From: Sulfurospirillum arcachonense DSM 9755 | GTDB lineage: Bacteria; Campylobacterota; Campylobacteria; Campylobacterales; Sulfurospirillaceae | Assembly (NCBI RefSeq): GCF_000597725.1 | Contig: NZ_JFBL01000002.1 | Location: forward strand, 186,001-250,000 | Direction of reading: 5' to 3' | DNA: 64,000 nucleotides | Shown: in pieces, positions 1 to 64,000 of the stretch | How positions within the stretch are numbered: position 1 is the first letter of the stretch | How the letters are laid out: the number at the start of each line of letters is the position of its first letter | Notes under the pieces: model-generated | The model's input: only the letters and a program-made list of their open reading frames with translations | What the model was told of the DNA's origin: nothing | The model's database searches: none | Program-made: the position numbers and the translations under genes

Positions 1-1310
1 TCTCAAAAGTAAAAAAACAACTCTCTGATAAAAATGTTTATGTTCAAGATGCTTATTGTGGAGGCGCTCCTGAGAGTAGAAAAAGTATTCGTGTTGTTAC
101 TGAAATAGCTTGGCAAGCACATTTTGTTAAAAATATGTTTATTCGTCCTCCTGAAGAAGACTTAGCAAATTTTACTCCAGATTTTACTTTGTATAATGCT
201 GGAAAACTTAATAATAAAGATTATGAAAAACATGGATTACATTCAGATGTATTTGTTGTTTTTAATGTTGAAGAAAATATAGCAATTATTGGTGGTACTT
301 GGTACGGTGGTGAAATGAAAAAAGGTGTTTTTTCAATGATGAACTATTGGTTGCCACTTGAAGGGAAACTTTCAATGCACTGTTCTGCTAATGTTGGAGC
401 AGATGGAGATACTGCACTGTTTTTTGGACTTAGTGGAACTGGAAAAACAACACTTTCAACAGATCCTAGAAGAAGACTAATAGGTGATGATGAACATGGT
501 TGGGATGATAAAGGGGTTTTTAATTTTGAAGGTGGATGTTATGCAAAATGTATAGGTCTTGATCCTCAAAGCGAACCTGAAATATATGGAGCTATTAAGC
601 GTAATGCACTTTTAGAAAATGTAGTGATAGATAAAGATGGTAAAGTAGATTATAAAGATGGAAGCAAAACTGAAAATACAAGAGTCTCTTATCCTATTGA
701 TCATATAAAAAACCATAAAAGATCATTAAAAGCACCACACCCTAAAAAAATAATATTTTTAACCGCTGATGCCTTTGGTGTACTTCCTCCAGTTTCTCGT
801 CTGACTAAAGAACAAGCAATGTATTATTTTATGAGTGGATATACTGCAAAGGTTGCTGGAACTGAGAGAGGTGTTACTGAACCAGTTGCAACGTTTAGTT
901 CTTGTTTTGGAGAGGCTTTTTTACCACTTCATCCGACAGTTTATGCAAAACTTCTTGGTGAAAAAATAGATAAACATGGAGTAGATGTGTATCTTGTTAA
1001 CACTGGTTGGACTGGTGGAACTTATGGGGTTGGAACAAGAATGAGTATAAAAGCAACACGTTCTTGTATTAATTCTATACTTGATGGAAGTATTGAAAAA
1101 TCAGAATTTGAACAAACTCCTGTTTTTGGTTTAAGTATTCCTAAACAGTTACAAGGAGTAGATACACTCCTTTTAAACCCTAAAAATACTTGGAAAAATA
1201 AGAGTTTATTTGATGCTTCTCAAAAAGAATTAGCAGAGATGTTTATTCAAAACTTTAAAAAATATATAACTGATGATTCAGACTTTTCAAGTGCTGGACC
1301 AAAACTATAA
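1..1310 (+). CDS. pckA: Phosphoenolpyruvate carboxykinase (ATP), 5' truncated by window edge
   Basis: Cytosolic enzyme interconverting oxaloacetate and phosphoenolpyruvate with ATP (EC 4.1.1.49), used in gluconeogenesis or anaplerosis. The open frame runs from base 3 at the window edge, so the N-terminus lies outside; about 435 residues are visible against a usual 520-540. The ATP-type kinase-1a P-loop GLSGTGKTT, the kinase-2 motif [11 protein letters not shown], and the RNALLENV and [11 protein letters not shown] blocks are all present, which separates it from the GTP-dependent family. The first in-frame ATG, at 135, lies inside the conserved domain and is not the start. A hairpin terminator follows the stop. 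Confidence 0.97.
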
Positions 1311-1317
1311 CTTTCAC

Positions 1318-1341
1318 GGGGAGTTTTAGACTCCCCATTTT
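1318..1341 (+). terminator. Rho-independent terminator after pckA
   Basis: GGGGAGT (1318-1324) and ACTCCCC (1330-1336) form a perfect 7-bp GC-rich stem with a TTTAG loop, followed by ATTTT. It lies 8 bases after the pckA stop and separates it from argH. Confidence 0.85.
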
Positions 1342-1358
1342 CAAAAAAAGGATTTATA

Positions 1359-2744
1359 TTGTCAACAAAAGTTGCTTCGGGAAAAACAACTGCGCCAAAG
1401 GCAAAATTATTAGATGAGTTTAATGCTTCTATTATGTTTGATAAAGAGCTTTATCTTCAAGACATTGAAGGCTCAATTGCTCATGTTAAAATGTTATCAA
1501 AACAAGAAATTATTTCAAATGAAGCAAAAGAAAAAATTATAGATGGTTTACATGTAGTACAACAAGAAATAGAAGAGGGTCAATACAATTTCGATATTTC
1601 TGATGAAGATATTCATATGTCTATTGAGAGTCGTCTAAGTACTCTTATTGGTGATGATGCAAAAAGAATGCATACAGCAAGAAGTAGAAATGACCAAGTA
1701 GCATTAGACTTTAGAATGTATGTTTTAAAAAGTAATAAAGAGTTAGTAGAACTTTTATTTGATTTACAGAGAGTTTTACTTGATATATCAGCAAAACATA
1801 CAAAAACACTTTTACCTGGTATGACACATTTACAACATGCTCAGCCAATAAACTTTGCTTACCATATGCTAGCTTATGTTTCTATGTTTAAAAGAGATAT
1901 TGAGAGATTTGAAGATTCATATAAAAGAAACAATATTTCTCCAATAGGTTGTGCAGCACTTGCAGGAAGTCCATATCAAACTGACAGAGAATATGAAGCA
2001 AAACTTTTGGGTTTTGATAGTGTTAGTATTAATTGTTTAGATACTGTTAGTGATAGAGATTTTGCTTTAGAAATACTTTTTAACATATCGACTTTAATGA
2101 TGCACATTTCACGTCTTTCTGAAGAAATAATTCTGTGGAGTAGTAGTGAGTTTGGATTTGTAGAATTAAGTGATGAGTATAGTACAAGTAGTTCAATTAT
2201 GCCACAAAAGAAAAATCCCGATGTTCCAGAACTTTTACGTGGTAAGACAGGACGAGTAAACGGAAATCTTATCTCTTTATTAACAGTTTTAAAGGGCTTA
2301 CCACTAGCTTACAACAAAGATATGCAAGAGGATAAAGAGGGTGTTTTTGATAGTGTTAAAACAGCAAAAATTTCGGTTAAAATATTAAGTGAAGCTTTAA
2401 AAAGTATGAGAATCAATAAAGAAGAAATGCTCAAAGCAACTAAAAAAGGGCATTTAAGTGCTACTGATTTAGCTGATTATTTAACCGCAAATTGTGAGTA
2501 TACTTTTCGAGATGCATATAAATTAACAGGTGAAGTGGTGGCATATGCAGAAGAGAATAAAAAAGATATTAGTGAATTAAATTTAGATGAGCTTAAAAAG
2601 TTTGAATTAAAAATACAAGAAGATATTATAAACACTTTAGAGCTTGAAACTTCTATGAATGCAAGAAAGTCACAAGGTGGAACAGCTACATGTTCAACTT
2701 TGAAACAATTAGAGTATTTTGAAAGTTGGATGAAGATAAGATAA
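1359..2744 (+). CDS. argH: Argininosuccinate lyase
   Basis: Splits argininosuccinate into arginine and fumarate (EC 4.3.2.1), the last step of arginine synthesis, in the cytosol. The 461 residues match the family length. The fumarase/ASL signature [11 protein letters not shown] is intact near residue 283, and [13 protein letters not shown] and [11 protein letters not shown]-type blocks are visible (here [11 protein letters not shown]). The start is TTG with an AAAGGA ribosome site about 7 bases upstream. It stands alone after the pckA terminator and converges on the HIT gene across a long inverted repeat. Confidence 0.96.
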
Positions 2745-2753
2745 AGTAGAGCT

Positions 2754-2797
2754 CAAAGCTAAACTTGTGAACTTAGAAGTTTAAAGTATTAGCTTTG
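2754..2797. terminator. Probable bidirectional terminator between argH and the HIT gene
   Basis: CAAAGCTAA (2754-2762) and TTAGCTTTG (2789-2797) are perfect inverted repeats, and the loop holds a second pair AAACTT/AAGTTT. The element fills the 66-bp gap between two convergent genes, as expected of a shared terminator, but there is no T-run. Confidence 0.55.
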
Positions 2798-2810
2798 ACT
2801 CTCAACTTAC

Positions 2811-3167
2811 CTAAATATAGTTTTTTGAGTCACTATCGCTTAGGTGATTCCAATTAAGTTTTGCACCACCTAAAAGGTGAAAATGAAGATGCATAACCTC
2901 TTGTCCACCATCACTTCCATTATTTGTAATTAATCTATAACCATTTTTATCTAAGCCTAAAAGTTTTGCCACTTCTTGAATAAAAGTTGTCATACCTGAC
3001 ATAATTTCAGGGGTAACTTGTTGAAAATTTTCAACTTCTACTTTTGGGATGATAAGTATATGAATAGGTGCTTTTGGATTGATATCATGAAATGCTAGAA
3101 AATCGTCATTTTCTAATACTTTATTACATGGAATTTCGCCATTAATTATTTTTGTAAAAATTGTCAT
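2811..3167 (-). CDS. HIT-family nucleotide-binding protein
   Basis: Small cytosolic HINT-like nucleotide hydrolase or transferase; the physiological substrate is unknown. The 118 residues carry the histidine triad HLHFHLLGG near residue 94 and the N-terminal block IFTKIINGEIPCNKV typical of the HINT branch. The start ATG follows AGGAGATATAA. It is divergent from pheS, and a HIT gene next to pheS also occurs in Helicobacter pylori (recalled as HP0404-HP0403), which supports orthology. Confidence 0.92.
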   Translation of the reverse strand: MTIFTKIINGEIPCNKVLENDDFLAFHDINPKAPIHILIIPKVEVENFQQVTPEIMSGMTTFIQEVAKLLGLDKNGYRLITNNGSDGGQEVMHLHFHLLGGAKLNWNHLSDSDSKNYI

Positions 3168-3189
3168 TTATATCTCCTATTTTTTGTAT

Positions 3190-3218
3190 ATTGTAGCAAT
3201 TAACCGTTTTATAATCAA
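3190..3218 (-). promoter_or_regulatory. Sigma70-type promoter of the HIT gene
   Basis: Read on the minus strand: TTGATT (3218-3213), 17-base spacer, TACAAT (3195-3190), ending 22 bases before the HIT start codon. A TATAAT facing pheS overlaps on the other strand at 3210-3215. Confidence 0.5.
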
Positions 3219-3327
3219 CTTTTTAATAAAATAGTTAAAATTTAGTAAATTAAAATTTCCAATGAGGTATTAATTTCAATATAAGGAATGTTTACTGGAC
3301 ATGTTTCAGTAAAAAGGAAAAGGTGAA

Positions 3328-4320
3328 ATGAAAGAGATTGAAGCGTCAATAAGTTCTTGTGATGATTTAAAAGAACTTGAAAAATTAAGAGTGTCTCTCT
3401 TTGGTAAGAAAGGTTATTTTGCAGGGCAATTTGCAAAGATGAAAACTGTATCCAACGAAGAAAAAAAAGATTTTGCACAAAATTTAAATACAAACAAAGA
3501 GCATTTTTTAGCTCTTCTTAGTGAAAAAAAATTGCACTTAGAAGCTGAGGCTATTGCTTATGAGATGAAAAAAGATGGTGTAGATGTAACACTATTTAAC
3601 TCGGTAAGTGAAGAGGGAGCTCTTCATCCTGTTATGGATACTATGGATAAGATTATAGAATATTTTGTAAGTATGAACTTTTCAATAGAAGAAGGACCTT
3701 TAGTAGAAGATGATTTTCATAACTTTGAAGCATTAAACCTTCCTAAATACCATCCTGCACGAGATATGCAAGATACATTTTATTTTGAAGACAGTATGCT
3801 CTTACGTACGCATACGAGTCCAGTTCAAATAAGAACAATGTTAAAAGAAAAACCACCTATTCGTATGATTTGTCCAGGTGCAGTATTTAGAAGAGATTAT
3901 GACTTGACACATACTCCTATGTTTCATCAAGTTGAAGGTCTTGTTGTTGGAAAAAGTGGTGAAGTTTCATTTGCAAATCTAAAATACATTTTAGAAGATT
4001 TTTTGAAGTATATGTTTGGAGATGTAGAAGTACGTTTTCGTCCAAGTTTTTTCCCTTTTACTGAGCCAAGTACAGAAGTAGATATTAGTTGTATTTTTTG
4101 TAAAGGTGATGGTTGTCGTGTATGTTCTCATACTGGATGGCTGGAAGTTTTAGGTAGTGGATATGTTGATGAAAATGTTTTTAAAGCTGTTGGTTATGAA
4201 GATGTTAGTGGATATGCCTTTGGATTAGGGGTTGAGCGATTTGCGATGCTTTTACATAAAATACCAGATTTACGTTCATTGTTTGAAGGTGATTTAAGAT
4301 TATTGGAGCAATTTAGATGA
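3328..4320 (+). CDS. pheS: Phenylalanine--tRNA ligase alpha subunit
   Basis: Catalytic alpha subunit of the cytosolic alpha2beta2 enzyme charging tRNA-Phe (EC 6.1.1.20). The 330 residues are normal length: an N-terminal coiled-coil tRNA arm (residues 1-90), then the class II core with [12 protein letters not shown], the motif 2 region [11 protein letters not shown] and motif 3 [11 protein letters not shown]-like block (here [13 protein letters not shown]). A strong AAAAAGGAAAAGG precedes the start. The stop overlaps the pheT start by ATGA, so the two subunits are translationally coupled. First gene of a co-directional run reaching serA. Confidence 0.97.
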
Positions 4321-6653
4321 TTATTACAAGAGCATGGTTAAATGAATGGATAGATATAAAAAAAATATCATCAGAAGATATTTGTAGTACTCTAAATGCT
4401 ATTGGTCTTGAAGTTGATAGTATAAATAGAATTAGAGTTCCAAAAAATATAGTAGTAGCTCGTGTACTTACTTGTAAAAAACATCCTGATGCTGATAAGC
4501 TTAATATTTGCCAAGTAGATTTAGGAAGTGAGACAAAACAGATAGTTTGTGGCGCAAAAAATGTAAGAGAAGGTTTACATGTAGTAGTATCTAAAGTAGG
4601 AGCAATCCTACCAAATGGTATGGAAATAAAAGAGGCAAAACTTAGAGGAGAAGAGTCTTCTGGTATGATTTGTTCATCTGAAGAACTTGGGCTTCCTAAA
4701 ATGGGTGATGGTATCATGGAATTAGATGATAGCATTGGTGAGCTTATTTTAGGAAAAGAGTTTAGCGAATATGAATTAGTAAATGATGATGTTATAGAAA
4801 TTGAATTAACAGCTAATAGAGGTGACTGTTTAAGTGTTCATGGGGTTGCAAGAGATTTGAGTGTTCCTTATGATTTAGATATAAAACATTTTAGTTCAGA
4901 AGATGATGATAATCAATTAGGTATTGGTAGAGTATTAAATGTAAGTGCTAATGAAAAAGTAAATGCATCTTTACTTTATAGAGTTTATGAAAAAGAAGAG
5001 ATAAAGAGTTCATTTTTAATTGATTTACGTTTAGCTATTGCCGATAATTATAAACCAACTCAATTAGAAAGAGTTGTAGAGTATGCAACTTATACAACAG
5101 GAGTACTTTTAAGAACCTATAATCATGCTTGTTTTACAAATCAAAATGATAAAGCAACAGTAAAAATTAAAAAACATACCAATGGCTTAGATGCAGTATA
5201 TAACAAAAATAATCAAATAACTTCATATGTTGGGATATCTCAAAATGAAGAGGCTAAAGCTAGTAATATAGATCAAAAAGTTATATTAGAAGCAAATTAT
5301 ACGCATCCAGAAATTATATCTGTAAGTAGTGCAAATAAAAAATTAGAATCAGATCGCCATTTATACCGTTCTAGTAGAGGAAGCGAACCTGATTTGGATT
5401 TTGGTATGGATTATTTAATAGAACTTTTGAAAAAATACTCTAAAATAATGCTTTATGCTGGAAGTCAACAAGTGATTCAAGATGTTGATGATGTAAGAAT
5501 TCCTATTGATTTAGAGCAATTAAGAGATATTATAGGGGAAGAAATTCCTAAAAATAAAATTATACAGATTCTTAAAAGACTTGGTTTTGAAGTTGTTTTT
5601 AAAAGTGAACAAAGTGTTATGAACGTAAAAGTTCCACAACATCGTCATGATATTTTAAATATTCAAGATGTTTGTGAGGAAATAGTAAGAATTGTAGGAA
5701 TTGACAATATCACTTCAAAACCTTTAGTCTTTGCTGAAAAAGAGAAGATGAATGATTCTTATCAATCTTTCCAAAAACGAAAAATGTATAGACATAGAGC
5801 TGTTAGTATAGGTTTTTTTGAAACGTTACATTTTGTTTTTGATAGTAGAGAAAGAATGGAAAATTATGGACTTAAAACAATTTATAAAAAAAGAGAAATT
5901 ACAAATCCAATAACAAATGAGTTAAATACTCTAAGATCATCTTTAATTCCAAATCTTTTAGAATCGGTTAATAGAAATGTAAAATTTGGTAGAAAAAGTA
6001 TAAAACTATTTGAAGTAGGAACTGTTTTTGATAAAAGTAGAAATGAAAATACAAATATTGCTTTTATTTTTAGTGGTGAAACAGAAGCTCAGAAAGTTTC
6101 AAATCATGGGAAACCAGCAATTATAGACTTTTTCAAATTTGCAGAAAAAATAAGTAATATTATAGGAAGTTTTGAATTAGAATCATCTACATGTAGAGAT
6201 AGTTTGAGTAGCCCTTATGAGTATGCAAGAGTGATTCAAAAAGGCAATGATATAGGATATATTTCAAGGGTGCATTTAAATGTTGAGAGAGAACTAGATA
6301 TAGCACGTACATATATTTGTGAACTTGATATGAATGCTTTGTCATATGAAAGAAAAGAAGCTAAAAAATATTCAAGTTTCCCAGAAAGTGTAAGAGATTT
6401 AAGTCTTATGGTTCCTAAAGAGATGCAATTTTCACAAATAAAAAACTTTTTAAATTCTATTGCTCCCGTTGAATTAACAAAACTATATCCAATAGATATA
6501 TATGAAGATGAATCTTTTGAAGATAAAATTAGTTTAACAATAAAATTTCATTTTCAATCAGAAGAAAAAACTTTTGAAGATGAAGATGTTTCAAAAATGG
6601 TAGATTCTATGTTAAATTCTTTAAAAGAAAAGTATGGGATAACAGTTAGATGA
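4317..6653 (+). CDS. pheT: Phenylalanine--tRNA ligase beta subunit
   Basis: Beta subunit of PheRS, carrying tRNA binding and editing. The 778 residues are the usual length. Visible in order: EMAP/OB tRNA-binding domain (about 40-150, [16 protein letters not shown]), B3/4 region, B5 domain (about 390-470), the catalytic-like core and the C-terminal anticodon-binding FDX-ACB domain (from about 690, [15 protein letters not shown]). The start ATG overlaps the pheS stop and the stop overlaps the aroA start, both as ATGA. The middle (B3/4) is less conserved-looking than the ends, so editing competence cannot be judged by eye. Confidence 0.96.
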
Positions 6654-7927
6654 GCCAAATTAAAGTATCACCAAAAAAAGAGTTTGTTTTTCAAACAGAT
6701 GAAATAGCTAGTGATAAATCAATATCTCATAGATGTGCAATTTTTTCACTTTTGAGTGATAAGCCTTCACATGTTAGAAATTTTTTGAATGCTGAAGATA
6801 CTTTATGCACGCTTAGTATTGCTCAAAGTCTTGGTGCAAAAGTAGAAAAAAAAGGTGATACTCTCATTATAACTCCTCCTCTTGAGTTAAAAGAACCAGC
6901 ATCTATTTTAGATTGTGGAAATTCAGGAACAGCTATAAGATTATTAATGGGCTTTTTATCTTCACTTGATGGTTTTTATGTACTTCATGGAGATAAATAT
7001 TTAGTAAGTCGTCCTATGAAGCGTGTAGCAAACCCTTTAAGAAAAATTGGCGCTATAATAGATGGTAGGTCTGATGGGGAGTTAGCTCCCATTAGTATAA
7101 GAGGTGCTCATTTAAAACCATTTCATTATGATAGTCCTATTGCATCTGCACAAGTTAAAAGTGCTTTGATATTAGCAGGACTCAGAGCAAAAGGAACATC
7201 AACTTTAAGTGAGCCTACTTTAAGCCGTGATCATACTGAAAAAATGTTACGTGGTATGGGTGTTGATATAAAATCAGATGGATGTAAAGTAACTTTAAAT
7301 TCTATAAATAAACCTTTAAAACCTTTGGATATAACAGTGCCAAATGATCCTTCAAGTGGATTCTTTTTTGCAGTAGCTGCTGCAATTACCCCAAATTCAA
7401 AAGTCATTTTGAAAAATATGTTATTAAATCCTACCAGAATTGAAGCCTATGAAGTATTAAAACGTATGGGTGCAAAAGTTGAGTTCATAGAAAAAGAATC
7501 AACTTATGATAGTGTAGGAGATATCGTGGTAGAATATGCTCCTTTAACTGGCGTTACTGTTAAAGATAATATTGCTTGGCTTATTGATGAACTTCCAGCC
7601 CTTTCAATTGCTTTTGCAACTGCAACTGGTAAAAGTGTAGTAAAAAATGCAAAAGAGTTAAGAGTTAAAGAGAGTGATAGAATATCTTCTGTAGTAGAGA
7701 ATTTAAAAAAATGTGGTTTACATGTAGAAGAGTTTGAAGATGGTTATGAAGTAACTGGTGGAGAATTACAAAGTGCTACAGTCGATAGTTATGGTGACCA
7801 TAGAGTTGCTATGAGTTTTGCGATAGCTGGATTAAAAGTACCCATGAATATAACTGATACTGAGTGTATTCAAACTTCATTTCCAAATTTTATAGAATTG
7901 TTATCTCAAATAGGAAATGTAAAATAA
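6650..7927 (+). CDS. aroA: 3-phosphoshikimate 1-carboxyvinyltransferase (EPSP synthase)
   Basis: Transfers enolpyruvate from PEP to shikimate-3-phosphate (EC 2.5.1.19) in aromatic amino acid synthesis. The 425 residues are standard length. Visible motifs are the N-terminal [22 protein letters not shown] near residue 88, SRDHTEKML and RVKESDRI. It overlaps pheT by ATGA and is followed by a 133-bp gap rich in small hairpins before ispH. The same order (pheT-aroA-ispH) is found in Helicobacter. Confidence 0.96.
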
Positions 7928-8021
7928 AAATAAATTTTAACTACTCTTCACAAAGTGAAAGCTTTCTCAAAGAGAGTGATTTGCTAAAGCAAACCGCTTC
8001 GCTTCACAAGAGTGAGAGGAA

Positions 8022-8048
8022 TTTTTACGTGACTTTGCCTCGTAAAAA
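8022..8048 (+). promoter_or_regulatory. Hairpin abutting the ispH ribosome binding site
   Basis: TTTTTACG (8022-8029) and CGTAAAAA (8041-8048) are perfect 8-base inverted repeats with an 11-base spacer. The right arm runs into the ispH Shine-Dalgarno AAGGAG (8047-8052). Further short hairpins lie just upstream, such as TTTGCT-AA-AGCAAA at 7980-7993. A role in processing or translation control is inference. Confidence 0.4.
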
Positions 8049-8060
8049 GGAGACAATAAA

Positions 8061-8891
8061 ATGCAAATTAAATTAGCTAAAAATTATGGATTTTGCTTTG
8101 GAGTTAAAAGAGCTATAAAAATAGCAGAAAACTCTAAAAATGCTTCTACTATAGGGCCTTTAATACATAATAATGAAGAAATTAAAAGATTAAAAATAAA
8201 TTTTAATGTAGATACTCTTAATGATGTAAGTGAAGTAAATGGTGTTAAAAAAGCTATTATTAGAACTCATGGTATAACAAAAGATGATTTAGAAATGCTT
8301 CAACAAAGTGGCACTGATATTATTGATGCTACATGCCCGTTTGTAACAAAACCACAGCAAATATGTGAAGAGATGAGTGAAGCTGGATATGATGTTGTAA
8401 TTTTTGGGGATAAAAATCATCCTGAAGTAAGAGGTGTTCAAAGTTACGCTAAAAATGGAGCAAAAGTTGTTTTAAGTGTTGAAGATATCAAAAGTTTACA
8501 CTTAAGTAATAAAATTGCCATAGTGTCTCAAACTACAAGAAAAGTAGATGAATTTTTAAAAATAGTCAATTATCTTACTATTAATTACAAAGAAGTAAGA
8601 GTTTTTAATACTATATGTAATGCAACTTTTGAAAATCAAGATGCTGCTAAAGAGTTAGCAAAAGAAGCAGATATTATGATAGTCATTGGCGGTAAAAATT
8701 CATCAAATACAAAACAGCTTTTTAACATTGCAAAAGATAATTGTTTTGATAGTTTTTTGATTGAAAATGAAAATGAGTTACAAAATATGTGGTTTAAAAA
8801 TAAAAAGTTATGTGGTATAACTGCTGGTGCATCGACTCCTGATTGGATAATTGAAAAAATTATTGGAAAAATAAGTAAAATTAAAGTATAA
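8061..8891 (+). CDS. ispH: 4-hydroxy-3-methylbut-2-enyl diphosphate reductase
   Basis: Last enzyme of the MEP isoprenoid pathway (EC 1.17.7.4), reducing HMBPP to IPP and DMAPP with an iron-sulfur cluster. The 276 residues are normal. The three cluster cysteines sit in GFCFGVKRA (near residue 12), DATCPFV (near 93) and NTICNAT (near 188), and the catalytic TQTT-type block appears as SQTTRK. A strong AAAAAGGAG precedes the start. Gene order aroA-ispH-rpsA is conserved in Helicobacter. Confidence 0.97.
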   Translation: MQIKLAKNYGFCFGVKRAIKIAENSKNASTIGPLIHNNEEIKRLKINFNVDTLNDVSEVNGVKKAIIRTHGITKDDLEMLQQSGTDIIDATCPFVTKPQQICEEMSEAGYDVVIFGDKNHPEVRGVQSYAKNGAKVVLSVEDIKSLHLSNKIAIVSQTTRKVDEFLKIVNYLTINYKEVRVFNTICNATFENQDAAKELAKEADIMIVIGGKNSSNTKQLFNIAKDNCFDSFLIENENELQNMWFKNKKLCGITAGASTPDWIIEKIIGKISKIKV

Positions 8892-8968
8892 TAGTGAAAT
8901 TTTATACAAATTGAGTATACCAGCTTAATGCTAAACGTGTAAAAATCAAATTAATAAAAGGGAATATA

Positions 8969-10648
8969 ATGGTAAATGAGGCGAACGGGATTGTTCAATC
9001 TGAAACTGCAGACGAGCTAGAGGAGATGGATTTTGCAGCGATGTTAGAAGAGTCTTTCAAAAAAGATTCTGGTAGAGATGCACTGATTGATGGTGTTATT
9101 GTTGAAATAAAAGATGATGTTGCACTAGTTGATGTGGGTAAAAAGTCAGAAGGACGTTTATACACTTCAGAGTTATTAGATAGCGAAGGCAATATGGCAT
9201 ATAAAGTAGGCGATACTATCAAAGTTGTAATTTCTGGTTTCAGAAACGAACGTCCAAATGTTTCTCATAAAAAAGCGATTCGTAAAGAGCGTGTAAAATC
9301 ATTTATTGCTGATTATAAAGAAGATGAAGAGAAAGTTTTTGACCTTAAAGTTGTTGGCAAAAACAAAGGTGGTTTTATAGTTGAAGATGAATCAGGTATA
9401 GAATTTTTCTTACCTCGTTCACAAGCAGCTGTAAGAGATATGAATGCTTTAATGGGTAAAAATGTAAAAGTTAAAATCATTAAAGTAGATACTGAAAATG
9501 AATCAATTGTAGTATCACGTAAAAAGTTTCTTGATGATGAAAGAAAAAAACGTAAAGAAATTGTTCAAGAATTAATTGATGCTGATGAAGTTGTTGAAGG
9601 TACAATTAAAAAAATTACTACGTATGGTATGTTTGTAGATGTTGGTGGTATTGATGGGCTAGTTCACTATAGTGAAATTAGTTATAAAGGGCCAGTAAAT
9701 CCAAGTACAATTTACTCTGAAGGTGAAGTTGTTCCTGTTAAAGCTATTAAATATGATAAAGAAAAACGTCATCTTTCACTTTCAATTAAAGCAGCTATGC
9801 CAGATCCTTGGGAAGAAATCAGAGATCAATTAGAAGTTGGTGATTCAATTCAAGTTGAAGTTAGTAACATTGAACCATATGGTGCATTTGTTGATCTTGG
9901 TAATGACATAGAAGGTTTCTTACATATTTCAGAAATTTCTTGGGACAAAAACATTAAACATCCAAAAGATTATATCTCAGAAAATCAAGAAATTGATGTA
10001 GAAGTAATTGAAATTAATGCAGATGAGAGAAGACTTAGAGTATCTCTAAAAAATGTACTTCCAAAACCATTTGAAGATTTCTTAAAAACTTACAAAACAG
10101 GTGAAGTTGTTAAAGGTGTTGTTACTACAATTACAAACTTTGGAGCATTTATCAAAATTGGTGGTATTGAGGGACTTTTACATAATGAAGATACTTCATG
10201 GAATAGAAATGATAAATGTAAAGAACTTTTAACAGTTGGCGATGAAATTGAAGTTAAAATTATTAAGATTGATGATATTAACGAAAAAGTATCTTTAAGT
10301 AAAAAAGAGTTAGAAGATAGCCCAATCCAACAATATGCTAAAAATCATTCAAACGGTGATATAGTAATTGGTAAAATTAGAGATATTAAAGATTTTGGAG
10401 TATTTGTAGAATTAGAAAACAATGTTGATGCTTTAATTCGTACAGAAGATTTACCACAAGGTTCTGAAGATGAGTTGAAAGTTGGAGATGATATTGAAGC
10501 TGCAATTACTTTTATTGATGATAAAAAGAATCGTATTAGATTATCAGTAAGAAGACTTTCTAAACTTAAAGAAAGAGAAGCACTTAAAGAGATCAATAAA
10601 GAAGAAAAGATGACTCTTGGAGACATCATTAAAGATCAATTGAAATAA
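8969..10648 (+). CDS. rpsA: 30S ribosomal protein S1
   Basis: RNA-binding ribosomal protein that helps mRNAs dock on the 30S subunit. The 559 residues hold six S1/OB repeats starting near residues 35, 118, 205, 290, 377 and 463, recognisable by repeated blocks such as GMFVDVGGIDGLVHYSEI and GAFVDLGNDIEGFLHISEI. The start ATG follows AAAGGGAATATA. Base composition is a little more codon-selected than neighbours, as expected for a highly expressed gene. It follows ispH by 77 bases. Confidence 0.97.
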   Translation: MVNEANGIVQSETADELEEMDFAAMLEESFKKDSGRDALIDGVIVEIKDDVALVDVGKKSEGRLYTSELLDSEGNMAYKVGDTIKVVISGFRNERPNVSHKKAIRKERVKSFIADYKEDEEKVFDLKVVGKNKGGFIVEDESGIEFFLPRSQAAVRDMNALMGKNVKVKIIKVDTENESIVVSRKKFLDDERKKRKEIVQELIDADEVVEGTIKKITTYGMFVDVGGIDGLVHYSEISYKGPVNPSTIYSEGEVVPVKAIKYDKEKRHLSLSIKAAMPDPWEEIRDQLEVGDSIQVEVSNIEPYGAFVDLGNDIEGFLHISEISWDKNIKHPKDYISENQEIDVEVIEINADERRLRVSLKNVLPKPFEDFLKTYKTGEVVKGVVTTITNFGAFIKIGGIEGLLHNEDTSWNRNDKCKELLTVGDEIEVKIIKIDDINEKVSLSKKELEDSPIQQYAKNHSNGDIVIGKIRDIKDFGVFVELENNVDALIRTEDLPQGSEDELKVGDDIEAAITFIDDKKNRIRLSVRRLSKLKEREALKEINKEEKMTLGDIIKDQLK

Positions 10649-10651
10649 TAT

Positions 10652-11131
10652 ATGCAAAAAAAGGTAACTTTGGCATTATTTGTATTATTGATTATTACAT
10701 TAGGTATGGTTTTAATAAATCTACTTAGCGAAGATAATAATAGTGTACAAATAAGTGCCGAGTACCTTTCTCCTTCACTAAAGAAAAATCGAGAACTACC
10801 AAAAAATAAAACTTGGACACAAGAGCTTGCAAAGTCTAAAGAAACAAAATTTACATTTCCTGTAAATGAACTTTTTATGCAAATTGATTTAAAGAGTTAT
10901 GTTCCCCCTAAAGTAAAATCTTTTAGATTAGTTGTAAATAGAGCTGATCGTTACTCTCTTTTTTGTATAGTACAAACACTATCATCAATGAATTTACCTT
11001 ACGTAGTCGATAAAAAGAATAAAACTCCTGAAATATATGTAAGTAGTAAAACAGAAAATTCATTAAAAAAAGTAGTTAAAAGATTAGAAGATTATGATAT
11101 AAAATCAAAAATAATTGAGGTTTGGTTATGA
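10652..11131 (+). CDS. Conserved hypothetical membrane-anchored protein between rpsA and serA
   Basis: 159 residues of unknown function. An N-terminal membrane segment (about residues 5-25, VTLALFVLLIITLGMVLINL) anchors a mostly polar domain. The C-terminal 70 residues look like a small alpha/beta fold ending in KIIEVWL. It starts 3 bases after rpsA and its stop overlaps the serA start by ATGA, so it is co-translated. An unnamed gene occupies the same slot between rpsA and serA in Helicobacter (recalled as HP0398), so it is probably a lineage-conserved envelope protein. Confidence 0.85.
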   Translation: MQKKVTLALFVLLIITLGMVLINLLSEDNNSVQISAEYLSPSLKKNRELPKNKTWTQELAKSKETKFTFPVNELFMQIDLKSYVPPKVKSFRLVVNRADRYSLFCIVQTLSSMNLPYVVDKKNKTPEIYVSSKTENSLKKVVKRLEDYDIKSKIIEVWL

Positions 11132-12714
11132 AACAAAAGAAAATTATAGTTTGTGATGCAATACATCAAAAAGGATTTGAACTTTTAAAAAGTGAAAATG
11201 ATATCGAGGTTATTGATGCAGTAGGTGTTGATAAAGAAGAATTATTAAATATTATAGGTGAGGCGGATGTTGCAATAACAAGAAGCTCAACAGATATTAA
11301 TGAAAAGTTTTTAAATAGTGCTAAAAATATGAAAGCAATAGTAAGAGCAGGTGTAGGTGTTGATAATGTAGATCAGGATGGTTGTAGTAGACGTGGTATT
11401 ATTGCTATGAATGTTCCTACAGCTAATACTATCGCTGCAGTTGAACTTACAATGGCTCATCTTTTAGGAACTGCTAGAAGTTTTACAAATGCAAACAATC
11501 ATTTAAAAAATGATAGAGTTTGGAAAAGAGAAAAATGGTATGGCACAGAGCTTAGTGGTAAAAAACTAGGTGTTATAGGCTTTGGTAATATAGGAAGTAG
11601 AGTAGCTATTCGTGCAAAAAGTTTTGATATGGATATTGTTGCATATGATCCTTATATTACATCATCTAAAGTAACAGATTTAGATATGACTTATACTACT
11701 AACTTTGATGATATTTTAGCTTGTGATTTTATAACTATTCATACTCCAAAAAATAAAGAGACAATTGATATTATTTCTTTTGATGAGATTAAAAAAATGA
11801 AAGATGGAGTAAGATTAGTAAACTGTGCTCGTGGTGGTTTATATAATGAAGAAGCACTATATGAGGGCATTAAAAGTGGTAAGATAGCATTTGCAGGAAT
11901 TGATGTTTTTTCTTATGAACCTGCAACTGATCATTTTTTATTAGATTTAGAAAATATTTGTGTAACACCTCACCTTGGTGCTAACACAATAGAATCTCAA
12001 GAAAAAATAGCAATACAAGCAGCAGAAAATGCAATTAGTGCAGCTAGAGGGGTTAGTTATCCTAATGCTTTAAATCTTCCTATTAAGGCGGAAGATTTAC
12101 CACCATTTGTAGAGCCATATTTAGAGTTAGTTCAAAAAATGGGATTTTTATGTGCACAAATTAACAAGGCATCTATAAAATCAGTAAAAATTGAAGCCGA
12201 AGGAGAAGTCGGTGAATATGTAAAATCATTATTAACTTTTGCATTAGTTGGATCTTTAAAAGAGTCAATTGGCGATAAAATTAATTATGTAAATGCTGAA
12301 TTTGTAGCGAATGAAAAAGCAATAGATACTAAGTTTGAGGCTATTAATAATTCTAGTGGTTATAAAAATAAAATAACAATTAGACTCACAACAGAAAAAG
12401 GTGTTACTACAGTAAATGGTACAGTTTTTGGTGAAGATGAGCAAAGAATTGTTGGAATTAATGGGTTTAAATTTGATTTTAAACCTAAAGGAAAAATGAT
12501 AGTTGTTAAAAACTCTGATGTTCCTGGTGTTATCGCTGATATATCTTCAATGCTTTCAAGTGTTGGCGTAAATATTGCAGACTTTAGACTTGGTCGTGAT
12601 GAGCATGGTTTAGCTATGGCTGTTATTTTAGTTGATGAAAACATAGATAAAAAATTAGTAGCAAAACTTAATGAACTTGATACTTGTATTTGGGCAGAAT
12701 ATGCAGTTATATAA
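11128..12714 (+). CDS. serA: D-3-phosphoglycerate dehydrogenase
   Basis: First step of serine synthesis: 3-phosphoglycerate to 3-phosphohydroxypyruvate with NAD (EC 1.1.1.95). The 528 residues have the long-form layout: catalytic and NAD domain with GVIGFGNIGSRVA near residue 146, active-site Arg in NCARGG, Glu in FSYEPA, His in TPHLGA, an intervening domain, and a C-terminal ACT domain from about 455 (VVKNSDVPGVIADISSML) for serine feedback. The ATG at 11128 was chosen over an upstream TTG at 11122 because it has GAGG at the right distance and overlaps the previous stop. Confidence 0.96.
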   Translation: MKQKKIIVCDAIHQKGFELLKSENDIEVIDAVGVDKEELLNIIGEADVAITRSSTDINEKFLNSAKNMKAIVRAGVGVDNVDQDGCSRRGIIAMNVPTANTIAAVELTMAHLLGTARSFTNANNHLKNDRVWKREKWYGTELSGKKLGVIGFGNIGSRVAIRAKSFDMDIVAYDPYITSSKVTDLDMTYTTNFDDILACDFITIHTPKNKETIDIISFDEIKKMKDGVRLVNCARGGLYNEEALYEGIKSGKIAFAGIDVFSYEPATDHFLLDLENICVTPHLGANTIESQEKIAIQAAENAISAARGVSYPNALNLPIKAEDLPPFVEPYLELVQKMGFLCAQINKASIKSVKIEAEGEVGEYVKSLLTFALVGSLKESIGDKINYVNAEFVANEKAIDTKFEAINNSSGYKNKITIRLTTEKGVTTVNGTVFGEDEQRIVGINGFKFDFKPKGKMIVVKNSDVPGVIADISSMLSSVGVNIADFRLGRDEHGLAMAVILVDENIDKKLVAKLNELDTCIWAEYAVI

Positions 12715-12724
12715 ATAAACCTTT

Positions 12725-12745
12725 GACCCTTGGGTCGAAATTTTA
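12725..12745 (+). terminator. Possible terminator after serA
   Basis: GACCC-TT-GGGTC (12725-12736) followed by an A/T-rich stretch with ATTTTATT. The stem is only 5 bp, so the call is weak. Confidence 0.4.
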
Positions 12746-12772
12746 TTAAAATCAATTTATGTAGGAGAGTGT

Positions 12773-13954
12773 GTGAACTTAAAACATAATTTAAAAGAGG
12801 GGTACTCCCCTCTTTATTTTTTAGCTTCTTTAGGAGCTGGTGGGCTTAGCGTTTCATTTTTTATGTATTTGATGTTTATGATAAAACATCCAAAAACACC
12901 TATGAGTACTTATAGTGATATATTTCCGATATTATCAGAAGTTACAGTTGTCTCATTTTTAGTTTTAGTTGCCTTATTGGGTATTCTATTTTTTGCATTT
13001 GTTCATTTTAAACTACTTATTTGGAATATTAAAGAATATTCTTTATTTAAAAATACTAGTAGTTATACTGATTTAAAGAATAGCAATAATGAAGTACAAT
13101 TGATGGCAATGCCATTAACTATGGCAATGAGTATTAATGTATGTTTTATTTTAGGAGCTGTATTCGTTCCAGGTCTTTGGAGCATTGTTGAATACCTTTT
13201 CCCTTTTGCAACCATAGCTTTTTTATTAGTTGGATTATATGCTTTAAAACTTTATGGGAGTTATGTATCAAGAGTTTTAATAGGAGGAACTTTTGATTTT
13301 GAGAAGAATTCAAATTTTTCTCAAATGTTAGCAGTATTTGCTTTCTCTATGATTTCTGTTGGGTTAGCTGCTCCTGGGGCTATGAGTCATTATGTGGGAG
13401 TTTCTGCTTTTGCATTGTTTTTTTCTATTCTTTTTATGATGATTTCAATTATACTATTAGTGATTACTTTAGTTATAGGATTTAAATCAATGCTTCGTTA
13501 TGGAGTGAGTGGAGAATCTGCTGGAACTTTATGGATGTTGATACCAATATTGACTCTTTTAGGTATTGCTTTAGTGAGAATTAGTTTTGGTCTTATTCAT
13601 AATTTTCAACAAGAAGCTTCTCCTTCTTATCTTTTTATGCTTACTTCAGCAATTTTATCTGCACAAATAATAGTTGGTTTTTTTGGGTATATGATAATGA
13701 AAAAAATAGGTTATTTTAGTAAATTTGTGAAGTCAAATGTAAAAAGTGTAGGAGCATTGGGTTTAATCTGCCCTGGTGTTGCATTTTTTGTATTTGGAAT
13801 GTTTTTTATATTTTTTGGTTTACTAAAAAATAATGTTGTAGAAATATTTTCATTAGGATATTTTATAGTTCTGGCTCCTTTAGTATTAATTCAACTTAAA
13901 ACAATTCAAGTTTTCTTTAATCTTTCAAAAAAACTTCTTATTTCAAAAAGTTAA
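12773..13954 (+). CDS. Multi-pass membrane protein, possibly TsoY/TehA-like
   Basis: 393 residues with about ten hydrophobic segments spread over the whole length, an integral inner-membrane protein. The overall layout resembles the TehA/SLAC1 type of transporter, and it also recalls the campylobacterial TsoY (seleno)protein family; I cannot decide between these by eye and no substrate is claimed. The GTG start has AGGAG 5 bases upstream. It is flanked by a weak terminator upstream and a strong one downstream, so it is probably monocistronic. No in-frame TGA interrupts it, so if it is a TsoY it is not a selenoprotein version read through TGA. Confidence 0.75.
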   Translation: MNLKHNLKEGYSPLYFLASLGAGGLSVSFFMYLMFMIKHPKTPMSTYSDIFPILSEVTVVSFLVLVALLGILFFAFVHFKLLIWNIKEYSLFKNTSSYTDLKNSNNEVQLMAMPLTMAMSINVCFILGAVFVPGLWSIVEYLFPFATIAFLLVGLYALKLYGSYVSRVLIGGTFDFEKNSNFSQMLAVFAFSMISVGLAAPGAMSHYVGVSAFALFFSILFMMISIILLVITLVIGFKSMLRYGVSGESAGTLWMLIPILTLLGIALVRISFGLIHNFQQEASPSYLFMLTSAILSAQIIVGFFGYMIMKKIGYFSKFVKSNVKSVGALGLICPGVAFFVFGMFFIFFGLLKNNVVEIFSLGYFIVLAPLVLIQLKTIQVFFNLSKKLLISKS

Positions 13955-13978
13955 AAAGCTCTTTATTGAGCTTTTTAA
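13951..13978 (+). terminator. Rho-independent terminator of the membrane-protein gene
   Basis: TTAAAAAGCTC (13951-13961) and GAGCTTTTTAA (13968-13978) form a perfect 11-bp stem with a 6-base loop. The right arm supplies the T-run. It begins at the stop codon of the upstream gene. Confidence 0.85.
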
Positions 13979-14052
13979 CTACTATTTAGGAAAAACTAAT
14001 AATAGTAAATTAGTGACATAGATGTTTTTACTCATGAAACATTTTTTACCAT

Positions 14053-14214
14053 CTACCTTCTTATCATTAAAAACTTCTGTCTAGAAAATATTTTTAAATA
14101 TCTATAAAACATCATATATTTTTTAAGGGATTCTATTTTTTTACTCTTTCTTTCATCTAAAATAATAAAGACTTCTTCTAATGCTTTTTTTTCTGAAATA
14201 CTCAAGTTTGTCAT
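14053..14214 (-). CDS. Small protein of 53 residues, unknown function
   Basis: An ATG at 14214 on the minus strand is preceded by AAGGA at 6 bases (TAAGGATTTTAG) and opens a 53-codon frame ending in TAG. The product begins MTNLSISEKKALEEVF and continues as a highly basic, helix-prone peptide rich in Lys, Phe, Tyr and Met (KKYMMFYRYLKIFSRQKF). It has no clear membrane span. It lies alone in a 501-bp gap between two plus-strand genes. The good ribosome site and the length argue for a real gene; function is not recognised. Confidence 0.6.
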   Translation of the reverse strand: MTNLSISEKKALEEVFIILDERKSKKIESLKKYMMFYRYLKIFSRQKFLMIRR

Positions 14215-14314
14215 CTAAAATCCTTATATTTTTTTGATAAATTATTATACATAAATACTAATTAAATATACATTAAATAGAATATAAATATTAAATAAAT
14301 GAGTATAAAATACA

Positions 14315-14391
14315 TAATATAGTTTATATAGACTATATTAAATTATATTAAAAGTTTTTTATCGGTTAGTATATACGGTTTATCGTATATA
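14315..14391. promoter_or_regulatory. Pair of AT-rich palindromes upstream of efp
   Basis: TAATATAGT/ACTATATTA (14315-14323, 14332-14340) and TATATACG/CGTATATA (14370-14377, 14384-14391) are perfect inverted repeats in the 241-bp gap between the 53-residue gene and efp. They could be operators for either direction. AT-rich palindromes arise easily by chance, so this is tentative. Confidence 0.3.
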
Positions 14392-14426
14392 AAATGCTTT
14401 AAATAATCATGTAATTTAATTTTGGG

Positions 14427-14432
14427 TATAAT
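14427..14432 (+). promoter_or_regulatory. -10 element of efp
   Basis: TATAAT preceded by TTTGGG, 23 bases before the efp ATG, with a TTAGGAG ribosome site between them. No clear -35 box, which is usual for campylobacterial promoters. Confidence 0.55.
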
Positions 14433-14455
14433 CAATAAAAAATTTAGGAGAATTT

Positions 14456-15019
14456 ATGGCAACAGTTGGAATGGGCGACTTAAAAAAAGGACTAAAAATA
14501 GAACTTAATGGAGTACCTTACAAAATAGTAGAATATCAACATGTTAAACCAGGTAAGGGTGCAGCATTTGTAAGATGTAAAATAAAATCTTATGCAAATG
14601 GAAAAGTAATTGAAAAAACTTTTCATGCAGGGGATAAATGTGAAAAACCAGATCTTGAAGATAAAACAATGCAATATTTATATGATGATGGGGAGCTTAT
14701 GCAGTTCATGGATACAGTAACTTATGATCAAATTGGTTTAACTCATGATCAAGTTGGTGATGTAGCTAATTGGATTATTGATGGCATGAATGTAGAGATG
14801 CTTTTTCATAATGGAACACCAATAGGTGTTGAAGCACCAGCAGTAGTAGAACTAAAAATTGTTGAAACTCCTCCTAACTTTAAAGGTGATTCACAAGGTG
14901 GTAAAAAACCAGCGACTCTTGAAAGTGGGGCAGTAGTACAAGTTCCTTTTCATGTTTTAGAAGGTAGCGTAATAAAAGTAGATACTGCTAAAGCTGAATA
15001 TTTAGAAAAAGTTAAGTAA
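14456..15019 (+). CDS. efp: Elongation factor P
   Basis: Ribosome-binding factor that relieves stalling at polyproline stretches. The 187 residues comprise three beta-barrel domains in a tRNA-like shape. The tip loop KPGKGAAF places a lysine at residue 34, the position that is modified in bacteria that use lysine. A TTAGGAG ribosome site lies 5 bases upstream. It is followed after 13 bases by the DJ-1 gene, with which it probably forms an operon. Confidence 0.97.
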
Positions 15020-15032
15020 AAAAGGATTTTTT

Positions 15033-15578
15033 ATGTCAAAAGTTTTAGTTCCTATTGCCACAGGATTTGAAGAAATAGAAGCAATTACTATAATAGATAT
15101 TTTAAGAAGAGCTGATATTGAAGTAGTAACAGCTGGATTAAATCGTAAATGTGTTTTAGGAGCTCATGGCATTGAAATAAAAACAGGGGTTCATATTGAT
15201 GATGTGAATTCTAGAGATTTTGATATGATCATATTACCTGGTGGAATGCCAGGTAGTGAAAATTTAAAAAATAGTAAAACGGTGCAGGCACTTCTTGGTG
15301 AAATGGATCAAAATGGTAAATATATAGGAGCAATATGTGCTGCACCTATCGCTTTAGCACAAGCTGAAGTTTTAAAAAGTTCATATACTTGTTATCCTTC
15401 ATTTGAGCAAAAAATAACTCAAAGTACATATACCTCTAGTGAAGATGTTGTGTGTGACCAAAATATTATTACCGCAAAAGGTCCTAGTACGGCCATGAAA
15501 TTTTCGTTAGAAATTGTTGATAAACTTTGTGGAAAAGAAAAAATGTTGGAGATAAAAAGGCAATTACTTTTATGCTAA
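15033..15578 (+). CDS. DJ-1/PfpI family protein
   Basis: Class I glutamine amidotransferase-like protein of the DJ-1/ThiJ branch (181 residues), probably a glyoxalase, deglycase or redox chaperone; the exact reaction is not assignable. The nucleophile elbow GAICAAPIAL places Cys at residue 102, and the partnering acidic residue lies in GFEEIEA near residue 14. AAAAGGA precedes the ATG. Its 3' end overlaps the start of the following signalling gene by 7 bases. Confidence 0.88.
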   Translation: MSKVLVPIATGFEEIEAITIIDILRRADIEVVTAGLNRKCVLGAHGIEIKTGVHIDDVNSRDFDMIILPGGMPGSENLKNSKTVQALLGEMDQNGKYIGAICAAPIALAQAEVLKSSYTCYPSFEQKITQSTYTSSEDVVCDQNIITAKGPSTAMKFSLEIVDKLCGKEKMLEIKRQLLLC

Positions 15579-18500
15579 TAAAAGAGTTTGTCCAACGAAG
15601 AGATGACAAAGTATCTATAAATACGACTGTTCAAGAAGTTGTTGAAAAAATGTTCCAACAATCTCTTAAATATGTTGTAGTAGTGGATACTGAAGATTAT
15701 CCTATAGGTATTTTAACAGAAAGAGATATTCTGTATTTGTACAATGACAATATAGATTTTAATACAACAAATGCTTATAACATGTCTTCTAAAGAGCTCA
15801 TAAGAGCACATTTTGATAGAGAATTAACTTATGCTTTAAATTTTATGATTGATCATAATGTTAGAAGAGTAGTTATCATTGATGAATATGATAAATTTGT
15901 AGGAGTTATTGAACAAGAAGAAATAATTTTTGAGTTTGAAAAAAAGAGTATAAGAAGTAATTTTAAAATATTTGAAGGTTTTTTAAGTGAATCAAAAGCA
16001 TTAAGCGTAGATAAAAAAACATCTTTAAAAGAGACTATTCAACTCATGAAAGATAAAAATTTTGGTTCAATCTTAGTAACAGATGAGCATGGTTCTATTG
16101 GAATATTGACTGAAACTGATATAACACAATTGGCTAAAGATAAAATAGATAAAGAAAAAAGTGTTGAGTGTTTTATGCATTCACCAATTTATAAAGTTTC
16201 GATGAAAGCTTCTATACATGAATGTATAGAACTTATGAAAAGTAAAAAGATACGAAGAATTGTAGTTGAATCAATCTTAGAAGATGGATCAAAAACTGAT
16301 TATGTTGTTACATCTAAAGATATATTAAGTAACCTTCAAGGAAATTATTCAAAATTCTTGGAAGAAAAACTTCTTTCTCAAAAAAACACATTAGAAAAGT
16401 TGGATAGCTTAGTAATAGAAGCTTATGATTTTGGTAATTCTCAAGTTGTAAGTTGGGTAAATAAAATTGCAAAAGAAAGATTAAATATTCACTTAGATGA
16501 TACTCTTCAAAAAATAATTCCTAAAAATATTTTAGATGAAAGTTTTAAATGCTTTGCTCAAAATAAATGTCATTATGAAGATAAAGTAGAAATAAATGGG
16601 AGATTATACAAGTATAGTGCAAGTAGTGCTGGTATGTTTAATTCACGTGTTATCAAAATCTTATTAAGTGATTTTACAGAACTTTATTTGTCTAATAGAA
16701 AATTGCTTGATCAAGTGGATATTATGAGTGATTCTATTGACGAGCAAGAAGCTATGCAAAGAGAAATTTTTAATCAACGTGCCATTGGTATAGGATATAT
16801 TGATTTAAATGGAGAAATACTTTTTACAAATAAATATATAGATAATCTTTTAGGATATGATGAGGGAGAGTTAAGTGGTATAAATGTAAGAGATATTACA
16901 TATGAAGATGACATTGAAATATCAATGGATACTAGGCGAGAGATTTTGGAAAATACTTTATTGCCAGAGATAGAATATACAAAAAGATATAAACATAAAA
17001 ATGGAACTCCAATTTGGGTTAATTCAAGTATGTCTGTTTCAAAAGATAAAAATGGAATACCTCAATATATAATAGGTTTTGTAAAAGATATCCGTGGGAA
17101 AAAAGAGAGTGAAAGTAGATTAAATTTAGCTGCAGCGGTATTTGAAAATACTAATGAAGGTATTGTTATAACTGATCATAGATTAAATATACAAGTTGTG
17201 AACAATGCCTTTTGTGAAATAACTGGCTATACTAATTTAGATGTAATTGCTCGAAATGCAGTTTTTTTACAATCTAGTTTTCATGATAGTAGTTTTTATA
17301 AAAAGATGTGGGCCTCAGTTAAAAAATATGGATATTGGAAAGGTGAAATGTGGAGTACCCGAAAAAATGGTGAACGATTTCCACAATGGCTCAATATTAG
17401 TACAATTAAAGATGAATTTGAAAATATCATAAATTATATTTCTGTTATATCAGATATTAGTACGATGAAACAGTCTGAAAAAGAGCTAGAATTTTTAGCA
17501 CATCATGATCCTTTAACAAAGCTTCCAAATAGATTATTACTTTCAGCGAGACTAGAGCAAGCTATAAAAAGAGCAAAGAGAGAAGAGAGTAAGATTGCTG
17601 TTTTATTTTTAGACCTTGATAGATTTAAAGAGATAAATGATACATATGGACACTCTTATGGTGATGAAATTTTGACTACGGTAACTTCTAGATTTAAAAC
17701 AATTATGAGAGAAAAAGATACTATAGCTAGAATTGGTGGAGATGAGTTTATTATGCTCATAGAAGAGTTGGAAAATATAAGTGATATCGAACCTGTCTTA
17801 TGTAAAGTTTTGAATATTTTTAATGAAGAGATTAATGTTGAGCATATTAGTTTTAAATTGACTGCTAGTATTGGTGTCTCTATTTTCCCTGACGATGGGA
17901 ATCAAATAGAAGATTTGATTAAAAATGCAGATGCTGCTATGTATCAAGCTAAAGATGCTGGTAGAAATACCTATAGATTTTATACAGAAGAGATGACCCA
18001 AAGTCTTTTTGCAAATATGCTTATGAAAAATGAAATTGATAGATCATTAAAAACGGATGAATTTATACTGCATTATCAACCTCAAGTTTCTATTAAGACT
18101 TTACAAGTTTTGGGAATAGAAGCACTAGTAAGATGGAATCATCCAAATATGGGATTAATGTATCCTGATAGATTTATTAAAATTGCTGAAAATACTAAGC
18201 AAATTATAGAATTAGGTAAAAAAGTTTTAGAAATGGCATGTAAAGATGCCAAAGATTTGATAGACCAAGAACTTTTTGAAGGTAGAATATCAGTAAATGT
18301 TTCGGCTGTTCAAATTAAACAAGATGATTTTTACGATGTTGTAATTTCTATCTTAAAGAAGACTGGATTAAGTGGAAACTATCTAGAACTTGAATTAACA
18401 GAAAGTTATATAATGGAAAATCCAAAAGATGCGATACATTTATTTAAAAAATTAAAAAATCATGGCATTACTTTGTCAATAGATGATTTTGGTACAGGGT

Positions 18501-18775
18501 ATTCGTCTTTGAGTTATCTGAAAAAACTTCCAGTTGATAAGTTAAAAATTGATCGTTCTTTTATTATGGATATTCCAAATGATAAAGAAGATATGGCAAT
18601 AACCAGTACTATTATTGCTATGTCTAAAAGTTTAGGACTTAGTGTGATAGCTGAAGGAATCGAAACACAAGAACAGCATGCATTTTTGAAAAAAGAAGGA
18701 TGTTATGAAGGGCAAGGGTACTTATATAGTAGACCAATTGATATAATATCTTTGAAAGAATTTTTACAAAAATGA
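15572..18775 (+). CDS. CBS(x4)-PAS-GGDEF-EAL c-di-GMP signalling protein
   Basis: Cytosolic c-di-GMP enzyme of 1067 residues without membrane spans. Order: four CBS repeats (about 1-270, two Bateman pairs), a PAS-like segment (about 290-400), two recognisable PAS domains (about 405-660; NGTPIWVNSSMS and NGERFPQWLNIS blocks), GGDEF with intact RIGGDEF, and EAL with EALVRW, DDFGTGYSS and AEGIET. Both synthesis and hydrolysis sites look intact. CBS pairs usually bind adenine nucleotides, so energy sensing is a reasonable inference. ATG 15572 was chosen because the upstream start at 15527 lies deep inside the DJ-1 gene. Its stop overlaps the cytochrome gene by ATGA. Confidence 0.9.
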   Translation: MLIKEFVQRRDDKVSINTTVQEVVEKMFQQSLKYVVVVDTEDYPIGILTERDILYLYNDNIDFNTTNAYNMSSKELIRAHFDRELTYALNFMIDHNVRRVVIIDEYDKFVGVIEQEEIIFEFEKKSIRSNFKIFEGFLSESKALSVDKKTSLKETIQLMKDKNFGSILVTDEHGSIGILTETDITQLAKDKIDKEKSVECFMHSPIYKVSMKASIHECIELMKSKKIRRIVVESILEDGSKTDYVVTSKDILSNLQGNYSKFLEEKLLSQKNTLEKLDSLVIEAYDFGNSQVVSWVNKIAKERLNIHLDDTLQKIIPKNILDESFKCFAQNKCHYEDKVEINGRLYKYSASSAGMFNSRVIKILLSDFTELYLSNRKLLDQVDIMSDSIDEQEAMQREIFNQRAIGIGYIDLNGEILFTNKYIDNLLGYDEGELSGINVRDITYEDDIEISMDTRREILENTLLPEIEYTKRYKHKNGTPIWVNSSMSVSKDKNGIPQYIIGFVKDIRGKKESESRLNLAAAVFENTNEGIVITDHRLNIQVVNNAFCEITGYTNLDVIARNAVFLQSSFHDSSFYKKMWASVKKYGYWKGEMWSTRKNGERFPQWLNISTIKDEFENIINYISVISDISTMKQSEKELEFLAHHDPLTKLPNRLLLSARLEQAIKRAKREESKIAVLFLDLDRFKEINDTYGHSYGDEILTTVTSRFKTIMREKDTIARIGGDEFIMLIEELENISDIEPVLCKVLNIFNEEINVEHISFKLTASIGVSIFPDDGNQIEDLIKNADAAMYQAKDAGRNTYRFYTEEMTQSLFANMLMKNEIDRSLKTDEFILHYQPQVSIKTLQVLGIEALVRWNHPNMGLMYPDRFIKIAENTKQIIELGKKVLEMACKDAKDLIDQELFEGRISVNVSAVQIKQDDFYDVVISILKKTGLSGNYLELELTESYIMENPKDAIHLFKKLKNHGITLSIDDFGTGYSSLSYLKKLPVDKLKIDRSFIMDIPNDKEDMAITSTIIAMSKSLGLSVIAEGIETQEQHAFLKKEGCYEGQGYLYSRPIDIISLKEFLQK

Positions 18776-19077
18776 AATATTTTTTATTGATAATAAGTGT
18801 ATTGCTCTTTTTAGGATGTTCCGAAAAAAAGACAGATGGGGCTTCTATATTTAACTCAGAATGTGCTTCTTGCCATGGGAAAATGGCTGAAAAATCTGCT
18901 TTTGGAAAATCCCAAATTATAGTAAGTTGGAGTAAAGAAAATATTGTTAAAGCTATGAAAGGGTATCAATCAGGAACTTATGGAAGGTCCATGAAAAGAC
19001 TTATGTCCAAACAAGTAAAATCAATGACTGATGAAGAAATTGATGCCGTAGCGGAGTATATTTCAAAAATTTATTAA
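18772..19077 (+). CDS. Small cytochrome c lipoprotein
   Basis: 101 residues: a lipoprotein signal with lipobox LFLGC (Cys16) and a class I c-type haem site CASCH at residues 31-35, with candidate axial Met residues in [13 protein letters not shown]. It is a monohaem electron carrier anchored at the periplasmic side. The start overlaps the stop of the c-di-GMP gene (ATGA), suggesting coupled translation and perhaps redox input to signalling. It ends convergent with MutS7, overlapping by 4 bases. Confidence 0.9.
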
Positions 19078-22010
19078 CAGTTTTCTTGATAATGAAGTTT
19101 TAGTCCATCCTCACCCATGACAAAACCTTGTATAATTATTTTTCCTTCATGTACTAAATTATGATGCTTTTTACACAGTGGAATGAGGTTATATTTGTGG
19201 TTTTTATGAAAATGACCTATGTTACCATGCTCATCTGAACTACTTTGTTCTGATATATGGTGCACATCATCAACATCTTCATCACATAAAGCACATTTGC
19301 TGAGGTAGATTTCTTTATTGTATTTACTTCTTTTTTTCTTTTTTAAAAGTTCAAGTTCACTAAAATCACCAGCAATCTCTTTTCTAATAGAGTAAGCATT
19401 CTCTATAAACTCTTTATCCATATGGAGAGACTTTGCAAACTCTAGACCATAAAGTGAACTTCCACTTCCAAGTTCTAATTTTCTATTATAAAGAAGTTTA
19501 TCTTCTTTTTCATCATAAGTAACTCCAAGATGCAGATAGACAAGTTTATCTAGTTTTTTGATACGCTTTATTTGTCCTAGTTGATGTAAATGCGTTGCAA
19601 AAACAAATAAAGATTTCATAGAGTAGAGTTTTTCCATAGCACTTGCAACTATTGCTAAGGCTGATTCGGTTTCAGTCCCATGACTTATCTCATCTCCAAG
19701 TACTAAAGAGTTCTCAGTTGCTCGGTTAAATATATTTTTAAGTTCCAACATCTCAACAGTAAAAGTTGATAAGCCTTTATAAAGATTATCATGACTTACA
19801 ATTCTTGTAAATATTTTATCAAAAGCAACAAACTTCATACTCGCACTTGGTACAAAAAATCCAGATTGTGCCATAATGACAGAGATACCTAAACTTTTCA
19901 TTAAGGAAGATTTACCACTAGAGTTAATTCCATAAAGAAGCATTCCTCTTATCTCATCCTCTACACCAGATTCAAGTATGATGTGATCATGTTCAGTATC
20001 TTTATTGATATGTCCAAGTAAAACATCGTTTGGCACATAGATACCATTTTCTTCACGAGATTCTATAAGCGGATGTCTTAGACCAATAGCTTCAATAAAT
20101 CTTTTGTTTTTATCCACTTCTAAAACTGTCGGGCGAGAGTAGTTATAGAGATTGGCACATTTTGCATTTGATAGAGCAACGTCTAAAGTTCCAATAAAAC
20201 TGATAAGATGCTCAAGCGTATGAGAAAACATAGTTTCTATTTTTTCTAAACTCTCATCAAATCGTTTTTTCACTAAAGCAATCATTTTGACATTGGCTGT
20301 TGTCACTTCTTTTGAAATCTCTTCAGTTAGTTGGGACGTGATTTTAACAGAGTTTTTTAACAACTTAAAACTAAAATCTTTAAAAAAGTGGTGTTCGCCA
20401 TCTATTGTGATAAAAGATTCATGGAGCTTTTCTTTAATCATAGAGTATCTGTTTTTGGTTAATGTTATATAATAACCTTCGCTATCAAGCCAGCCTATAC
20501 TGACTGCATTTTTTGAGTTATCTTCAAAAAGAGAGCTTACATGTAAGGCTATTTTTTCTATGCTTTGAAAAGATTCTCTTTTATTATTTATAATTTTATC
20601 TATTTGAGGATGGATACCTTCTAAGAAGAGATTTTCATCAATTTGCTCTTTTCTAAATTTTGCACACGAATCAAGTAAAAACGTAGAGTTAAGAATCTTG
20701 AGTAACTCTTCACACTCATCATAAAGATTTTTTGGTGTATTTATCTTTTTAAACTGTGCTTCTTTAAATATATTGAGTATTGATTCAAGGGAAGTATTGA
20801 GATAATCAAGCTCTAAAGGATGGAGTTTTTTAAGCTGAATACGTCTTAAAATTCTTTCCAAATCATAGACTTGTTTGAGCGCAACCTCAAATTTTTTATA
20901 ATCATGTAAAAGTTGTTCACTCAAATCAAATCTCTCATTTAACGTTTTAATATCACATATGGGATTTAAAAGTCGCTCTTTTAAAAGACGTTTTCCTATG
21001 GCTGTTGAAGTATGGTCTATAAGAGATAAAAGAGTCATTTCACTTGGGTTTTTAGAGATGATTCCAAGTTGTTCAAGAGCATTGTTTCCTATGTACATGT
21101 AACGATTGCTTCCTAGTAAAATAGGACGGCTCATTTTTTCAATGATATTTTCATCGTGCTCGATTATAAAATCACAAAGGATTGCTAAAGATTCACTAGC
21201 ATATGGATGACGCTCAATATCTAAGTACTCAATAGGAGTAAGAAGTGAACGAATAGAATAAATTTTTTCAAAAAGAGTGTTTTGATAGGCTATCTTTGCT
21301 CTTTTTTTGTTGATACTGTTATGGAGTGAAGAGTTTATTTCAAGGTAGTTTTTTACCCACTCTTTGTCAATACTTTCAGAGTTAAAAGTGAGAACTACTT
21401 CACTTGTTTTATAGGTTTGTAAAAGGTTGAAAACTTCATCAAGTGCATATGTTTTATCTTCTCTTGTTCCATGGATTTCATTAATCATAGTTTTACCAGT
21501 ACTTACATCAATAGCAGAGTAGCCAATAGAGTATATCTGGTGATTGCAATCAATAAGCAGTGAAACAAGATAGTTTTCTCCTGATTCTATCAGATAATCA
21601 AAGTTTGTACCAGGGCTTATGATATTGGCAATATATCTTTTTACATGTGGAGGTAAACCTTTTTGTCTCACTATAACAATAGTATATTTTTTAGTTTGAA
21701 TGAGTCTATTAAGATATCTCTCCAGTGAAACTGCAGGAACACCTGCAAGTAAAGGGTTTTGTAAAGAATTTTCAATAATGTTTTTATTTTTACGAGTAAG
21801 TTGGATATTTAAAAGCTCACTTACTTCTTTAGCTTTTCCTATTTGATGTGTTTCGTTGTTGACTTCATATGTTTCAAAAAAACTTCCTATTTCCATAAGA
21901 ACTATAGTATTTGAGCCATACTTTGCTTCAAAAAGAAGTTGTAAGTCAAAATAAATTTCTGTCAATAATTTATTTTTAGAGTTTAGTATCTGTGCTACTT
22001 CTTCATTCAT
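19074..22010 (-). CDS. MutS7-type mismatch-binding ATPase with C-terminal HNH nuclease
   Basis: 978-residue MutS homologue. The N-terminal mismatch-recognition motif F-x-E is present in IGSFFETYE (about residues 41-49). The ATPase has Walker [10 protein letters not shown] and Walker [13 protein letters not shown]. After the ATPase, roughly residues 905-965 carry a zinc-finger HNH domain: [24 protein letters not shown]. MutS with this C-terminal HNH is the MutS7 subfamily reported from Epsilonproteobacteria, giant viruses and octocoral mitochondria; it could nick DNA itself and so work without MutL/MutH. It is transcribed divergently from the superoxide reductase gene; GAGG precedes the start. 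Confidence 0.88.
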
Positions 22011-22047
22011 ATGTTTTTTTATTATCCTCTTTACATGTAAGGATTTA

Positions 22048-22067
22048 TTATACTAAAGATAGTATAA
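22048..22067. promoter_or_regulatory. Palindrome in the mutS7 / superoxide reductase divergent region
   Basis: TTATACT-N6-AGTATAA is a perfect inverted repeat. It overlaps a minus-strand TATAAT (22052-22047) suited to mutS7. A plus-strand TATAAT at 22134-22139 suits the superoxide reductase gene. An operator role is inference. Confidence 0.35.
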
Positions 22068-22167
22068 ATTTTGGTTTTAAGAGTATAAAACTAATTAAGT
22101 TTATTTGCTAAACAAAAGTTAAACAATTTAATATATAATTAAGGATATTAAATAAAAGGAATGAATT

Positions 22168-22593
22168 ATGGATAGAAGAAATGCGCTAAAAATTGCTGCT
22201 TTAGCAGCAATGTCAGCTACTGTTGCGAATGCTTATGATAAAAAGTTAGTAGTTAATACAAAAGATATGAAAATAAAAGATCCAGCAAACCCAACAAAAG
22301 CAGAATTAAAACACTCTCCTGAAATTAAAATAGGTGAAAAAGATGCAAAAGGTTTTGCTTTGGTTGAAGTCAATATTGGTCAACAAGGTATTATTCATCC
22401 AAGTGTAAAAAATCATTGGATATATGAAGTCGACTTGTTTGCAGATGGTGTAAAAGTAGCAAATGTTGCACTTGAACCTATGACTTCAAGAGGATATTTA
22501 GCATCAAGAGTTAATCTGGAAAAAGTCAAAATGATCTCAGCAACATCAAAATGTAATTTACATGGAAACTATACTTCTTCAGTAAATGTATAA
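22168..22593 (+). CDS. Tat-exported superoxide reductase (neelaredoxin type)
   Basis: 141 residues. A twin-arginine leader (DRRNALKIAALAAMSATVANA) implies folding with cofactor in the cytosol and export to the periplasm. The mature part has all five ligands of the Fe(His)4Cys centre with the spacing known from neelaredoxin: His49 (KHSPEI), His77 and His83 (HPSVKNHW, six apart), Cys129 and His132 (CNLHG, three apart). It would reduce superoxide to peroxide without making oxygen. AAAAGGA precedes the start. The desulforedoxin N-terminal domain of class I enzymes is absent. A terminator follows. Confidence 0.85.
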   Translation: MDRRNALKIAALAAMSATVANAYDKKLVVNTKDMKIKDPANPTKAELKHSPEIKIGEKDAKGFALVEVNIGQQGIIHPSVKNHWIYEVDLFADGVKVANVALEPMTSRGYLASRVNLEKVKMISATSKCNLHGNYTSSVNV

Positions 22594-22599
22594 AACAAT

Positions 22600-22620
22600 G
22601 AACCCTCTTTTAGGGTTCTC
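22600..22620 (+). terminator. Rho-independent terminator of the superoxide reductase gene
   Basis: GAACCCT (22600-22606), loop CTTTT, AGGGTTC (22612-22618), then TCTTTCTTT. A TTTACATGTAAA palindrome follows directly. Confidence 0.8.
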
Positions 22621-22624
22621 TTTC

Positions 22625-22654
22625 TTTACATGTAAAGGTTTTAAATTATATAAT
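22625..22654 (+). promoter_or_regulatory. Promoter of the AraC gene, overlapping TTTACATGTAAA
   Basis: TTTACA (22625-22630), 18-base spacer, TATAAT (22649-22654). The -10 box ends only 5 bases before the ATG at 22660, so transcription would begin at or within a base of the start codon: a leaderless-mRNA arrangement. Confidence 0.45.
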
Positions 22655-22659
22655 GCTAT

Positions 22660-23469
22660 ATGAAAAAGATATTTACCAAAGTATTTACTGATACAAAACT
22701 ACCGTTTATTGAGCTACGATACTCTAACTCTAATGCTCATTATAAAAAACACTTTCATAGTACTTTTTCTATTGGGGTTAATAAAGAGGGTGTAAGTACC
22801 TACACAAATAGTGATAAAGTATATACTTTAGATAAAAATATGATAAGTATAATGAATCCAAACGTAGTACATTCTTGTAACTCATGTAGCGAAGTTCTCA
22901 ATGAGTATTACATGATGTATCTTGATAAAGATTGGTGTAGAGATATACAAAAATCTATAAATGATGAAGTTGAAGAGTTTGTACATGTAAAGGAGCATAT
23001 TTTAGAAGATAAAAATGTTTATAAAGAGTTTTTAAACTTGTGTGAGTATCTTTATTCACAAAACTCTTATCTTGATAAAGAAGATGAAGTGATAAAGTTT
23101 TTGATAAAGTTTTTTTCATTGTATATAGAACAAGATACAGATGAAGTTGTTGATGTCAAGTTTGAAAAGATAGTTGCTTATCTTGATGAAAATTACCAAG
23201 ACAATATCTCGCTCTCAGAGCTTTCAGAAATGTTTGATTTGAACTCTTTTTATATCATAAGACTATTTAAATCACAGATGAATTTGACCCCTCGCTCATA
23301 CTTACTCAATGTAAAAATAAACAGAGCAAAAGAGTTTTTGAAAAAAGGATATAGTATCGTAGATACAGCTTTAGAGTGTGGATTTTTTGACCAGAGCCAT
23401 TTTCATAAAAACTTTTTAAAGATAGTTGCTACTACACCAAACGAATATAGACTCAATTTCTTACAATAA
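22660..23469 (+). CDS. AraC-family transcriptional regulator
   Basis: 269-residue cytosolic regulator: N-terminal cupin-like AraC ligand-binding domain (HYKKHFHSTFSIGVN, residues 27-41) and C-terminal double helix-turn-helix from about 165 (ISLSELSEMFDLNSFYIIRLFK and the ECGFFDQSHFHKNFLK block). This layout is common among activators of neighbouring LysE/RhtB exporters, and such an exporter follows after 43 bases, so the two probably form an efflux switch for an amino acid or related compound. No Shine-Dalgarno is visible because the promoter sits at the start. Confidence 0.9.
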   Translation: MKKIFTKVFTDTKLPFIELRYSNSNAHYKKHFHSTFSIGVNKEGVSTYTNSDKVYTLDKNMISIMNPNVVHSCNSCSEVLNEYYMMYLDKDWCRDIQKSINDEVEEFVHVKEHILEDKNVYKEFLNLCEYLYSQNSYLDKEDEVIKFLIKFFSLYIEQDTDEVVDVKFEKIVAYLDENYQDNISLSELSEMFDLNSFYIIRLFKSQMNLTPRSYLLNVKINRAKEFLKKGYSIVDTALECGFFDQSHFHKNFLKIVATTPNEYRLNFLQ

Positions 23470-23512
23470 GTTTTTTTAAAAAAACAATATACTTTCAAAA
23501 AACGGAGTATAT

Positions 23513-24112
23513 ATGGACTTAACTACACTTTTAGCGATGTTTTCATTTTCCCTCGCTATGTCAATAACACCTGGACCAGTAAACATGATGATAATCTCAT
23601 CAGGAGTCAATCACGGATTTAAAACAACAGTGCCTTTTATATCTGGAGCGACAATAGGATTTACACTGCTTTTGATACTTATAGGATTTGGTTTGATGAA
23701 TATTGTCAATCACTATCCATCTTTACTTTCGACTATGGAAATCTTAGGTGCTTTATTTATCATATATATGGGATACAAAATAGCTACTTCAAGAGCAGAT
23801 ATAACCGTAAAAAATCAAGAGAAAAAAGTACCAAAATTTTACGAAGGTTTTTTACTCCAATGGCTAAACCCAAAAGCATGGATAGCCTGTGTATCTGGGG
23901 TATCCATGTTTGTAAGTAGTGATACTGCTTTTCTATCATTTGTACTTATCTACTTTAGCGTATGTTATGCTTCACTATCTTTTTGGGGAGTACTAGGACA
24001 AAAAGCAACAATGTTTTTCAATACACCTATTAGATTGAAATTTTTCAATATAACTATGGGAGCGATACTCATCATCTCCGCTGGTTTGTTGATTGTCATG
24101 AAGATGATGTAA
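23513..24112 (+). CDS. LysE/RhtB-family amino acid exporter
   Basis: 199-residue inner-membrane protein with about six hydrophobic segments, typical of LysE/RhtB. The family signature near the N-terminus, SITPGPVNMMIISSGVNHG, is clear, as is the WLNPKAWI block around residue 120. The substrate is likely an amino acid or derivative but cannot be named. The start is preceded by GGAG. It is co-directional with and close to the AraC gene. Confidence 0.9.
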   Translation: MDLTTLLAMFSFSLAMSITPGPVNMMIISSGVNHGFKTTVPFISGATIGFTLLLILIGFGLMNIVNHYPSLLSTMEILGALFIIYMGYKIATSRADITVKNQEKKVPKFYEGFLLQWLNPKAWIACVSGVSMFVSSDTAFLSFVLIYFSVCYASLSFWGVLGQKATMFFNTPIRLKFFNITMGAILIISAGLLIVMKMM

Positions 24113-24277
24113 GTGTTAGACTTACTTGTAGGAAGATTGGTTTTACATGTAAAGGTATTTTGGGTTAAAAATAAATACTTGACAAATCATGGTACAAAGT
24201 GTTCTATTATTTGCTATTTTTTGATTAAAAAATCACTTTTTATGTGAGTTAATTGTTAAATTTAGAGCTATTTGTGT

Positions 24278-24283
24278 TATAAT
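24278..24283 (+). promoter_or_regulatory. Extended -10 promoter ahead of the cassette region
   Basis: TGT-TATAAT at 24275-24283 lies 17 bases before the first hairpin repeat of the island. It would drive the lipoprotein gene at 24387. A second candidate -35 TTGACA is at 24179-24184. Confidence 0.4.
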
Positions 24284-24299
24284 ATGCATTGAATAAATA

Positions 24300-24336
24300 G
24301 TTGTACGTTCCCGCTTTGCGGCAACGTACAACGGCG
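24300..24336 (+). repeat. Hairpin direct repeat, copy 1
   Basis: Arms GTTGTACGTT (24300-24309) and AACGTACAAC (24323-24332) enclose CCGC-TTT-GCGG with one C-C mismatch, followed by GGCG. It matches copy 2 (25197-25233) at all but one of 37 positions and is far richer in GC than its surroundings. Confidence 0.9.
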
Positions 24337-24367
24337 TTCAGCTCTGAGTGCACTATCGAAGTTAGAA
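24326..24367 (+). other. Weak attC-like site before the lipoprotein cassette
   Basis: GTACAAC (24326-24332) and GTTAGAA (24361-24367) could be R'' and R' core sites, with the lipoprotein ATG 19 bases after R'. The interior pairs poorly and 42 bases is short for an attC, so it may instead be a remnant or the left junction. Confidence 0.3.
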
Positions 24368-24386
24368 TAATGGAAAAGGAGATCGT

Positions 24387-25121
24387 ATGAAAAACTTAAT
24401 AAGAACTGCTGTAGCTATTGGTATTTCTACAGCATTGGCAGGATGCGGGCATTTTACGTTTCAAGGGATAAAGTATCGAACAGGAGGCGCTCATTCATCT
24501 AGCATCGGATCGGTCGGCCTAGTTAGAACAGAGTTGAATAATGTATATGAGCCACAATTCACCCCGAAGTGGAGGTCAATTGAAATAGGGAAGGTGGCGG
24601 AATACACGGAAACAAAATTCAGTGAATTCAAAATAGTTGGTGAGGCCGAGATCAGCGATTCTAACAATACAAGCGCCGGAGTATCAGGATCCAAAACAGA
24701 AAGCGGCGTTAGATATATATTTGAGTTGAAAGATAAGGATGGACTTCTTAATCAGATTAATAACAATGAAGATCTCGCAATGAAATTGAAAAGTGACAAA
24801 AACTGGAGGATTGTCACTAGCTCCGTAAGCATATACTCACATAGGTTGTCTAAGAGGATTGCAGCTAATGCCTCTGCGAAATGGACAATGGATGGAACAG
24901 GGGGTAGCGGTATAAATATCAAAGCAGAAGGATCATCCGGAAGCACCTTGGAGCTAAAAATCTCAGATGGCACAATAGTTGGGTATCAGTATTCAAGGGT
25001 ATGCTGGGGTATTAATAGCGGAAAGGCTGAACTCCTTATCGTAGATAGGCTTGGGCCGGATGTTTCATGCCTTGACGGCATGACGCACGATCCTGAAAAA
25101 ATAAATAACGCTAACAATTAG
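24387..25121 (+). CDS. Cassette-borne predicted lipoprotein, unknown function
   Basis: 244 residues with a lipoprotein signal (MKNLIRTAVAIGISTALAGC, lipobox LAGC, Cys20) so probably anchored to the cell envelope facing the periplasm. The rest is polar and rich in Ser/Gly, with IKAEGSSGSTLELKISDG in the C-terminal half and a Cys pair near residues 203 and 226 (RVCWGIN, DVSCLDG). I do not recognise the family. AAAAGGAGATCGT gives a strong ribosome site. Codon use includes CGG, GCG and GGC codons that are rare in neighbours, so it was probably acquired from a higher-GC donor. It sits between two copies of a 37-bp hairpin repeat and ends in an attC-like site. Confidence 0.8.
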   Translation: MKNLIRTAVAIGISTALAGCGHFTFQGIKYRTGGAHSSSIGSVGLVRTELNNVYEPQFTPKWRSIEIGKVAEYTETKFSEFKIVGEAEISDSNNTSAGVSGSKTESGVRYIFELKDKDGLLNQINNNEDLAMKLKSDKNWRIVTSSVSIYSHRLSKRIAANASAKWTMDGTGGSGINIKAEGSSGSTLELKISDGTIVGYQYSRVCWGINSGKAELLIVDRLGPDVSCLDGMTHDPEKINNANN

Positions 25122-25203
25122 TTCCAGCGGACCCCAAATTCCGCGGGGCATGTTTGCGCGAACGCCTCGCTACGTTTGGGGCCTCTGAACAAGGGCGTTG
25201 TAC
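25109..25203 (+). other. attC-like recombination site of the lipoprotein cassette
   Basis: R''-like CGCTAAC (25109-25115) and R'-like GTTGTAC (25197-25203) flank an imperfect stem: left GTTCCAGCGGACCCCAAA pairs with right TTTGGGGCCTCTGAAC, leaving single unpaired bases on one side, the hallmark of attC. The core sites deviate from consensus at one position each. The lipoprotein stop codon falls just inside it, as is usual for cassettes. Confidence 0.6.
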
Positions 25204-25233
25204 GTTCCCGCTTTGCGGAAACGTACAACGGCG
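25197..25233 (+). repeat. Hairpin direct repeat, copy 2
   Basis: Arms GTTGTACGTT (25197-25206) and AACGTACAAC (25220-25229), inner CCGC-TTT-GCGG, then GGCG. One base differs from copy 1. Its first seven bases double as the R' core of the attC-like site. Confidence 0.9.
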
Positions 25234-25261
25234 CGGCTGAGCACTGAACGTGCCCATCTCT

Positions 25262-25302
25262 GCCATCTGTTGTGCTCCGCTTCGCTACGCACAACAAATG
25301 GC
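25262..25302 (+). repeat. Third long hairpin ahead of the restriction gene
   Basis: GCCAT-C-TGTTGTGC (25262-25275) pairs with GCACAACA-A-ATGGC (25289-25302) around a 13-base loop: 13 pairs with one C/A mismatch. It ends 32 bases before the restriction gene start and may be a folded leader or a relic of a recombination site. Confidence 0.75.
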
Positions 25303-25334
25303 AAGAACACACACCAAGATAATAAAGGAATTAT

Positions 25335-26012
25335 TTGAAGAAAAAATTAACAGATTATAATTTAAACGAAAGAACAGCACTGGCATGTGAATTAATTCAG
25401 GAACAAATAGTTGATCAGAGAGTTCAATTACATAGATGGCGAGAATTAACTTTTCAACCAGCTCAAATTGACACAGGGTACATTGGTCAACATCTTGTTT
25501 CCCTTATTAGTGGAATAGTGGGTGGAGGATTCCGAGGTAAAGGTGATGACTTAGAAGATGGGTCAGAAGTGAAAAGTGCAAATTTTTTAGATTCTGAAGA
25601 TGCAAAGGGAGCTGTTGCTCCTAGATGGAATTTTCAATGTAATGATGAAGAGGGGATGGAAAGCTTTTTATCATACCCATCTATTTTTCTTGTTTCTGTT
25701 GATCTTTCTCCTGAAAACAATCAAAGGTTTCGTATTTGGAAAGTTAATCCGAGAGAACACCAAAACCTAAATGAAAGATATCATGAATGGATGGATGTTT
25801 TGGGTCGTCCAAAGCTTCAAAGTCCTGATAGACCGGGAGTTAACTTTCAGCTTTTTCCTCCTAGAAACAAATCAAATGACACATATGCTAGGCATGGGAA
25901 TGGCCGATCAAATGGCTTTACCAAGATACAAATAGAATTAGATGATATACAGGGATCAAATAAAATATTTCATGCTGAAGTAATTAATAATGATGTTATT
26001 CTTATAAAATAA
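25335..26012 (+). CDS. Type II restriction endonuclease, MamI-like
   Basis: 225-residue protein resembling the MamI restriction endonuclease family (recalled target GATNNNNATC). A PD-(D/E)xK-type nuclease core is visible as GDDLEDGSEVKSA (residues 70-82): acidic Asp71/72, then Glu78-x-Lys80. The N-terminal helix RVQLHRWRELTFQPAQIDTGYI precedes it. The start is TTG, five bases after AAAGGA. It is followed by its presumed partner methylase after a 58-bp gap holding a 42-bp palindrome. The family name rests on remembered motif similarity; the restriction role is supported by context. Confidence 0.7.
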   Translation: MKKKLTDYNLNERTALACELIQEQIVDQRVQLHRWRELTFQPAQIDTGYIGQHLVSLISGIVGGGFRGKGDDLEDGSEVKSANFLDSEDAKGAVAPRWNFQCNDEEGMESFLSYPSIFLVSVDLSPENNQRFRIWKVNPREHQNLNERYHEWMDVLGRPKLQSPDRPGVNFQLFPPRNKSNDTYARHGNGRSNGFTKIQIELDDIQGSNKIFHAEVINNDVILIK

Positions 26013-26017
26013 CTTTA

Positions 26018-26046
26018 TTGACTTCGTTCTATTTTTAGATTATAAT
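26018..26046 (+). promoter_or_regulatory. Consensus promoter of the DNA methylase gene
   Basis: TTGACT (26018-26023), exactly 17 bases, TATAAT (26041-26046). The start ATG at 26071 follows AAGGA. The -10 box lies at the centre of the 42-bp palindrome. Confidence 0.85.
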
Positions 26047-26063
26047 CTAAAAATAGAACGAAG
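26022..26063. promoter_or_regulatory. 42-bp perfect palindrome over the methylase promoter
   Basis: Bases 26022-26042 (CTTCGTTCTA...TTAGATTA) are the exact reverse complement of 26043-26063 (TAATCTAA...TAGAACGAAG), with no loop. It spans from the -35 box to just before the ribosome site. It fits a dimer-binding operator, plausibly for autoregulation of the restriction-modification system. Transcripts reading through from the restriction gene would form a 21-bp hairpin here. Confidence 0.85.
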
Positions 26064-26070
26064 GAATAAG

Positions 26071-28047
26071 ATGAGTGAAATTAAAAATACATATGAGACG
26101 TTATATACAGCTTTTTCAGAATTGCGAGAACATTTACATTTATCGGGTAGAATAGATGACTCTAATGCTAAATTAGATGAAGTTTCCAAGATTCTTGCAA
26201 TTTGTATTGCAACTAATAATAATTGGATTAAATCAAAAGATTTTGAACAATTAGTGAAATCTACGGGTTCAAACATTAATGCTATTGACATATTACACCT
26301 AACCTTTGAAGAATGTACTAAAGATGAGCACTTTTTAAATTCAGATAAAACTTCTATTTTTGGTGCTTCTCCTAAATTAAATATACAAAAAGGCGAGAAT
26401 GAGTTTGCATTAATTCTTGCACGAACAATCTATACTACATTTATAAATGCTTTAAATCATGCAAAGTCAAACAATTCATTTGACTTAGTGAATGAAGCTT
26501 TTGGACATTTTATTAGAGATAATTTTAGAGGTAATATAGAAGATGCACAATATATGACTCCTCCAGAGGTGGTTGACTTTATTTGTGATTGGGCTCTTTC
26601 CGAAATACCAAAAAGTTTTTATCAAACTAATGAATTTTTAGTAATGGATCCTTCTTGTGGGGTTGGCAGCTTTTTAGCATCTTTTTATCGTAAAGCAACT
26701 CTTCTTGCACCAAGCAATAAAATAAAATTAATTGGTCAAGATAAAGTCGATCGAATGGTTCGACTATCGAAAATAAACATGATGCTATTTGGTAATGAAA
26801 TATATGATATTGATCAAGGTAATTCACTTATAAACTGTAGTAGATTAGAAGCGTATAATGGTAAAGTAGATTTAATTATAACTAATCCTCCTTTTGGTGC
26901 AAATATCTCAACTGAAAATATTAATTCTCAATTAAAAGAAAATTACCCACTATTCTATGGATTAGAAACATCTACTAAATCTATTGATTCTGAACTTGCT
27001 TTTATTGATAGAGAATTATCATTACTAAAAAATGGTGGAAAACTGTTTGTAGTTGTTCCAGACTCAACAGTTTCATCAAGAGGACTAGCTGAAACACTCC
27101 GTGCACGATTGATTGGTAAAGCTAAATTAAAAGGCATTATTGAATTGCCAGCTGTGACATTTGCACAAGCTGGAACAAGAACTAAAACATCAATTGTTTA
27201 TTTAGAAAAAGGAAGAGAGAATACAAAAGAACATAATATTGTGATGGGTACAATTAATGATCTTGGTTTTCAAGTTGCACTAAGAAAAGGGGTGTCAATA
27301 AAAAAATATGAAGGGATAAACCAGCTTGATATTTTAGGAAAAAAACTTTTTGAATCTGAAAAAAACATAGGAATTATTTCTGAAACACCTTCATGTACTC
27401 TAGAATTATCTTCCATTGTCGAAAGTGGATCTTGGACGGCAAGCCATTATAGTTCACGTAGAATAAAAGCACTTAAAACAATAGAATCTTTTAAAAACTA
27501 TATTATTAAAGATCTGAAAGATATTGTTACTTTTGAAACAAAGAATAGACGCAGATTAAAAGAAGAAGATAACAGCAAATGTATAAGTGTTTTACATATA
27601 ATTGGTGATGGCATAATTGATTTTGAAGAACTACAAAAATATGAACCTAAAACTAAAGGGAATGTTTGTTATCCTATGGATATATTAATATCAAAAATAA
27701 ACCCTAGAATCCCAAGAATTATTGTTGTTCCGCAACTTGACTTTCCTACAACTTGTTCAAGTGAATTCGAGATTGTCAGAGCTAAAGAAGGTATAGATCC
27801 TTATTGGGTATGTTATATGTTACTTGAACCACTGATTCAAGATCAAATTCAAAGCTTGACATCCGGTACATCATCATCTCATAATCGAATCAAAACAAAT
27901 GAATTAGAAATAGTAAAATTACCAGTTCCAAATTCTGAAAAAGAAATTTTAAATACTAATAAAATAATCAATATTTACAAAGATTCAATTGAAAATATTG
28001 TTTCTTCATCTCTCACTATAGATGGCTTGCGTAAAAAAACTGTATAA
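26071..28047 (+). CDS. N6-adenine DNA methylase with fused HsdS-like specificity domain
   Basis: 658 residues. N-terminal helical domain like HsdM (1-150), SAM-binding motif I DPSCGVGSF (193-201), catalytic motif IV NPPF (272-275), then from about residue 450 a target-recognition half resembling one HsdS repeat (WTASHYSSRRIK; FPTTCSSEFEIVRA; conserved-helix-like end). The M+S fusion suits a bipartite, interrupted recognition site such as that of MamI. It would protect host sites from the upstream nuclease. It has its own consensus promoter inside a palindrome. Its stop codon lies inside the R'' box of an attC-like site. Confidence 0.85.
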   Translation: MSEIKNTYETLYTAFSELREHLHLSGRIDDSNAKLDEVSKILAICIATNNNWIKSKDFEQLVKSTGSNINAIDILHLTFEECTKDEHFLNSDKTSIFGASPKLNIQKGENEFALILARTIYTTFINALNHAKSNNSFDLVNEAFGHFIRDNFRGNIEDAQYMTPPEVVDFICDWALSEIPKSFYQTNEFLVMDPSCGVGSFLASFYRKATLLAPSNKIKLIGQDKVDRMVRLSKINMMLFGNEIYDIDQGNSLINCSRLEAYNGKVDLIITNPPFGANISTENINSQLKENYPLFYGLETSTKSIDSELAFIDRELSLLKNGGKLFVVVPDSTVSSRGLAETLRARLIGKAKLKGIIELPAVTFAQAGTRTKTSIVYLEKGRENTKEHNIVMGTINDLGFQVALRKGVSIKKYEGINQLDILGKKLFESEKNIGIISETPSCTLELSSIVESGSWTASHYSSRRIKALKTIESFKNYIIKDLKDIVTFETKNRRRLKEEDNSKCISVLHIIGDGIIDFEELQKYEPKTKGNVCYPMDILISKINPRIPRIIVVPQLDFPTTCSSEFEIVRAKEGIDPYWVCYMLLEPLIQDQIQSLTSGTSSSHNRIKTNELEIVKLPVPNSEKEILNTNKIINIYKDSIENIVSSSLTIDGLRKKTV

Positions 28048-28096
28048 CAAAACCTCGAACCGAACAGCAAGCTGTCGGTTGAGTCGAACGTTATAT
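28042..28096 (+). other. attC-like recombination site after the methylase
   Basis: R'' GTATAAC (28042-28048) is complementary to R' GTTATAT (28090-28096) at six of seven bases. Between them ACCGAaCAGC pairs with GCTGTCGGT around a two-base loop, with an unpaired A in the left arm. At 55 bp it has the size and asymmetry of a compact attC. The methylase stop codon is inside R''. Confidence 0.65.
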
Positions 28097-28106
28097 CGAG
28101 GATAAA

Positions 28107-28787
28107 ATGAAAGATATAAATATACAAGAACATTTCGCAAAACAGGCTTCTGATTATGAAGCATTGATGACTAGATTGGTTCCACAATATTTAGAACAAC
28201 ATAAAATCATATCTGATTTATTACCAAGCGATAAAAGTAAAAACTATAGAGTATTGGATTTAGGTTGTGGTAATGGTATATTGTCTGAGATTGTTTTAAA
28301 AAAACTTCCAAATTCACATATCACTGGATTTGATATTACTACTGAAATGCTAGATGCTTATGAGCAAAAAATATCAAAATATACAAAAAACTATAAATTG
28401 ATCCAAGGGGATTATAAAATAGATTCAATTGGAGAGTCATACGATATTATCTTAACAGGTATGACACTACATCATCTAAATTGGGAAGAAAGAAAAGTTT
28501 TTTATCAAAAACTTTTTAATAGTGCAAATCAAAATGCAGTTTATATCTCAAATGATATTATCATAGATGAAGATACTCATGTAAAAGAACATCAATATTT
28601 ACTTTGGAAACAGTTTATGAAAGAGCAAGGTGAAGACCCAGAGTTTTGGTATGAAAAACATATTGAAAAAGATTTTCCAATTGTTTTATCAAATCATTTT
28701 GATTGGTTAAAAGAAGTTGGATTTCAACAAAGTGCTTGTTATTGGAGAATGTATAATTTTGCAATAACAAGCACAATTAAAGTTTAA
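28107..28787 (+). CDS. Class I SAM-dependent methyltransferase
   Basis: 226-residue cytosolic methyltransferase. SAM motif I VLDLGCGNG lies near residue 49, then FDITTEMLDAYE (acidic end of strand 2) and the post-I block DIILTGMTLHHL. The substrate cannot be told from sequence. The ATG is 11 bases after the R' core of the attC-like site with GAGGA between, a spacing typical for the first gene of a cassette. No attC-like site is visible after its stop, so it may equally be the resident gene at the right edge of the island. Base use is like the host. Confidence 0.85.
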   Translation: MKDINIQEHFAKQASDYEALMTRLVPQYLEQHKIISDLLPSDKSKNYRVLDLGCGNGILSEIVLKKLPNSHITGFDITTEMLDAYEQKISKYTKNYKLIQGDYKIDSIGESYDIILTGMTLHHLNWEERKVFYQKLFNSANQNAVYISNDIIIDEDTHVKEHQYLLWKQFMKEQGEDPEFWYEKHIEKDFPIVLSNHFDWLKEVGFQQSACYWRMYNFAITSTIKV

Positions 28788-28863
28788 AGAACCTCTAACT
28801 TTAGTTTAATCTATAAAGATATCACTTAAAATCTAAAGCAAAAAAGCTACCTAATTTGTTTTG

Positions 28864-30246
28864 CTACGTTAACATATAAAAGTGATTTACAGGTCCTCGT
28901 CCTTTTCCTACTTTAAAGTTGTTTAGTATGCCGTTTTGTACATAGTTTATAGCTTGCTCACTTGCTTTATCTAAACTCAATCCAAGTGCGAGAAAAGAGG
29001 CTAGGGCACTTGAAAGTGTACATCCTGTTCCATGTGTATGTTGTGTCGTGAGTTTAGTTGTTTCAAAGTAATAAAACTCTTTGTTATAGTATAAAACATC
29101 AATCATCTTGGCAGTATTTAAGTGACCGCCTTTAAGTAGGATGTTTTTTGCTCCTAACTCATAAAGCTTTATACAACACGCTTTCATCGACTCTATATCT
29201 TCTACATGTAAACCAGATAAGATTTGTGCTTCTAGTATATTTGGAGTTATTACAAACGCTTTTTTCATGAGTGTTTCTCTAAGTAATATAATTGCATCAT
29301 CGTTCATCAGTTTAAAGCCACCCTTAGAGTACATGACGGGGTCTAAGACATAAGGGATTTTTCTACTTGATGTTAGAGTGTCTACGGTATTTATAATATC
29401 TATGGAGTTTAACATGCCTATTTTGATGTAGTTTATATCCAAATCATCGGCAACGGTATTGAATTGGTTTTGGATTACACTTGTAGGCAGGTCAAATACA
29501 TCAGTAACACCTATAGTGTTTTGCGCTGTGATAGTTGTTATAACACTTGCCCCAAAGCACTTGTTTGCGCTGATAGTTTTTAAGTCTGCTTGGATTCCAG
29601 CTCCACCACCACTATCACTTCCTGCAATTGTCAGAACAGTAGGAAGTGGATTATACTCAATCACTTGGTCAAAAAATGCAATTTCGAGTTCAATAGTATC
29701 TAAAAATATCTTGTTCAATCTCTCAAAATCATAATCAACAAGTTCATTTACAAGGGCTATACACTTATCTGTTGATTCTTTGTAGTCACTAGTTTGATAA
29801 AGTTCAATCCACGGTGCATAACGGTTGTTTGCACACACGTCCAAAGAACTTATATATTGTCCAAGCTCATAATAACCAACCAAACAAGGAGTAACACAGA
29901 TGAGTAAATCCTCATAGTTTTTACTCTCTAAGATAGCATTGATATACTCAGTGTAATTTGTCGTTGCTATGTTTTGTTTTACTGTTAGTTTAAGAGATTG
30001 TTCATGATGGTTTAGCTCACCCTTAGTAGAAGATACCATTTCATCAAAACAGTTATTTGTTTTTGAAAAAACTGATAGTTTTGAAATCGCTTCAAAATAA
30101 GTCAATAGATAGTAATAATCCTGAGCGATATAAAAGTCAAAGTTTTCTTGCTTTAGTGTTTGGTTTACTAACTTGTTTGCAAAGATATGATTTATGTAAG
30201 CATTCCAACGTTCAATATTGTTGTTTTTTAACTTTTCAAATAACAT
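28864..30246 (-). CDS. TenA-ThiD fusion: thiaminase II-like domain plus HMP(-P) kinase
   Basis: 460 residues joining two thiamine enzymes. Residues 1-205 resemble TenA (aminopyrimidine salvage), with the helical bundle start MLFEKLKNNNIERWNAYI. Residues from about 210 are ThiD, which phosphorylates hydroxymethylpyrimidine and its phosphate: LPTVLTIAGSDSGGGAG at the domain start and the anion-hole HGTGCTLSSALASF near the end. The order TenA then ThiD is the reverse of yeast Thi20. No TPP riboswitch is recognisable in the 230 bases upstream. It is convergent with the methyltransferase gene. Confidence 0.9.
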   Translation of the reverse strand: MLFEKLKNNNIERWNAYINHIFANKLVNQTLKQENFDFYIAQDYYYLLTYFEAISKLSVFSKTNNCFDEMVSSTKGELNHHEQSLKLTVKQNIATTNYTEYINAILESKNYEDLLICVTPCLVGYYELGQYISSLDVCANNRYAPWIELYQTSDYKESTDKCIALVNELVDYDFERLNKIFLDTIELEIAFFDQVIEYNPLPTVLTIAGSDSGGGAGIQADLKTISANKCFGASVITTITAQNTIGVTDVFDLPTSVIQNQFNTVADDLDINYIKIGMLNSIDIINTVDTLTSSRKIPYVLDPVMYSKGGFKLMNDDAIILLRETLMKKAFVITPNILEAQILSGLHVEDIESMKACCIKLYELGAKNILLKGGHLNTAKMIDVLYYNKEFYYFETTKLTTQHTHGTGCTLSSALASFLALGLSLDKASEQAINYVQNGILNNFKVGKGRGPVNHFYMLT

Positions 30247-30376
30247 TATTTTTTCCTAACTATTTTTATTTGTATTGTAACAAATTTTGCTAACTTTTCC
30301 ATGTGCAGAATTAAAATGACTTAAGATACTATCTGTCTAGTTATATTTCAAAAATTTAATAGTAAAACTCATTATG

Positions 30377-30406
30377 TTGACAACTATATGGGTATTTACC
30401 TATAAT
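30377..30406 (+). promoter_or_regulatory. Sigma70-type promoter of the PAS-GGDEF-EAL gene
   Basis: TTGACA (30377-30382), 18 bases, TATAAT (30401-30406), about 70 bases before the TTG start codon. Confidence 0.65.
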
Positions 30407-30476
30407 TTTGTTGAATGATATTTATAATAATATTTTGTTTCTATAAAAGTTGTGAGTTGAGTATGAGGAGTATGTT

Positions 30477-33290
30477 TTGATATTCAATACGGAAGTAGAT
30501 AAAAGACATGACGATATACTTCTTTCTTTGACCAATAATCTCCATAGATTGATTTTTACTTTTAAGCTCTCACCTGATGGACAGATGAGTTTTCCGTATA
30601 TAAGTTCAGGTATTCGTAAGCTTTATGGTTTGCAACTTGAAAATAGTACAGAAGATTTTGCATCGATTCACGATTTAGCTCATCCTAGTGACCGCGCAAA
30701 AATTGAAGAAGTAATTGCTAAATCTGCAAAAAATCTTGAACCTTTTTACTTAACATATCGTATTAATGTTAAAGGTGAAGAAAAGTGGATTGAAACACGC
30801 TCTATACCAGAGAAATTAGAAGATGGTACTATCCTTTGGCATGGAACCATGTTTGATTTTACCCAAAAAAAAGCTTTAGAGTATCAGATGAGTCTCTTGG
30901 CATCTACGGTGTACCATAGTGGTGAGGCATTTTATATTATTGATCCTTCTAAAGATTTTCAATTTATATTTGTAAATAGTGCTGCGTGTAATATGACTGG
31001 TTATACTAAAGAAGAACTGCTTAAAATGAAATCTTTTGATCTTGGTCTGAATATAAAACAGGAAAAATTAGATGAGATTGGGAATTCTTTTATGCAAAAT
31101 AAAAGTTTTTATTTTGAAACAAAGCATCATCTCAAGGACGGCAGTGTAATAGATGTAGAGGTCCACACCTACAAAATCATTTTTGATGAGAAATCTCTTT
31201 ATATCGCTTTTGTACATGATATTACTAAGAGAAAAGCCCAAGAGGAAGAATTACGTAAAAAAGAAAGAGAATTTCACTCTTTAGCTGAAAATATACCTGA
31301 CAATATTGCTAGATGGGACAAAAAAGGTCATTATCTTTATCTCAATCCTATTCATGAAGATACAGTAGGAGTCTCATCTTCTGAAATAATTGGTAAACCT
31401 ATCTCAAATAAATTTTTATCTGTAAAAGAGGCTATTACACAGGTAGTTGCAAGCAAAGAAAAAATCATCGTACAACAAGAAATTTTAAAAGAGAATGGAA
31501 AAATAGAGATTCATGATATCTCTTTAGTACCAGAATTTGATACAGATGGAAAAGTTATAAGTGTGCTAGGCGTTGGTAGAGATATGACCGATATTTATGA
31601 TCTACAAGATGCAATTTCTGCAAGAGAAAAAGAGTTTCGCACACTTGTTGAAAATCTGCCAGATAATATTATCCGCTATAACACTGCATGTCAGGCTATT
31701 TTTGTAAGCCCAACAATGAAGCGGGTTTATGGGGATGAAGCAGTAGCTATGATTATAGGTAAAACACCTCAGGAAAGAGCATTTAATGGTCATATACCAG
31801 AGCAGTATCAGCAAGCTATAGAAAAGGTTTTAGCTTCAGGAGAAAAAGCTGAGCTTGACATTGAAGCCTTCCCTCCATCAGGAGATAAACAATACCACCA
31901 TATCCGTTTCGTGCCTGAGCGAAATAATAAAGGTGAGATTTGCAGTGTACTAGCTATTGGTCACGATATCACATCGCGAAAGATGATAGAGAAAAAAATG
32001 GAGTATATGGCACATCACGATATACTCACGGATTTACCAAATCGTATTATTGCCCAAAAGAAAACTGAAGAAGCAATATTGATTGCAAAACAGAACCATT
32101 CTAAAGTGGCTCTTCTCTTTTTTGACCTAGATGGATTTAAAACGATTAATGATTCTTTAGGACACTCTATCGGAGATGAGATGCTAAAAAAAGTAGCAAC
32201 GCGTATTAAAGAGTGTGAAAGAGAAGATTTAACTATTTGTAGGCATGGCGGTGATGAATTTTTGATTATTTTACCTGAAATCAATGAAATAAAAGATGTG
32301 ATTGTGACAGTAGAAAAACTTTTATCTGGATTTGAAAAATCGTTTGATGTGGAAAATCATATCCTTTCAATATCTGCATCAATCGGAGTATCTCTCTACC
32401 CTGATAATGGCAATACATTTGAAGCGCTTCTCAAAAATGCGGATCTTGCTATGTATAAAGCAAAAGAAAATGGTAAAAATACTTATTGTGTTTATGATAT
32501 AAAGATGTCTGAGCATCTTATAAAAGAGTTGAAAATCCAAAATAATTTAAAAAAGGCTATAAAGAATAATGAATTTGTATTATATTATCAACCACAAATA
32601 GATTTAAAACTCAATCGTATCACTGGAGCAGAAGCACTTATACGGTGGAAACACCCATTACTTGGGATGATACTACCTTTAGATTTTATTCCTATTGCAG
32701 AATCTACTGGACTTATTGTACAAATAGGTGAATGGGTTATTATGGAAGCGTGTAGGCAGGCGGCTCTTTGGGCTAAAGAGGGAATGGAAATTACTGTTGC
32801 TGTTAATATATCTGCCGTACAGTTTAAAAGAGGAGATTTAGCAGCAATCATAAAAAAAGCGCTTTTATCTTCCAAACTTAATCCTAAATTATTAGAACTT
32901 GAGCTTACAGAATCTGTTATGGCACATAATGTAGAAGCGACTCTTAAAATGGCACAGACATTAAAAGCTTTAGGCATTAAACTCTCAATAGATGACTTTG
33001 GAACAGGTTACTCCTCTTTATCATACCTAAAACGATTTGCAGTCGATAAACTCAAAATTGACCAATCTTTTGTTCGTGATATTTTAAAAGATAAGGATGA
33101 TGAAGCTATTGTTAAAACAATCATTCAGATGGCAAAGAATCTTAATCTTAAAACTATTGCAGAAGGTGTTGAAGATGAGGATGTTCTGCAGGTTATAAAC
33201 TCTTTAGGCTGTGATGAAGTTCAAGGTTTTTATTTTGCTAAACCTATGGAAGCTGTTGCTTTTGAAAAATATCAAAGTAGATTTAGATAA
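30477..33290 (+). CDS. PAS-rich GGDEF-EAL c-di-GMP signalling protein
   Basis: 937-residue cytosolic protein. At least four PAS-like units precede the enzymatic part (about 20-130, 140-250, 265-370 and 385-495), then GGDEF with intact HGGDEF near residue 585 and EAL with EALIRW, DDFGTGYSS and AEGVED. Both activities appear possible. There is no membrane segment. The start is TTG at 30477, chosen because GAGGAG ends 6 bases upstream and no ATG fits. It is monocistronic, with its own promoter. Confidence 0.92.
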   Translation: MIFNTEVDKRHDDILLSLTNNLHRLIFTFKLSPDGQMSFPYISSGIRKLYGLQLENSTEDFASIHDLAHPSDRAKIEEVIAKSAKNLEPFYLTYRINVKGEEKWIETRSIPEKLEDGTILWHGTMFDFTQKKALEYQMSLLASTVYHSGEAFYIIDPSKDFQFIFVNSAACNMTGYTKEELLKMKSFDLGLNIKQEKLDEIGNSFMQNKSFYFETKHHLKDGSVIDVEVHTYKIIFDEKSLYIAFVHDITKRKAQEEELRKKEREFHSLAENIPDNIARWDKKGHYLYLNPIHEDTVGVSSSEIIGKPISNKFLSVKEAITQVVASKEKIIVQQEILKENGKIEIHDISLVPEFDTDGKVISVLGVGRDMTDIYDLQDAISAREKEFRTLVENLPDNIIRYNTACQAIFVSPTMKRVYGDEAVAMIIGKTPQERAFNGHIPEQYQQAIEKVLASGEKAELDIEAFPPSGDKQYHHIRFVPERNNKGEICSVLAIGHDITSRKMIEKKMEYMAHHDILTDLPNRIIAQKKTEEAILIAKQNHSKVALLFFDLDGFKTINDSLGHSIGDEMLKKVATRIKECEREDLTICRHGGDEFLIILPEINEIKDVIVTVEKLLSGFEKSFDVENHILSISASIGVSLYPDNGNTFEALLKNADLAMYKAKENGKNTYCVYDIKMSEHLIKELKIQNNLKKAIKNNEFVLYYQPQIDLKLNRITGAEALIRWKHPLLGMILPLDFIPIAESTGLIVQIGEWVIMEACRQAALWAKEGMEITVAVNISAVQFKRGDLAAIIKKALLSSKLNPKLLELELTESVMAHNVEATLKMAQTLKALGIKLSIDDFGTGYSSLSYLKRFAVDKLKIDQSFVRDILKDKDDEAIVKTIIQMAKNLNLKTIAEGVEDEDVLQVINSLGCDEVQGFYFAKPMEAVAFEKYQSRFR

Positions 33291-33331
33291 AGTATTATCT
33301 CTAAATTTGAGAAGAGGATACTAATTTTTTA
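33291..33331 (+). terminator. Possible terminator after the PAS-GGDEF-EAL gene
   Basis: AGTAT...CTC and GAG...ATACT form an imperfect hairpin directly after the stop, followed by AATTTTTTAATTTTT. Confidence 0.45.
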
Positions 33332-33371
33332 ATTTTTATAGCTTTTTCAAAATGGTTTAATTTGTGTGTTA

Positions 33372-33602
33372 TTAAACTATTTTATCTACTTCGTATGCAT
33401 AATAGTCTTTTATATCGCTATATTCAAAATCTTTATATTCGGGTGTTACAATCTCATAGTTGAGTCTTGTAAGCTCATCATTGAGGCTAAACTTTGAAAA
33501 ATCCATTGTTTGGAGTTGTGGAAAATCATCAACTATATTGCCAATAGTTGTAATAGAATCAAAAGCATTTGGGTCAAATGGAACCTTATTTTTTTTACTC
33601 AT
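33372..33602 (-). CDS. Small hypothetical protein, 76 residues
   Basis: Acidic, soluble protein beginning MSKKNKVPFDPNAFDSI, rich in Asp, Glu, Tyr and Phe, with no motif I recognise. An AAGGA lies 8 bases before the ATG. An overlapping plus-strand frame of 64 codons lacks such a site, so the minus-strand reading is preferred. It lies convergent to the PAS-GGDEF-EAL gene and divergent from the membrane GGDEF gene, so it may be linked to c-di-GMP signalling, but only position suggests this. Confidence 0.6.
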   Translation of the reverse strand: MSKKNKVPFDPNAFDSITTIGNIVDDFPQLQTMDFSKFSLNDELTRLNYEIVTPEYKDFEYSDIKDYYAYEVDKIV

Positions 33603-33783
33603 AAATATCCTTGTTTATAGTATATTTATTTATATGCATATTTCATTCTTTTGACTTTGTATGGATTGTTTATTTAACCATTTGTATCTTTACATGTAAA
33701 GCTTTTTTTCAAAATGGGTCTGCTTCTGATGGATTAAATAGTATTATGGTAAAATGGTAGATTATATATAAAGGATATAAATC

Positions 33784-35340
33784 TTGCAGTTAAAACAGTT
33801 TAATATCTTAATAAAACTACTGTTTCCTATGATTATAAGTTTATTTCTTATATCTATTATTTCTATTGGCGCAGACTTTCTCAATCTTGAAAAAAATATA
33901 AAATCTGAAGCAAAAAGCTATTTTAAAAATACTTCAATTACAATTGATTATATATTAGAAAAAAATATTGATCTAATGAAGACTCTTACTTTTCAAATAA
34001 CAAAAAATGAGAAAATAATAAAAGAATTTGAAGATAATAACAAAGAAGCACTCTTTAAATCTTTATCCGTATTATTTGAGCACTATCATATAAATCATAA
34101 TATAACTCATTTTTATTTACATAAAAAAAGTCAACATAAATATTTAGCAATACATAATACAAATAAATATAAACATTTAACTACAAAAGTTACTTTAAAT
34201 GAATCAATAAACTCATCAAAAACAATTAGTGGTATTGAGTTTGATATAAAACATCATTTGACTCTTAGAGTTGTTTCTCCTGTTATAAAAAATGGAAAAG
34301 TTCTATTTTTTATTGAATTAGGTAAAAATATAGAAAAAATAATAAAAGAATATACTGAAAATTCTAAAGCAGACATTATTTTTACAATAAATAAAAAACA
34401 TATAACACAAAAAGATTTTATTAAATGGTTAGATAAAAATGATAAAGAAAGATCTTTTGACTCTTTATCAAACTATTATATATTGGATTCAAGTATTCCA
34501 AAAATTGATAAAGCATTAGAAAAGGATTTAAATAAACATTTAAACCTAAAAAGTCAGTTTGTAGAAAATGAGGGTAAAAAATATATAATTTATAGTCAAA
34601 GTTATTTTGATACTAGTAACAAAGAACTAGGAAAGCTTTTTATTTTAAAAGATATTACCAATCAATATAAATATTTATACAGCTCAATTTTAAAAACAAC
34701 AATTATAACTTTTATTATATTACTTATAACTATTTGGTATTATTTTAAACATATAAGAAAGACAGAGAGTGAGTTAAATTATGCCTATAAATATGTTCAA
34801 CAATTATCTGCAAAAGATGGTCTTACAAAGCTTTATAATAAGCAATACTATTTAGATAATGTATTAAAATTGATTCAAAATTTTTCAAGATTTAATTCAT
34901 ATGTGAGCTTTATTTTAATAGATGTTGATAATTTTAAGAAGTATAATGACAATTATGGACATTTAAAAGGGGATGATGTCCTTATTCAGGTTTCTAAAAT
35001 TATAAAAGATAATTTTAAAAGGGATACAGAATATTGTTTTAGAGTTGGTGGGGAAGAGTTTTTAATTGTCAGTGCAAGTGAAGATGCAGAAAATGGTAAC
35101 AAGATGGCAAATGATTTGTGTAAAAGAATACAAAATAAAAACATAGAGCATAAATTTAATGAAAATTTTGATGTAATTACAGTCTCTATAGGATTAGTAA
35201 CAAAACATATTTCTCATGATATTAAAATAGATGACTTATATAACAGTGCTGATAAAGCTTTATATGAATCTAAAGAAAAGGGAAGAAATAAAGTAACAGT
35301 TTTTAAAGAGAGTACTCAAAAATCTGTGTCAAGTGACTAA
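33784..35340 (+). CDS. Membrane-bound diguanylate cyclase
   Basis: 518 residues. Two membrane segments (about 11-30 and 300-318) bracket a periplasmic sensor domain of about 270 residues. A cytosolic GGDEF domain follows from about 345, with the active site RVGGEEFLIV (GGEEF variant, functional in known cyclases) and the metal/substrate block IDVDNFKKYND. There is no EAL domain. The start is TTG with AAGGA upstream. The sensed ligand is unknown. Confidence 0.9.
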   Translation: MQLKQFNILIKLLFPMIISLFLISIISIGADFLNLEKNIKSEAKSYFKNTSITIDYILEKNIDLMKTLTFQITKNEKIIKEFEDNNKEALFKSLSVLFEHYHINHNITHFYLHKKSQHKYLAIHNTNKYKHLTTKVTLNESINSSKTISGIEFDIKHHLTLRVVSPVIKNGKVLFFIELGKNIEKIIKEYTENSKADIIFTINKKHITQKDFIKWLDKNDKERSFDSLSNYYILDSSIPKIDKALEKDLNKHLNLKSQFVENEGKKYIIYSQSYFDTSNKELGKLFILKDITNQYKYLYSSILKTTIITFIILLITIWYYFKHIRKTESELNYAYKYVQQLSAKDGLTKLYNKQYYLDNVLKLIQNFSRFNSYVSFILIDVDNFKKYNDNYGHLKGDDVLIQVSKIIKDNFKRDTEYCFRVGGEEFLIVSASEDAENGNKMANDLCKRIQNKNIEHKFNENFDVITVSIGLVTKHISHDIKIDDLYNSADKALYESKEKGRNKVTVFKESTQKSVSSD

Positions 35341-35407
35341 CTTTAAGTTTTGTAAGGTGGCAACTGTCCCGGAATTCTCTAAGAGATAAAAATAGAGAGT
35401 AGCTTTT

Positions 35408-35926
35408 TTAATAATTAGGAGAAAATGCTATATTGCTACTTTTTAGTACACGGACTTTGCCATTGGCTGAATCAAAGTTGCGCAGGATTCTGTTGTGATG
35501 AGCTACTATTTGTTCTGCATTTAGGTGTTCATGGTTTAAGGTGCTATGTGCATCACTGACTAAAACTACATCATAACCCATCTTTGCTGCTTCTCTACAT
35601 GTAGTGTCAATACAAAAGTCTGATTGCAAACCACCTATTATCAATCTAGTTATATTATTATTTTTCAATATCTCTTCTAAGTTAGTTTGCATAAACGAGT
35701 CACAAAAGCTTTTTATTATCTCTATATCATGATTTTCTTGTTTAAGTAAATTATGAAAAGTTCCATCAGGTAAAACTCTAGTATCTCTGATAAGTATAAC
35801 AGGGATACTTTGTTCTCTTGCTAGCGTACTAAGTTTGTTTAGTTGGTTTATAACTTTATTTGCTTGCCAAATTCCTTCATCAACAAGGCTTTGTTGTACA
35901 TCGATGATAAGTAATGCAGTGTTCAT
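35408..35926 (-). CDS. Isochorismatase-family cysteine hydrolase
   Basis: 172-residue cytosolic hydrolase. The triad of the family is visible: Asp in LLIIDVQQSLVD (residue 9), a Lys in the middle region, and Cys in GLQSDFCIDTTCREA (about residue 108) preceded by the cis-peptide region. Family members hydrolyse nicotinamide, carbamates or similar small amides; the substrate here cannot be given. It is upstream-adjacent, on the same strand, to nothing obviously related. Confidence 0.85.
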   Translation of the reverse strand: MNTALLIIDVQQSLVDEGIWQANKVINQLNKLSTLAREQSIPVILIRDTRVLPDGTFHNLLKQENHDIEIIKSFCDSFMQTNLEEILKNNNITRLIIGGLQSDFCIDTTCREAAKMGYDVVLVSDAHSTLNHEHLNAEQIVAHHNRILRNFDSANGKVRVLKSSNIAFSPNY

Positions 35927-35983
35927 TTTTTCCCTTTTAAATGGTTCTTTACATGTGAGGATTATAAAATTTGGATAAATATA

Positions 35984-36742
35984 TTAATGAGTTATTGTAT
36001 TCTCAGATTTATGATCCATGATTTTATTTATATCTATAGACTCCATAATTGTTTCAAGCTTGTTCATTAGCTTATCTGCATTTGGATAAGATTTAGAAAG
36101 AACAAGAAAAATGTTAACTTTATCTAGTGTATATGATTTTAAATCAGCAATAGGGTCTTGTGATATTATATCTTTTGCCGCAGATGCATAGTCTAAGAGA
36201 TAATCAGCCCTGCCATATTTCAACATACTAAAGGCACTACTGTGTGTACTTGTGGATTCTATAGTAATGTTATTTTTTGGATTATTAAGGAACTTTCTTA
36301 AACTTCCATAGCTATAACCCCTTATCATCACAACACGTTTTCCGATGAAATCCTCTTTAGTAGTAATAGGTGGCTTATCACCAATGTAGTAAACATTGAG
36401 ATTTGTACTATAAATAGGCTTTTTGCTAAATATACAATTATTCAGTAAAGATGATGCCTTAACCAGTATTGAAAAATCAGTTTTGCCACTTTTTAAATTA
36501 CGAATTAAGCGTTTAGCTGGATATGCTTCACTATCCCATGAGAGGTTTGTTTGCCCAAATAACTCTTTTACAACATTTAACATAGGAGTTATTGGTTGTT
36601 CTTTACCATTTATAGTGGCTATAAATATAGATTGGTCTGGATAACCATATGTAATCTTAGTTTTATTTTTTACATTTTCATCTGCATAAGAACTAATAAC
36701 TAAGATAAATATAGAAAAACAAAGAGTAACTATATATTTCAA
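35984..36742 (-). CDS. Periplasmic solute-binding protein, family 3-like
   Basis: 252 residues with an N-terminal signal peptide (about 1-20, ending SSYADE) and the two-lobe substrate-binding fold of SBP_bac_3 proteins (KEDFIGKRVVMIRGYSYGS and FSMLKYGRADYLLDY blocks). No transporter genes are nearby, so it may be an orphan binding protein or a periplasmic sensor. The ligand is unknown. Confidence 0.75.
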   Translation of the reverse strand: MKYIVTLCFSIFILVISSYADENVKNKTKITYGYPDQSIFIATINGKEQPITPMLNVVKELFGQTNLSWDSEAYPAKRLIRNLKSGKTDFSILVKASSLLNNCIFSKKPIYSTNLNVYYIGDKPPITTKEDFIGKRVVMIRGYSYGSLRKFLNNPKNNITIESTSTHSSAFSMLKYGRADYLLDYASAAKDIISQDPIADLKSYTLDKVNIFLVLSKSYPNADKLMNKLETIMESIDINKIMDHKSENTITH

Positions 36743-36836
36743 AATCTCAATACTCCTTTAAAAACATATTTTTATGGCTTAAGTATATTAATTATAACAC
36801 AAAACAAGGGTTCTTTTTTCTATCATAATAGTTTGG

Positions 36837-36938
36837 TTACAGACCTCTTGAACCAGCTATAACTCGACCTGAAATGATACCCCAAACACCCATGATTATG
36901 ATTATAATTCCAATGATTTTGAATATAAAAGGAGACAT
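36837..36938 (-). CDS. 33-residue single-span membrane peptide
   Basis: ATG at 36938 (minus strand) with AAAGG 8 bases upstream opens a 33-codon frame ending in TAA. The product starts MSPFIFKIIGIIIIIMGVWG and ends in a basic tail ISGRVIAGSRGL, so it is one hydrophobic helix with a short charged C-terminus. It fills the gap between the acetyltransferase and the binding-protein gene. The composition is too hydrophobic and the ribosome site too good to dismiss; function is unknown. Confidence 0.55.
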   Translation of the reverse strand: MSPFIFKIIGIIIIIMGVWGIISGRVIAGSRGL

Positions 36939-36963
36939 ATAGCAAACCTTTTCTTTATATTTT

Positions 36964-37362
36964 TTATTTTGACATGAACTCACTGTTTATTGAGAAACCA
37001 TATTTTTCATATAATTTATGTGCGTCTTTTGTCCGTAATATCTGAAGACTTTTGGGAATCTCAGGGTGCTTTTGAATAAAAAGCATAATCTGTTTTCCAA
37101 GACCCTTTGTACGATGCTCTTCATGGATAATAATATCAGCAATCCAAGCAAATACGGCCTTGTCAGTAACAGCTCTTCCAAACCCTACTAACTTATTTTC
37201 TGCAAAAACACCTATGCAGATTGAATGTTCTATAGTTTTTGTAATTGTATCTATGTTTCTATCAGAAGCCCAATAGGATTTATCTAGTAACGCTTTAACT
37301 GCTTTTGGTGAAATTAAAGACTTATCGTCAGTTATGAGATATTCTTCGTAGTTTATATCCAT
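36964..37362 (-). CDS. GNAT-family N-acetyltransferase
   Basis: 132-residue cytosolic acetyl-CoA-dependent acetyltransferase. The fold is recognisable by the central strands VFAENKLVGFGRAVTDKAVFAWIADIIIHEEHRTKGLG, where the last part is the Q/R-x-x-G-x-G/A acetyl-CoA loop in the form RTKGLGKQIM. The tail KLYEKYGF is typical. The substrate is not known. It is downstream of nothing on its own strand except the hut regulator end, with an 87-bp gap. Confidence 0.85.
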   Translation of the reverse strand: MDINYEEYLITDDKSLISPKAVKALLDKSYWASDRNIDTITKTIEHSICIGVFAENKLVGFGRAVTDKAVFAWIADIIIHEEHRTKGLGKQIMLFIQKHPEIPKSLQILRTKDAHKLYEKYGFSINSEFMSK

Positions 37363-37468
37363 TATTTGTAACCTAACTATTTATTCAACGTATATTGTAT
37401 ATCTATGAACCTGATAGTAACATTATGAGGAGATAAAATATGTCGTTATAGTACTTTACATGTAAACC

Positions 37469-38176
37469 CTACGCACCCACAAAAGTAGAGTTGAGTTTAT
37501 ATCTACTGCTAGGGTAGTAAAGCTTAGAGTAGCTTGCTATTTCGCCTTTTGAAGTGACTAGTCTTGAGATTCTTAGGCATGGCTCATTTCTTGATATATC
37601 AAGATACTCTTGTATATCTTCTTCTACCAAAATCGCTTCTATAGTGTTGTCCACTTTTTCTACTGGGCAGTTTTTTTGTAAGTATTGGCTAGGTGTTATT
37701 TGTGTAAATGTTTGTTTGATATACTCTTTACAAGAAGAGGGTTTGATATATCTTGTATCAAACCTTACAGGAACACCGTTTTCATAGTGAATCATTTGCG
37801 ATATATAGATTTTTTGGTCTTTTACTACATTGAGTATTTTAGATATTTTTTCATTGGCTCTGATTTCTGTGAGGCTTACGAGTTTGTTAGTATAGCTATT
37901 GCCTCGCTCAACTATCTCAGTAGCGATATCTTTTAAGTCTAAGATAGAAGTTTGGGCAATAGTTGTTTTTACAAAAGAGCCACTTCTTGGAAATCTCTCG
38001 ATGATATCATCTAAAACCAAATCACGAAGAGCCTTGTTTACGGTTTGTCTACTTGTTTGAAATGTTTTAGCTAGTTCCATCTCAGTAGGGATTTTATCTC
38101 CCTCTTTGTAAACACCATCTTCAATTTGTTTTTTAATAAAATCTTTTATCTCTTCAAAAAGTGGTCTTAGAGCCAT
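37469..38176 (-). CDS. hutC: Histidine utilisation repressor, GntR/HutC family
   Basis: 235-residue transcriptional repressor. The N-terminal winged helix (residues 5-70, KIPTEMELAKTFQTSRQTVNKALRDL) is of the GntR type; residues 90-230 form the UTRA ligand domain, which in HutC binds urocanate. It is the third gene of hutU-hutH-hutC, 14 bases after hutH, so it is expected to repress its own operon and the divergent hutIG through the palindrome at 41414-41432. Confidence 0.9.
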   Translation of the reverse strand: MALRPLFEEIKDFIKKQIEDGVYKEGDKIPTEMELAKTFQTSRQTVNKALRDLVLDDIIERFPRSGSFVKTTIAQTSILDLKDIATEIVERGNSYTNKLVSLTEIRANEKISKILNVVKDQKIYISQMIHYENGVPVRFDTRYIKPSSCKEYIKQTFTQITPSQYLQKNCPVEKVDNTIEAILVEEDIQEYLDISRNEPCLRISRLVTSKGEIASYSKLYYPSSRYKLNSTFVGA

Positions 38177-38190
38177 GTCGGTTTTTCCTT

Positions 38191-39723
38191 TTAAAAACTT
38201 GGAATTAGATTTTTATCTAAAAACTTATTATAAACACCTGATGAGACGATAGAGATAGCTTTTTCTATGTCATCAGTAAAGTATCTATCTTCTTCATAAA
38301 AGCTAACCTCATCACGAAGTAACTGTTTTGCATTTTCAATGTTACATGTAGACTTATTTGGTGCTCTAAAGTCCATGCCTTGTGCAGCTGCAAGTAGCTC
38401 GATACCTAAGATACCTGCTGTATTTTCAGCCATATCTTTGAGCCTACGACCTGCATATGCTGCCATAGATACGTGGTCTTCTTGGTTTGCAGAAGTTGGC
38501 AAAGAGTCAACACTACTAGGATGTGCAAGAGCTTTGTTTTCACTTGCAAGTGCCGCACTTGTTACTTGAGCTATCATAAAGCCTGAGTTTATCCCACCGT
38601 TGTTTACCAAAAATGGAGGAAGTTGGCTTAAGTGTTTATCTACTAAAAGAGCCATTCTTCTCTCACTCAATGCTCCTATCTCACTTATAGCAAGGGCTAA
38701 GTTATCACTTGCAAATGCTATTGGCTCAGCATGGAAGTTTCCTCCACTAATAACATCTTGTTCATCTACAAAAATTAGAGGGTTGTCTGTTACGCCGTTT
38801 GCTTCTGTGAGAAGTGTATCAGCTGAGTTTCTTATCTGAGAGAGACAAGCTCCCATGACTTGTGGTTGACATCTTATAGAGTAGGGGTCTTGAACTCTAT
38901 CACAGTTTACATGAGATAAAGAGATGTCACTTTGATCATCTAGCATATCTCTATACATTTTTGCTGTGTCTATTTGTGTTTGGTGACCACGTATAGTATG
39001 CACTCTCTCATCAAATGGTGCACGACTTCCTAAAACTGCTTCTGTACACATTGAGCCAGTAACTATAGCACTTGCAAAAAGATCTTCTGCATAAAAAAGA
39101 CCTTCAAGACCAAATGTCGTAGAGAGTTGTGTGCCATTGAGCAGAGCCAAACCCTCTTTAGCACCTAAGTGTATAGGCTCAAGTCCAGCTATCTTCAAAC
39201 CCTCTTTAGCTTTTAGTATCTCACCTTTATATCTGACATAACCATATCCAAGAAGTATAGCACTCATATGTGCTAAAGGTGCTAAGTCTCCACTTGCTCC
39301 CACTGAGCCTTTTTTAGGAACACAAGGGTAAACTTCTTTGTTTACAAGCTCCATCAAAGTCTCAATCACTTTTAGTCTAATACCAGAATACCCAAGGCTT
39401 AGTGAGTTTACTTTTAGTATCATCATAAGTCTTACAGTTGCATCACTTATATAATCACTCATTCCAGCAGAGTGAGACAGTACGATTCTTCTTTGTAAAT
39501 CTTCTAAATCTTCTTTTTTGATTTTCGTATTTGCTAAAAGCCCAAAACCTGTGTTTACACCATAAACTGTTTTATCTTCATCTACTATTTTTAGGATAGT
39601 TTTTTGTGCCTTATCTATCTTTTCTACGGCACTCTCATCTAAAGTAACAAAAGTTTGCTCGTTTCTTACTCTTCGTAAGTCTTGAAGAGTGAGTTTTCCT
39701 GGTACTATGTGTAAATTAAACAT
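38191..39723 (-). CDS. hutH: Histidine ammonia-lyase
   Basis: Converts histidine to urocanate and ammonia (EC 4.3.1.3). The 510 residues are normal length. The Ala-Ser-Gly triad that forms the MIO prosthetic group is intact in [15 protein letters not shown] near residue 142. It follows hutU by 2 bases and precedes hutC, so the three are one transcript. Confidence 0.97.
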
Positions 39724-39725
39724 TC

Positions 39726-41375
39726 TTATCCTTTTATCATTGGTAAGTCTAGGTTTTGCTCTTTAGCTTTTTTCTTAGCTATATCATAACCAGAGTCAGC
39801 GTGTCTCATAACACCTGTTGCAGGGTCATTTGTAAGAACTCTTTTGAGTCTTGCATCTGCCTCATCTGTTCCGTCAGCTACGATAACAACACCTGAGTGC
39901 TGAGAAAATCCCATACCAACACCACCACCATGATGTAAACTTACCCATGTAGCACCACTAGCTGTGTTTAAAAGTGCATTTAGTAAAGGCCAGTCAGATA
40001 CTACATCACTACCATCTTTCATACCTTCAGTCTCTCTATTTGGAGATGCAACGGAGCCACTATCAAGATGGTCACGACCTATAACTATAGGAGCTTTTAA
40101 CTCACCATTTTTTACCATTTCATTAAATGCACGTCCAGCTTTATCACGTTCTCCTGAACCTATCCAGCATATTCTAGCAGGAAGTCCTTGAAAGTGAATT
40201 TTTTCTTTTGCTTGGTCTAACCAGTTATGTAAAGCTTTGTTTTCAGGAAAAAGCTCTTTCATTTTTGCATCTGTTTTATAGATGTCTTCAGGATCACCAC
40301 TAAGGGCCGCCCATCTAAAAGGTCCAGTTCCCTCACAAAATAGGTCTCTTATGTACAATGGAACAAATCCCTTAAAATCAAAAGCATTTGTAACTCCTTC
40401 TTCAAGAGCCATTTGTCTTATGTTGTTACCATAATCAAAAGTAGGGATTCCTTTTTCATGAAAACCAAGCATTGCCTTTACATGTAAAGCCATAGACTTT
40501 TTCGCTTCTTTTACTACAAGGTCTGGATTACTTACTCTTAACTCTCTTACTTTATCCATACTCCAACCAACAGGTAAGTAGCCATTTAGTGGGTCATGTG
40601 CACTTGTTTGATCAGTCACCGCATCAGGTAAAAAATCACCCTTTAAGATTTCAGGAAAAATCTCAGCTGCATTGCCTAAAAGTCCAACAGAGATTGCTTT
40701 GTTACTGTTTTTTATAAGTTCTATTGCCTCATCAAGTGTATACGCTTTATAATCACAGTACCCAGTTTCTAGTCTTTTATCTATCCTAGTTTCATCACAC
40801 TCAACAGCTATCATACTCGCACCTGCCATAGTAGCAGCTAGTGTTTGAGCTCCACCCATGCCACCAAGTCCACCAGTAAGTATCCATTTACTACTTAAAT
40901 TTCCACCAAAGTGTTTTTTTGCCATAGATACAAAAGTCTCGTAAGTACCTTGAACTATACCTTGGCTTCCAATGTATATCCATGACCCAGCAGTCATCTG
41001 ACCGTACATCATAAGACCTTTTTTATCTAGTTCATTAAATGTTTCCCAGTTTGCATAGTGTGGTACTATATTTGAGTTTGCTATAAGTACACGAGGGGCA
41101 TTTTCATGAGTTTTAAAAACTCCAACAGGTTTTCCAGACTGAACGAGGAGGGTTTCATCTGATTCTAGTCTTTTTAATGTCTCAACTATTTTGTCAAAAC
41201 ACTCCCAATTTCTTGCAGCTTTTCCAATCCCTCCATAAACAACCAAGTCTTCTGGACGCTCCGCAACATCAGGATCTAAGTTGTTCATGAGCATTCTAAG
41301 AGGTGCTTCAGTTAGCCATGACTTAGCACTTAGTTGTATTCCTGTATCTGCTTTTATAACTCTTTTTTCACTCAT
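39726..41375 (-). CDS. hutU: Urocanate hydratase
   Basis: Converts urocanate to imidazolonepropionate using NAD as an electrophile (EC 4.2.1.49). The 549 residues are standard; long conserved blocks such as [19 protein letters not shown] (NAD loop), [12 protein letters not shown] and [14 protein letters not shown] are unmistakable. First gene of the leftward hut operon, divergent from hutI across 81 bases. Confidence 0.97.
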
Positions 41376-41405
41376 CTTAATACCTTTTTATTTTTTTATG
41401 GTACA

Positions 41406-41440
41406 ATTATATAGACAATTGATTTAATTGTCAATACAAT
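41406..41440. promoter_or_regulatory. Overlapping divergent promoters of hutUHC and hutIG
   Basis: Minus strand: TTGACA (41434-41429), 17 bases, TATAAT (41411-41406), a perfect consensus facing hutU. Plus strand: TAGACA (41412-41417), 17 bases, TACAAT (41435-41440), facing hutI. The two share the same DNA and so can be blocked together. Confidence 0.8.
41414..41432. promoter_or_regulatory. HutC operator candidate
   Basis: GACAATT-N5-AATTGTC, a perfect inverted repeat lying between the -35 and -10 boxes of both divergent hut promoters. A dimeric GntR repressor such as HutC would fit. No second copy is evident elsewhere in the hut region. Confidence 0.7.
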
Positions 41441-41456
41441 TAAAAATAAAAGAGCA

Positions 41457-42662
41457 ATGATGGATAAAGTTTTTATAAATGCAAGAGTTGCACAGTTTGA
41501 TGAAAAAGACCATATAGTAGTAAATAAAGAGAGTTTTGTAGAAGTAAAAAATGGAAAAATTTCTAAAATTGATTCAATGAAAAACTTGGATAAATCTTTT
41601 ACATGTAAACAAATTGATGTTAAAAATAGTCTTATTACCGCTTCATTTATTGATTGTCATACACATTTAGTTTATGGGGGCAATAGAGCAAATGAGTTTG
41701 AACAACGTCTCAATGGTGTAACATATGCCCAGATCGCTGCACAAGGCGGTGGTATCAATGCTTCTATTAAAAGTACGAGAGAAGAGAGTTTTGAAAAGTT
41801 GTATAAAAACTCTGAAAAACGTTTAAAATCTTTGATAAAAGAGGGTGTAACTACGATTGAGATAAAAACAGGATATGGTTTAAATCTTGAAAGTGAAATC
41901 AAGATGCTCAAAGTAATGCAAAAACTAGAAGAGAACTACCCTATACATGTAGAAAAAACTTTTTTAGGAGCTCACGCAGTTCCACCAGAATATAAAGACA
42001 AAGCAGATGATTATATAGAGTATGTTTGTGAGCATATGCTTGATAGAGTTAGTGAGTATGTAACGAGTGTAGATGCCTATTGTGAGCATTTGGCCTTTAG
42101 TATAGAACAAACAAAAAGAGTATTTGAAAAAGCTAACAAACTTGGTTTGAAAGTAAAATTACATGCAGAACAATTTTCACTAATGGGAGCGACAAAACTT
42201 GCTTGTGAGTTTAATGCTCTCTCCACAGATCATTTAGAACATACAGATGAAGATTCAGTAAAAGAGATGGCAAAAAGTGGCACAGTTGCTGTTATACTCC
42301 CTGGAGCATACTATTTTTTAAGAGAGACTAAGATGCCTCCGATTGAGTTTTTTAGAAAACATAAAGTACCTATGGCAATAGCTACTGATTTGAATCCTGG
42401 TACCTCTGCACTATGCTCTTTACAACTTATGATGAACATGAGTAGCGTGCAGTTTGGGTTGAGGGTAGATGAAGTTTTTGCAGCAGTTACAAAAAATGCG
42501 GCTAAGGCTTTAGGTTTAGAAAAATCAAAAGGAAGCTTAGAAGAGGGCTATGACGCAGATTTTTGTGTTTGGGACATAGAACACCCAAGAGACCTCGTTT
42601 GTGCTTTTATGCCTAATTCTATGCGTTTTAGCGTACAAAATGGAGAAGTGGTAGATGTATAA
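41457..42662 (+). CDS. hutI: Imidazolonepropionase
   Basis: Hydrolyses imidazolonepropionate to formiminoglutamate (EC 3.5.2.7). The 401 residues belong to the amidohydrolase superfamily: metal-binding DCHTHLVYGG near residue 69, catalytic KTGYGL, the KLHAEQF histidine and the later Asp in ATDLNPGT. Two ATGs in tandem (41457, 41460) both fit. It overlaps hutG by 8 bases. Confidence 0.96.
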   Translation: MMDKVFINARVAQFDEKDHIVVNKESFVEVKNGKISKIDSMKNLDKSFTCKQIDVKNSLITASFIDCHTHLVYGGNRANEFEQRLNGVTYAQIAAQGGGINASIKSTREESFEKLYKNSEKRLKSLIKEGVTTIEIKTGYGLNLESEIKMLKVMQKLEENYPIHVEKTFLGAHAVPPEYKDKADDYIEYVCEHMLDRVSEYVTSVDAYCEHLAFSIEQTKRVFEKANKLGLKVKLHAEQFSLMGATKLACEFNALSTDHLEHTDEDSVKEMAKSGTVAVILPGAYYFLRETKMPPIEFFRKHKVPMAIATDLNPGTSALCSLQLMMNMSSVQFGLRVDEVFAAVTKNAAKALGLEKSKGSLEEGYDADFCVWDIEHPRDLVCAFMPNSMRFSVQNGEVVDV

Positions 42663-43608
42663 AGAAGCAAATAGAGATTTATGGACAGGAAGAGTTGATA
42701 TAGAAGATGCAGAACTTGGTAAAAGATGGCATGAAAAGATAGAGTTTTTGAGTGAGCCTTATGAAGCAAAGCAAGGAGTTGCTTTTTTGGGCTTTGAGTG
42801 TGATGAAGGTGTAAAAAGAAATAAAGGCAGAGTTGGAGCAGCCGAGGGTGCAGATACTCTAAAACAAGCAATGGGAAATTTTGCATATCATTTAAATAAA
42901 ACGCCCCTATATGATGCTGGCAAAGTAGTTGCAAGTACTGATTTAGAACAATCTCAAAAAGAATTATCCTTACATGTAAACAAACTTTTAAAGCAAAATC
43001 ACTTTCCTATCGTACTAGGTGGTGGTCATGAAGTAGCGTATGGGAGTTTTATGGGCTTATATAACTCTTTAGGAGAAGATAAAAATATAGCTGTTATCAA
43101 CTTTGATGCGCATTTTGATTTACGACAAAATGAGAGTGCGACTTCAGGCACTCCCTTTGCTCAAATGGCCTTTACATGTAAAGAAGATAATCAAGAGTTT
43201 AATTATCTCTGTTTAGGTGTCTCAAAAGCCTCTAATACCAAGGCTTTATTTGCAAAAGCAGAAGCCTTACATGTAGAGTATATTTTAGATACAAAAATGA
43301 CCTTTCAAAACATAGAAATGATTAAAGAAAAAATAGATGCTTTTTTGTCTCAAAAAGAACATATTTATATAACAATTGATACAGATGTTTTTTATGCATC
43401 ACAAGTGCCAGCAGTTAGTGCAGTTTCTGCACGAGGAATTGATATAAACCTGACATACGAGCTTTTAGAATATATATTTGTTAGTTATAAAAACAGAGTA
43501 AGGTTAGTAGATATTGCTGAATTTAGTCCAAAGTATGACATAAATGATATAGGGAAAAAAGCAGTTTCTAGACTTGTGTTTGATCTTGTTGAACTAGTGG
43601 AACAATAA
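42655..43608 (+). CDS. hutG: Formimidoylglutamase
   Basis: Last step of the pathway, formiminoglutamate to glutamate and formamide (EC 3.5.3.8). The 317-residue arginase-family enzyme shows the two-manganese ligand motifs GGGHEVAYG, NFDAHFDLR and IDTDVFYAS. This makes the five-step-gene set U, H, I, G with regulator C complete. Its 3' end overlaps the convergent histidine kinase gene by 41 bases. Confidence 0.94.
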   Translation: MYKEANRDLWTGRVDIEDAELGKRWHEKIEFLSEPYEAKQGVAFLGFECDEGVKRNKGRVGAAEGADTLKQAMGNFAYHLNKTPLYDAGKVVASTDLEQSQKELSLHVNKLLKQNHFPIVLGGGHEVAYGSFMGLYNSLGEDKNIAVINFDAHFDLRQNESATSGTPFAQMAFTCKEDNQEFNYLCLGVSKASNTKALFAKAEALHVEYILDTKMTFQNIEMIKEKIDAFLSQKEHIYITIDTDVFYASQVPAVSAVSARGIDINLTYELLEYIFVSYKNRVRLVDIAEFSPKYDINDIGKKAVSRLVFDLVELVEQ

Positions 43609-44548
43609 TTTTAAATTCTGTTCCATGATTTAATTCACTTTTACATGTAATAGTTCCACCTAGTTGAGTTGTAACTATATTGTATATGAGGTTGAGTCCA
43701 AGTCCTGTTCCTCCATAGCTTCTATTTGTAGTGAAAAAGGGCTCAAATATTTTTGGTAAATCTTCTTGGCTTATACCTTTTCCATTGTCTTTAAAAATTA
43801 AGATTAAATTTTTCTCTTTTAGATATGCTTTTATGCGTATTTTACCACTTTTTGTTTCATCAAAACCATGAGTAAGAGAATTCATTAAAAGATTAATGAT
43901 TATTTGATAGTAAGCACCAGGTGTACCATAGAGGGTAATAAGCTTTGAAATGCCTACATGTATGATTTGGTGATATTTCATTTTACCTTTTAATGTATTT
44001 ACAATGTCGTTGATATAAGTGTATAAGTTAAAATTTTTATAATCTGATGAAGAGTGTTCAACAGATATTCGTTTAAAACTTTCTACTAAATTAGCAGATT
44101 TTTTTATATTTTGATAAATAGAGTCTGCCAAAACTTTACTTGAGAGTAAGAAGTTTTCAAATTCATTTTGACTAAGATCATCTGTTTTGTATAACTCATT
44201 TATTTTATTTACACTATCTAAAAAATGTGTTATAGCTGTTAAACTTGAACCAATAGGTGTATTTATTTCGTGAGCAATGCCACTTACCAATGTTCCTAGT
44301 GCGGCCATTTTTTCGGACTCAACAAGGCTTTTTTGCGTTTTGTGAAGTTCTTCTAGCGTATTTTTTAAAGTAGTGTTTTTTTCGTATAATTCTTGTGTTC
44401 TTTCATTGACTTTGTCTTCTAGTGTAGTATTCAGCTCTTCAATTTGGGCAATTCTTTTTTTTAATTGTGGGTAATAGCTTTTCTTCATTGAAGATTCGCC
44501 AAGTCCAATGATTTTGTCTCTAATGTTGTCGTTAGATTGATTGCTCAT
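43568..44548 (-). CDS. Soluble sensor histidine kinase
   Basis: 326 residues with no membrane span. A long N-terminal coiled coil (about 25-80, LKKRIAQIEELNTTLEDKVNERTQEL) leads to the dimerisation/phospho-acceptor helix with GIAHEINTPIGSS (His near residue 93) and a HATPase domain with N box LLMNSLTHG, G1 DNGKGIS and GGTGLGLNL. No response regulator is adjacent. Its start overlaps the alcohol dehydrogenase 3' end by 17 bases, so the two are co-transcribed, hinting that the kinase senses a related metabolic state. Confidence 0.9.
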   Translation of the reverse strand: MSNQSNDNIRDKIIGLGESSMKKSYYPQLKKRIAQIEELNTTLEDKVNERTQELYEKNTTLKNTLEELHKTQKSLVESEKMAALGTLVSGIAHEINTPIGSSLTAITHFLDSVNKINELYKTDDLSQNEFENFLLSSKVLADSIYQNIKKSANLVESFKRISVEHSSSDYKNFNLYTYINDIVNTLKGKMKYHQIIHVGISKLITLYGTPGAYYQIIINLLMNSLTHGFDETKSGKIRIKAYLKEKNLILIFKDNGKGISQEDLPKIFEPFFTTNRSYGGTGLGLNLIYNIVTTQLGGTITCKSELNHGTEFKIIVPLVQQDQTQV

Positions 44549-45695
44549 ATAAAGCCTTTAAATCATTAATGGAAAGCTTTCTTGGATTTGTCACTATACA
44601 GGGGTCATTAATCGCATTGTGTGCTAGTTGGGAGATCTCTTTTTCTACTAACCCAAATTCACCAAAACCTTTATCTATATTGAGTGATTTTTTAAAATCT
44701 TTCATAAATTTGGCTAAGTCTGTTTTTATATACTGACTTGTATTGGAATCTGTTTTTAGATTGAAAATTTGAGCTATATGTCTAAACTTATTTGGATTTG
44801 AATCAAAATTATGATTCATAACTTTATCTAGTAAAATCGTATTACATAAGCCATGAGGTAAATCTTTTAGTCCTCCTAGACTATGTGCCATTGCATGAAC
44901 TCCTCCTAGACTAGCATTTGAAAAAGCAAGACCTGCATAGAGGCTCGCTAACATCATTTTATTTCGAAATTCTTCATTGTTTGGATTTTCAAAAACTTTT
45001 GGCATATATTTGTATATAAGTCGGATTGATTCTAGTGCATTTATATCTGACATAGGAGAACTAGCATTTGATACATAGGCTTCTACAGCATGAGTTAGTG
45101 CATCAAGACCTGTTTGGACGCTAAGTGTGAGTGGCATTGAGATTGTCATCTCAGGATCTACTAACGCAACATCAGGAATAGTGGTTTTACTAATAATTGC
45201 AATTTTTAATTTTCTTGATGAATCAGTAACAATACAAAATTGACTGACATCTGCTGAACTACCAGCCGTAGTAGGAAGACAAATAAGAGGAGGAGAAGGG
45301 ATATTTACCTGATCAACTCCTTCAAACTCTAAAATATGCTGTTTATTGGCACTAGAAATTCCTATACCTTTTGCACAATCCATTACACTACCACCACCAA
45401 CAGCTATGATAGAATCACAATTGTTTTCTTCAAATACTTTTACACCTTGCATAATTTCATAATCACGAGGATTCGGAGATATATTATCAAAAAGAGTAAC
45501 TTCAAAACCTTCAGAAATAAGATCACTTTTAATCTCATCTATCCAACAGGCTTTTTTTACTCCATTATCTGTAACTAAGAGAATTTTATCAAATGAAAAG
45601 TTGTGTGCATATTGGCTTAATAAATGGCGAGAACCAAATCCATATACATACTCTGGTGCAACGAATTTACGTAAGTTGGATAACTCATTCATCAT
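44532..45695 (-). CDS. Iron-containing alcohol dehydrogenase
   Basis: 387-residue group III dehydrogenase acting on alcohols with NAD(P); the substrate is unknown. The dinucleotide site GGGSVMDCAKG lies near residue 98. Metal ligands are visible in DALTHAVEAYVSN, GGVHAMAHSLGG and DLPHGLCNTILL. It overlaps the downstream histidine kinase by 17 bases and is separated from yedF by a 160-bp gap with a terminator. Confidence 0.93.
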   Translation of the reverse strand: MMNELSNLRKFVAPEYVYGFGSRHLLSQYAHNFSFDKILLVTDNGVKKACWIDEIKSDLISEGFEVTLFDNISPNPRDYEIMQGVKVFEENNCDSIIAVGGGSVMDCAKGIGISSANKQHILEFEGVDQVNIPSPPLICLPTTAGSSADVSQFCIVTDSSRKLKIAIISKTTIPDVALVDPEMTISMPLTLSVQTGLDALTHAVEAYVSNASSPMSDINALESIRLIYKYMPKVFENPNNEEFRNKMMLASLYAGLAFSNASLGGVHAMAHSLGGLKDLPHGLCNTILLDKVMNHNFDSNPNKFRHIAQIFNLKTDSNTSQYIKTDLAKFMKDFKKSLNIDKGFGEFGLVEKEISQLAHNAINDPCIVTNPRKLSINDLKALYEQSI

Positions 45696-45800
45696 GTTTC
45701 CTTATCATAACTTCACCCGCATTATTATTATACTCCATTTAAAAAATAAAGTAAAATAGCTTTTTAAAATCCAAACGTTATTAGTAAAATATTACATATT

Positions 45801-45833
45801 TAAAAACATATTATTTTATGTAAAATAATATGT
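45801..45833 (-). terminator. Rho-independent terminator of yedF
   Basis: ACATATTATTTT and AAAATAATATGT (45806-45817, 45822-45833) are perfect 12-base inverted repeats with a 4-base loop. On the minus strand TTTTTA follows the stem. It lies 22 bases after the yedF stop. Confidence 0.7.
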
Positions 45834-45855
45834 AAAGTACCTTATTGTCGATATC

Positions 45856-46446
45856 TTATATTGTTGAAGTTTCATAATTTATCATAGTTTCAACAAGTTC
45901 ATACATAGAAATTTGAGTTCCTATTTGGTGCTGTTTATGCATATCTAATTCTTCTAAAGACGTTAGACTAACTAAAATATCTACTCCTTTATCTTCTACT
46001 TTTTTTAGTGTTTTGATAGAATTATTTTCAGTTTTTGCACAGGTAAGTTTTACACCTTTATTTAAAAAAATTAATTTTGATGGAAGAGTTTTTTGAAAAA
46101 GAATTGAGTCTAAAAATTCTTGCATTAAAGAATCTCCATGCAGACCTCTTCCTATGCAATCTGAAGTGATGATTATTGCTCTATTTTCTATTTGTTTTTC
46201 TTTTTTATGATGTTCGTCTATATCACAAGAAAATTTTTTTGAGATAGTAATAAAAATACCAGCTCTTTTTTGTTCCCTTTTTACAAAATAACCTTTGTTT
46301 TGAGCATAAGTAAGTATATTGTCTTCAGACATATCACAGTTGACTATCACTGTAATTACTGAATCTTTTGGTAGCTCATCAAGAGTAGTTTTTGTAAGTA
46401 CTACAGGTTTTGGAACAGGCATATCTCTGCAGTCGATAGTTCTCAT
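45856..46446 (-). CDS. yedF: YedF, TusA-like selenium-metabolism protein
   Basis: 196 residues. The N-terminal 75 resemble TusA (IDCRDMPVPKPVVLTK, with the expected Cys near residue 5); the rest is a DsrE-like domain (AIIITSDCIGRGLHGDSLM; SKLIFLNKGVKLTC). This two-domain form is the YedF family, found in genomes that use selenium and thought to handle sulfur or selenium. The ATG at 46446 was chosen over an upstream TTG because GAGGAG sits 7 bases before it. Confidence 0.85.
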   Translation of the reverse strand: MRTIDCRDMPVPKPVVLTKTTLDELPKDSVITVIVNCDMSEDNILTYAQNKGYFVKREQKRAGIFITISKKFSCDIDEHHKKEKQIENRAIIITSDCIGRGLHGDSLMQEFLDSILFQKTLPSKLIFLNKGVKLTCAKTENNSIKTLKKVEDKGVDILVSLTSLEELDMHKQHQIGTQISMYELVETMINYETSTI

Positions 46447-46634
46447 TATTAGACTCCTCAAATATAGATTAAATCCAACGTATGTATAATCATTTTAATT
46501 AAATTTTAATTAAAATACAATTTGATATTATCTTATTTAATGATTATTTTAGAGTTTAAGAACTACATGTAACAAATTTGTCTTAAAAAAACAAATTTTC
46601 TTTATATCAAAGATATACTTTTGTAACTATGTGA

Positions 46635-46640
46635 TATAAT
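46635..46640 (+). promoter_or_regulatory. Extended -10 promoter of the DUF2018-hemA-proS operon
   Basis: TGA-TATAAT at 46632-46640, 22 bases before the start codon of the first gene, with AAAGGAAAAG between. No convincing -35 box. Confidence 0.55.
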
Positions 46641-46662
46641 CTTTTCTTTTAAAGGAAAAGAT

Positions 46663-46947
46663 ATGCTATATGAAGATGAAGATGATTTTTTTGTAGGAAG
46701 TCCTAGGAGTAAATTTTTTGATATTTTATTCAATGCGAATAAAAATTTAGTTCAAGATGCATTAGAAAAACATGTTGAAAGGCATGTTGCTATGGAAATG
46801 ATTTTAGAAAAACTTGCTCTTAAAGAGGGTATTGATATAGAAACAGAAATAAGTATTATACGTTCAGAGAAACAAGATGATATTCACAATGCAAAAGTGG
46901 ATTTTTTTATATCTACTGTGGGAGATATATTAACGCAAAATGAGTAA
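46663..46947 (+). CDS. DUF2018 (HP0242-like) small helical protein
   Basis: 94 residues resembling the campylobacterial DUF2018 family, whose H. pylori member HP0242 is known for a knotted, interlaced dimer. Shared features are the start FFVGSPRSKFFDILFNANKNL and the end FFISTVGDILTQNE. Cytosolic; function unknown. It heads the operon and overlaps the next gene by 8 bases. The neighbourhood DUF2018 - hypothetical - prenyl synthase - hemA - proS agrees with the recalled HP0242-HP0238 order. Confidence 0.8.
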   Translation: MLYEDEDDFFVGSPRSKFFDILFNANKNLVQDALEKHVERHVAMEMILEKLALKEGIDIETEISIIRSEKQDDIHNAKVDFFISTVGDILTQNE

Positions 46948-47371
46948 AATTTTAATTTCTTTTATTTTACTCGTATCTTTTTTAAATGCTGCAGATAAAA
47001 AGTCTAATTGGACTCACCAGTATACCTATAAGCTTAAAAAAGATGAAGTAGCTGTCATTGGAATCAATGCAAGTGGAGTAGAAAAAGATAAATTTTTTTT
47101 TAGATGGACTTCGATTATTAAAGATAGAGTTACCACTTTAGTAAATCATCAAGGGTATCCTCATCAATATATTTTATATAAAAAAAGATCTTTAGATAGA
47201 GCAAAATTTTATCTTTTGCCTGATGGAAGTAATAGAATAGAAAATAGAACATATTTGTTGTTAGTACTATCGGACATAGATAAAGGAAACAAAGAAGTGA
47301 GTTTTGATATATTTATAAAAGATAACAAGAGTAGAATTTTAGTTGATTTTGGTGAAAAAAATGAGAAATAG
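46940..47371 (+). CDS. Exported hypothetical protein
   Basis: 143 residues with a cleavable signal peptide (MSKILISFILLVSFLNAA) and a small, probably beta-rich periplasmic domain (KKDEVAVIGINASGVEKDKFFFRW; RTYLLLVLSD). No family recognised. An exported or hypothetical protein occupies the same slot in Campylobacter and Helicobacter. Its start overlaps the DUF2018 gene, and the polyprenyl synthase follows after 12 bases. Confidence 0.75.
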   Translation: MSKILISFILLVSFLNAADKKSNWTHQYTYKLKKDEVAVIGINASGVEKDKFFFRWTSIIKDRVTTLVNHQGYPHQYILYKKRSLDRAKFYLLPDGSNRIENRTYLLLVLSDIDKGNKEVSFDIFIKDNKSRILVDFGEKNEK

Positions 47372-47383
47372 AGGCGGAGAAAG

Positions 47384-48280
47384 TTGTTAAAACAAGTAGA
47401 ATCATTAATGAAAAAACATATTGAATCAATTGGAGATTCAAGAAGTTTGGAACTGTATGAAAAAGTTCCTAAAGGTAAAAGATTAAGAGCAAAGCTTATT
47501 TTAAAAATTGCAAATCAAAGCGAAGAGGCTATTGAACTAGCTTCAATAGTTGAGCTCATTCATGCAGCTAGTTTACTTCATGACGATGTTATTGATGAGG
47601 CTGATACTAGAAGGGGAGTTACTTCTATAAATCATGAGTTTGGAAATATGACGGCTATTATGCTTGGTGATATTCTTTACTCAAAAGGTTTTACAAAACT
47701 TACTTATTTACCAAGTGAAGTAGCAAGAAGTGTAGCTGACGCGGTTACTAAACTTTCTGTTGGTGAACTTTTAGATGTTGAACTTGCTTCCTCTTTTAAT
47801 ACAAACCAAGATATATATTTTGATATGATTTATAAAAAAACAGCTTCATTGATTGAAGCAGCCGCATTTAGTGCAGCATATTTAGCTAAAAAAGATACCG
47901 ATAAATATGCACTTTATGGGAAAAATTTAGGGCTTGCTTTTCAAGTTATTGATGATGTTCTTGATATAACGAGTTCAAGTGAAATACTAGGAAAACCTGC
48001 TTTAAATGATTTTAGAGAGGGAAAAACCACTCTTCCATATCTATACATGTATGAAAAACTTAACAATGATGATAAAACAAAACTTTTATCTCTTTTTGCA
48101 AAAGATTTAAGTTTTGAAGAGAGTTCATGGATAAAAGAAAAATTTGAAGAAACAGGTTCCGTTGAACGCTCTATAGAGTATGCAAAAGCTTTGGGGTATG
48201 AAGCACTAAAAGCTATTGAAAAGGAAAATGCACCTGAATTAGAAAAGATTATCAAAGAGATGATTGTGAGGGATTTTTAA
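47384..48280 (+). CDS. Polyprenyl (octaprenyl-type) diphosphate synthase
   Basis: 298-residue trans-prenyltransferase making the isoprenoid tail of the respiratory quinone. The first Asp-rich motif LLHDDVIDEADTRRG and the second, QVIDDVLDI, are both intact. The chain length is not predictable by eye; octaprenyl is inferred from Helicobacter neighbours. The start is TTG with a GGCGGAG ribosome site. Its stop overlaps the hemA ATG by one base. Confidence 0.9.
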   Translation: MLKQVESLMKKHIESIGDSRSLELYEKVPKGKRLRAKLILKIANQSEEAIELASIVELIHAASLLHDDVIDEADTRRGVTSINHEFGNMTAIMLGDILYSKGFTKLTYLPSEVARSVADAVTKLSVGELLDVELASSFNTNQDIYFDMIYKKTASLIEAAAFSAAYLAKKDTDKYALYGKNLGLAFQVIDDVLDITSSSEILGKPALNDFREGKTTLPYLYMYEKLNNDDKTKLLSLFAKDLSFEESSWIKEKFEETGSVERSIEYAKALGYEALKAIEKENAPELEKIIKEMIVRDF

Positions 48281-49596
48281 TGCACTATTTGACAATAAGC
48301 TTTACTCATAAGAATACTGATATAAAAGTAAGAGAAAGATTATCTTTTGCAAATGAAGATAAAAAAGTAAGCTTTTTAGATAAGTTGCAAAGCTTTGAGC
48401 ATATTAATGAATCTATTATTTTGTCTACCTGTAATAGAGTGGAATTAATAGCAAGTGTAAGTAGCTGTGATGAATCAATAAAATATATCTTATCAGAATT
48501 ATCAGCTATTTCAAAAATAGATAAAGAAGAGTTGGAAAAACGTGCAGACATATATGAGGACAATGGAGCGATTCATCATCTGTTTTCAGTGGCATCTTCA
48601 TTGGATAGTCTAGTTATTGGTGAAACTCAAATAGTTGGACAACTTAAAGACGCATTTAAATTTTCTACTGAAAAAGGTTATTGTTCGCAAAAACTTAGTC
48701 GTGCTATGCATCATACTTTTAGATGTGCAGCAGATGTAAGAGCAAGCACAGACATATCTAAAAATCCTATTTCTGTTTCAAGTGTTGCTGTTTCTAAGGC
48801 AAAAGATATTTTAGGAAGTATTGAAGGTTCAACTGCTGTATTAGTTGGTGCTGGAGAGATGAGTGCACTTGCTGGTAAACATTTAATATCAAGTGGTGTT
48901 AATGTTATTGTTGTGAGTATGAGACTTGAAAAAGCACAGGAGCTAGCCGAGGAGTTAGGAGAGTTAGCAAGTGCTCAACCTCTTAGTAACTTAAGAGAGT
49001 TATTAAATACTTATAACTTACTCTTTTCTGCAACATCAGCACCTCATTATGTAATAACAAAAAGTATGGTTGAAAGCAGAGACTTCAATAGATACTGGTT
49101 TGATATAGCAGTACCAAGAGACATTGAAGAGTGTGATATGGATGATGTTGATATCTACGCGGTTGATGATTTAGAAGAGATAGTAGCTAAAAACTTGTCT
49201 TTACGTGAAGAACAAGCAAAAGTAGCGTTTTCTATAGTAGGTCGCTCAACCATGGAATTTTTCAAATGGTTACAAACTCTAAGTATTGATCCAATCATAA
49301 AAGAGTTAAGGGATAAAGCTAAAGAGTGTTCAGTTAAAGAGATAAAACGTTCAGTTAAAAAAGGTTATATCCCTGAAGAGTATGAAGAGACAGTAGAAAA
49401 GATACTTCATTGTGCTTTTAACTCTTTTTTACACACTCCAACAAAAAAACTAAAAGAGTTAGCTGAAAAACCAGAAGCAGATACTCTAGTACAATCTATC
49501 CAAGAAATTTTTGAAATGGATGAAGATAGTATAAAAAAATTAAACATGTATAAGTGTGAATATCACATAGAAATTGAAAAAAACGGAGATAATTAA
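48280..49596 (+). CDS. hemA: Glutamyl-tRNA reductase
   Basis: First step of C5 haem synthesis, glutamyl-tRNA to glutamate-1-semialdehyde with NADPH (EC 1.2.1.70). The 438 residues carry the nucleophile Cys in LSTCNRVEL (near residue 50), the GETQIVGQ block, the NADPH loop LVGAGEMSALAGKHL and the C-terminal dimerisation helices. It overlaps both neighbours by one base (TAATG). Confidence 0.97.
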   Translation: MHYLTISFTHKNTDIKVRERLSFANEDKKVSFLDKLQSFEHINESIILSTCNRVELIASVSSCDESIKYILSELSAISKIDKEELEKRADIYEDNGAIHHLFSVASSLDSLVIGETQIVGQLKDAFKFSTEKGYCSQKLSRAMHHTFRCAADVRASTDISKNPISVSSVAVSKAKDILGSIEGSTAVLVGAGEMSALAGKHLISSGVNVIVVSMRLEKAQELAEELGELASAQPLSNLRELLNTYNLLFSATSAPHYVITKSMVESRDFNRYWFDIAVPRDIEECDMDDVDIYAVDDLEEIVAKNLSLREEQAKVAFSIVGRSTMEFFKWLQTLSIDPIIKELRDKAKECSVKEIKRSVKKGYIPEEYEETVEKILHCAFNSFLHTPTKKLKELAEKPEADTLVQSIQEIFEMDEDSIKKLNMYKCEYHIEIEKNGDN

Positions 49597-51302
49597 TGAG
49601 ATTTACAAACCTATTTGCCCCTACAACAAAAGAAGCACCAAAAGATGCAACATTACCTAGTCATAAGTATTTAGTACGTGCAGGTTTTGTATCACAATAT
49701 GGTAGTGGATTATATAACTTCTTACCAATGGGTAAAATAGTCTTAGATAAAATAAGAGATATCGTTAAAGAAGAGATGGATAGTTCTGGTGCGTGTGAAA
49801 TCCAAATGGGTGTTGTAACTCCAGCTGAACTTTGGAAACAAAGTGGTAGATACAATGCTTTTGGGAAAGAACTTTTAAGACTTCACGATAGAAAAAATAA
49901 TGATTTTGTTTTAGGACCAACTCATGAAGAAGTTGTTGTAGATATCGTTAGAAATAGAATCAATAGTTATAAACAACTTCCATTGCATCTGTATCAAATC
50001 ACTACAAAGTTTAGAGATGAAGGACGTCCAAGATATGGTCTTTTAAGAGGTCGTGAGTTTATAATGAAAGATGGATATAGTTTTCATAAAGACGAAGAGT
50101 CTATGAAAGTAGAATTTGATAAGATGGAAACAACGTATAGAAAAATATTTACACGTTTAGGACTTGATTTTAGAGCTGTTGATGCTGATAGTGGTGCTAT
50201 TGGTGGAAGTGGTAGTAAAGAGTTTATGGTATTGGCTGATAATGGTGAAGATGATATTATCGTTTGTAACAATTGTGAATATGCAGCAAATATAGAAGCA
50301 GCAAAACGTGCCAAAAAAACAACTACTGTTGAAGCTCCAGAAGCAGATGCAGCAAAATTTCATACACCAAACTGTATCACTATAGATGATGTTGCAGAGT
50401 TTTTTAAAATAGATTCATTTTATACAACAAAAGCCGTGATTAAAAAAGCGATATATGAAGATAGAGAAGAAGTTGTTCTTTTTATCGTTAGAGGAAATGA
50501 TAACTTACAAGAGACAAAAGCACAGAATGCTTGTGGTGCTCTTGAATTAGTTGATGCAACGGAGCAAGAAGTAAAAGATGCTGGACTAGTAGCTGGTTCA
50601 TGTGGTCCTATTGGCTTACCTGAAGATATAAATTTTTATATTGATTCTGAATTAAAAGATGAAAAAAATCTTATTTGTGGTGCAAATGAACATGAGTATC
50701 ACTTTGTTGGTGCTGGTATGTTTAACTTTAAAGATAGTAGATATATAGATTTAGTTGAAGTAAGTGCTGGTGATAAATGTGCTTGTTGTGGTGGGGAATT
50801 AGGTGTTACAAAAGGTATTGAAGTAGGGCATATATTTCAACTTGGTCAAAAGTATGCAGCTGCTATGGAAGCTACATTTTTAGATGAAAATGGAAAGTCT
50901 CAAGCATTTTACATGGGATGTTATGGTGTTGGTGTAAGTAGACTTGTCGCTGTTATGATTGAAGCGAGTCATGATGAAAGAGGGTGTATCTGGAATAGAC
51001 AAACTACGCCATTTGAATTAGATATAATTGTATCTAATGTGAAAAATGAAGAAGAACTTGAATATGGTGAAAAACTTTATAAAACTTTTAAAGATAGTGG
51101 TATAGAAGTTTTATTAGACGATAGAAAAGATAGATTTGGACCAAAAATAAAAGATTTTGAGCTTATAGGTTTTCCTTATGCTCTTATTTTAGGGAAGGGT
51201 TTAAAAGAGGGAAATGTTGAGTTAGTAGATAGAAAAACATTGGAAAAAACAACGATTAGCGTTGATGATGTAGAAAGTAAAATAAAGGAACTTTTAGCTT
51301 GA
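49596..51302 (+). CDS. proS: Proline--tRNA ligase
   Basis: Charges tRNA-Pro (EC 6.1.1.15). The 568 residues are the bacterial type with an INS editing insertion between motifs 2 and 3 (about 225-400) and a C-terminal anticodon domain (LDIIVSNVKNEEELEYGEKLY). Motif 2 TTKFRDEGRPRYGLLRGREF and motif 3 GCYGVGVSRL are clear. It overlaps fxsA by 4 bases. Confidence 0.97.
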   Translation: MRFTNLFAPTTKEAPKDATLPSHKYLVRAGFVSQYGSGLYNFLPMGKIVLDKIRDIVKEEMDSSGACEIQMGVVTPAELWKQSGRYNAFGKELLRLHDRKNNDFVLGPTHEEVVVDIVRNRINSYKQLPLHLYQITTKFRDEGRPRYGLLRGREFIMKDGYSFHKDEESMKVEFDKMETTYRKIFTRLGLDFRAVDADSGAIGGSGSKEFMVLADNGEDDIIVCNNCEYAANIEAAKRAKKTTTVEAPEADAAKFHTPNCITIDDVAEFFKIDSFYTTKAVIKKAIYEDREEVVLFIVRGNDNLQETKAQNACGALELVDATEQEVKDAGLVAGSCGPIGLPEDINFYIDSELKDEKNLICGANEHEYHFVGAGMFNFKDSRYIDLVEVSAGDKCACCGGELGVTKGIEVGHIFQLGQKYAAAMEATFLDENGKSQAFYMGCYGVGVSRLVAVMIEASHDERGCIWNRQTTPFELDIIVSNVKNEEELEYGEKLYKTFKDSGIEVLLDDRKDRFGPKIKDFELIGFPYALILGKGLKEGNVELVDRKTLEKTTISVDDVESKIKELLA

Positions 51303-51730
51303 ATTATTTTTTAGTATATTTACTTTTAGAAGTATTTGTAAGTGTTAATATCTCTTCTAATATTGGTGCACTTGCGACCTTTTTAGAAATTATATTTTCT
51401 GCTATGGTAGGTTTTATACTATTGGCAAATTTTCGTAATACTTTGATGGAAAGTATGCAAGCTATGCAAAAAAGAACAATTTCAATGCAAGAGTTTCAAA
51501 AGCTCAATGCTTTTACACTATTAGGGGCATTGTTATTAATTGTTCCTGGATTTTTTAGTGATATTATAGGCCTTTTTTTACAATTTTCTTTTTTTGCAAC
51601 ACTGTTTGCTAAAAAGATTTTACATGTAAAAGATAATATTGATATAGATGATATACAAAATATAGATAGAACAAAGGAAAACAATGAAATCATTGATGTT
51701 GAAGTTATTGATGATCGCACTGAGCGTTAA
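51299..51730 (+). CDS. fxsA: FxsA-family inner-membrane protein
   Basis: 143 residues. Three or four hydrophobic segments in the first 100 residues with the family block NIGALATFLEIIFSAMVGFILL and LLLIVPGFFSDIIGL; the tail is cytosolic and acidic. In E. coli FxsA modulates phage exclusion, but a general role is unknown. The start is TTG overlapping the proS stop. It overlaps the next gene by 47 bases. Confidence 0.85.
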   Translation: MNYFLVYLLLEVFVSVNISSNIGALATFLEIIFSAMVGFILLANFRNTLMESMQAMQKRTISMQEFQKLNAFTLLGALLLIVPGFFSDIIGLFLQFSFFATLFAKKILHVKDNIDIDDIQNIDRTKENNEIIDVEVIDDRTER

Positions 51731-52517
51731 TACACTTTTTGCTAACTCAATAGAAACAAAAATTTTAAAGTTTTTATCAAAATCAGTTAGTGCTACTAAA
51801 AGTTATAAAGTTAAAAATATTAGTATTGCAGGACAACAAGATATTAAAAGTATTCCTGGTTGGAAAGTGTTTTTTGTAAAAGTTGATTTAGATTTAGTAG
51901 GAAAAAATAAGTCTATCACAATAACGGATAAAATATTTACAAATGGAAACGTAGTAACAAAAGATTTTGTTGATATTAATACAGTTAAGAGTATAAAAAA
52001 TAGTTTTTCTCCAGATTTTGATAAAAAGTTTTATGATGAAAAAAATATCATAGCAGGAAACAGTGATGCTACAAATAAATTAGCAGTGTTTAGTGATCCT
52101 ATGTGTCCATTTTGTATGAGTTTTTTACCTGAGGTTATTGAGTTTGTACAAAAGCATCCTAAACAATTTATTCTTTACTATTATCATTTTCCTTTAAATA
52201 TACACCCAAATGCTCCAACACTTGTAAAAGCAATTTTGGCAGCTAAAAAATTGGGATTTAAAGATGTAGAAAAAAAAGTATATGAAGAAGTATTTGATTT
52301 TGAAACAAAAGATGATAAATTAGTTTTAGATACTTTTAATAAACTAATTGGAACAAAATTAACACTTAAAGAGTTAGAACAAGAAGATATTATAAAACAT
52401 ATGGAAGCTGATATGAAAATAGTAGAGGCTCTGATGTTAAATGGAACTCCAAGATTGTTTGTAAATGAAAAATTAGATAATACAAGAAAAAAATATAAAA
52501 ATTTATTGAAGAGGTAG
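51684..52517 (+). CDS. Periplasmic thioredoxin-fold (DsbA/DsbC-like) disulfide protein
   Basis: 277 residues with a signal peptide (MKSLMLKLLMIALSVNTLFA). An N-terminal DsbC/G-like domain (25-125) precedes a thioredoxin-fold domain with the active site SDPMCPFCMSF (CPFC, near residue 147) and the cis-proline loop NGTPRLF. It may act as an oxidase or isomerase for periplasmic proteins. ATG 51684 follows AAAGGA. In the Campylobacter and Helicobacter clusters as I recall them fxsA or proS is followed directly by hemC, so this gene is an insertion in that order. Confidence 0.85.
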   Translation: MKSLMLKLLMIALSVNTLFANSIETKILKFLSKSVSATKSYKVKNISIAGQQDIKSIPGWKVFFVKVDLDLVGKNKSITITDKIFTNGNVVTKDFVDINTVKSIKNSFSPDFDKKFYDEKNIIAGNSDATNKLAVFSDPMCPFCMSFLPEVIEFVQKHPKQFILYYYHFPLNIHPNAPTLVKAILAAKKLGFKDVEKKVYEEVFDFETKDDKLVLDTFNKLIGTKLTLKELEQEDIIKHMEADMKIVEALMLNGTPRLFVNEKLDNTRKKYKNLLKR

Positions 52518-52519
52518 TA

Positions 52520-53464
52520 ATGGATAGGTTAATAATAGCAACAAGAGAAAGTAAACTTGCAATGTGGCAAGCAGAACATATACAAGCACGTTTGAAAGAA
52601 GCTCACCCTAAATTAGACGTAGTAATAAACTCTATGACTTCTAAAGGTGATCAGATTTTAGATACTCCTCTTGCTAAAATTGGTGGTAAAGGCTTGTTTA
52701 CAAAAGAGTTAGAAACTTCAATGCTCGCTGGTGAATCACACATCGCAGTTCACTCTTTGAAAGATGTTCCTATGGAATTTCCTGAAGGATTGAAACTTTC
52801 AGTTATTACAAAACGTCATGATCCTAGAGATGCTTTACTTTCTCAAAAATATTCTTCAATAGAAGAGTTACCTCAAAAAGCAGTTGTGGGAACAACAAGT
52901 CTTAGAAGAAGAATGCAGATACTAAAAATAAGACCTGATTTAACTATAAAAAACCTTCGTGGTAATGTAAACACAAGAATTAGAAAACTAAAAGATGGCG
53001 AGTATGATGCTATCATCCTCGCTAGTTCTGGGATTAAAAGACTTGGTCTTCAAGAAGAAGTAAAGTACTTTACACCGATAAGCGAAGAGTTAATGATACC
53101 TGCTATGGGACAAGCTGCTCTTGGAATAGAGATAGTTGATACTCCAGAGTTAGAAAAAATTATTTCTGTTTTAAAAGATGAAGATGCAACAGTAGAAACA
53201 ACAATTGAGAGAGAATTTGTAAGAGTTCTAGAAGGTGGTTGTCAAGTACCAATCGGAATCAATGCAAAAATAGATGGTGATAGTGTAAATATACAAGCAC
53301 TTGTGGGTCTTCCTGATGGCGAAGAGATAATCTATGAAAAGCTTACATGTAAGAAAGATGAATACACAACAAAAGGTGAAGAGTTAGCAAAATTATTTAT
53401 AGAACGTGGTGCTAAAGAGTTATTAGAAAAGGCTGAACACATAGCGATGACAGAGGTATTTTAA
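52520..53464 (+). CDS. hemC: Hydroxymethylbilane synthase (porphobilinogen deaminase)
   Basis: Joins four porphobilinogens into hydroxymethylbilane for haem (EC 2.5.1.61). The 314 residues show TRESKLAMWQAEHI at the start, the SLKDVP block, LRGNVNTRIRKL, and the dipyrromethane-cofactor Cys in EGGCQVPIG near residue 240. It begins 2 bases after the thioredoxin-fold gene and overlaps the next start by one base. Confidence 0.97.
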   Translation: MDRLIIATRESKLAMWQAEHIQARLKEAHPKLDVVINSMTSKGDQILDTPLAKIGGKGLFTKELETSMLAGESHIAVHSLKDVPMEFPEGLKLSVITKRHDPRDALLSQKYSSIEELPQKAVVGTTSLRRRMQILKIRPDLTIKNLRGNVNTRIRKLKDGEYDAIILASSGIKRLGLQEEVKYFTPISEELMIPAMGQAALGIEIVDTPELEKIISVLKDEDATVETTIEREFVRVLEGGCQVPIGINAKIDGDSVNIQALVGLPDGEEIIYEKLTCKKDEYTTKGEELAKLFIERGAKELLEKAEHIAMTEVF

Positions 53465-55272
53465 TGGAAGAAATTATTGAAGAGTTAAAAAAGCATAATT
53501 TATTAAGAGTTATAAATGATGAACTTGATATTGACCTTGAAATCCCACATATTGCATATGTAGAAATAAAAAAAGAAGATTCAAAAGCTTTACTTTTCAC
53601 TAATCCTATTTCAAAAAGATTGAACAAAAAATTTGATATGCCAGTGTTAATGAATGTTTTTGGTTCATACGAAGCAACAGAGCTTATTTTTGAAAAACAT
53701 CCTGATGATATAGCAAATGAAATAGAAGAACTACTTCATATGAAACCACCTGTTGGTTTTATGGATAAACTAGGTATGTTAGGCAAACTTTTCTCTTTAA
53801 AAAATGTATTTCCAAAAAGATTAGCTATAAAAGGAAATTGTCAAAAAAATGTACATGAAAATATAGACTTAAATGACCTTCCAATTTTGACAACTTGGAG
53901 TGAGGATGGTGGACCATTTATAACAATGGGACATGTGTATACAGAGAGTCTTGATGGAACAAAACAAAATCTTGGTATGTATAGACTTCAAGTTTATGAT
54001 GATAAACGTCTTGGTATGCATTGGCAAATTCACAAAGATGGTGCTCACTTTTTTCACGAATATAAAAAAGCTGGTAAAAAGATGCCTGTAAGTGTAGCTA
54101 TTGGTGGTGATCCTCTTTACATTTGGTGTGGACAAGCTCCTATGCCTAATGGTGTATTTGAACTGTTATTGTATGGACTTATTCGAGAAGAAAATGCTAG
54201 ATTAGTCAAATCTTTAACAAATCCAATATATGTACCAGAAGATGCAGATATTATCATAGAGGGCTGGGTAGACCCATCAAAGATGGAAATAGAAGGACCA
54301 TTTGGAGATCATACAGGATATTACACTTTAAAAGAAGAATATCCAGTCATGGATGTTACATGTATAACTACAAAAGATAAGCCCATTTATCAAGCGACAG
54401 TTGTTGGTAAACCTCCTTTAGAAGATAAGTATATGGGATGGGCAACGGAAAGAATTTTCTTACCACTTTTAAAAACAACAGCTCCTGATCTTATAGATTA
54501 TAATATGCCTGAAAATGGTGTTTTTCATAATCTGATTTTAGCAAAGATGAAAACCATGTATCCAGGACATGCAAAGCAGTTTATGCATGCATTTTGGGGA
54601 GTAGGGCAAATGAGTTTTGTTAAACATGCTTTTTTTGTCGGAGAGAGTGCACCTGATCTTAAAAATTATGATGAAATTAGTGATTATATACTTGATCGTG
54701 TAAGTTGTGAAAACATACTTATAAGCGAAGGTGTTTGTGATGCACTAGACCATGCAAGTCCAAATGCATGTTATGGTGGAAAGCTTGGAGTTGATTGTAC
54801 AGGTGATAATGTTGAATTTCCATCCAAAAATTTATTGAGTGAAGAGAAACTTTATGCTAAAATAACAACATTGGTTAAAGATGTAACATCTATTAAACAG
54901 TATAAAACGCATACAAAGACACCAATAGTCGTTTTAGGCGTTGATAAACAAAGACCTACAATTGAGCTTTATAAGGCATTAAAACCTTTAAAAGAGCATA
55001 TGAAATTGTTAGTATTTGTTGATAGTTGTTCAAATGAGTTAGATAATCCATATATGCTTATATGGAGGATTGTAAATAACATTGATGCTCAAAGAGATAT
55101 ATTTTTAGAAGATGAGTATATAGGTGTTGATGCAACAAATAAATCTAGTTTAGATGGTTATAAAAGAGAGTGGCCAGGTGATACTGATACTGATCAAAAA
55201 ACAATACAAAGCCTTCAAGAAAGAGGCTTAATTACAAAAAACAAGGAGTTTTTAAAAAAATACCATGTCTGA
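53464..55272 (+). CDS. UbiD-family decarboxylase, probably of quinone synthesis
   Basis: 602-residue prenyl-FMN-dependent decarboxylase of the UbiD family. Conserved pieces include TTWSEDGGPFITMG, the GPFGDHTGYY block with the catalytic Glu (EGPFGDHTGY, near residue 277) and KHAFFVG. Campylobacterota make menaquinone by the futalosine route, where a UbiD-like enzyme is thought to remove the ring carboxylate, so that role is likely. No UbiX partner lies nearby. The hemC-ubiD order is shared with Campylobacter. Confidence 0.88.
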   Translation: MEEIIEELKKHNLLRVINDELDIDLEIPHIAYVEIKKEDSKALLFTNPISKRLNKKFDMPVLMNVFGSYEATELIFEKHPDDIANEIEELLHMKPPVGFMDKLGMLGKLFSLKNVFPKRLAIKGNCQKNVHENIDLNDLPILTTWSEDGGPFITMGHVYTESLDGTKQNLGMYRLQVYDDKRLGMHWQIHKDGAHFFHEYKKAGKKMPVSVAIGGDPLYIWCGQAPMPNGVFELLLYGLIREENARLVKSLTNPIYVPEDADIIIEGWVDPSKMEIEGPFGDHTGYYTLKEEYPVMDVTCITTKDKPIYQATVVGKPPLEDKYMGWATERIFLPLLKTTAPDLIDYNMPENGVFHNLILAKMKTMYPGHAKQFMHAFWGVGQMSFVKHAFFVGESAPDLKNYDEISDYILDRVSCENILISEGVCDALDHASPNACYGGKLGVDCTGDNVEFPSKNLLSEEKLYAKITTLVKDVTSIKQYKTHTKTPIVVLGVDKQRPTIELYKALKPLKEHMKLLVFVDSCSNELDNPYMLIWRIVNNIDAQRDIFLEDEYIGVDATNKSSLDGYKREWPGDTDTDQKTIQSLQERGLITKNKEFLKKYHV

Positions 55273-55287
55273 TTCTTCGTCGAAACA

Positions 55288-55322
55288 GCGGAGTTCTATG
55301 AGTTATTTCATAGAGTTGCCGC
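55288..55322 (+). other. Hairpin between ubiD and the CNNM gene
   Basis: TCTATGA (55295-55301) and TCATAGA (55308-55314) form a perfect stem, extended by an outer GCGG (55288-55291) / CCGC (55319-55322) pair. No T-run follows, so it is not a classic terminator; a processing site or leader structure is possible. Confidence 0.45.
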
Positions 55323-55359
55323 GTAACAAACAAAAAAATAAAACAGTAGGTCTAAAAAA

Positions 55360-56394
55360 ATGACTCTACTTTTTATGTATTTAGCTTTGGCTATTGGTGT
55401 TTCATTTTTATGCTCTATTGTAGAGTCAGTTCTTTTATCCTTAAATATGTCGCATATTAATGTAATTAAACAAGATAAAGAAAAAGTTGGTAATCTTTTA
55501 GAAAAGTTAAAAACTGATATTGATGTTTCAATTGCATCAATTTTGATTTTAAATACCATTGCACATACACTAGGTGCTGCTGGTATTGGTGCTGAAGCAG
55601 CAAGATTGTTTGGTATGGAATATATGTTTTATATCTCAGCTATCTTAACGCTACTTATTCTATTTTTATCTGAAATTATTCCAAAAACAATAGGTGCACA
55701 GTACTACAAAGAATTAGCTCCAATTGCAGCCTACATTATTAGAGTTTTTATATTTTTTAGTTATCCACTTATCAAAGTATCTCTGTTTATTACAGAAAAA
55801 ATATCCAAAAAAGGTTCAAATAACTCAATAACAAGAGAAGAACTTCTTCAAACAGCACTTTTGGTTGAAGATGGTGGATATATAGACGAAAAAGAGTCTG
55901 ATGTCATTGAAAATGTTTTGAGTCTAAGTAAAAGTAAGGTAAATGATATATTAACGCCAAGAAGTGTTGTGTTTGCTTTGGAAAAAAATACAAAAATTGA
56001 AGATGTTTTGAAAACTGAAGGAGCAATGAAGTTTTCAAGAATACCCGTTTATGATAAAACAATAGATAATATTATAGGTGTTGTATATAGTAAACAAATC
56101 TTTAAATTAGCCATAGAAGATAAATCAGGAACTATCGAAAGTTTAATATCTCCTATATTTTCTATACATGAAAATATACCAGTATCTTATACTCTTGATA
56201 TGTTTATAAAAAGAAAAGAGCACATGTTTTTAGTAACTGATAGTTATGGTCAAACAGAAGGTATTGTAACTTTAGAAGATTGTATAGAGACACTTTTAGG
56301 TCTAGAAATAATGGATGAATTAGATACTACTGAAGATATGAGAAAACTTGCAAAAGACAAAATGAAAAAGAGAAAGAAAATAAAAAGTATCTAA
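55360..56394 (+). CDS. CNNM/CorC-type membrane protein with CBS pair
   Basis: 344 residues: an N-terminal CNNM transmembrane domain (about 1-150, three to four spans) and two CBS repeats (about 195-320; NDILTPRSVVFALEKN and PVSYTLDMFIKRK blocks). Often annotated hemolysin-like; relatives take part in magnesium or cobalt efflux. The CorC_HlyC C-terminal transporter-associated domain is absent, making this a short form. AAAAAATG start has little Shine-Dalgarno signal. Confidence 0.87.
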   Translation: MTLLFMYLALAIGVSFLCSIVESVLLSLNMSHINVIKQDKEKVGNLLEKLKTDIDVSIASILILNTIAHTLGAAGIGAEAARLFGMEYMFYISAILTLLILFLSEIIPKTIGAQYYKELAPIAAYIIRVFIFFSYPLIKVSLFITEKISKKGSNNSITREELLQTALLVEDGGYIDEKESDVIENVLSLSKSKVNDILTPRSVVFALEKNTKIEDVLKTEGAMKFSRIPVYDKTIDNIIGVVYSKQIFKLAIEDKSGTIESLISPIFSIHENIPVSYTLDMFIKRKEHMFLVTDSYGQTEGIVTLEDCIETLLGLEIMDELDTTEDMRKLAKDKMKKRKKIKSI

Positions 56395-56418
56395 ACGCAT
56401 TACTTATATTAAATAAAA

Positions 56419-56454
56419 GAGGGTAATTAATAACTTTATGATACAATTATCCTC
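56419..56454 (+). promoter_or_regulatory. Inverted repeat before the 56476 gene
   Basis: GAGGGTAATT (56419-56428) and AATTATCCTC (56445-56454) pair with one G-T wobble. It may terminate the CNNM transcript or be an operator; TACAAT at 56442-56447 could be a -10 box. Confidence 0.35.
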
Positions 56455-56475
56455 ATATTTATTAGGGAGGCTTTT

Positions 56476-57093
56476 ATGAGATTTTCTTACAAACATCTTG
56501 TTGATAGATTTTTAATTCCAAGACCTACATTAATTGAATGGCAAAAAAGAGTTAAAAAAGATAAAGAAAACTGGCGTGTAAAACATCTTGAGTATTTACG
56601 TGAACAGCTTATCATCGAAGAGATGACCCTTGAGGAATTAAAAGCCAAACCTATATCAAGTGATGATGTTTTCCTTGCATGTGTATTCCTCTTTTTTAAT
56701 AAACAGTGTGATTATATGCAAAAAAATAATTTTAAAAAAGACTTAAGGGCTTTTGCTTATGCTCATAGAGATGGTGTTGAGTACAAACATGATTTTGCTA
56801 AAAAAATATGGAATATTGAACTAAATGATGGAAGTGGAAGAAAAATTTCAAATTATTATAAATTGATTGATATATTAGATAGTATGACAGCTTCTCAATT
56901 TGGATTTTTTGTGAGACTAATAAAACAATTTATTGAAAAAATAGAAGAAAAAGTTATACCATCTCATACAGATTTATTAGATGGTATAACTTGGCAAGAG
57001 ATGCATATGTATGAAAAAGCTTTTAGTGATAAGGTTATAAAAAAACATTTTTCTTTTTTATGTATTAATCATCAAGAGCCCTTGTTCACGTAG
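56476..57093 (+). CDS. Hypothetical cytosolic protein, 205 residues
   Basis: Begins MRFSYKHLVDRFLIPRPTL with a strong GGGAGG ribosome site. The start resembles a helix-turn-helix that reads as an adaptor (LIPRPTLIEWQKR), and the rest is helical and charged with no motif I recognise. No signal or membrane segment. It converges with the next gene, overlapping it by 36 bases. Confidence 0.7.
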   Translation: MRFSYKHLVDRFLIPRPTLIEWQKRVKKDKENWRVKHLEYLREQLIIEEMTLEELKAKPISSDDVFLACVFLFFNKQCDYMQKNNFKKDLRAFAYAHRDGVEYKHDFAKKIWNIELNDGSGRKISNYYKLIDILDSMTASQFGFFVRLIKQFIEKIEEKVIPSHTDLLDGITWQEMHMYEKAFSDKVIKKHFSFLCINHQEPLFT

Positions 57094-57456
57094 AGCACAA
57101 GCAGCTTTTCCCCAAGATGATGCATATTGTATGCCATTGTTTTTTATATCAAATTTTGTACAGATTGTAGTCATAAGCTCTTTTTCAAAAGAGTTAAATT
57201 TATCATCAATATGTACAAGTATCATTAGTTCCAAAAGAAGAATTTTTTGACTTTTTTGAGTTTTAAATTTTGATAAACACTCATCTAATGAATAGTTTTG
57301 CTCATCATAGATGATATCATCTATACCCATTTCAATACAATAATCATTTATTATTTCTTTTTCTTTTAGTCCAAAAAAACCATCTATTCTAGCTAAATGA
57401 TGGGCGATATGTAAAAAGGCAAATTTTTCTATAGTTTTTAGTTGCATTAGTAGCAT
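57058..57456 (-). CDS. Hypothetical TerB-like helical protein
   Basis: 132 residues, all-helical, acidic: KFAFLHIAHHLARIDGFFGLKEKEIINDY followed by LLELMILVHIDDKFNSFEKEL, a duplicated pattern of an Asp/Glu-containing helix pair as in TerB/tellurite-resistance-like domains. The family assignment is tentative. The ATG at 57456 is preferred over one at 57519 because AAAGGA lies 8 bases before it and the extra 21 residues look like translated AT-rich leader. Confidence 0.6.
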   Translation of the reverse strand: MLLMQLKTIEKFAFLHIAHHLARIDGFFGLKEKEIINDYCIEMGIDDIIYDEQNYSLDECLSKFKTQKSQKILLLELMILVHIDDKFNSFEKELMTTICTKFDIKNNGIQYASSWGKAACALREQGLLMINT

Positions 57457-58043
57457 GAAGTAAATTCCTTTGAGTGATTTGGATATTATAAGTATTTTTT
57501 TTAAATATATGTTTAACAAACATCCTATTATTTTTAATAAAATTATATGGATAAAGTTAATTTTTATATTTATTAATTAGATATAATAAAGACTATTTAT
57601 TAAGAAAAATTATTATAATTTGTAAATAATTTTTAAAATAATACTATTATTACGTCAATTTATAAAATATTATTGAAATAGTAAAAATCCTAGATAGGCT
57701 CTAAAATCAATTATTTTAGGCATTTATCTATAATATAAATAATATATATATTATTTTTTTAAACTTAATTTATAGTATATGTATATGATTTAACTATATT
57801 AATTCGTCAATTTAAAGTATTTTTTTTTAAATTAATTTAATAAAACTTTAATAAAACACTCTTTTTATCCGATTATAATGTTACAATTATTCTCAAATAA
57901 CTTATAATTACCTTAAAAACATGTAATATTATGCTCATTCTTATTAAAAATCTGTTTAAATGATAAGTGAATAATCATTCAATGAATGTAAGTCATAATT
58001 TGAATGAATTCTTGATAGATAAAAAATCTTATAGGAGAAACTT
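57457..58043. other. 587-bp AT-rich gap upstream of the hydrogenase operon
   Basis: No gene found on either strand. The stretch is more AT-rich than anything else in the window. It contains TATAAT at 57874-57879 and 57903-57908, suited to hydA, and a CATTCA-A-TGAATG palindrome about 60 bases before the hydA start. The hydA ribosome site TAGGAG is at its end. It probably holds the regulatory region of the hyd operon. Confidence 0.5.
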
Positions 58044-59201
58044 ATGGAACAAGCTGAACTGTACCAAAAGATTTCAGACAGACTCGGAGATCTTGCTAAG
58101 TTCGCACCGATGAAAGAGGATAAGTCAATTTCACAGCTAATGGAAGAAAAAGGTATTAGCCGTCGTGACTTTATGAAGTGGGCTGGAGGAATGACAGCAA
58201 TGCTTTCTTTACCTTCATCTTTTACGCCACTTATGGCTAAGGCTGCGGAACTTACTGATCGTTTACCAGTAGTGTGGTTACATATGGCAGAATGTACTGG
58301 TTGTAGTGAAAGTTTACTAAGAACTGATGCACCAGGTATTGATAGTCTTATTTTTGATTATATCTCACTAGAGTATCATGAAACAATTATGAGTGCTGCT
58401 GGTTGGCAAGCAGAACATAATTTAGAAAGTGCTATTGAAAAATATAAAGGTAAATTTATATTAATGGTTGAGGGTGGAATCCCTGATGGAAGTAGCGACT
58501 TTTATTTAACAGTTGGACCTCATGGTAAAACTGGACGTAAACATGCTCAAGATGCTGCAAATGCTGCAGCTGCAATTTTTGCAATTGGAACATGTTCTAG
58601 TTTTGGTGGTGTACAAGCTGCATATCCAAACCCAACAAATGCACAAAGTTTAAGTAAAGTAACTGGAAAACCAGTTATTAATGTACCAGGATGTCCTCCA
58701 AGTGAGAAAAATATAGTTGGTAATGTACTTCACTATATTCTTTTTGGAACACTTCCAGCACTTGATGTTTTTAATCGTCCAAAATGGGCTTATGGACTTA
58801 GAATCCATGACTTGTGTGAAAGACGTGGTCATTTTGACGCAGGTGAATTCGTACAAGAATTTGGCGATGAAGGTGCAAAACAAGGTTACTGTCTATACAA
58901 AGTAGGTTGTAAAGGGCCTTATACATTTAATAACTGTAGTAGAGAAAGATTTAATCAACATACTTCTTGGCCTGTTCAAGCAGGACATGGTTGTATTGGT
59001 TGTAGTGAACCAGATTTTTGGGATGCTATGGGACCATTTGAAGAGCCTCTTGGTAGTAAATTGTATCAAACAGTTTATGGAGAAGGTGCAGATATGACTG
59101 CAGATAAAGTTGGTGTCGCAGTACTAAGTGCAACAGCAGTAGGTATCGCAGCACATGCAGCAATAGCAGCCGTAAAAGGCGCTCCAAAAACTGAAGAATA
59201 A
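58044..59201 (+). CDS. hydA: [NiFe]-hydrogenase small subunit
   Basis: Iron-sulfur electron-transfer subunit of the periplasmic membrane-bound uptake hydrogenase. The 385 residues carry a twin-arginine leader SRRDFMKW at residues 39-46, long N-region included, that exports the folded small-large dimer. Cluster cysteines begin with AECTGCSESLL (proximal) and continue in IGTCSSFGG, NVPGCPPSEKN, LCERRGHFDAG, YKVGCKGPYTFNNCS and GCIGCSEPDFWD. The C-terminal membrane helix (KVGVAVLSATAVGIAAHAAIAAV) anchors it to HydC. First gene of hydABCDE. Confidence 0.97.
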   Translation: MEQAELYQKISDRLGDLAKFAPMKEDKSISQLMEEKGISRRDFMKWAGGMTAMLSLPSSFTPLMAKAAELTDRLPVVWLHMAECTGCSESLLRTDAPGIDSLIFDYISLEYHETIMSAAGWQAEHNLESAIEKYKGKFILMVEGGIPDGSSDFYLTVGPHGKTGRKHAQDAANAAAAIFAIGTCSSFGGVQAAYPNPTNAQSLSKVTGKPVINVPGCPPSEKNIVGNVLHYILFGTLPALDVFNRPKWAYGLRIHDLCERRGHFDAGEFVQEFGDEGAKQGYCLYKVGCKGPYTFNNCSRERFNQHTSWPVQAGHGCIGCSEPDFWDAMGPFEEPLGSKLYQTVYGEGADMTADKVGVAVLSATAVGIAAHAAIAAVKGAPKTEE

Positions 59202-59218
59202 GCCAGAAGGAATAATTA

Positions 59219-60967
59219 ATGAGTAAAAGAATTGTAGTTGACCCTATTACTAGAATTGAGGGACACTTAAGAGTTGAAGTTATCGTAGATGACAACAACG
59301 TAGTTACGGAAGCTTATTCTTCAGCGACTCTATGGAGAGGATTAGAAAATATCCTCAAAGGTAGAGACCCTAGAGATGCTGGTTTCTTTACACAAAGAAT
59401 TTGTGGTGTTTGTACATACTCACACTACAAAGCAGGTATTATGGCAGTTGAGGATGCTTTAGGTATTGAGCCTCCATTAAACGCTAAATTAACAAGAACA
59501 TTAATGAATACAGCATTATTTATGCATGATCATCCTGTTCATTTTTATCATTTACATGGTCTTGATTGGGTTGATGTTGTTTCTGCTTTAAGTGCAGATC
59601 CTGCAAAAGCTAGTAAAGATGCATTTAAATATACTGAAACTCCAATGTATACAGGTGAAGATCATCTTAAAGCTGTACAAAAAAGAGTAGCTGAGTTTGT
59701 TAAAAAAGGACATCTTGGACCATTTGCTAACGCATATTGGGGACATCCGACATATAAACTAACTCCAGAGCAAAACTTGATCGCTGTATCTCACTATCTT
59801 GAAGGTCTTAAGATACAAAGAACAGCTGCTCAAATGATGGCTATTTTTGGTGCGAAACAACCACATCCACAAAGCTTAACTGTTGGTGGTGTAACTTGTA
59901 TTATGGATCTTCAATCTCCTGCACGTTTAGGGGAGTATTTAGTGAAGTTTCAAGAAGTTAAAGCATTTATTGATAATTGTTATTATCCAGATGTTGTTAT
60001 GGCAGGTGGTATGTATGCAGGTGAGCCTAGTGTTAATGCTGGTCTTGGTACTGCTAACTTATTTACATATAAAGAATTCCCATTAAATGCTAGTGAATAT
60101 ATGTTTGATAGTGGTTTGATGATGGCTGAAGATGTTATTAATTTAGTATCTGGTAAAGAGTTTAAAATTCATGATTTAGACGAAAGTAAAATCACAGAAG
60201 AGGCAACTCATGCTTGGTACCAAAATGATGAAGCACTTCATCCATATGATGGAAAAACAAATCCTAACTATACTGGATTTAAAGACGCTGAAACAATTAA
60301 TGACAAAGGTGAGTTAGCTCATTCTAAAGTTATTAAAGAAAATGAAAAATATACTTGGATTAAAGCACCTCGTTATGATGGTAAGCCACTTCAAGTAGGA
60401 CCATTAGCTAATATAGTTATAAACTATGCTAGAGGTAATCAACGTGTTGTTAAAGTAGTAAACCAATTTTTAAAAGATACGGGACTTCCTATAACAGCAG
60501 TTGCATCAACTCTTGGTAGAACAGCTTGTCGTATGCTTGAAGCAAAAGTTGTTGCTGATAATGCTTTAGAAGCATTTAATGCATTAATTGAAAATTTAAA
60601 AGTTGATGATTCAACATTTACAAGCTATAAAATTGACAAGAATAAAGAGTACAAAGGTCGTTACATGGGTAATGTACCTCGTGGTGTATTAAGTCACTGG
60701 GTTAGAGTGAAAAATGGTGTGATTGAAAATTATCAAGCTGTAGTTCCATCAACTTGGAATGCAAGCCCTAAAGATGCTAATGGTGTTCGAGGACCTTATG
60801 AAGAGTCTTTGATTGGTTTGCCTATAGCTAACCTTGCTCAACCGTTAGAAATTATAAGAGTTATTCACTCTTTTGATCCATGTATTGCTTGTGCAGTTCA
60901 CGTAATGGATACAAAAGGTAATGAGATGGGCTCTTATAAAATAGATCCTAATGGTGCAAGTTGTTAA
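59219..60967 (+). CDS. hydB: [NiFe]-hydrogenase large subunit
   Basis: Catalytic subunit carrying the NiFe(CN)2CO centre; oxidises H2 in the periplasm. The 582 residues show L1 RICGVCTYSH near residue 61 and L2 DPCIACAVH ending at 561. The 21 residues after that His (VMDTKGNEMGSYKIDPNGASC) are the C-terminal extension removed by the HydD protease after nickel insertion. The motif is the all-Cys version, not selenocysteine. Seventeen bases after hydA. Confidence 0.97.
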   Translation: MSKRIVVDPITRIEGHLRVEVIVDDNNVVTEAYSSATLWRGLENILKGRDPRDAGFFTQRICGVCTYSHYKAGIMAVEDALGIEPPLNAKLTRTLMNTALFMHDHPVHFYHLHGLDWVDVVSALSADPAKASKDAFKYTETPMYTGEDHLKAVQKRVAEFVKKGHLGPFANAYWGHPTYKLTPEQNLIAVSHYLEGLKIQRTAAQMMAIFGAKQPHPQSLTVGGVTCIMDLQSPARLGEYLVKFQEVKAFIDNCYYPDVVMAGGMYAGEPSVNAGLGTANLFTYKEFPLNASEYMFDSGLMMAEDVINLVSGKEFKIHDLDESKITEEATHAWYQNDEALHPYDGKTNPNYTGFKDAETINDKGELAHSKVIKENEKYTWIKAPRYDGKPLQVGPLANIVINYARGNQRVVKVVNQFLKDTGLPITAVASTLGRTACRMLEAKVVADNALEAFNALIENLKVDDSTFTSYKIDKNKEYKGRYMGNVPRGVLSHWVRVKNGVIENYQAVVPSTWNASPKDANGVRGPYEESLIGLPIANLAQPLEIIRVIHSFDPCIACAVHVMDTKGNEMGSYKIDPNGASC

Positions 60968-60988
60968 AAGACAAAAGGAGAGTTAACA

Positions 60989-61660
60989 ATGCCAAAAAGA
61001 AAGATTGAATTTGAATTTTCTGCTGGTTTACGCTGGACACATTGGATTAGAGCAATAGCAATATTTGTTTTAACTGTGACTGGTTTTTATCTTGCTTATG
61101 TCTTTGTTGCACCAAATGCATCAGATGAGCCTGTGCTATTTTTAAATGCAAAATTTAGAATGTGGCATGAGATCGCAGGATTTATATTAATAGCTGTTAC
61201 TTTGTACAAAACTTATTTATTCTTTGTTGATAGAATAAGTAAAAAAGAAAGAATAGCTTTCTTAGACTTTATTAGTCCTAAGATTTGGATACAGCAGATT
61301 AAATATTATCTATTTTTAGGAGAACATCCTAAATTACGTGGAGTATATAATCCGCTACAGTTTGTTGCATATATTGGTTTATATGCTATGGTATTTGCTA
61401 TATGTATAACAGGACTTGTTTTATATGTTCATGTTTATCATGATGGTATTGGTGGAATGTTATATGATTATATGCGTCCATTAGAAGTTATGATGGGTGG
61501 ATTAGCAATGGTTCGTGAAATTCATCATATAGCAATGTGGGGTATATTGATTTTTGTTCCTGTTCATATTTATATGGCAATCTTTAACTCAATTATGGGT
61601 AAAGAAGGTTTAATTGATTCAATTATCAGTGGATATAAATTCATAAACGAAGACCACTAA
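60989..61660 (+). CDS. hydC: Hydrogenase cytochrome b subunit
   Basis: 223-residue integral membrane dihaem cytochrome b that takes electrons from HydA and reduces menaquinone. Four to five spans; haem-ligand His candidates sit in GLRWTHWIRA, MWHEIAGF, YVHVYHDG and REIHHIAMWG. The ribosome site is AAAAGGAG. Context and motifs fit the Wolinella HydC type. Confidence 0.95.
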   Translation: MPKRKIEFEFSAGLRWTHWIRAIAIFVLTVTGFYLAYVFVAPNASDEPVLFLNAKFRMWHEIAGFILIAVTLYKTYLFFVDRISKKERIAFLDFISPKIWIQQIKYYLFLGEHPKLRGVYNPLQFVAYIGLYAMVFAICITGLVLYVHVYHDGIGGMLYDYMRPLEVMMGGLAMVREIHHIAMWGILIFVPVHIYMAIFNSIMGKEGLIDSIISGYKFINEDH

Positions 61661-61669
61661 GTAGTTAAT

Positions 61670-62215
61670 GTGAAGATATTAGCCTTAGGTATAGGCAATG
61701 TAGTGTGCGCCGACGAAGGAGTCGGCGTGCATTTATGCCGCATGATTGAAAAGAATTATAAGTTTACTTCTAAAGAACATACTCTTACTTTTGTTGATGG
61801 TGGTACATTAGCAGAACGTCTTATCCCAATTATTGTAGAATATGATTACATGATAATGTTTGATTGTGTTGATGCAAATGATGGTATAATAGGAGATGTT
61901 TACTTTTTTGATTTTGACAATGTCCCAAACTCTATATCATGGCAAGGAAGTGCTCACGAGGTTGAGATGCTTCAAACTTTGATGATGATGGATATGGTTG
62001 GGGATAGACCCACAACAAAAATCATAGGTATTATTCCAGAAGTTATTTCTGATACTACATTAGAAATGTCAGAACCAGTTATTAAAGGAAGTGCTTTAAT
62101 GGAAAAAACATTTTTAAAGCATATTAGTGAACTGGGTTTAAAATATGAAAAAATCGCGAACTTTGATATTCAAGAAGTAGCCCAAAGTGCGTGTGAAAGA
62201 GAAGAGATCGTCTAA
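61670..62215 (+). CDS. hydD: Hydrogenase maturation protease
   Basis: 181-residue HupD/HyaD-type endopeptidase trimming the HydB C-terminus. The N-terminal block MKILALGIGNVVCADEGVGVHL matches the family GIGN-x2-D-G/E motif with nickel-sensing Glu and Asp; a later Asp/His pair is in FDCVDA and SAHEVEML. The GTG start at 61670 gives this N-terminus; no better site exists. Its stop overlaps the next start by one base. A GC-rich hairpin lies in the 5' coding part. Confidence 0.93.
   Translation: MKILALGIGNVVCADEGVGVHLCRMIEKNYKFTSKEHTLTFVDGGTLAERLIPIIVEYDYMIMFDCVDANDGIIGDVYFFDFDNVPNSISWQGSAHEVEMLQTLMMMDMVGDRPTTKIIGIIPEVISDTTLEMSEPVIKGSALMEKTFLKHISELGLKYEKIANFDIQEVAQSACEREEIV
61705..61730 (+). 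other. GC-rich hairpin within the hydD 5' coding region
   Basis: CGCCGAC (61708-61714) and GTCGGCG (61721-61727) pair perfectly around GAAGGA, extended by further pairs including wobbles to 61705/61730. It stands out in an AT-rich gene and uses codons rare nearby (GCC, GAC, GTC, GGC). Confidence 0.6.
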
Positions 62216-63897
62216 TGATATTGTCGTTTGAGTTCCATTATATTTCCCAAAATGCTCTTTTAGAAAATATGTTAGAGAGTATATGTAGAGATTTTGAAAT
62301 CTCTTATAAAATTGGTAAAAAAGAAAATGTTATTAACTTATATGTAAAAGGTGATGAACAAGTTCTTACTGACTTTTCTAATTTTATTGCACAAAGATTA
62401 CCTTTATCAATATTTTTTAAATCAACAGCAGTAAATGTTGTTGAAACAATAGAAAACACAATGGAAAATATAAATGAATGTACTTTATGTGTTCCATATA
62501 CACCTAAAACTATCTTTACATGTCAAGATAAAGATAGTGTACTTTTTCTCAATCCATTAATAAATAATGAAGTAGGAATTGCTACTTTTAATGCAAAAGG
62601 TGTATTATTAAAAGAAAATACTACAACAATTATCGATGCAAATGAAACAAAGAGCTTTGATACTTTATATGATGAAGTATCAAAACTTGTTAGTAGTGGT
62701 GAAGAAGTTTATATAAATTCTGCTAGTGGTTCATATGTTATTGGAAAAATTGATGAATCTTTTAAAGAAAAAAAAGATTTTATTGTTATTCCTACTGATC
62801 TTTCAGTTGTCGAAAAGATGGTTGTTTGTAGGGAAAATGAAATTAAAGCACTTGCAAGTTTAGAAAAACCAACTATTAAATTTAAAGTGAATTTACTATA
62901 CAGTTCAAAAGATATTTTGGCAGAAAATAGAGTGAAATTAAAGTTAAGTGATGAGTTATTACTTCAAAATATTTGTGAAAGACTTCACCGAGATGGTATC
63001 GATTTTATTTATAGAGACGAAAATAAAAGTGTTACATGTAAATATGCTTTAGAAATAGATGGAAAATTTACACTATTGCCTCAGGTTGAAGTATGTGTAC
63101 TTGAAAATGGTGAAATACTTATAATAAGTGGCGATGGATATAGTGCCCCAGTAATAAAAAAGAATTTGAAAAAATTTGATGTTGCTGCTCATGCACAATT
63201 TGCGTCTATTATGCAAGAACATAATCTTTTTGATAAAAAAGTTAGTTGTTTTTACTTGAGTAAAACAAATGATGATGTGTTAATGCATATTTCAGAAAAG
63301 ACAGGGATGCTTGATTTGATTAAGTTTCCTATTGATAAAGATATTAAAGAGATTTTTGCATCTATCTCAGAAGATGAAATAGGGCAAAGACTTTTAGCAA
63401 ATTATAAACAACAGTTTCCTGAGTTTTATGCAAATGCTTTGAACTATCAAATTCCAGATAATGCTCCAAACAATATATATACTATCTTTGGATTAGTTGC
63501 TGTTATACTTGGAATTAGTGATAATATAAAAGATGGTAGTGAAAAAGTAGTAGAGTTAGCAGAAGATTTTGGTGGACAAAAAGGCCCTAGTATAGATTTT
63601 TTATTGATTGATAAAGAGTCTATAAAATCTGATTTTGATATATTAAAACTTATTAGAAGTTCTATAAGTTTTAAACTTGCTGGTAGTGATGATACAACTT
63701 TAAGTTTTGGTTTGATGGAAGCATTAGCTTTTTTCTTATCAAATTCATCAGATTCTTGTAAAGAGAACTTATCAAGCGAAAAAACTTTACTTTGTGGCTC
63801 ATTCTTTGGTGTTAGAAGATTTGCTGAACTAGCATGTAAAAATATTCAAGCAAGTTCTAAAATTTGTTTAAATAGAGAATTGCCTATTGATAATTAA
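62215..63897 (+). CDS. hydE: Hydrogenase biogenesis protein HydE
   Basis: 560-residue cytosolic protein, fifth gene of the hyd cluster. It matches in position and size the HydE protein of Helicobacter and Wolinella, which is needed for hydrogenase activity but whose reaction is unclear. A motif [12 protein letters not shown] recalls the zinc-finger/HypF-like region, and the C-terminal half ([28 protein letters not shown]) looks like a degenerate carbamoyltransferase/Kae1-type fold; that relation is inference. It runs directly into hypF, overlapping it by 11 bases. Confidence 0.85.
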
Positions 63898-64000
63898 ACA
63901 TTTTAATTTTGCAGTAGAAGGTATAGTGCAAGGGGTGGGCTTTCGCCCCTTTATTTATACATTGGCATTACAATATAATCTAAATGGTTATGTACTAAAT
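63887..64000 (+). CDS. hypF: Carbamoyltransferase HypF, 3' truncated by window edge
   Basis: The first 38 codons of HypF, which makes the cyanide ligand precursor for the NiFe centre from carbamoyl phosphate. The frame runs open to the window end. After a TTG start at 63887 it reads the acylphosphatase domain: [18 protein letters not shown], with the phosphate-binding VQGVGFRPF loop. The start overlaps the hydE stop by 11 bases. Confidence 0.9.

Follow-up and report, generated by a model that had tools for sequence, protein, structure and literature searches.

Probable integron cassettes on a separate attI copy in the chromosome of Sulfurospirillum arcachonense

Gene content and boundaries of the array

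The window (the whole 64-kb stretch of DNA analysed) is part of contig C2 (263 kb) of a draft genome of 2.66 Mb in 42 contigs. It contains, in this order, an attI site, a cassette A, a cassette B ending in a first attC site (attC a), a cassette C ending in a second one (attC b) and a probable cassette D. The first-pass annotation had proposed two attC-like sites (25109–25203 and 28042–28096), spaced by about 2.8 kb, in an integrase-less cassette region of a campylobacterial chromosome (24300–28096); setting, spacing and both positions are correct, the latter being matched above chance by a covariance model (see below). The region itself was rightly located but incomplete, its true start being the attI (24249–24303) and its probable end lying at about 28787.

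The attI region (24175–24300, forward strand) shares two homologous segments with its counterpart on contig C8 (blastn: 77.6% identity over 107 nt, 92% over 63 nt); similarity to the intergenic region between intI and attI on contig C13 is weaker (70% identity across 108 nt, up to G24300). Throughout the phylum, the sequence between intI and the first cassette terminates in TATAATGTTCRTTGAATAAATAG^TTR, some 245–260 nt from the intI start. A sequence-only model built from 29 intI-adjacent attI sites of other genomes (R3) matches 55 nt of the window array (24249–24303, forward strand; 36.7 bits, E 3.6e-10), and the end of this match coincides with the G^TT crossover (G24300/T24301) at which cassettes start. 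A TATAAT hexamer inside attI (24278–24283, forward strand), preceded by TGT as in −10 elements of the extended type, is a candidate for the −10 box of the cassette promoter Pc; this block is conserved in the attI alignment (A3), about 20 nt before the junction. We also considered that the motif might be a mere common promoter, and rejected this because comparable sites are missing from 38 control genomes (presumably Campylobacter and Helicobacter), in which R3 has no match below E 0.0029.

Cassette A (24301–24361, forward strand) is a short remnant of a gene-less cassette that is repeated in the genome; it starts with TTGTAC, has GTACAAC as R'' and is 97% identical to 25197–25233 over 37 nt. 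Cassette B (24362–25197, forward strand) starts at G^TTAGAA, ends at attC a and carries a lipoprotein-like coding sequence of 244 aa with the lipobox LAGC (24387–25121, forward strand), the product of which has no match in Pfam, NCBIfam or PADLOC. With a GC content of 0.44 (vs. 0.31 for the window), this lipoprotein cassette looks imported.

Cassette C (25198–28090, forward strand; 2.9 kb) opens with the first 121 nt of the gene-less cassette (25198–25318, forward strand), followed by genes for a MamI-like restriction endonuclease of 225 aa (25335–26012, forward strand; PF09567, E 5.2e-54; PADLOC REase_II, E 2e-21) and an N6-adenine DNA methyltransferase of 658 aa (26071–28047, forward strand; PF02384, E 2.5e-30). 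Alignment with the copies on contigs C9, C20, C22 and C25 reveals that the 3' half of the gene-less cassette (L' and R' of its long attC) is missing here, and cassette C is thus a composite, in which a truncated gene-less cassette is fused to restriction-modification genes. The first-pass annotation had not recognised the hairpin at 25198–25318 as such a piece; we also considered it as a free-standing attC belonging to the restriction-modification cassette, and abandoned this because the alignment with full copies shows the truncation. The gene pair resembles MamI-type type II restriction-modification systems in combining a RE_MamI endonuclease (Pfam) with an N6-adenine methyltransferase, but differs from them in forming a large integron cassette with such a fusion. 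Between the two genes, a perfect 42-bp palindrome (26022–26063), with GATTATAATC at its centre, contains the sequence that best matches a promoter in this region (TTGACT-17-TATAAT). This centre, which overlaps the −10 box, fits GATNNNNATC, the recognition sequence of MamI, and autoregulation of the methyltransferase via the predicted MamI-type site is possible. The window holds 19 such sites for 17.4 expected, and thus gives no sign of their avoidance. Searches with tblastn found no match to the endonuclease or the lipoprotein in plasmids and no relative of any of the four window proteins among the loci retrieved.

The full gene-less cassette is about 180 nt long and consists almost wholly of one long attC-like structure. 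Its hairpin has seven copies in the genome, while copies of the cassette lie at L017 1–165 and 1002–1190, L018 2614–2810, L020 7922–8110 and the end of L169. Because the draft assembly breaks into contigs at these copies, the order of the arrays elsewhere in the genome is uncertain. Contigs C13 and C23 each end in an attI with the first bases of the gene-less cassette immediately behind it.

Beyond attC b, a class I SAM methyltransferase gene (28107–28787, forward strand), which had been left outside the region first described, starts 17 nt past the crossover and probably belongs to the array as cassette D (28091–28787, forward strand). No attC was detected after it, and it has no full-length DNA match in five genomes of the same genus, where better matches start only beyond the gene. 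The downstream flank shows no synteny with the same-genus genomes compared (n = 5), and no syntenic empty site was found among the relatives compared; in the nearest one (L148), a different gene follows the upstream neighbour. An Rfam search of the region returned nothing relevant.

attC sites and cassette ends

A loose pattern scan for pairs of R'' and R' boxes was dropped, as it returned far too many false matches in AT-rich sequence, and covariance models were used instead. The first one (R1) was built from 22 attC sites of other Campylobacterota genomes (alignment A1), the consensus fold of which has 22 pairs, 13 of them covarying (changes on both sides). It recovers attC b (28042–28096, reverse strand; 47.8 bits, E 1.4e-8), a site of the Campylobacterota type with its crossover at G28090/T28091, and misses attC a. 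For this reason, a second model (R2) was built from the arm pairs of nine attC sites, eight gammaproteobacterial and one from a Campylobacterales MAG (L030). Scanned over the 64-kb window up to E = 10, R2 yields exactly two matches, both on the bottom strand, which correspond to attC b (39.9 bits, E 7.6e-9) and, at 25110–25203, to attC a (25109–25203, reverse strand; gammaproteobacterial type; 22.2 bits, E 0.0013). With the filters off, attC a appears under R2 as a low-scoring fragment only, and support for this site is moderate. The arm sequences of attC a, AACAATTAGTTCCAGCGGAC and GGCCTCTGAACAAGG, are similar to AACAAATAGCTCCAGCGGAC and GCCGCTGAGCAAGG in L088 (457–572) and L090 (8736–8831). 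Both sites display R'' and R' boxes, an imperfect stem with unpaired bases and a folded bottom strand, with weaker support for attC a.

The agreement between the 5' end of a cassette and its own R'' box, which the first-pass annotation had put forward as an independent consistency test, proved to be a sound one: in a set of 27 cassettes, taken from this genome and from others, the mean match at the four variable positions is 3.7, vs. 2.2 when partners are shuffled, and none of 20,000 shuffles did as well. Within the window, cassette A matches at all four positions, the lipoprotein cassette (B) at two and the restriction-modification cassette (C; 5' GTTGTAC vs. R'' GTATAAC) at three, so that the partial match claimed for the latter two was fairly worded.

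One intact integrase gene and many attI copies

No remnant of intI was found within the window by tblastn with the genome's own IntI, in line with the absence initially reported, and a LysE gene, not intI, lies directly upstream of the attI. The genome as a whole is nevertheless not integrase-less: contig C13 encodes a full-length IntI (TIGR02249, 415 bits for a cut-off of 265), the gene of which adjoins recA, and the protein aligns over its full length with the solved structure of IntI4 (2a3v; E 1.5e-79), an alignment that covers the conserved stretch around HIFRHS and IYTH. Two further copies of intI are damaged or partial, one on contig C23, frameshifted and truncated beside an attI, and another on contig C22, where its first part, as assembled, accompanies an attI. 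Other arrays with attC sites lie on contigs C9, C20, C22 and C25 and at C2:60624. One cassette (GTTAGTCTACAAAAAACACAC...) occurs twice, directly behind attI on contig C8 and behind a gene-less cassette on contig C25, with both joins at G^TT.

At E ≤ 2e-4, R3 identifies eight attI sites in this genome, namely on contigs C8, C13 (with intI), C22, C23 and C25, at C2:39501, at the head of the window array and at a second position in the window (37374–37422, reverse strand; E 7.9e-7); most of them are without an intact intI, and the cassettes behind them differ from site to site. Weaker candidates occur at C2:59390 and C22:7101, and a truncated attI lies at the end of contig C23. Behind the second site of the window, a 132-aa open reading frame (MDINYEEYLITDD...), GNAT-like by eye, starts at G^TT, and no attC was detected there.

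Dispersed attI copies extend well beyond this genome. At least one site (E ≤ 0.01) is present in 31 of the 44 genomes of the family, and sites at E ≤ 0.001 occur in 87 of 397 Campylobacterota genomes, 47 of which have two or more and three of which have eight, while IntI scores above its cut-off in only 34 of the 397. The genomes with attI copies and no IntI above the cut-off include complete ones, and the copies are often followed by attC-ended cassettes; this is the case in G123, G247, G342, G116 and G332, among others, where attI precedes an open reading frame and a strong attC (e.g., E 1.3e-14 in L174, 1e-15 in L192 and 2.8e-14 in L198). Such attI copies without intI may be relics out of use. 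In some dispersed attI of relatives (L188, L189, L190, L191, L193 in G342, L177, L196 and L153), GTG, GTA, GCT or GAT replaces GTT at the crossover while the TATAAT block is intact, as though the cassettes had been frozen in place.

Origin of the array and relation to known integrons

In our opinion, the locus very probably consists of genuine integron cassettes standing on their own copy of attI, without an integrase gene of their own. An integron integrase would have brought the cassettes into attI, recombining the folded bottom strand of a cassette attC at G^TT either with attI itself or with the attC of the preceding cassette, and the intact IntI of contig C13 is the likely source of this activity, acting in trans. 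The conserved TATAAT of attI would then drive the first cassettes. As for the dispersed attI sites, the half-decayed unit on contig C23 suggests that they most likely derive from duplicated intI–attI units that lost intI. It is conceivable, if somewhat short of probable, that Campylobacterota possess a distributed integron, in which one integrase, permanently present or acquired at times, serves many chromosomal attI docking sites, each with a built-in promoter; under this reading, many cassettes would be first in line and expressed at once, in contrast to a single array in which only one place is privileged.

A different route for the attI copies, which we judge rather unlikely, would be their spread as small units, i.e., the stretch between intI and attI with its promoter and without intI, instead of duplication of whole integrons and subsequent loss of intI. 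It would account for most attI copies showing no trace of intI coding sequence, for the homology on contig C8 and at the end of contig C23 beginning near the expected intI start, and for the several attI copies in many genomes devoid of IntI above the cut-off. However, the damaged intI on contig C23 and the partial one on contig C22, both still accompanying their attI, speak against it, the left ends differ between copies, and we saw neither a mechanism nor a target-site signature for the movement of attI alone.

Still less plausible is that the locus is an ordinary CALIN, with cassettes inserted by IntI into non-classical sites (attG-type sites or a promoter) that resemble attI through convergence or coincidence. 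Insertion into attG sites is reported as established (Loot et al. 2024, as cited in PMC11023631 and PMC12444791), and multi-locus CALINs are described for Xanthomonas (PMC12444791). Yet an attI match of 55 nt at such an E value and an identity with other attI copies that reaches 92% well before the crossover would not be expected of attG, and the control genomes have no comparable sites. Finally, that the array is a product of chance hairpins without any integron biology is next to impossible: the loose scan does show many weak AAC...GTT hairpins in AT-rich genomes, but independent models return just the two reported attC sites, the genome has attI, an intact IntI and further arrays, and the matches of R1, R2 and R3 refute this reading.

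In the sense of IntegronFinder (PMC9024848), a CALIN is a group of attC sites with no integron integrase, and the window locus agrees with the working form of this definition, having at least two attC (as called by R1 and R2) within 4 kb and no similarity to intI in the window; cassettes of either could presumably be mobilised in trans. To this extent, the CALIN label of the first-pass annotation stands. It falls short in that the array is headed by a recognisable attI with a promoter-like −10 box, and is therefore not a bare attC cluster, and in that an intact IntI exists elsewhere in the genome. Conversely, the locus shares with sedentary chromosomal integrons (intI–attI–array) an attI at the head of the array, attC sites, cassettes in one orientation and precise G^TT junctions, but it departs from them by the absence of intI and by belonging to a chromosome with many attI instead of one beside intI. 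The off-locus CALINs of Xanthomonas (PMC12444791) are similar in that their cassettes are grouped at several places on the chromosome at a distance from intI, whereas the portion of that article available to us makes no mention of attI copies at those loci.

Campylobacterota figure among the phyla listed as having integrons (PMC8618304), and Sulfurimonas and Sulfurovum are reported to contain CALIN and In0 elements (PMC10295459). More than one IntI is present in 22% of the genomes that have any (PMC9024848). Outside class 1 integrons, attI is poorly described and is not detected by IntegronFinder 2.0 (PMC9024848), which is why arrays without an integrase normally enter the record as attC clusters alone. 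In our literature search, with its partial coverage of subscription papers, we did not come across a chromosome described as having many attI copies, and the arrangement may be new. The conserved attI of Campylobacterota makes integrase-less arrays readable, many of them turning out to still carry attI, and it makes testable the question of whether one integrase serves many docking sites. A distributed integron, if real, would change the picture of one platform with one entry point. It would also offer a likely explanation for the many single cassettes close to a promoter that some genomes contain, a restriction-modification pair being among them here.

Two observations concern the other integron loci of this genome. 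Between intI and attI, inverted GGACAT...ATGTCC motifs are repeated (contigs C13, C22 and C25; L016 9740–9990), and these could be operators of some intI regulator. Behind the attI of contig C25, the cassette at L020 5879–7381 is possibly a defence cassette: besides a gene for a DUF3010 protein, it has one for a Ser/Thr protein kinase, the best PADLOC matches of which are mad6 and PD-T4-6 kinases.
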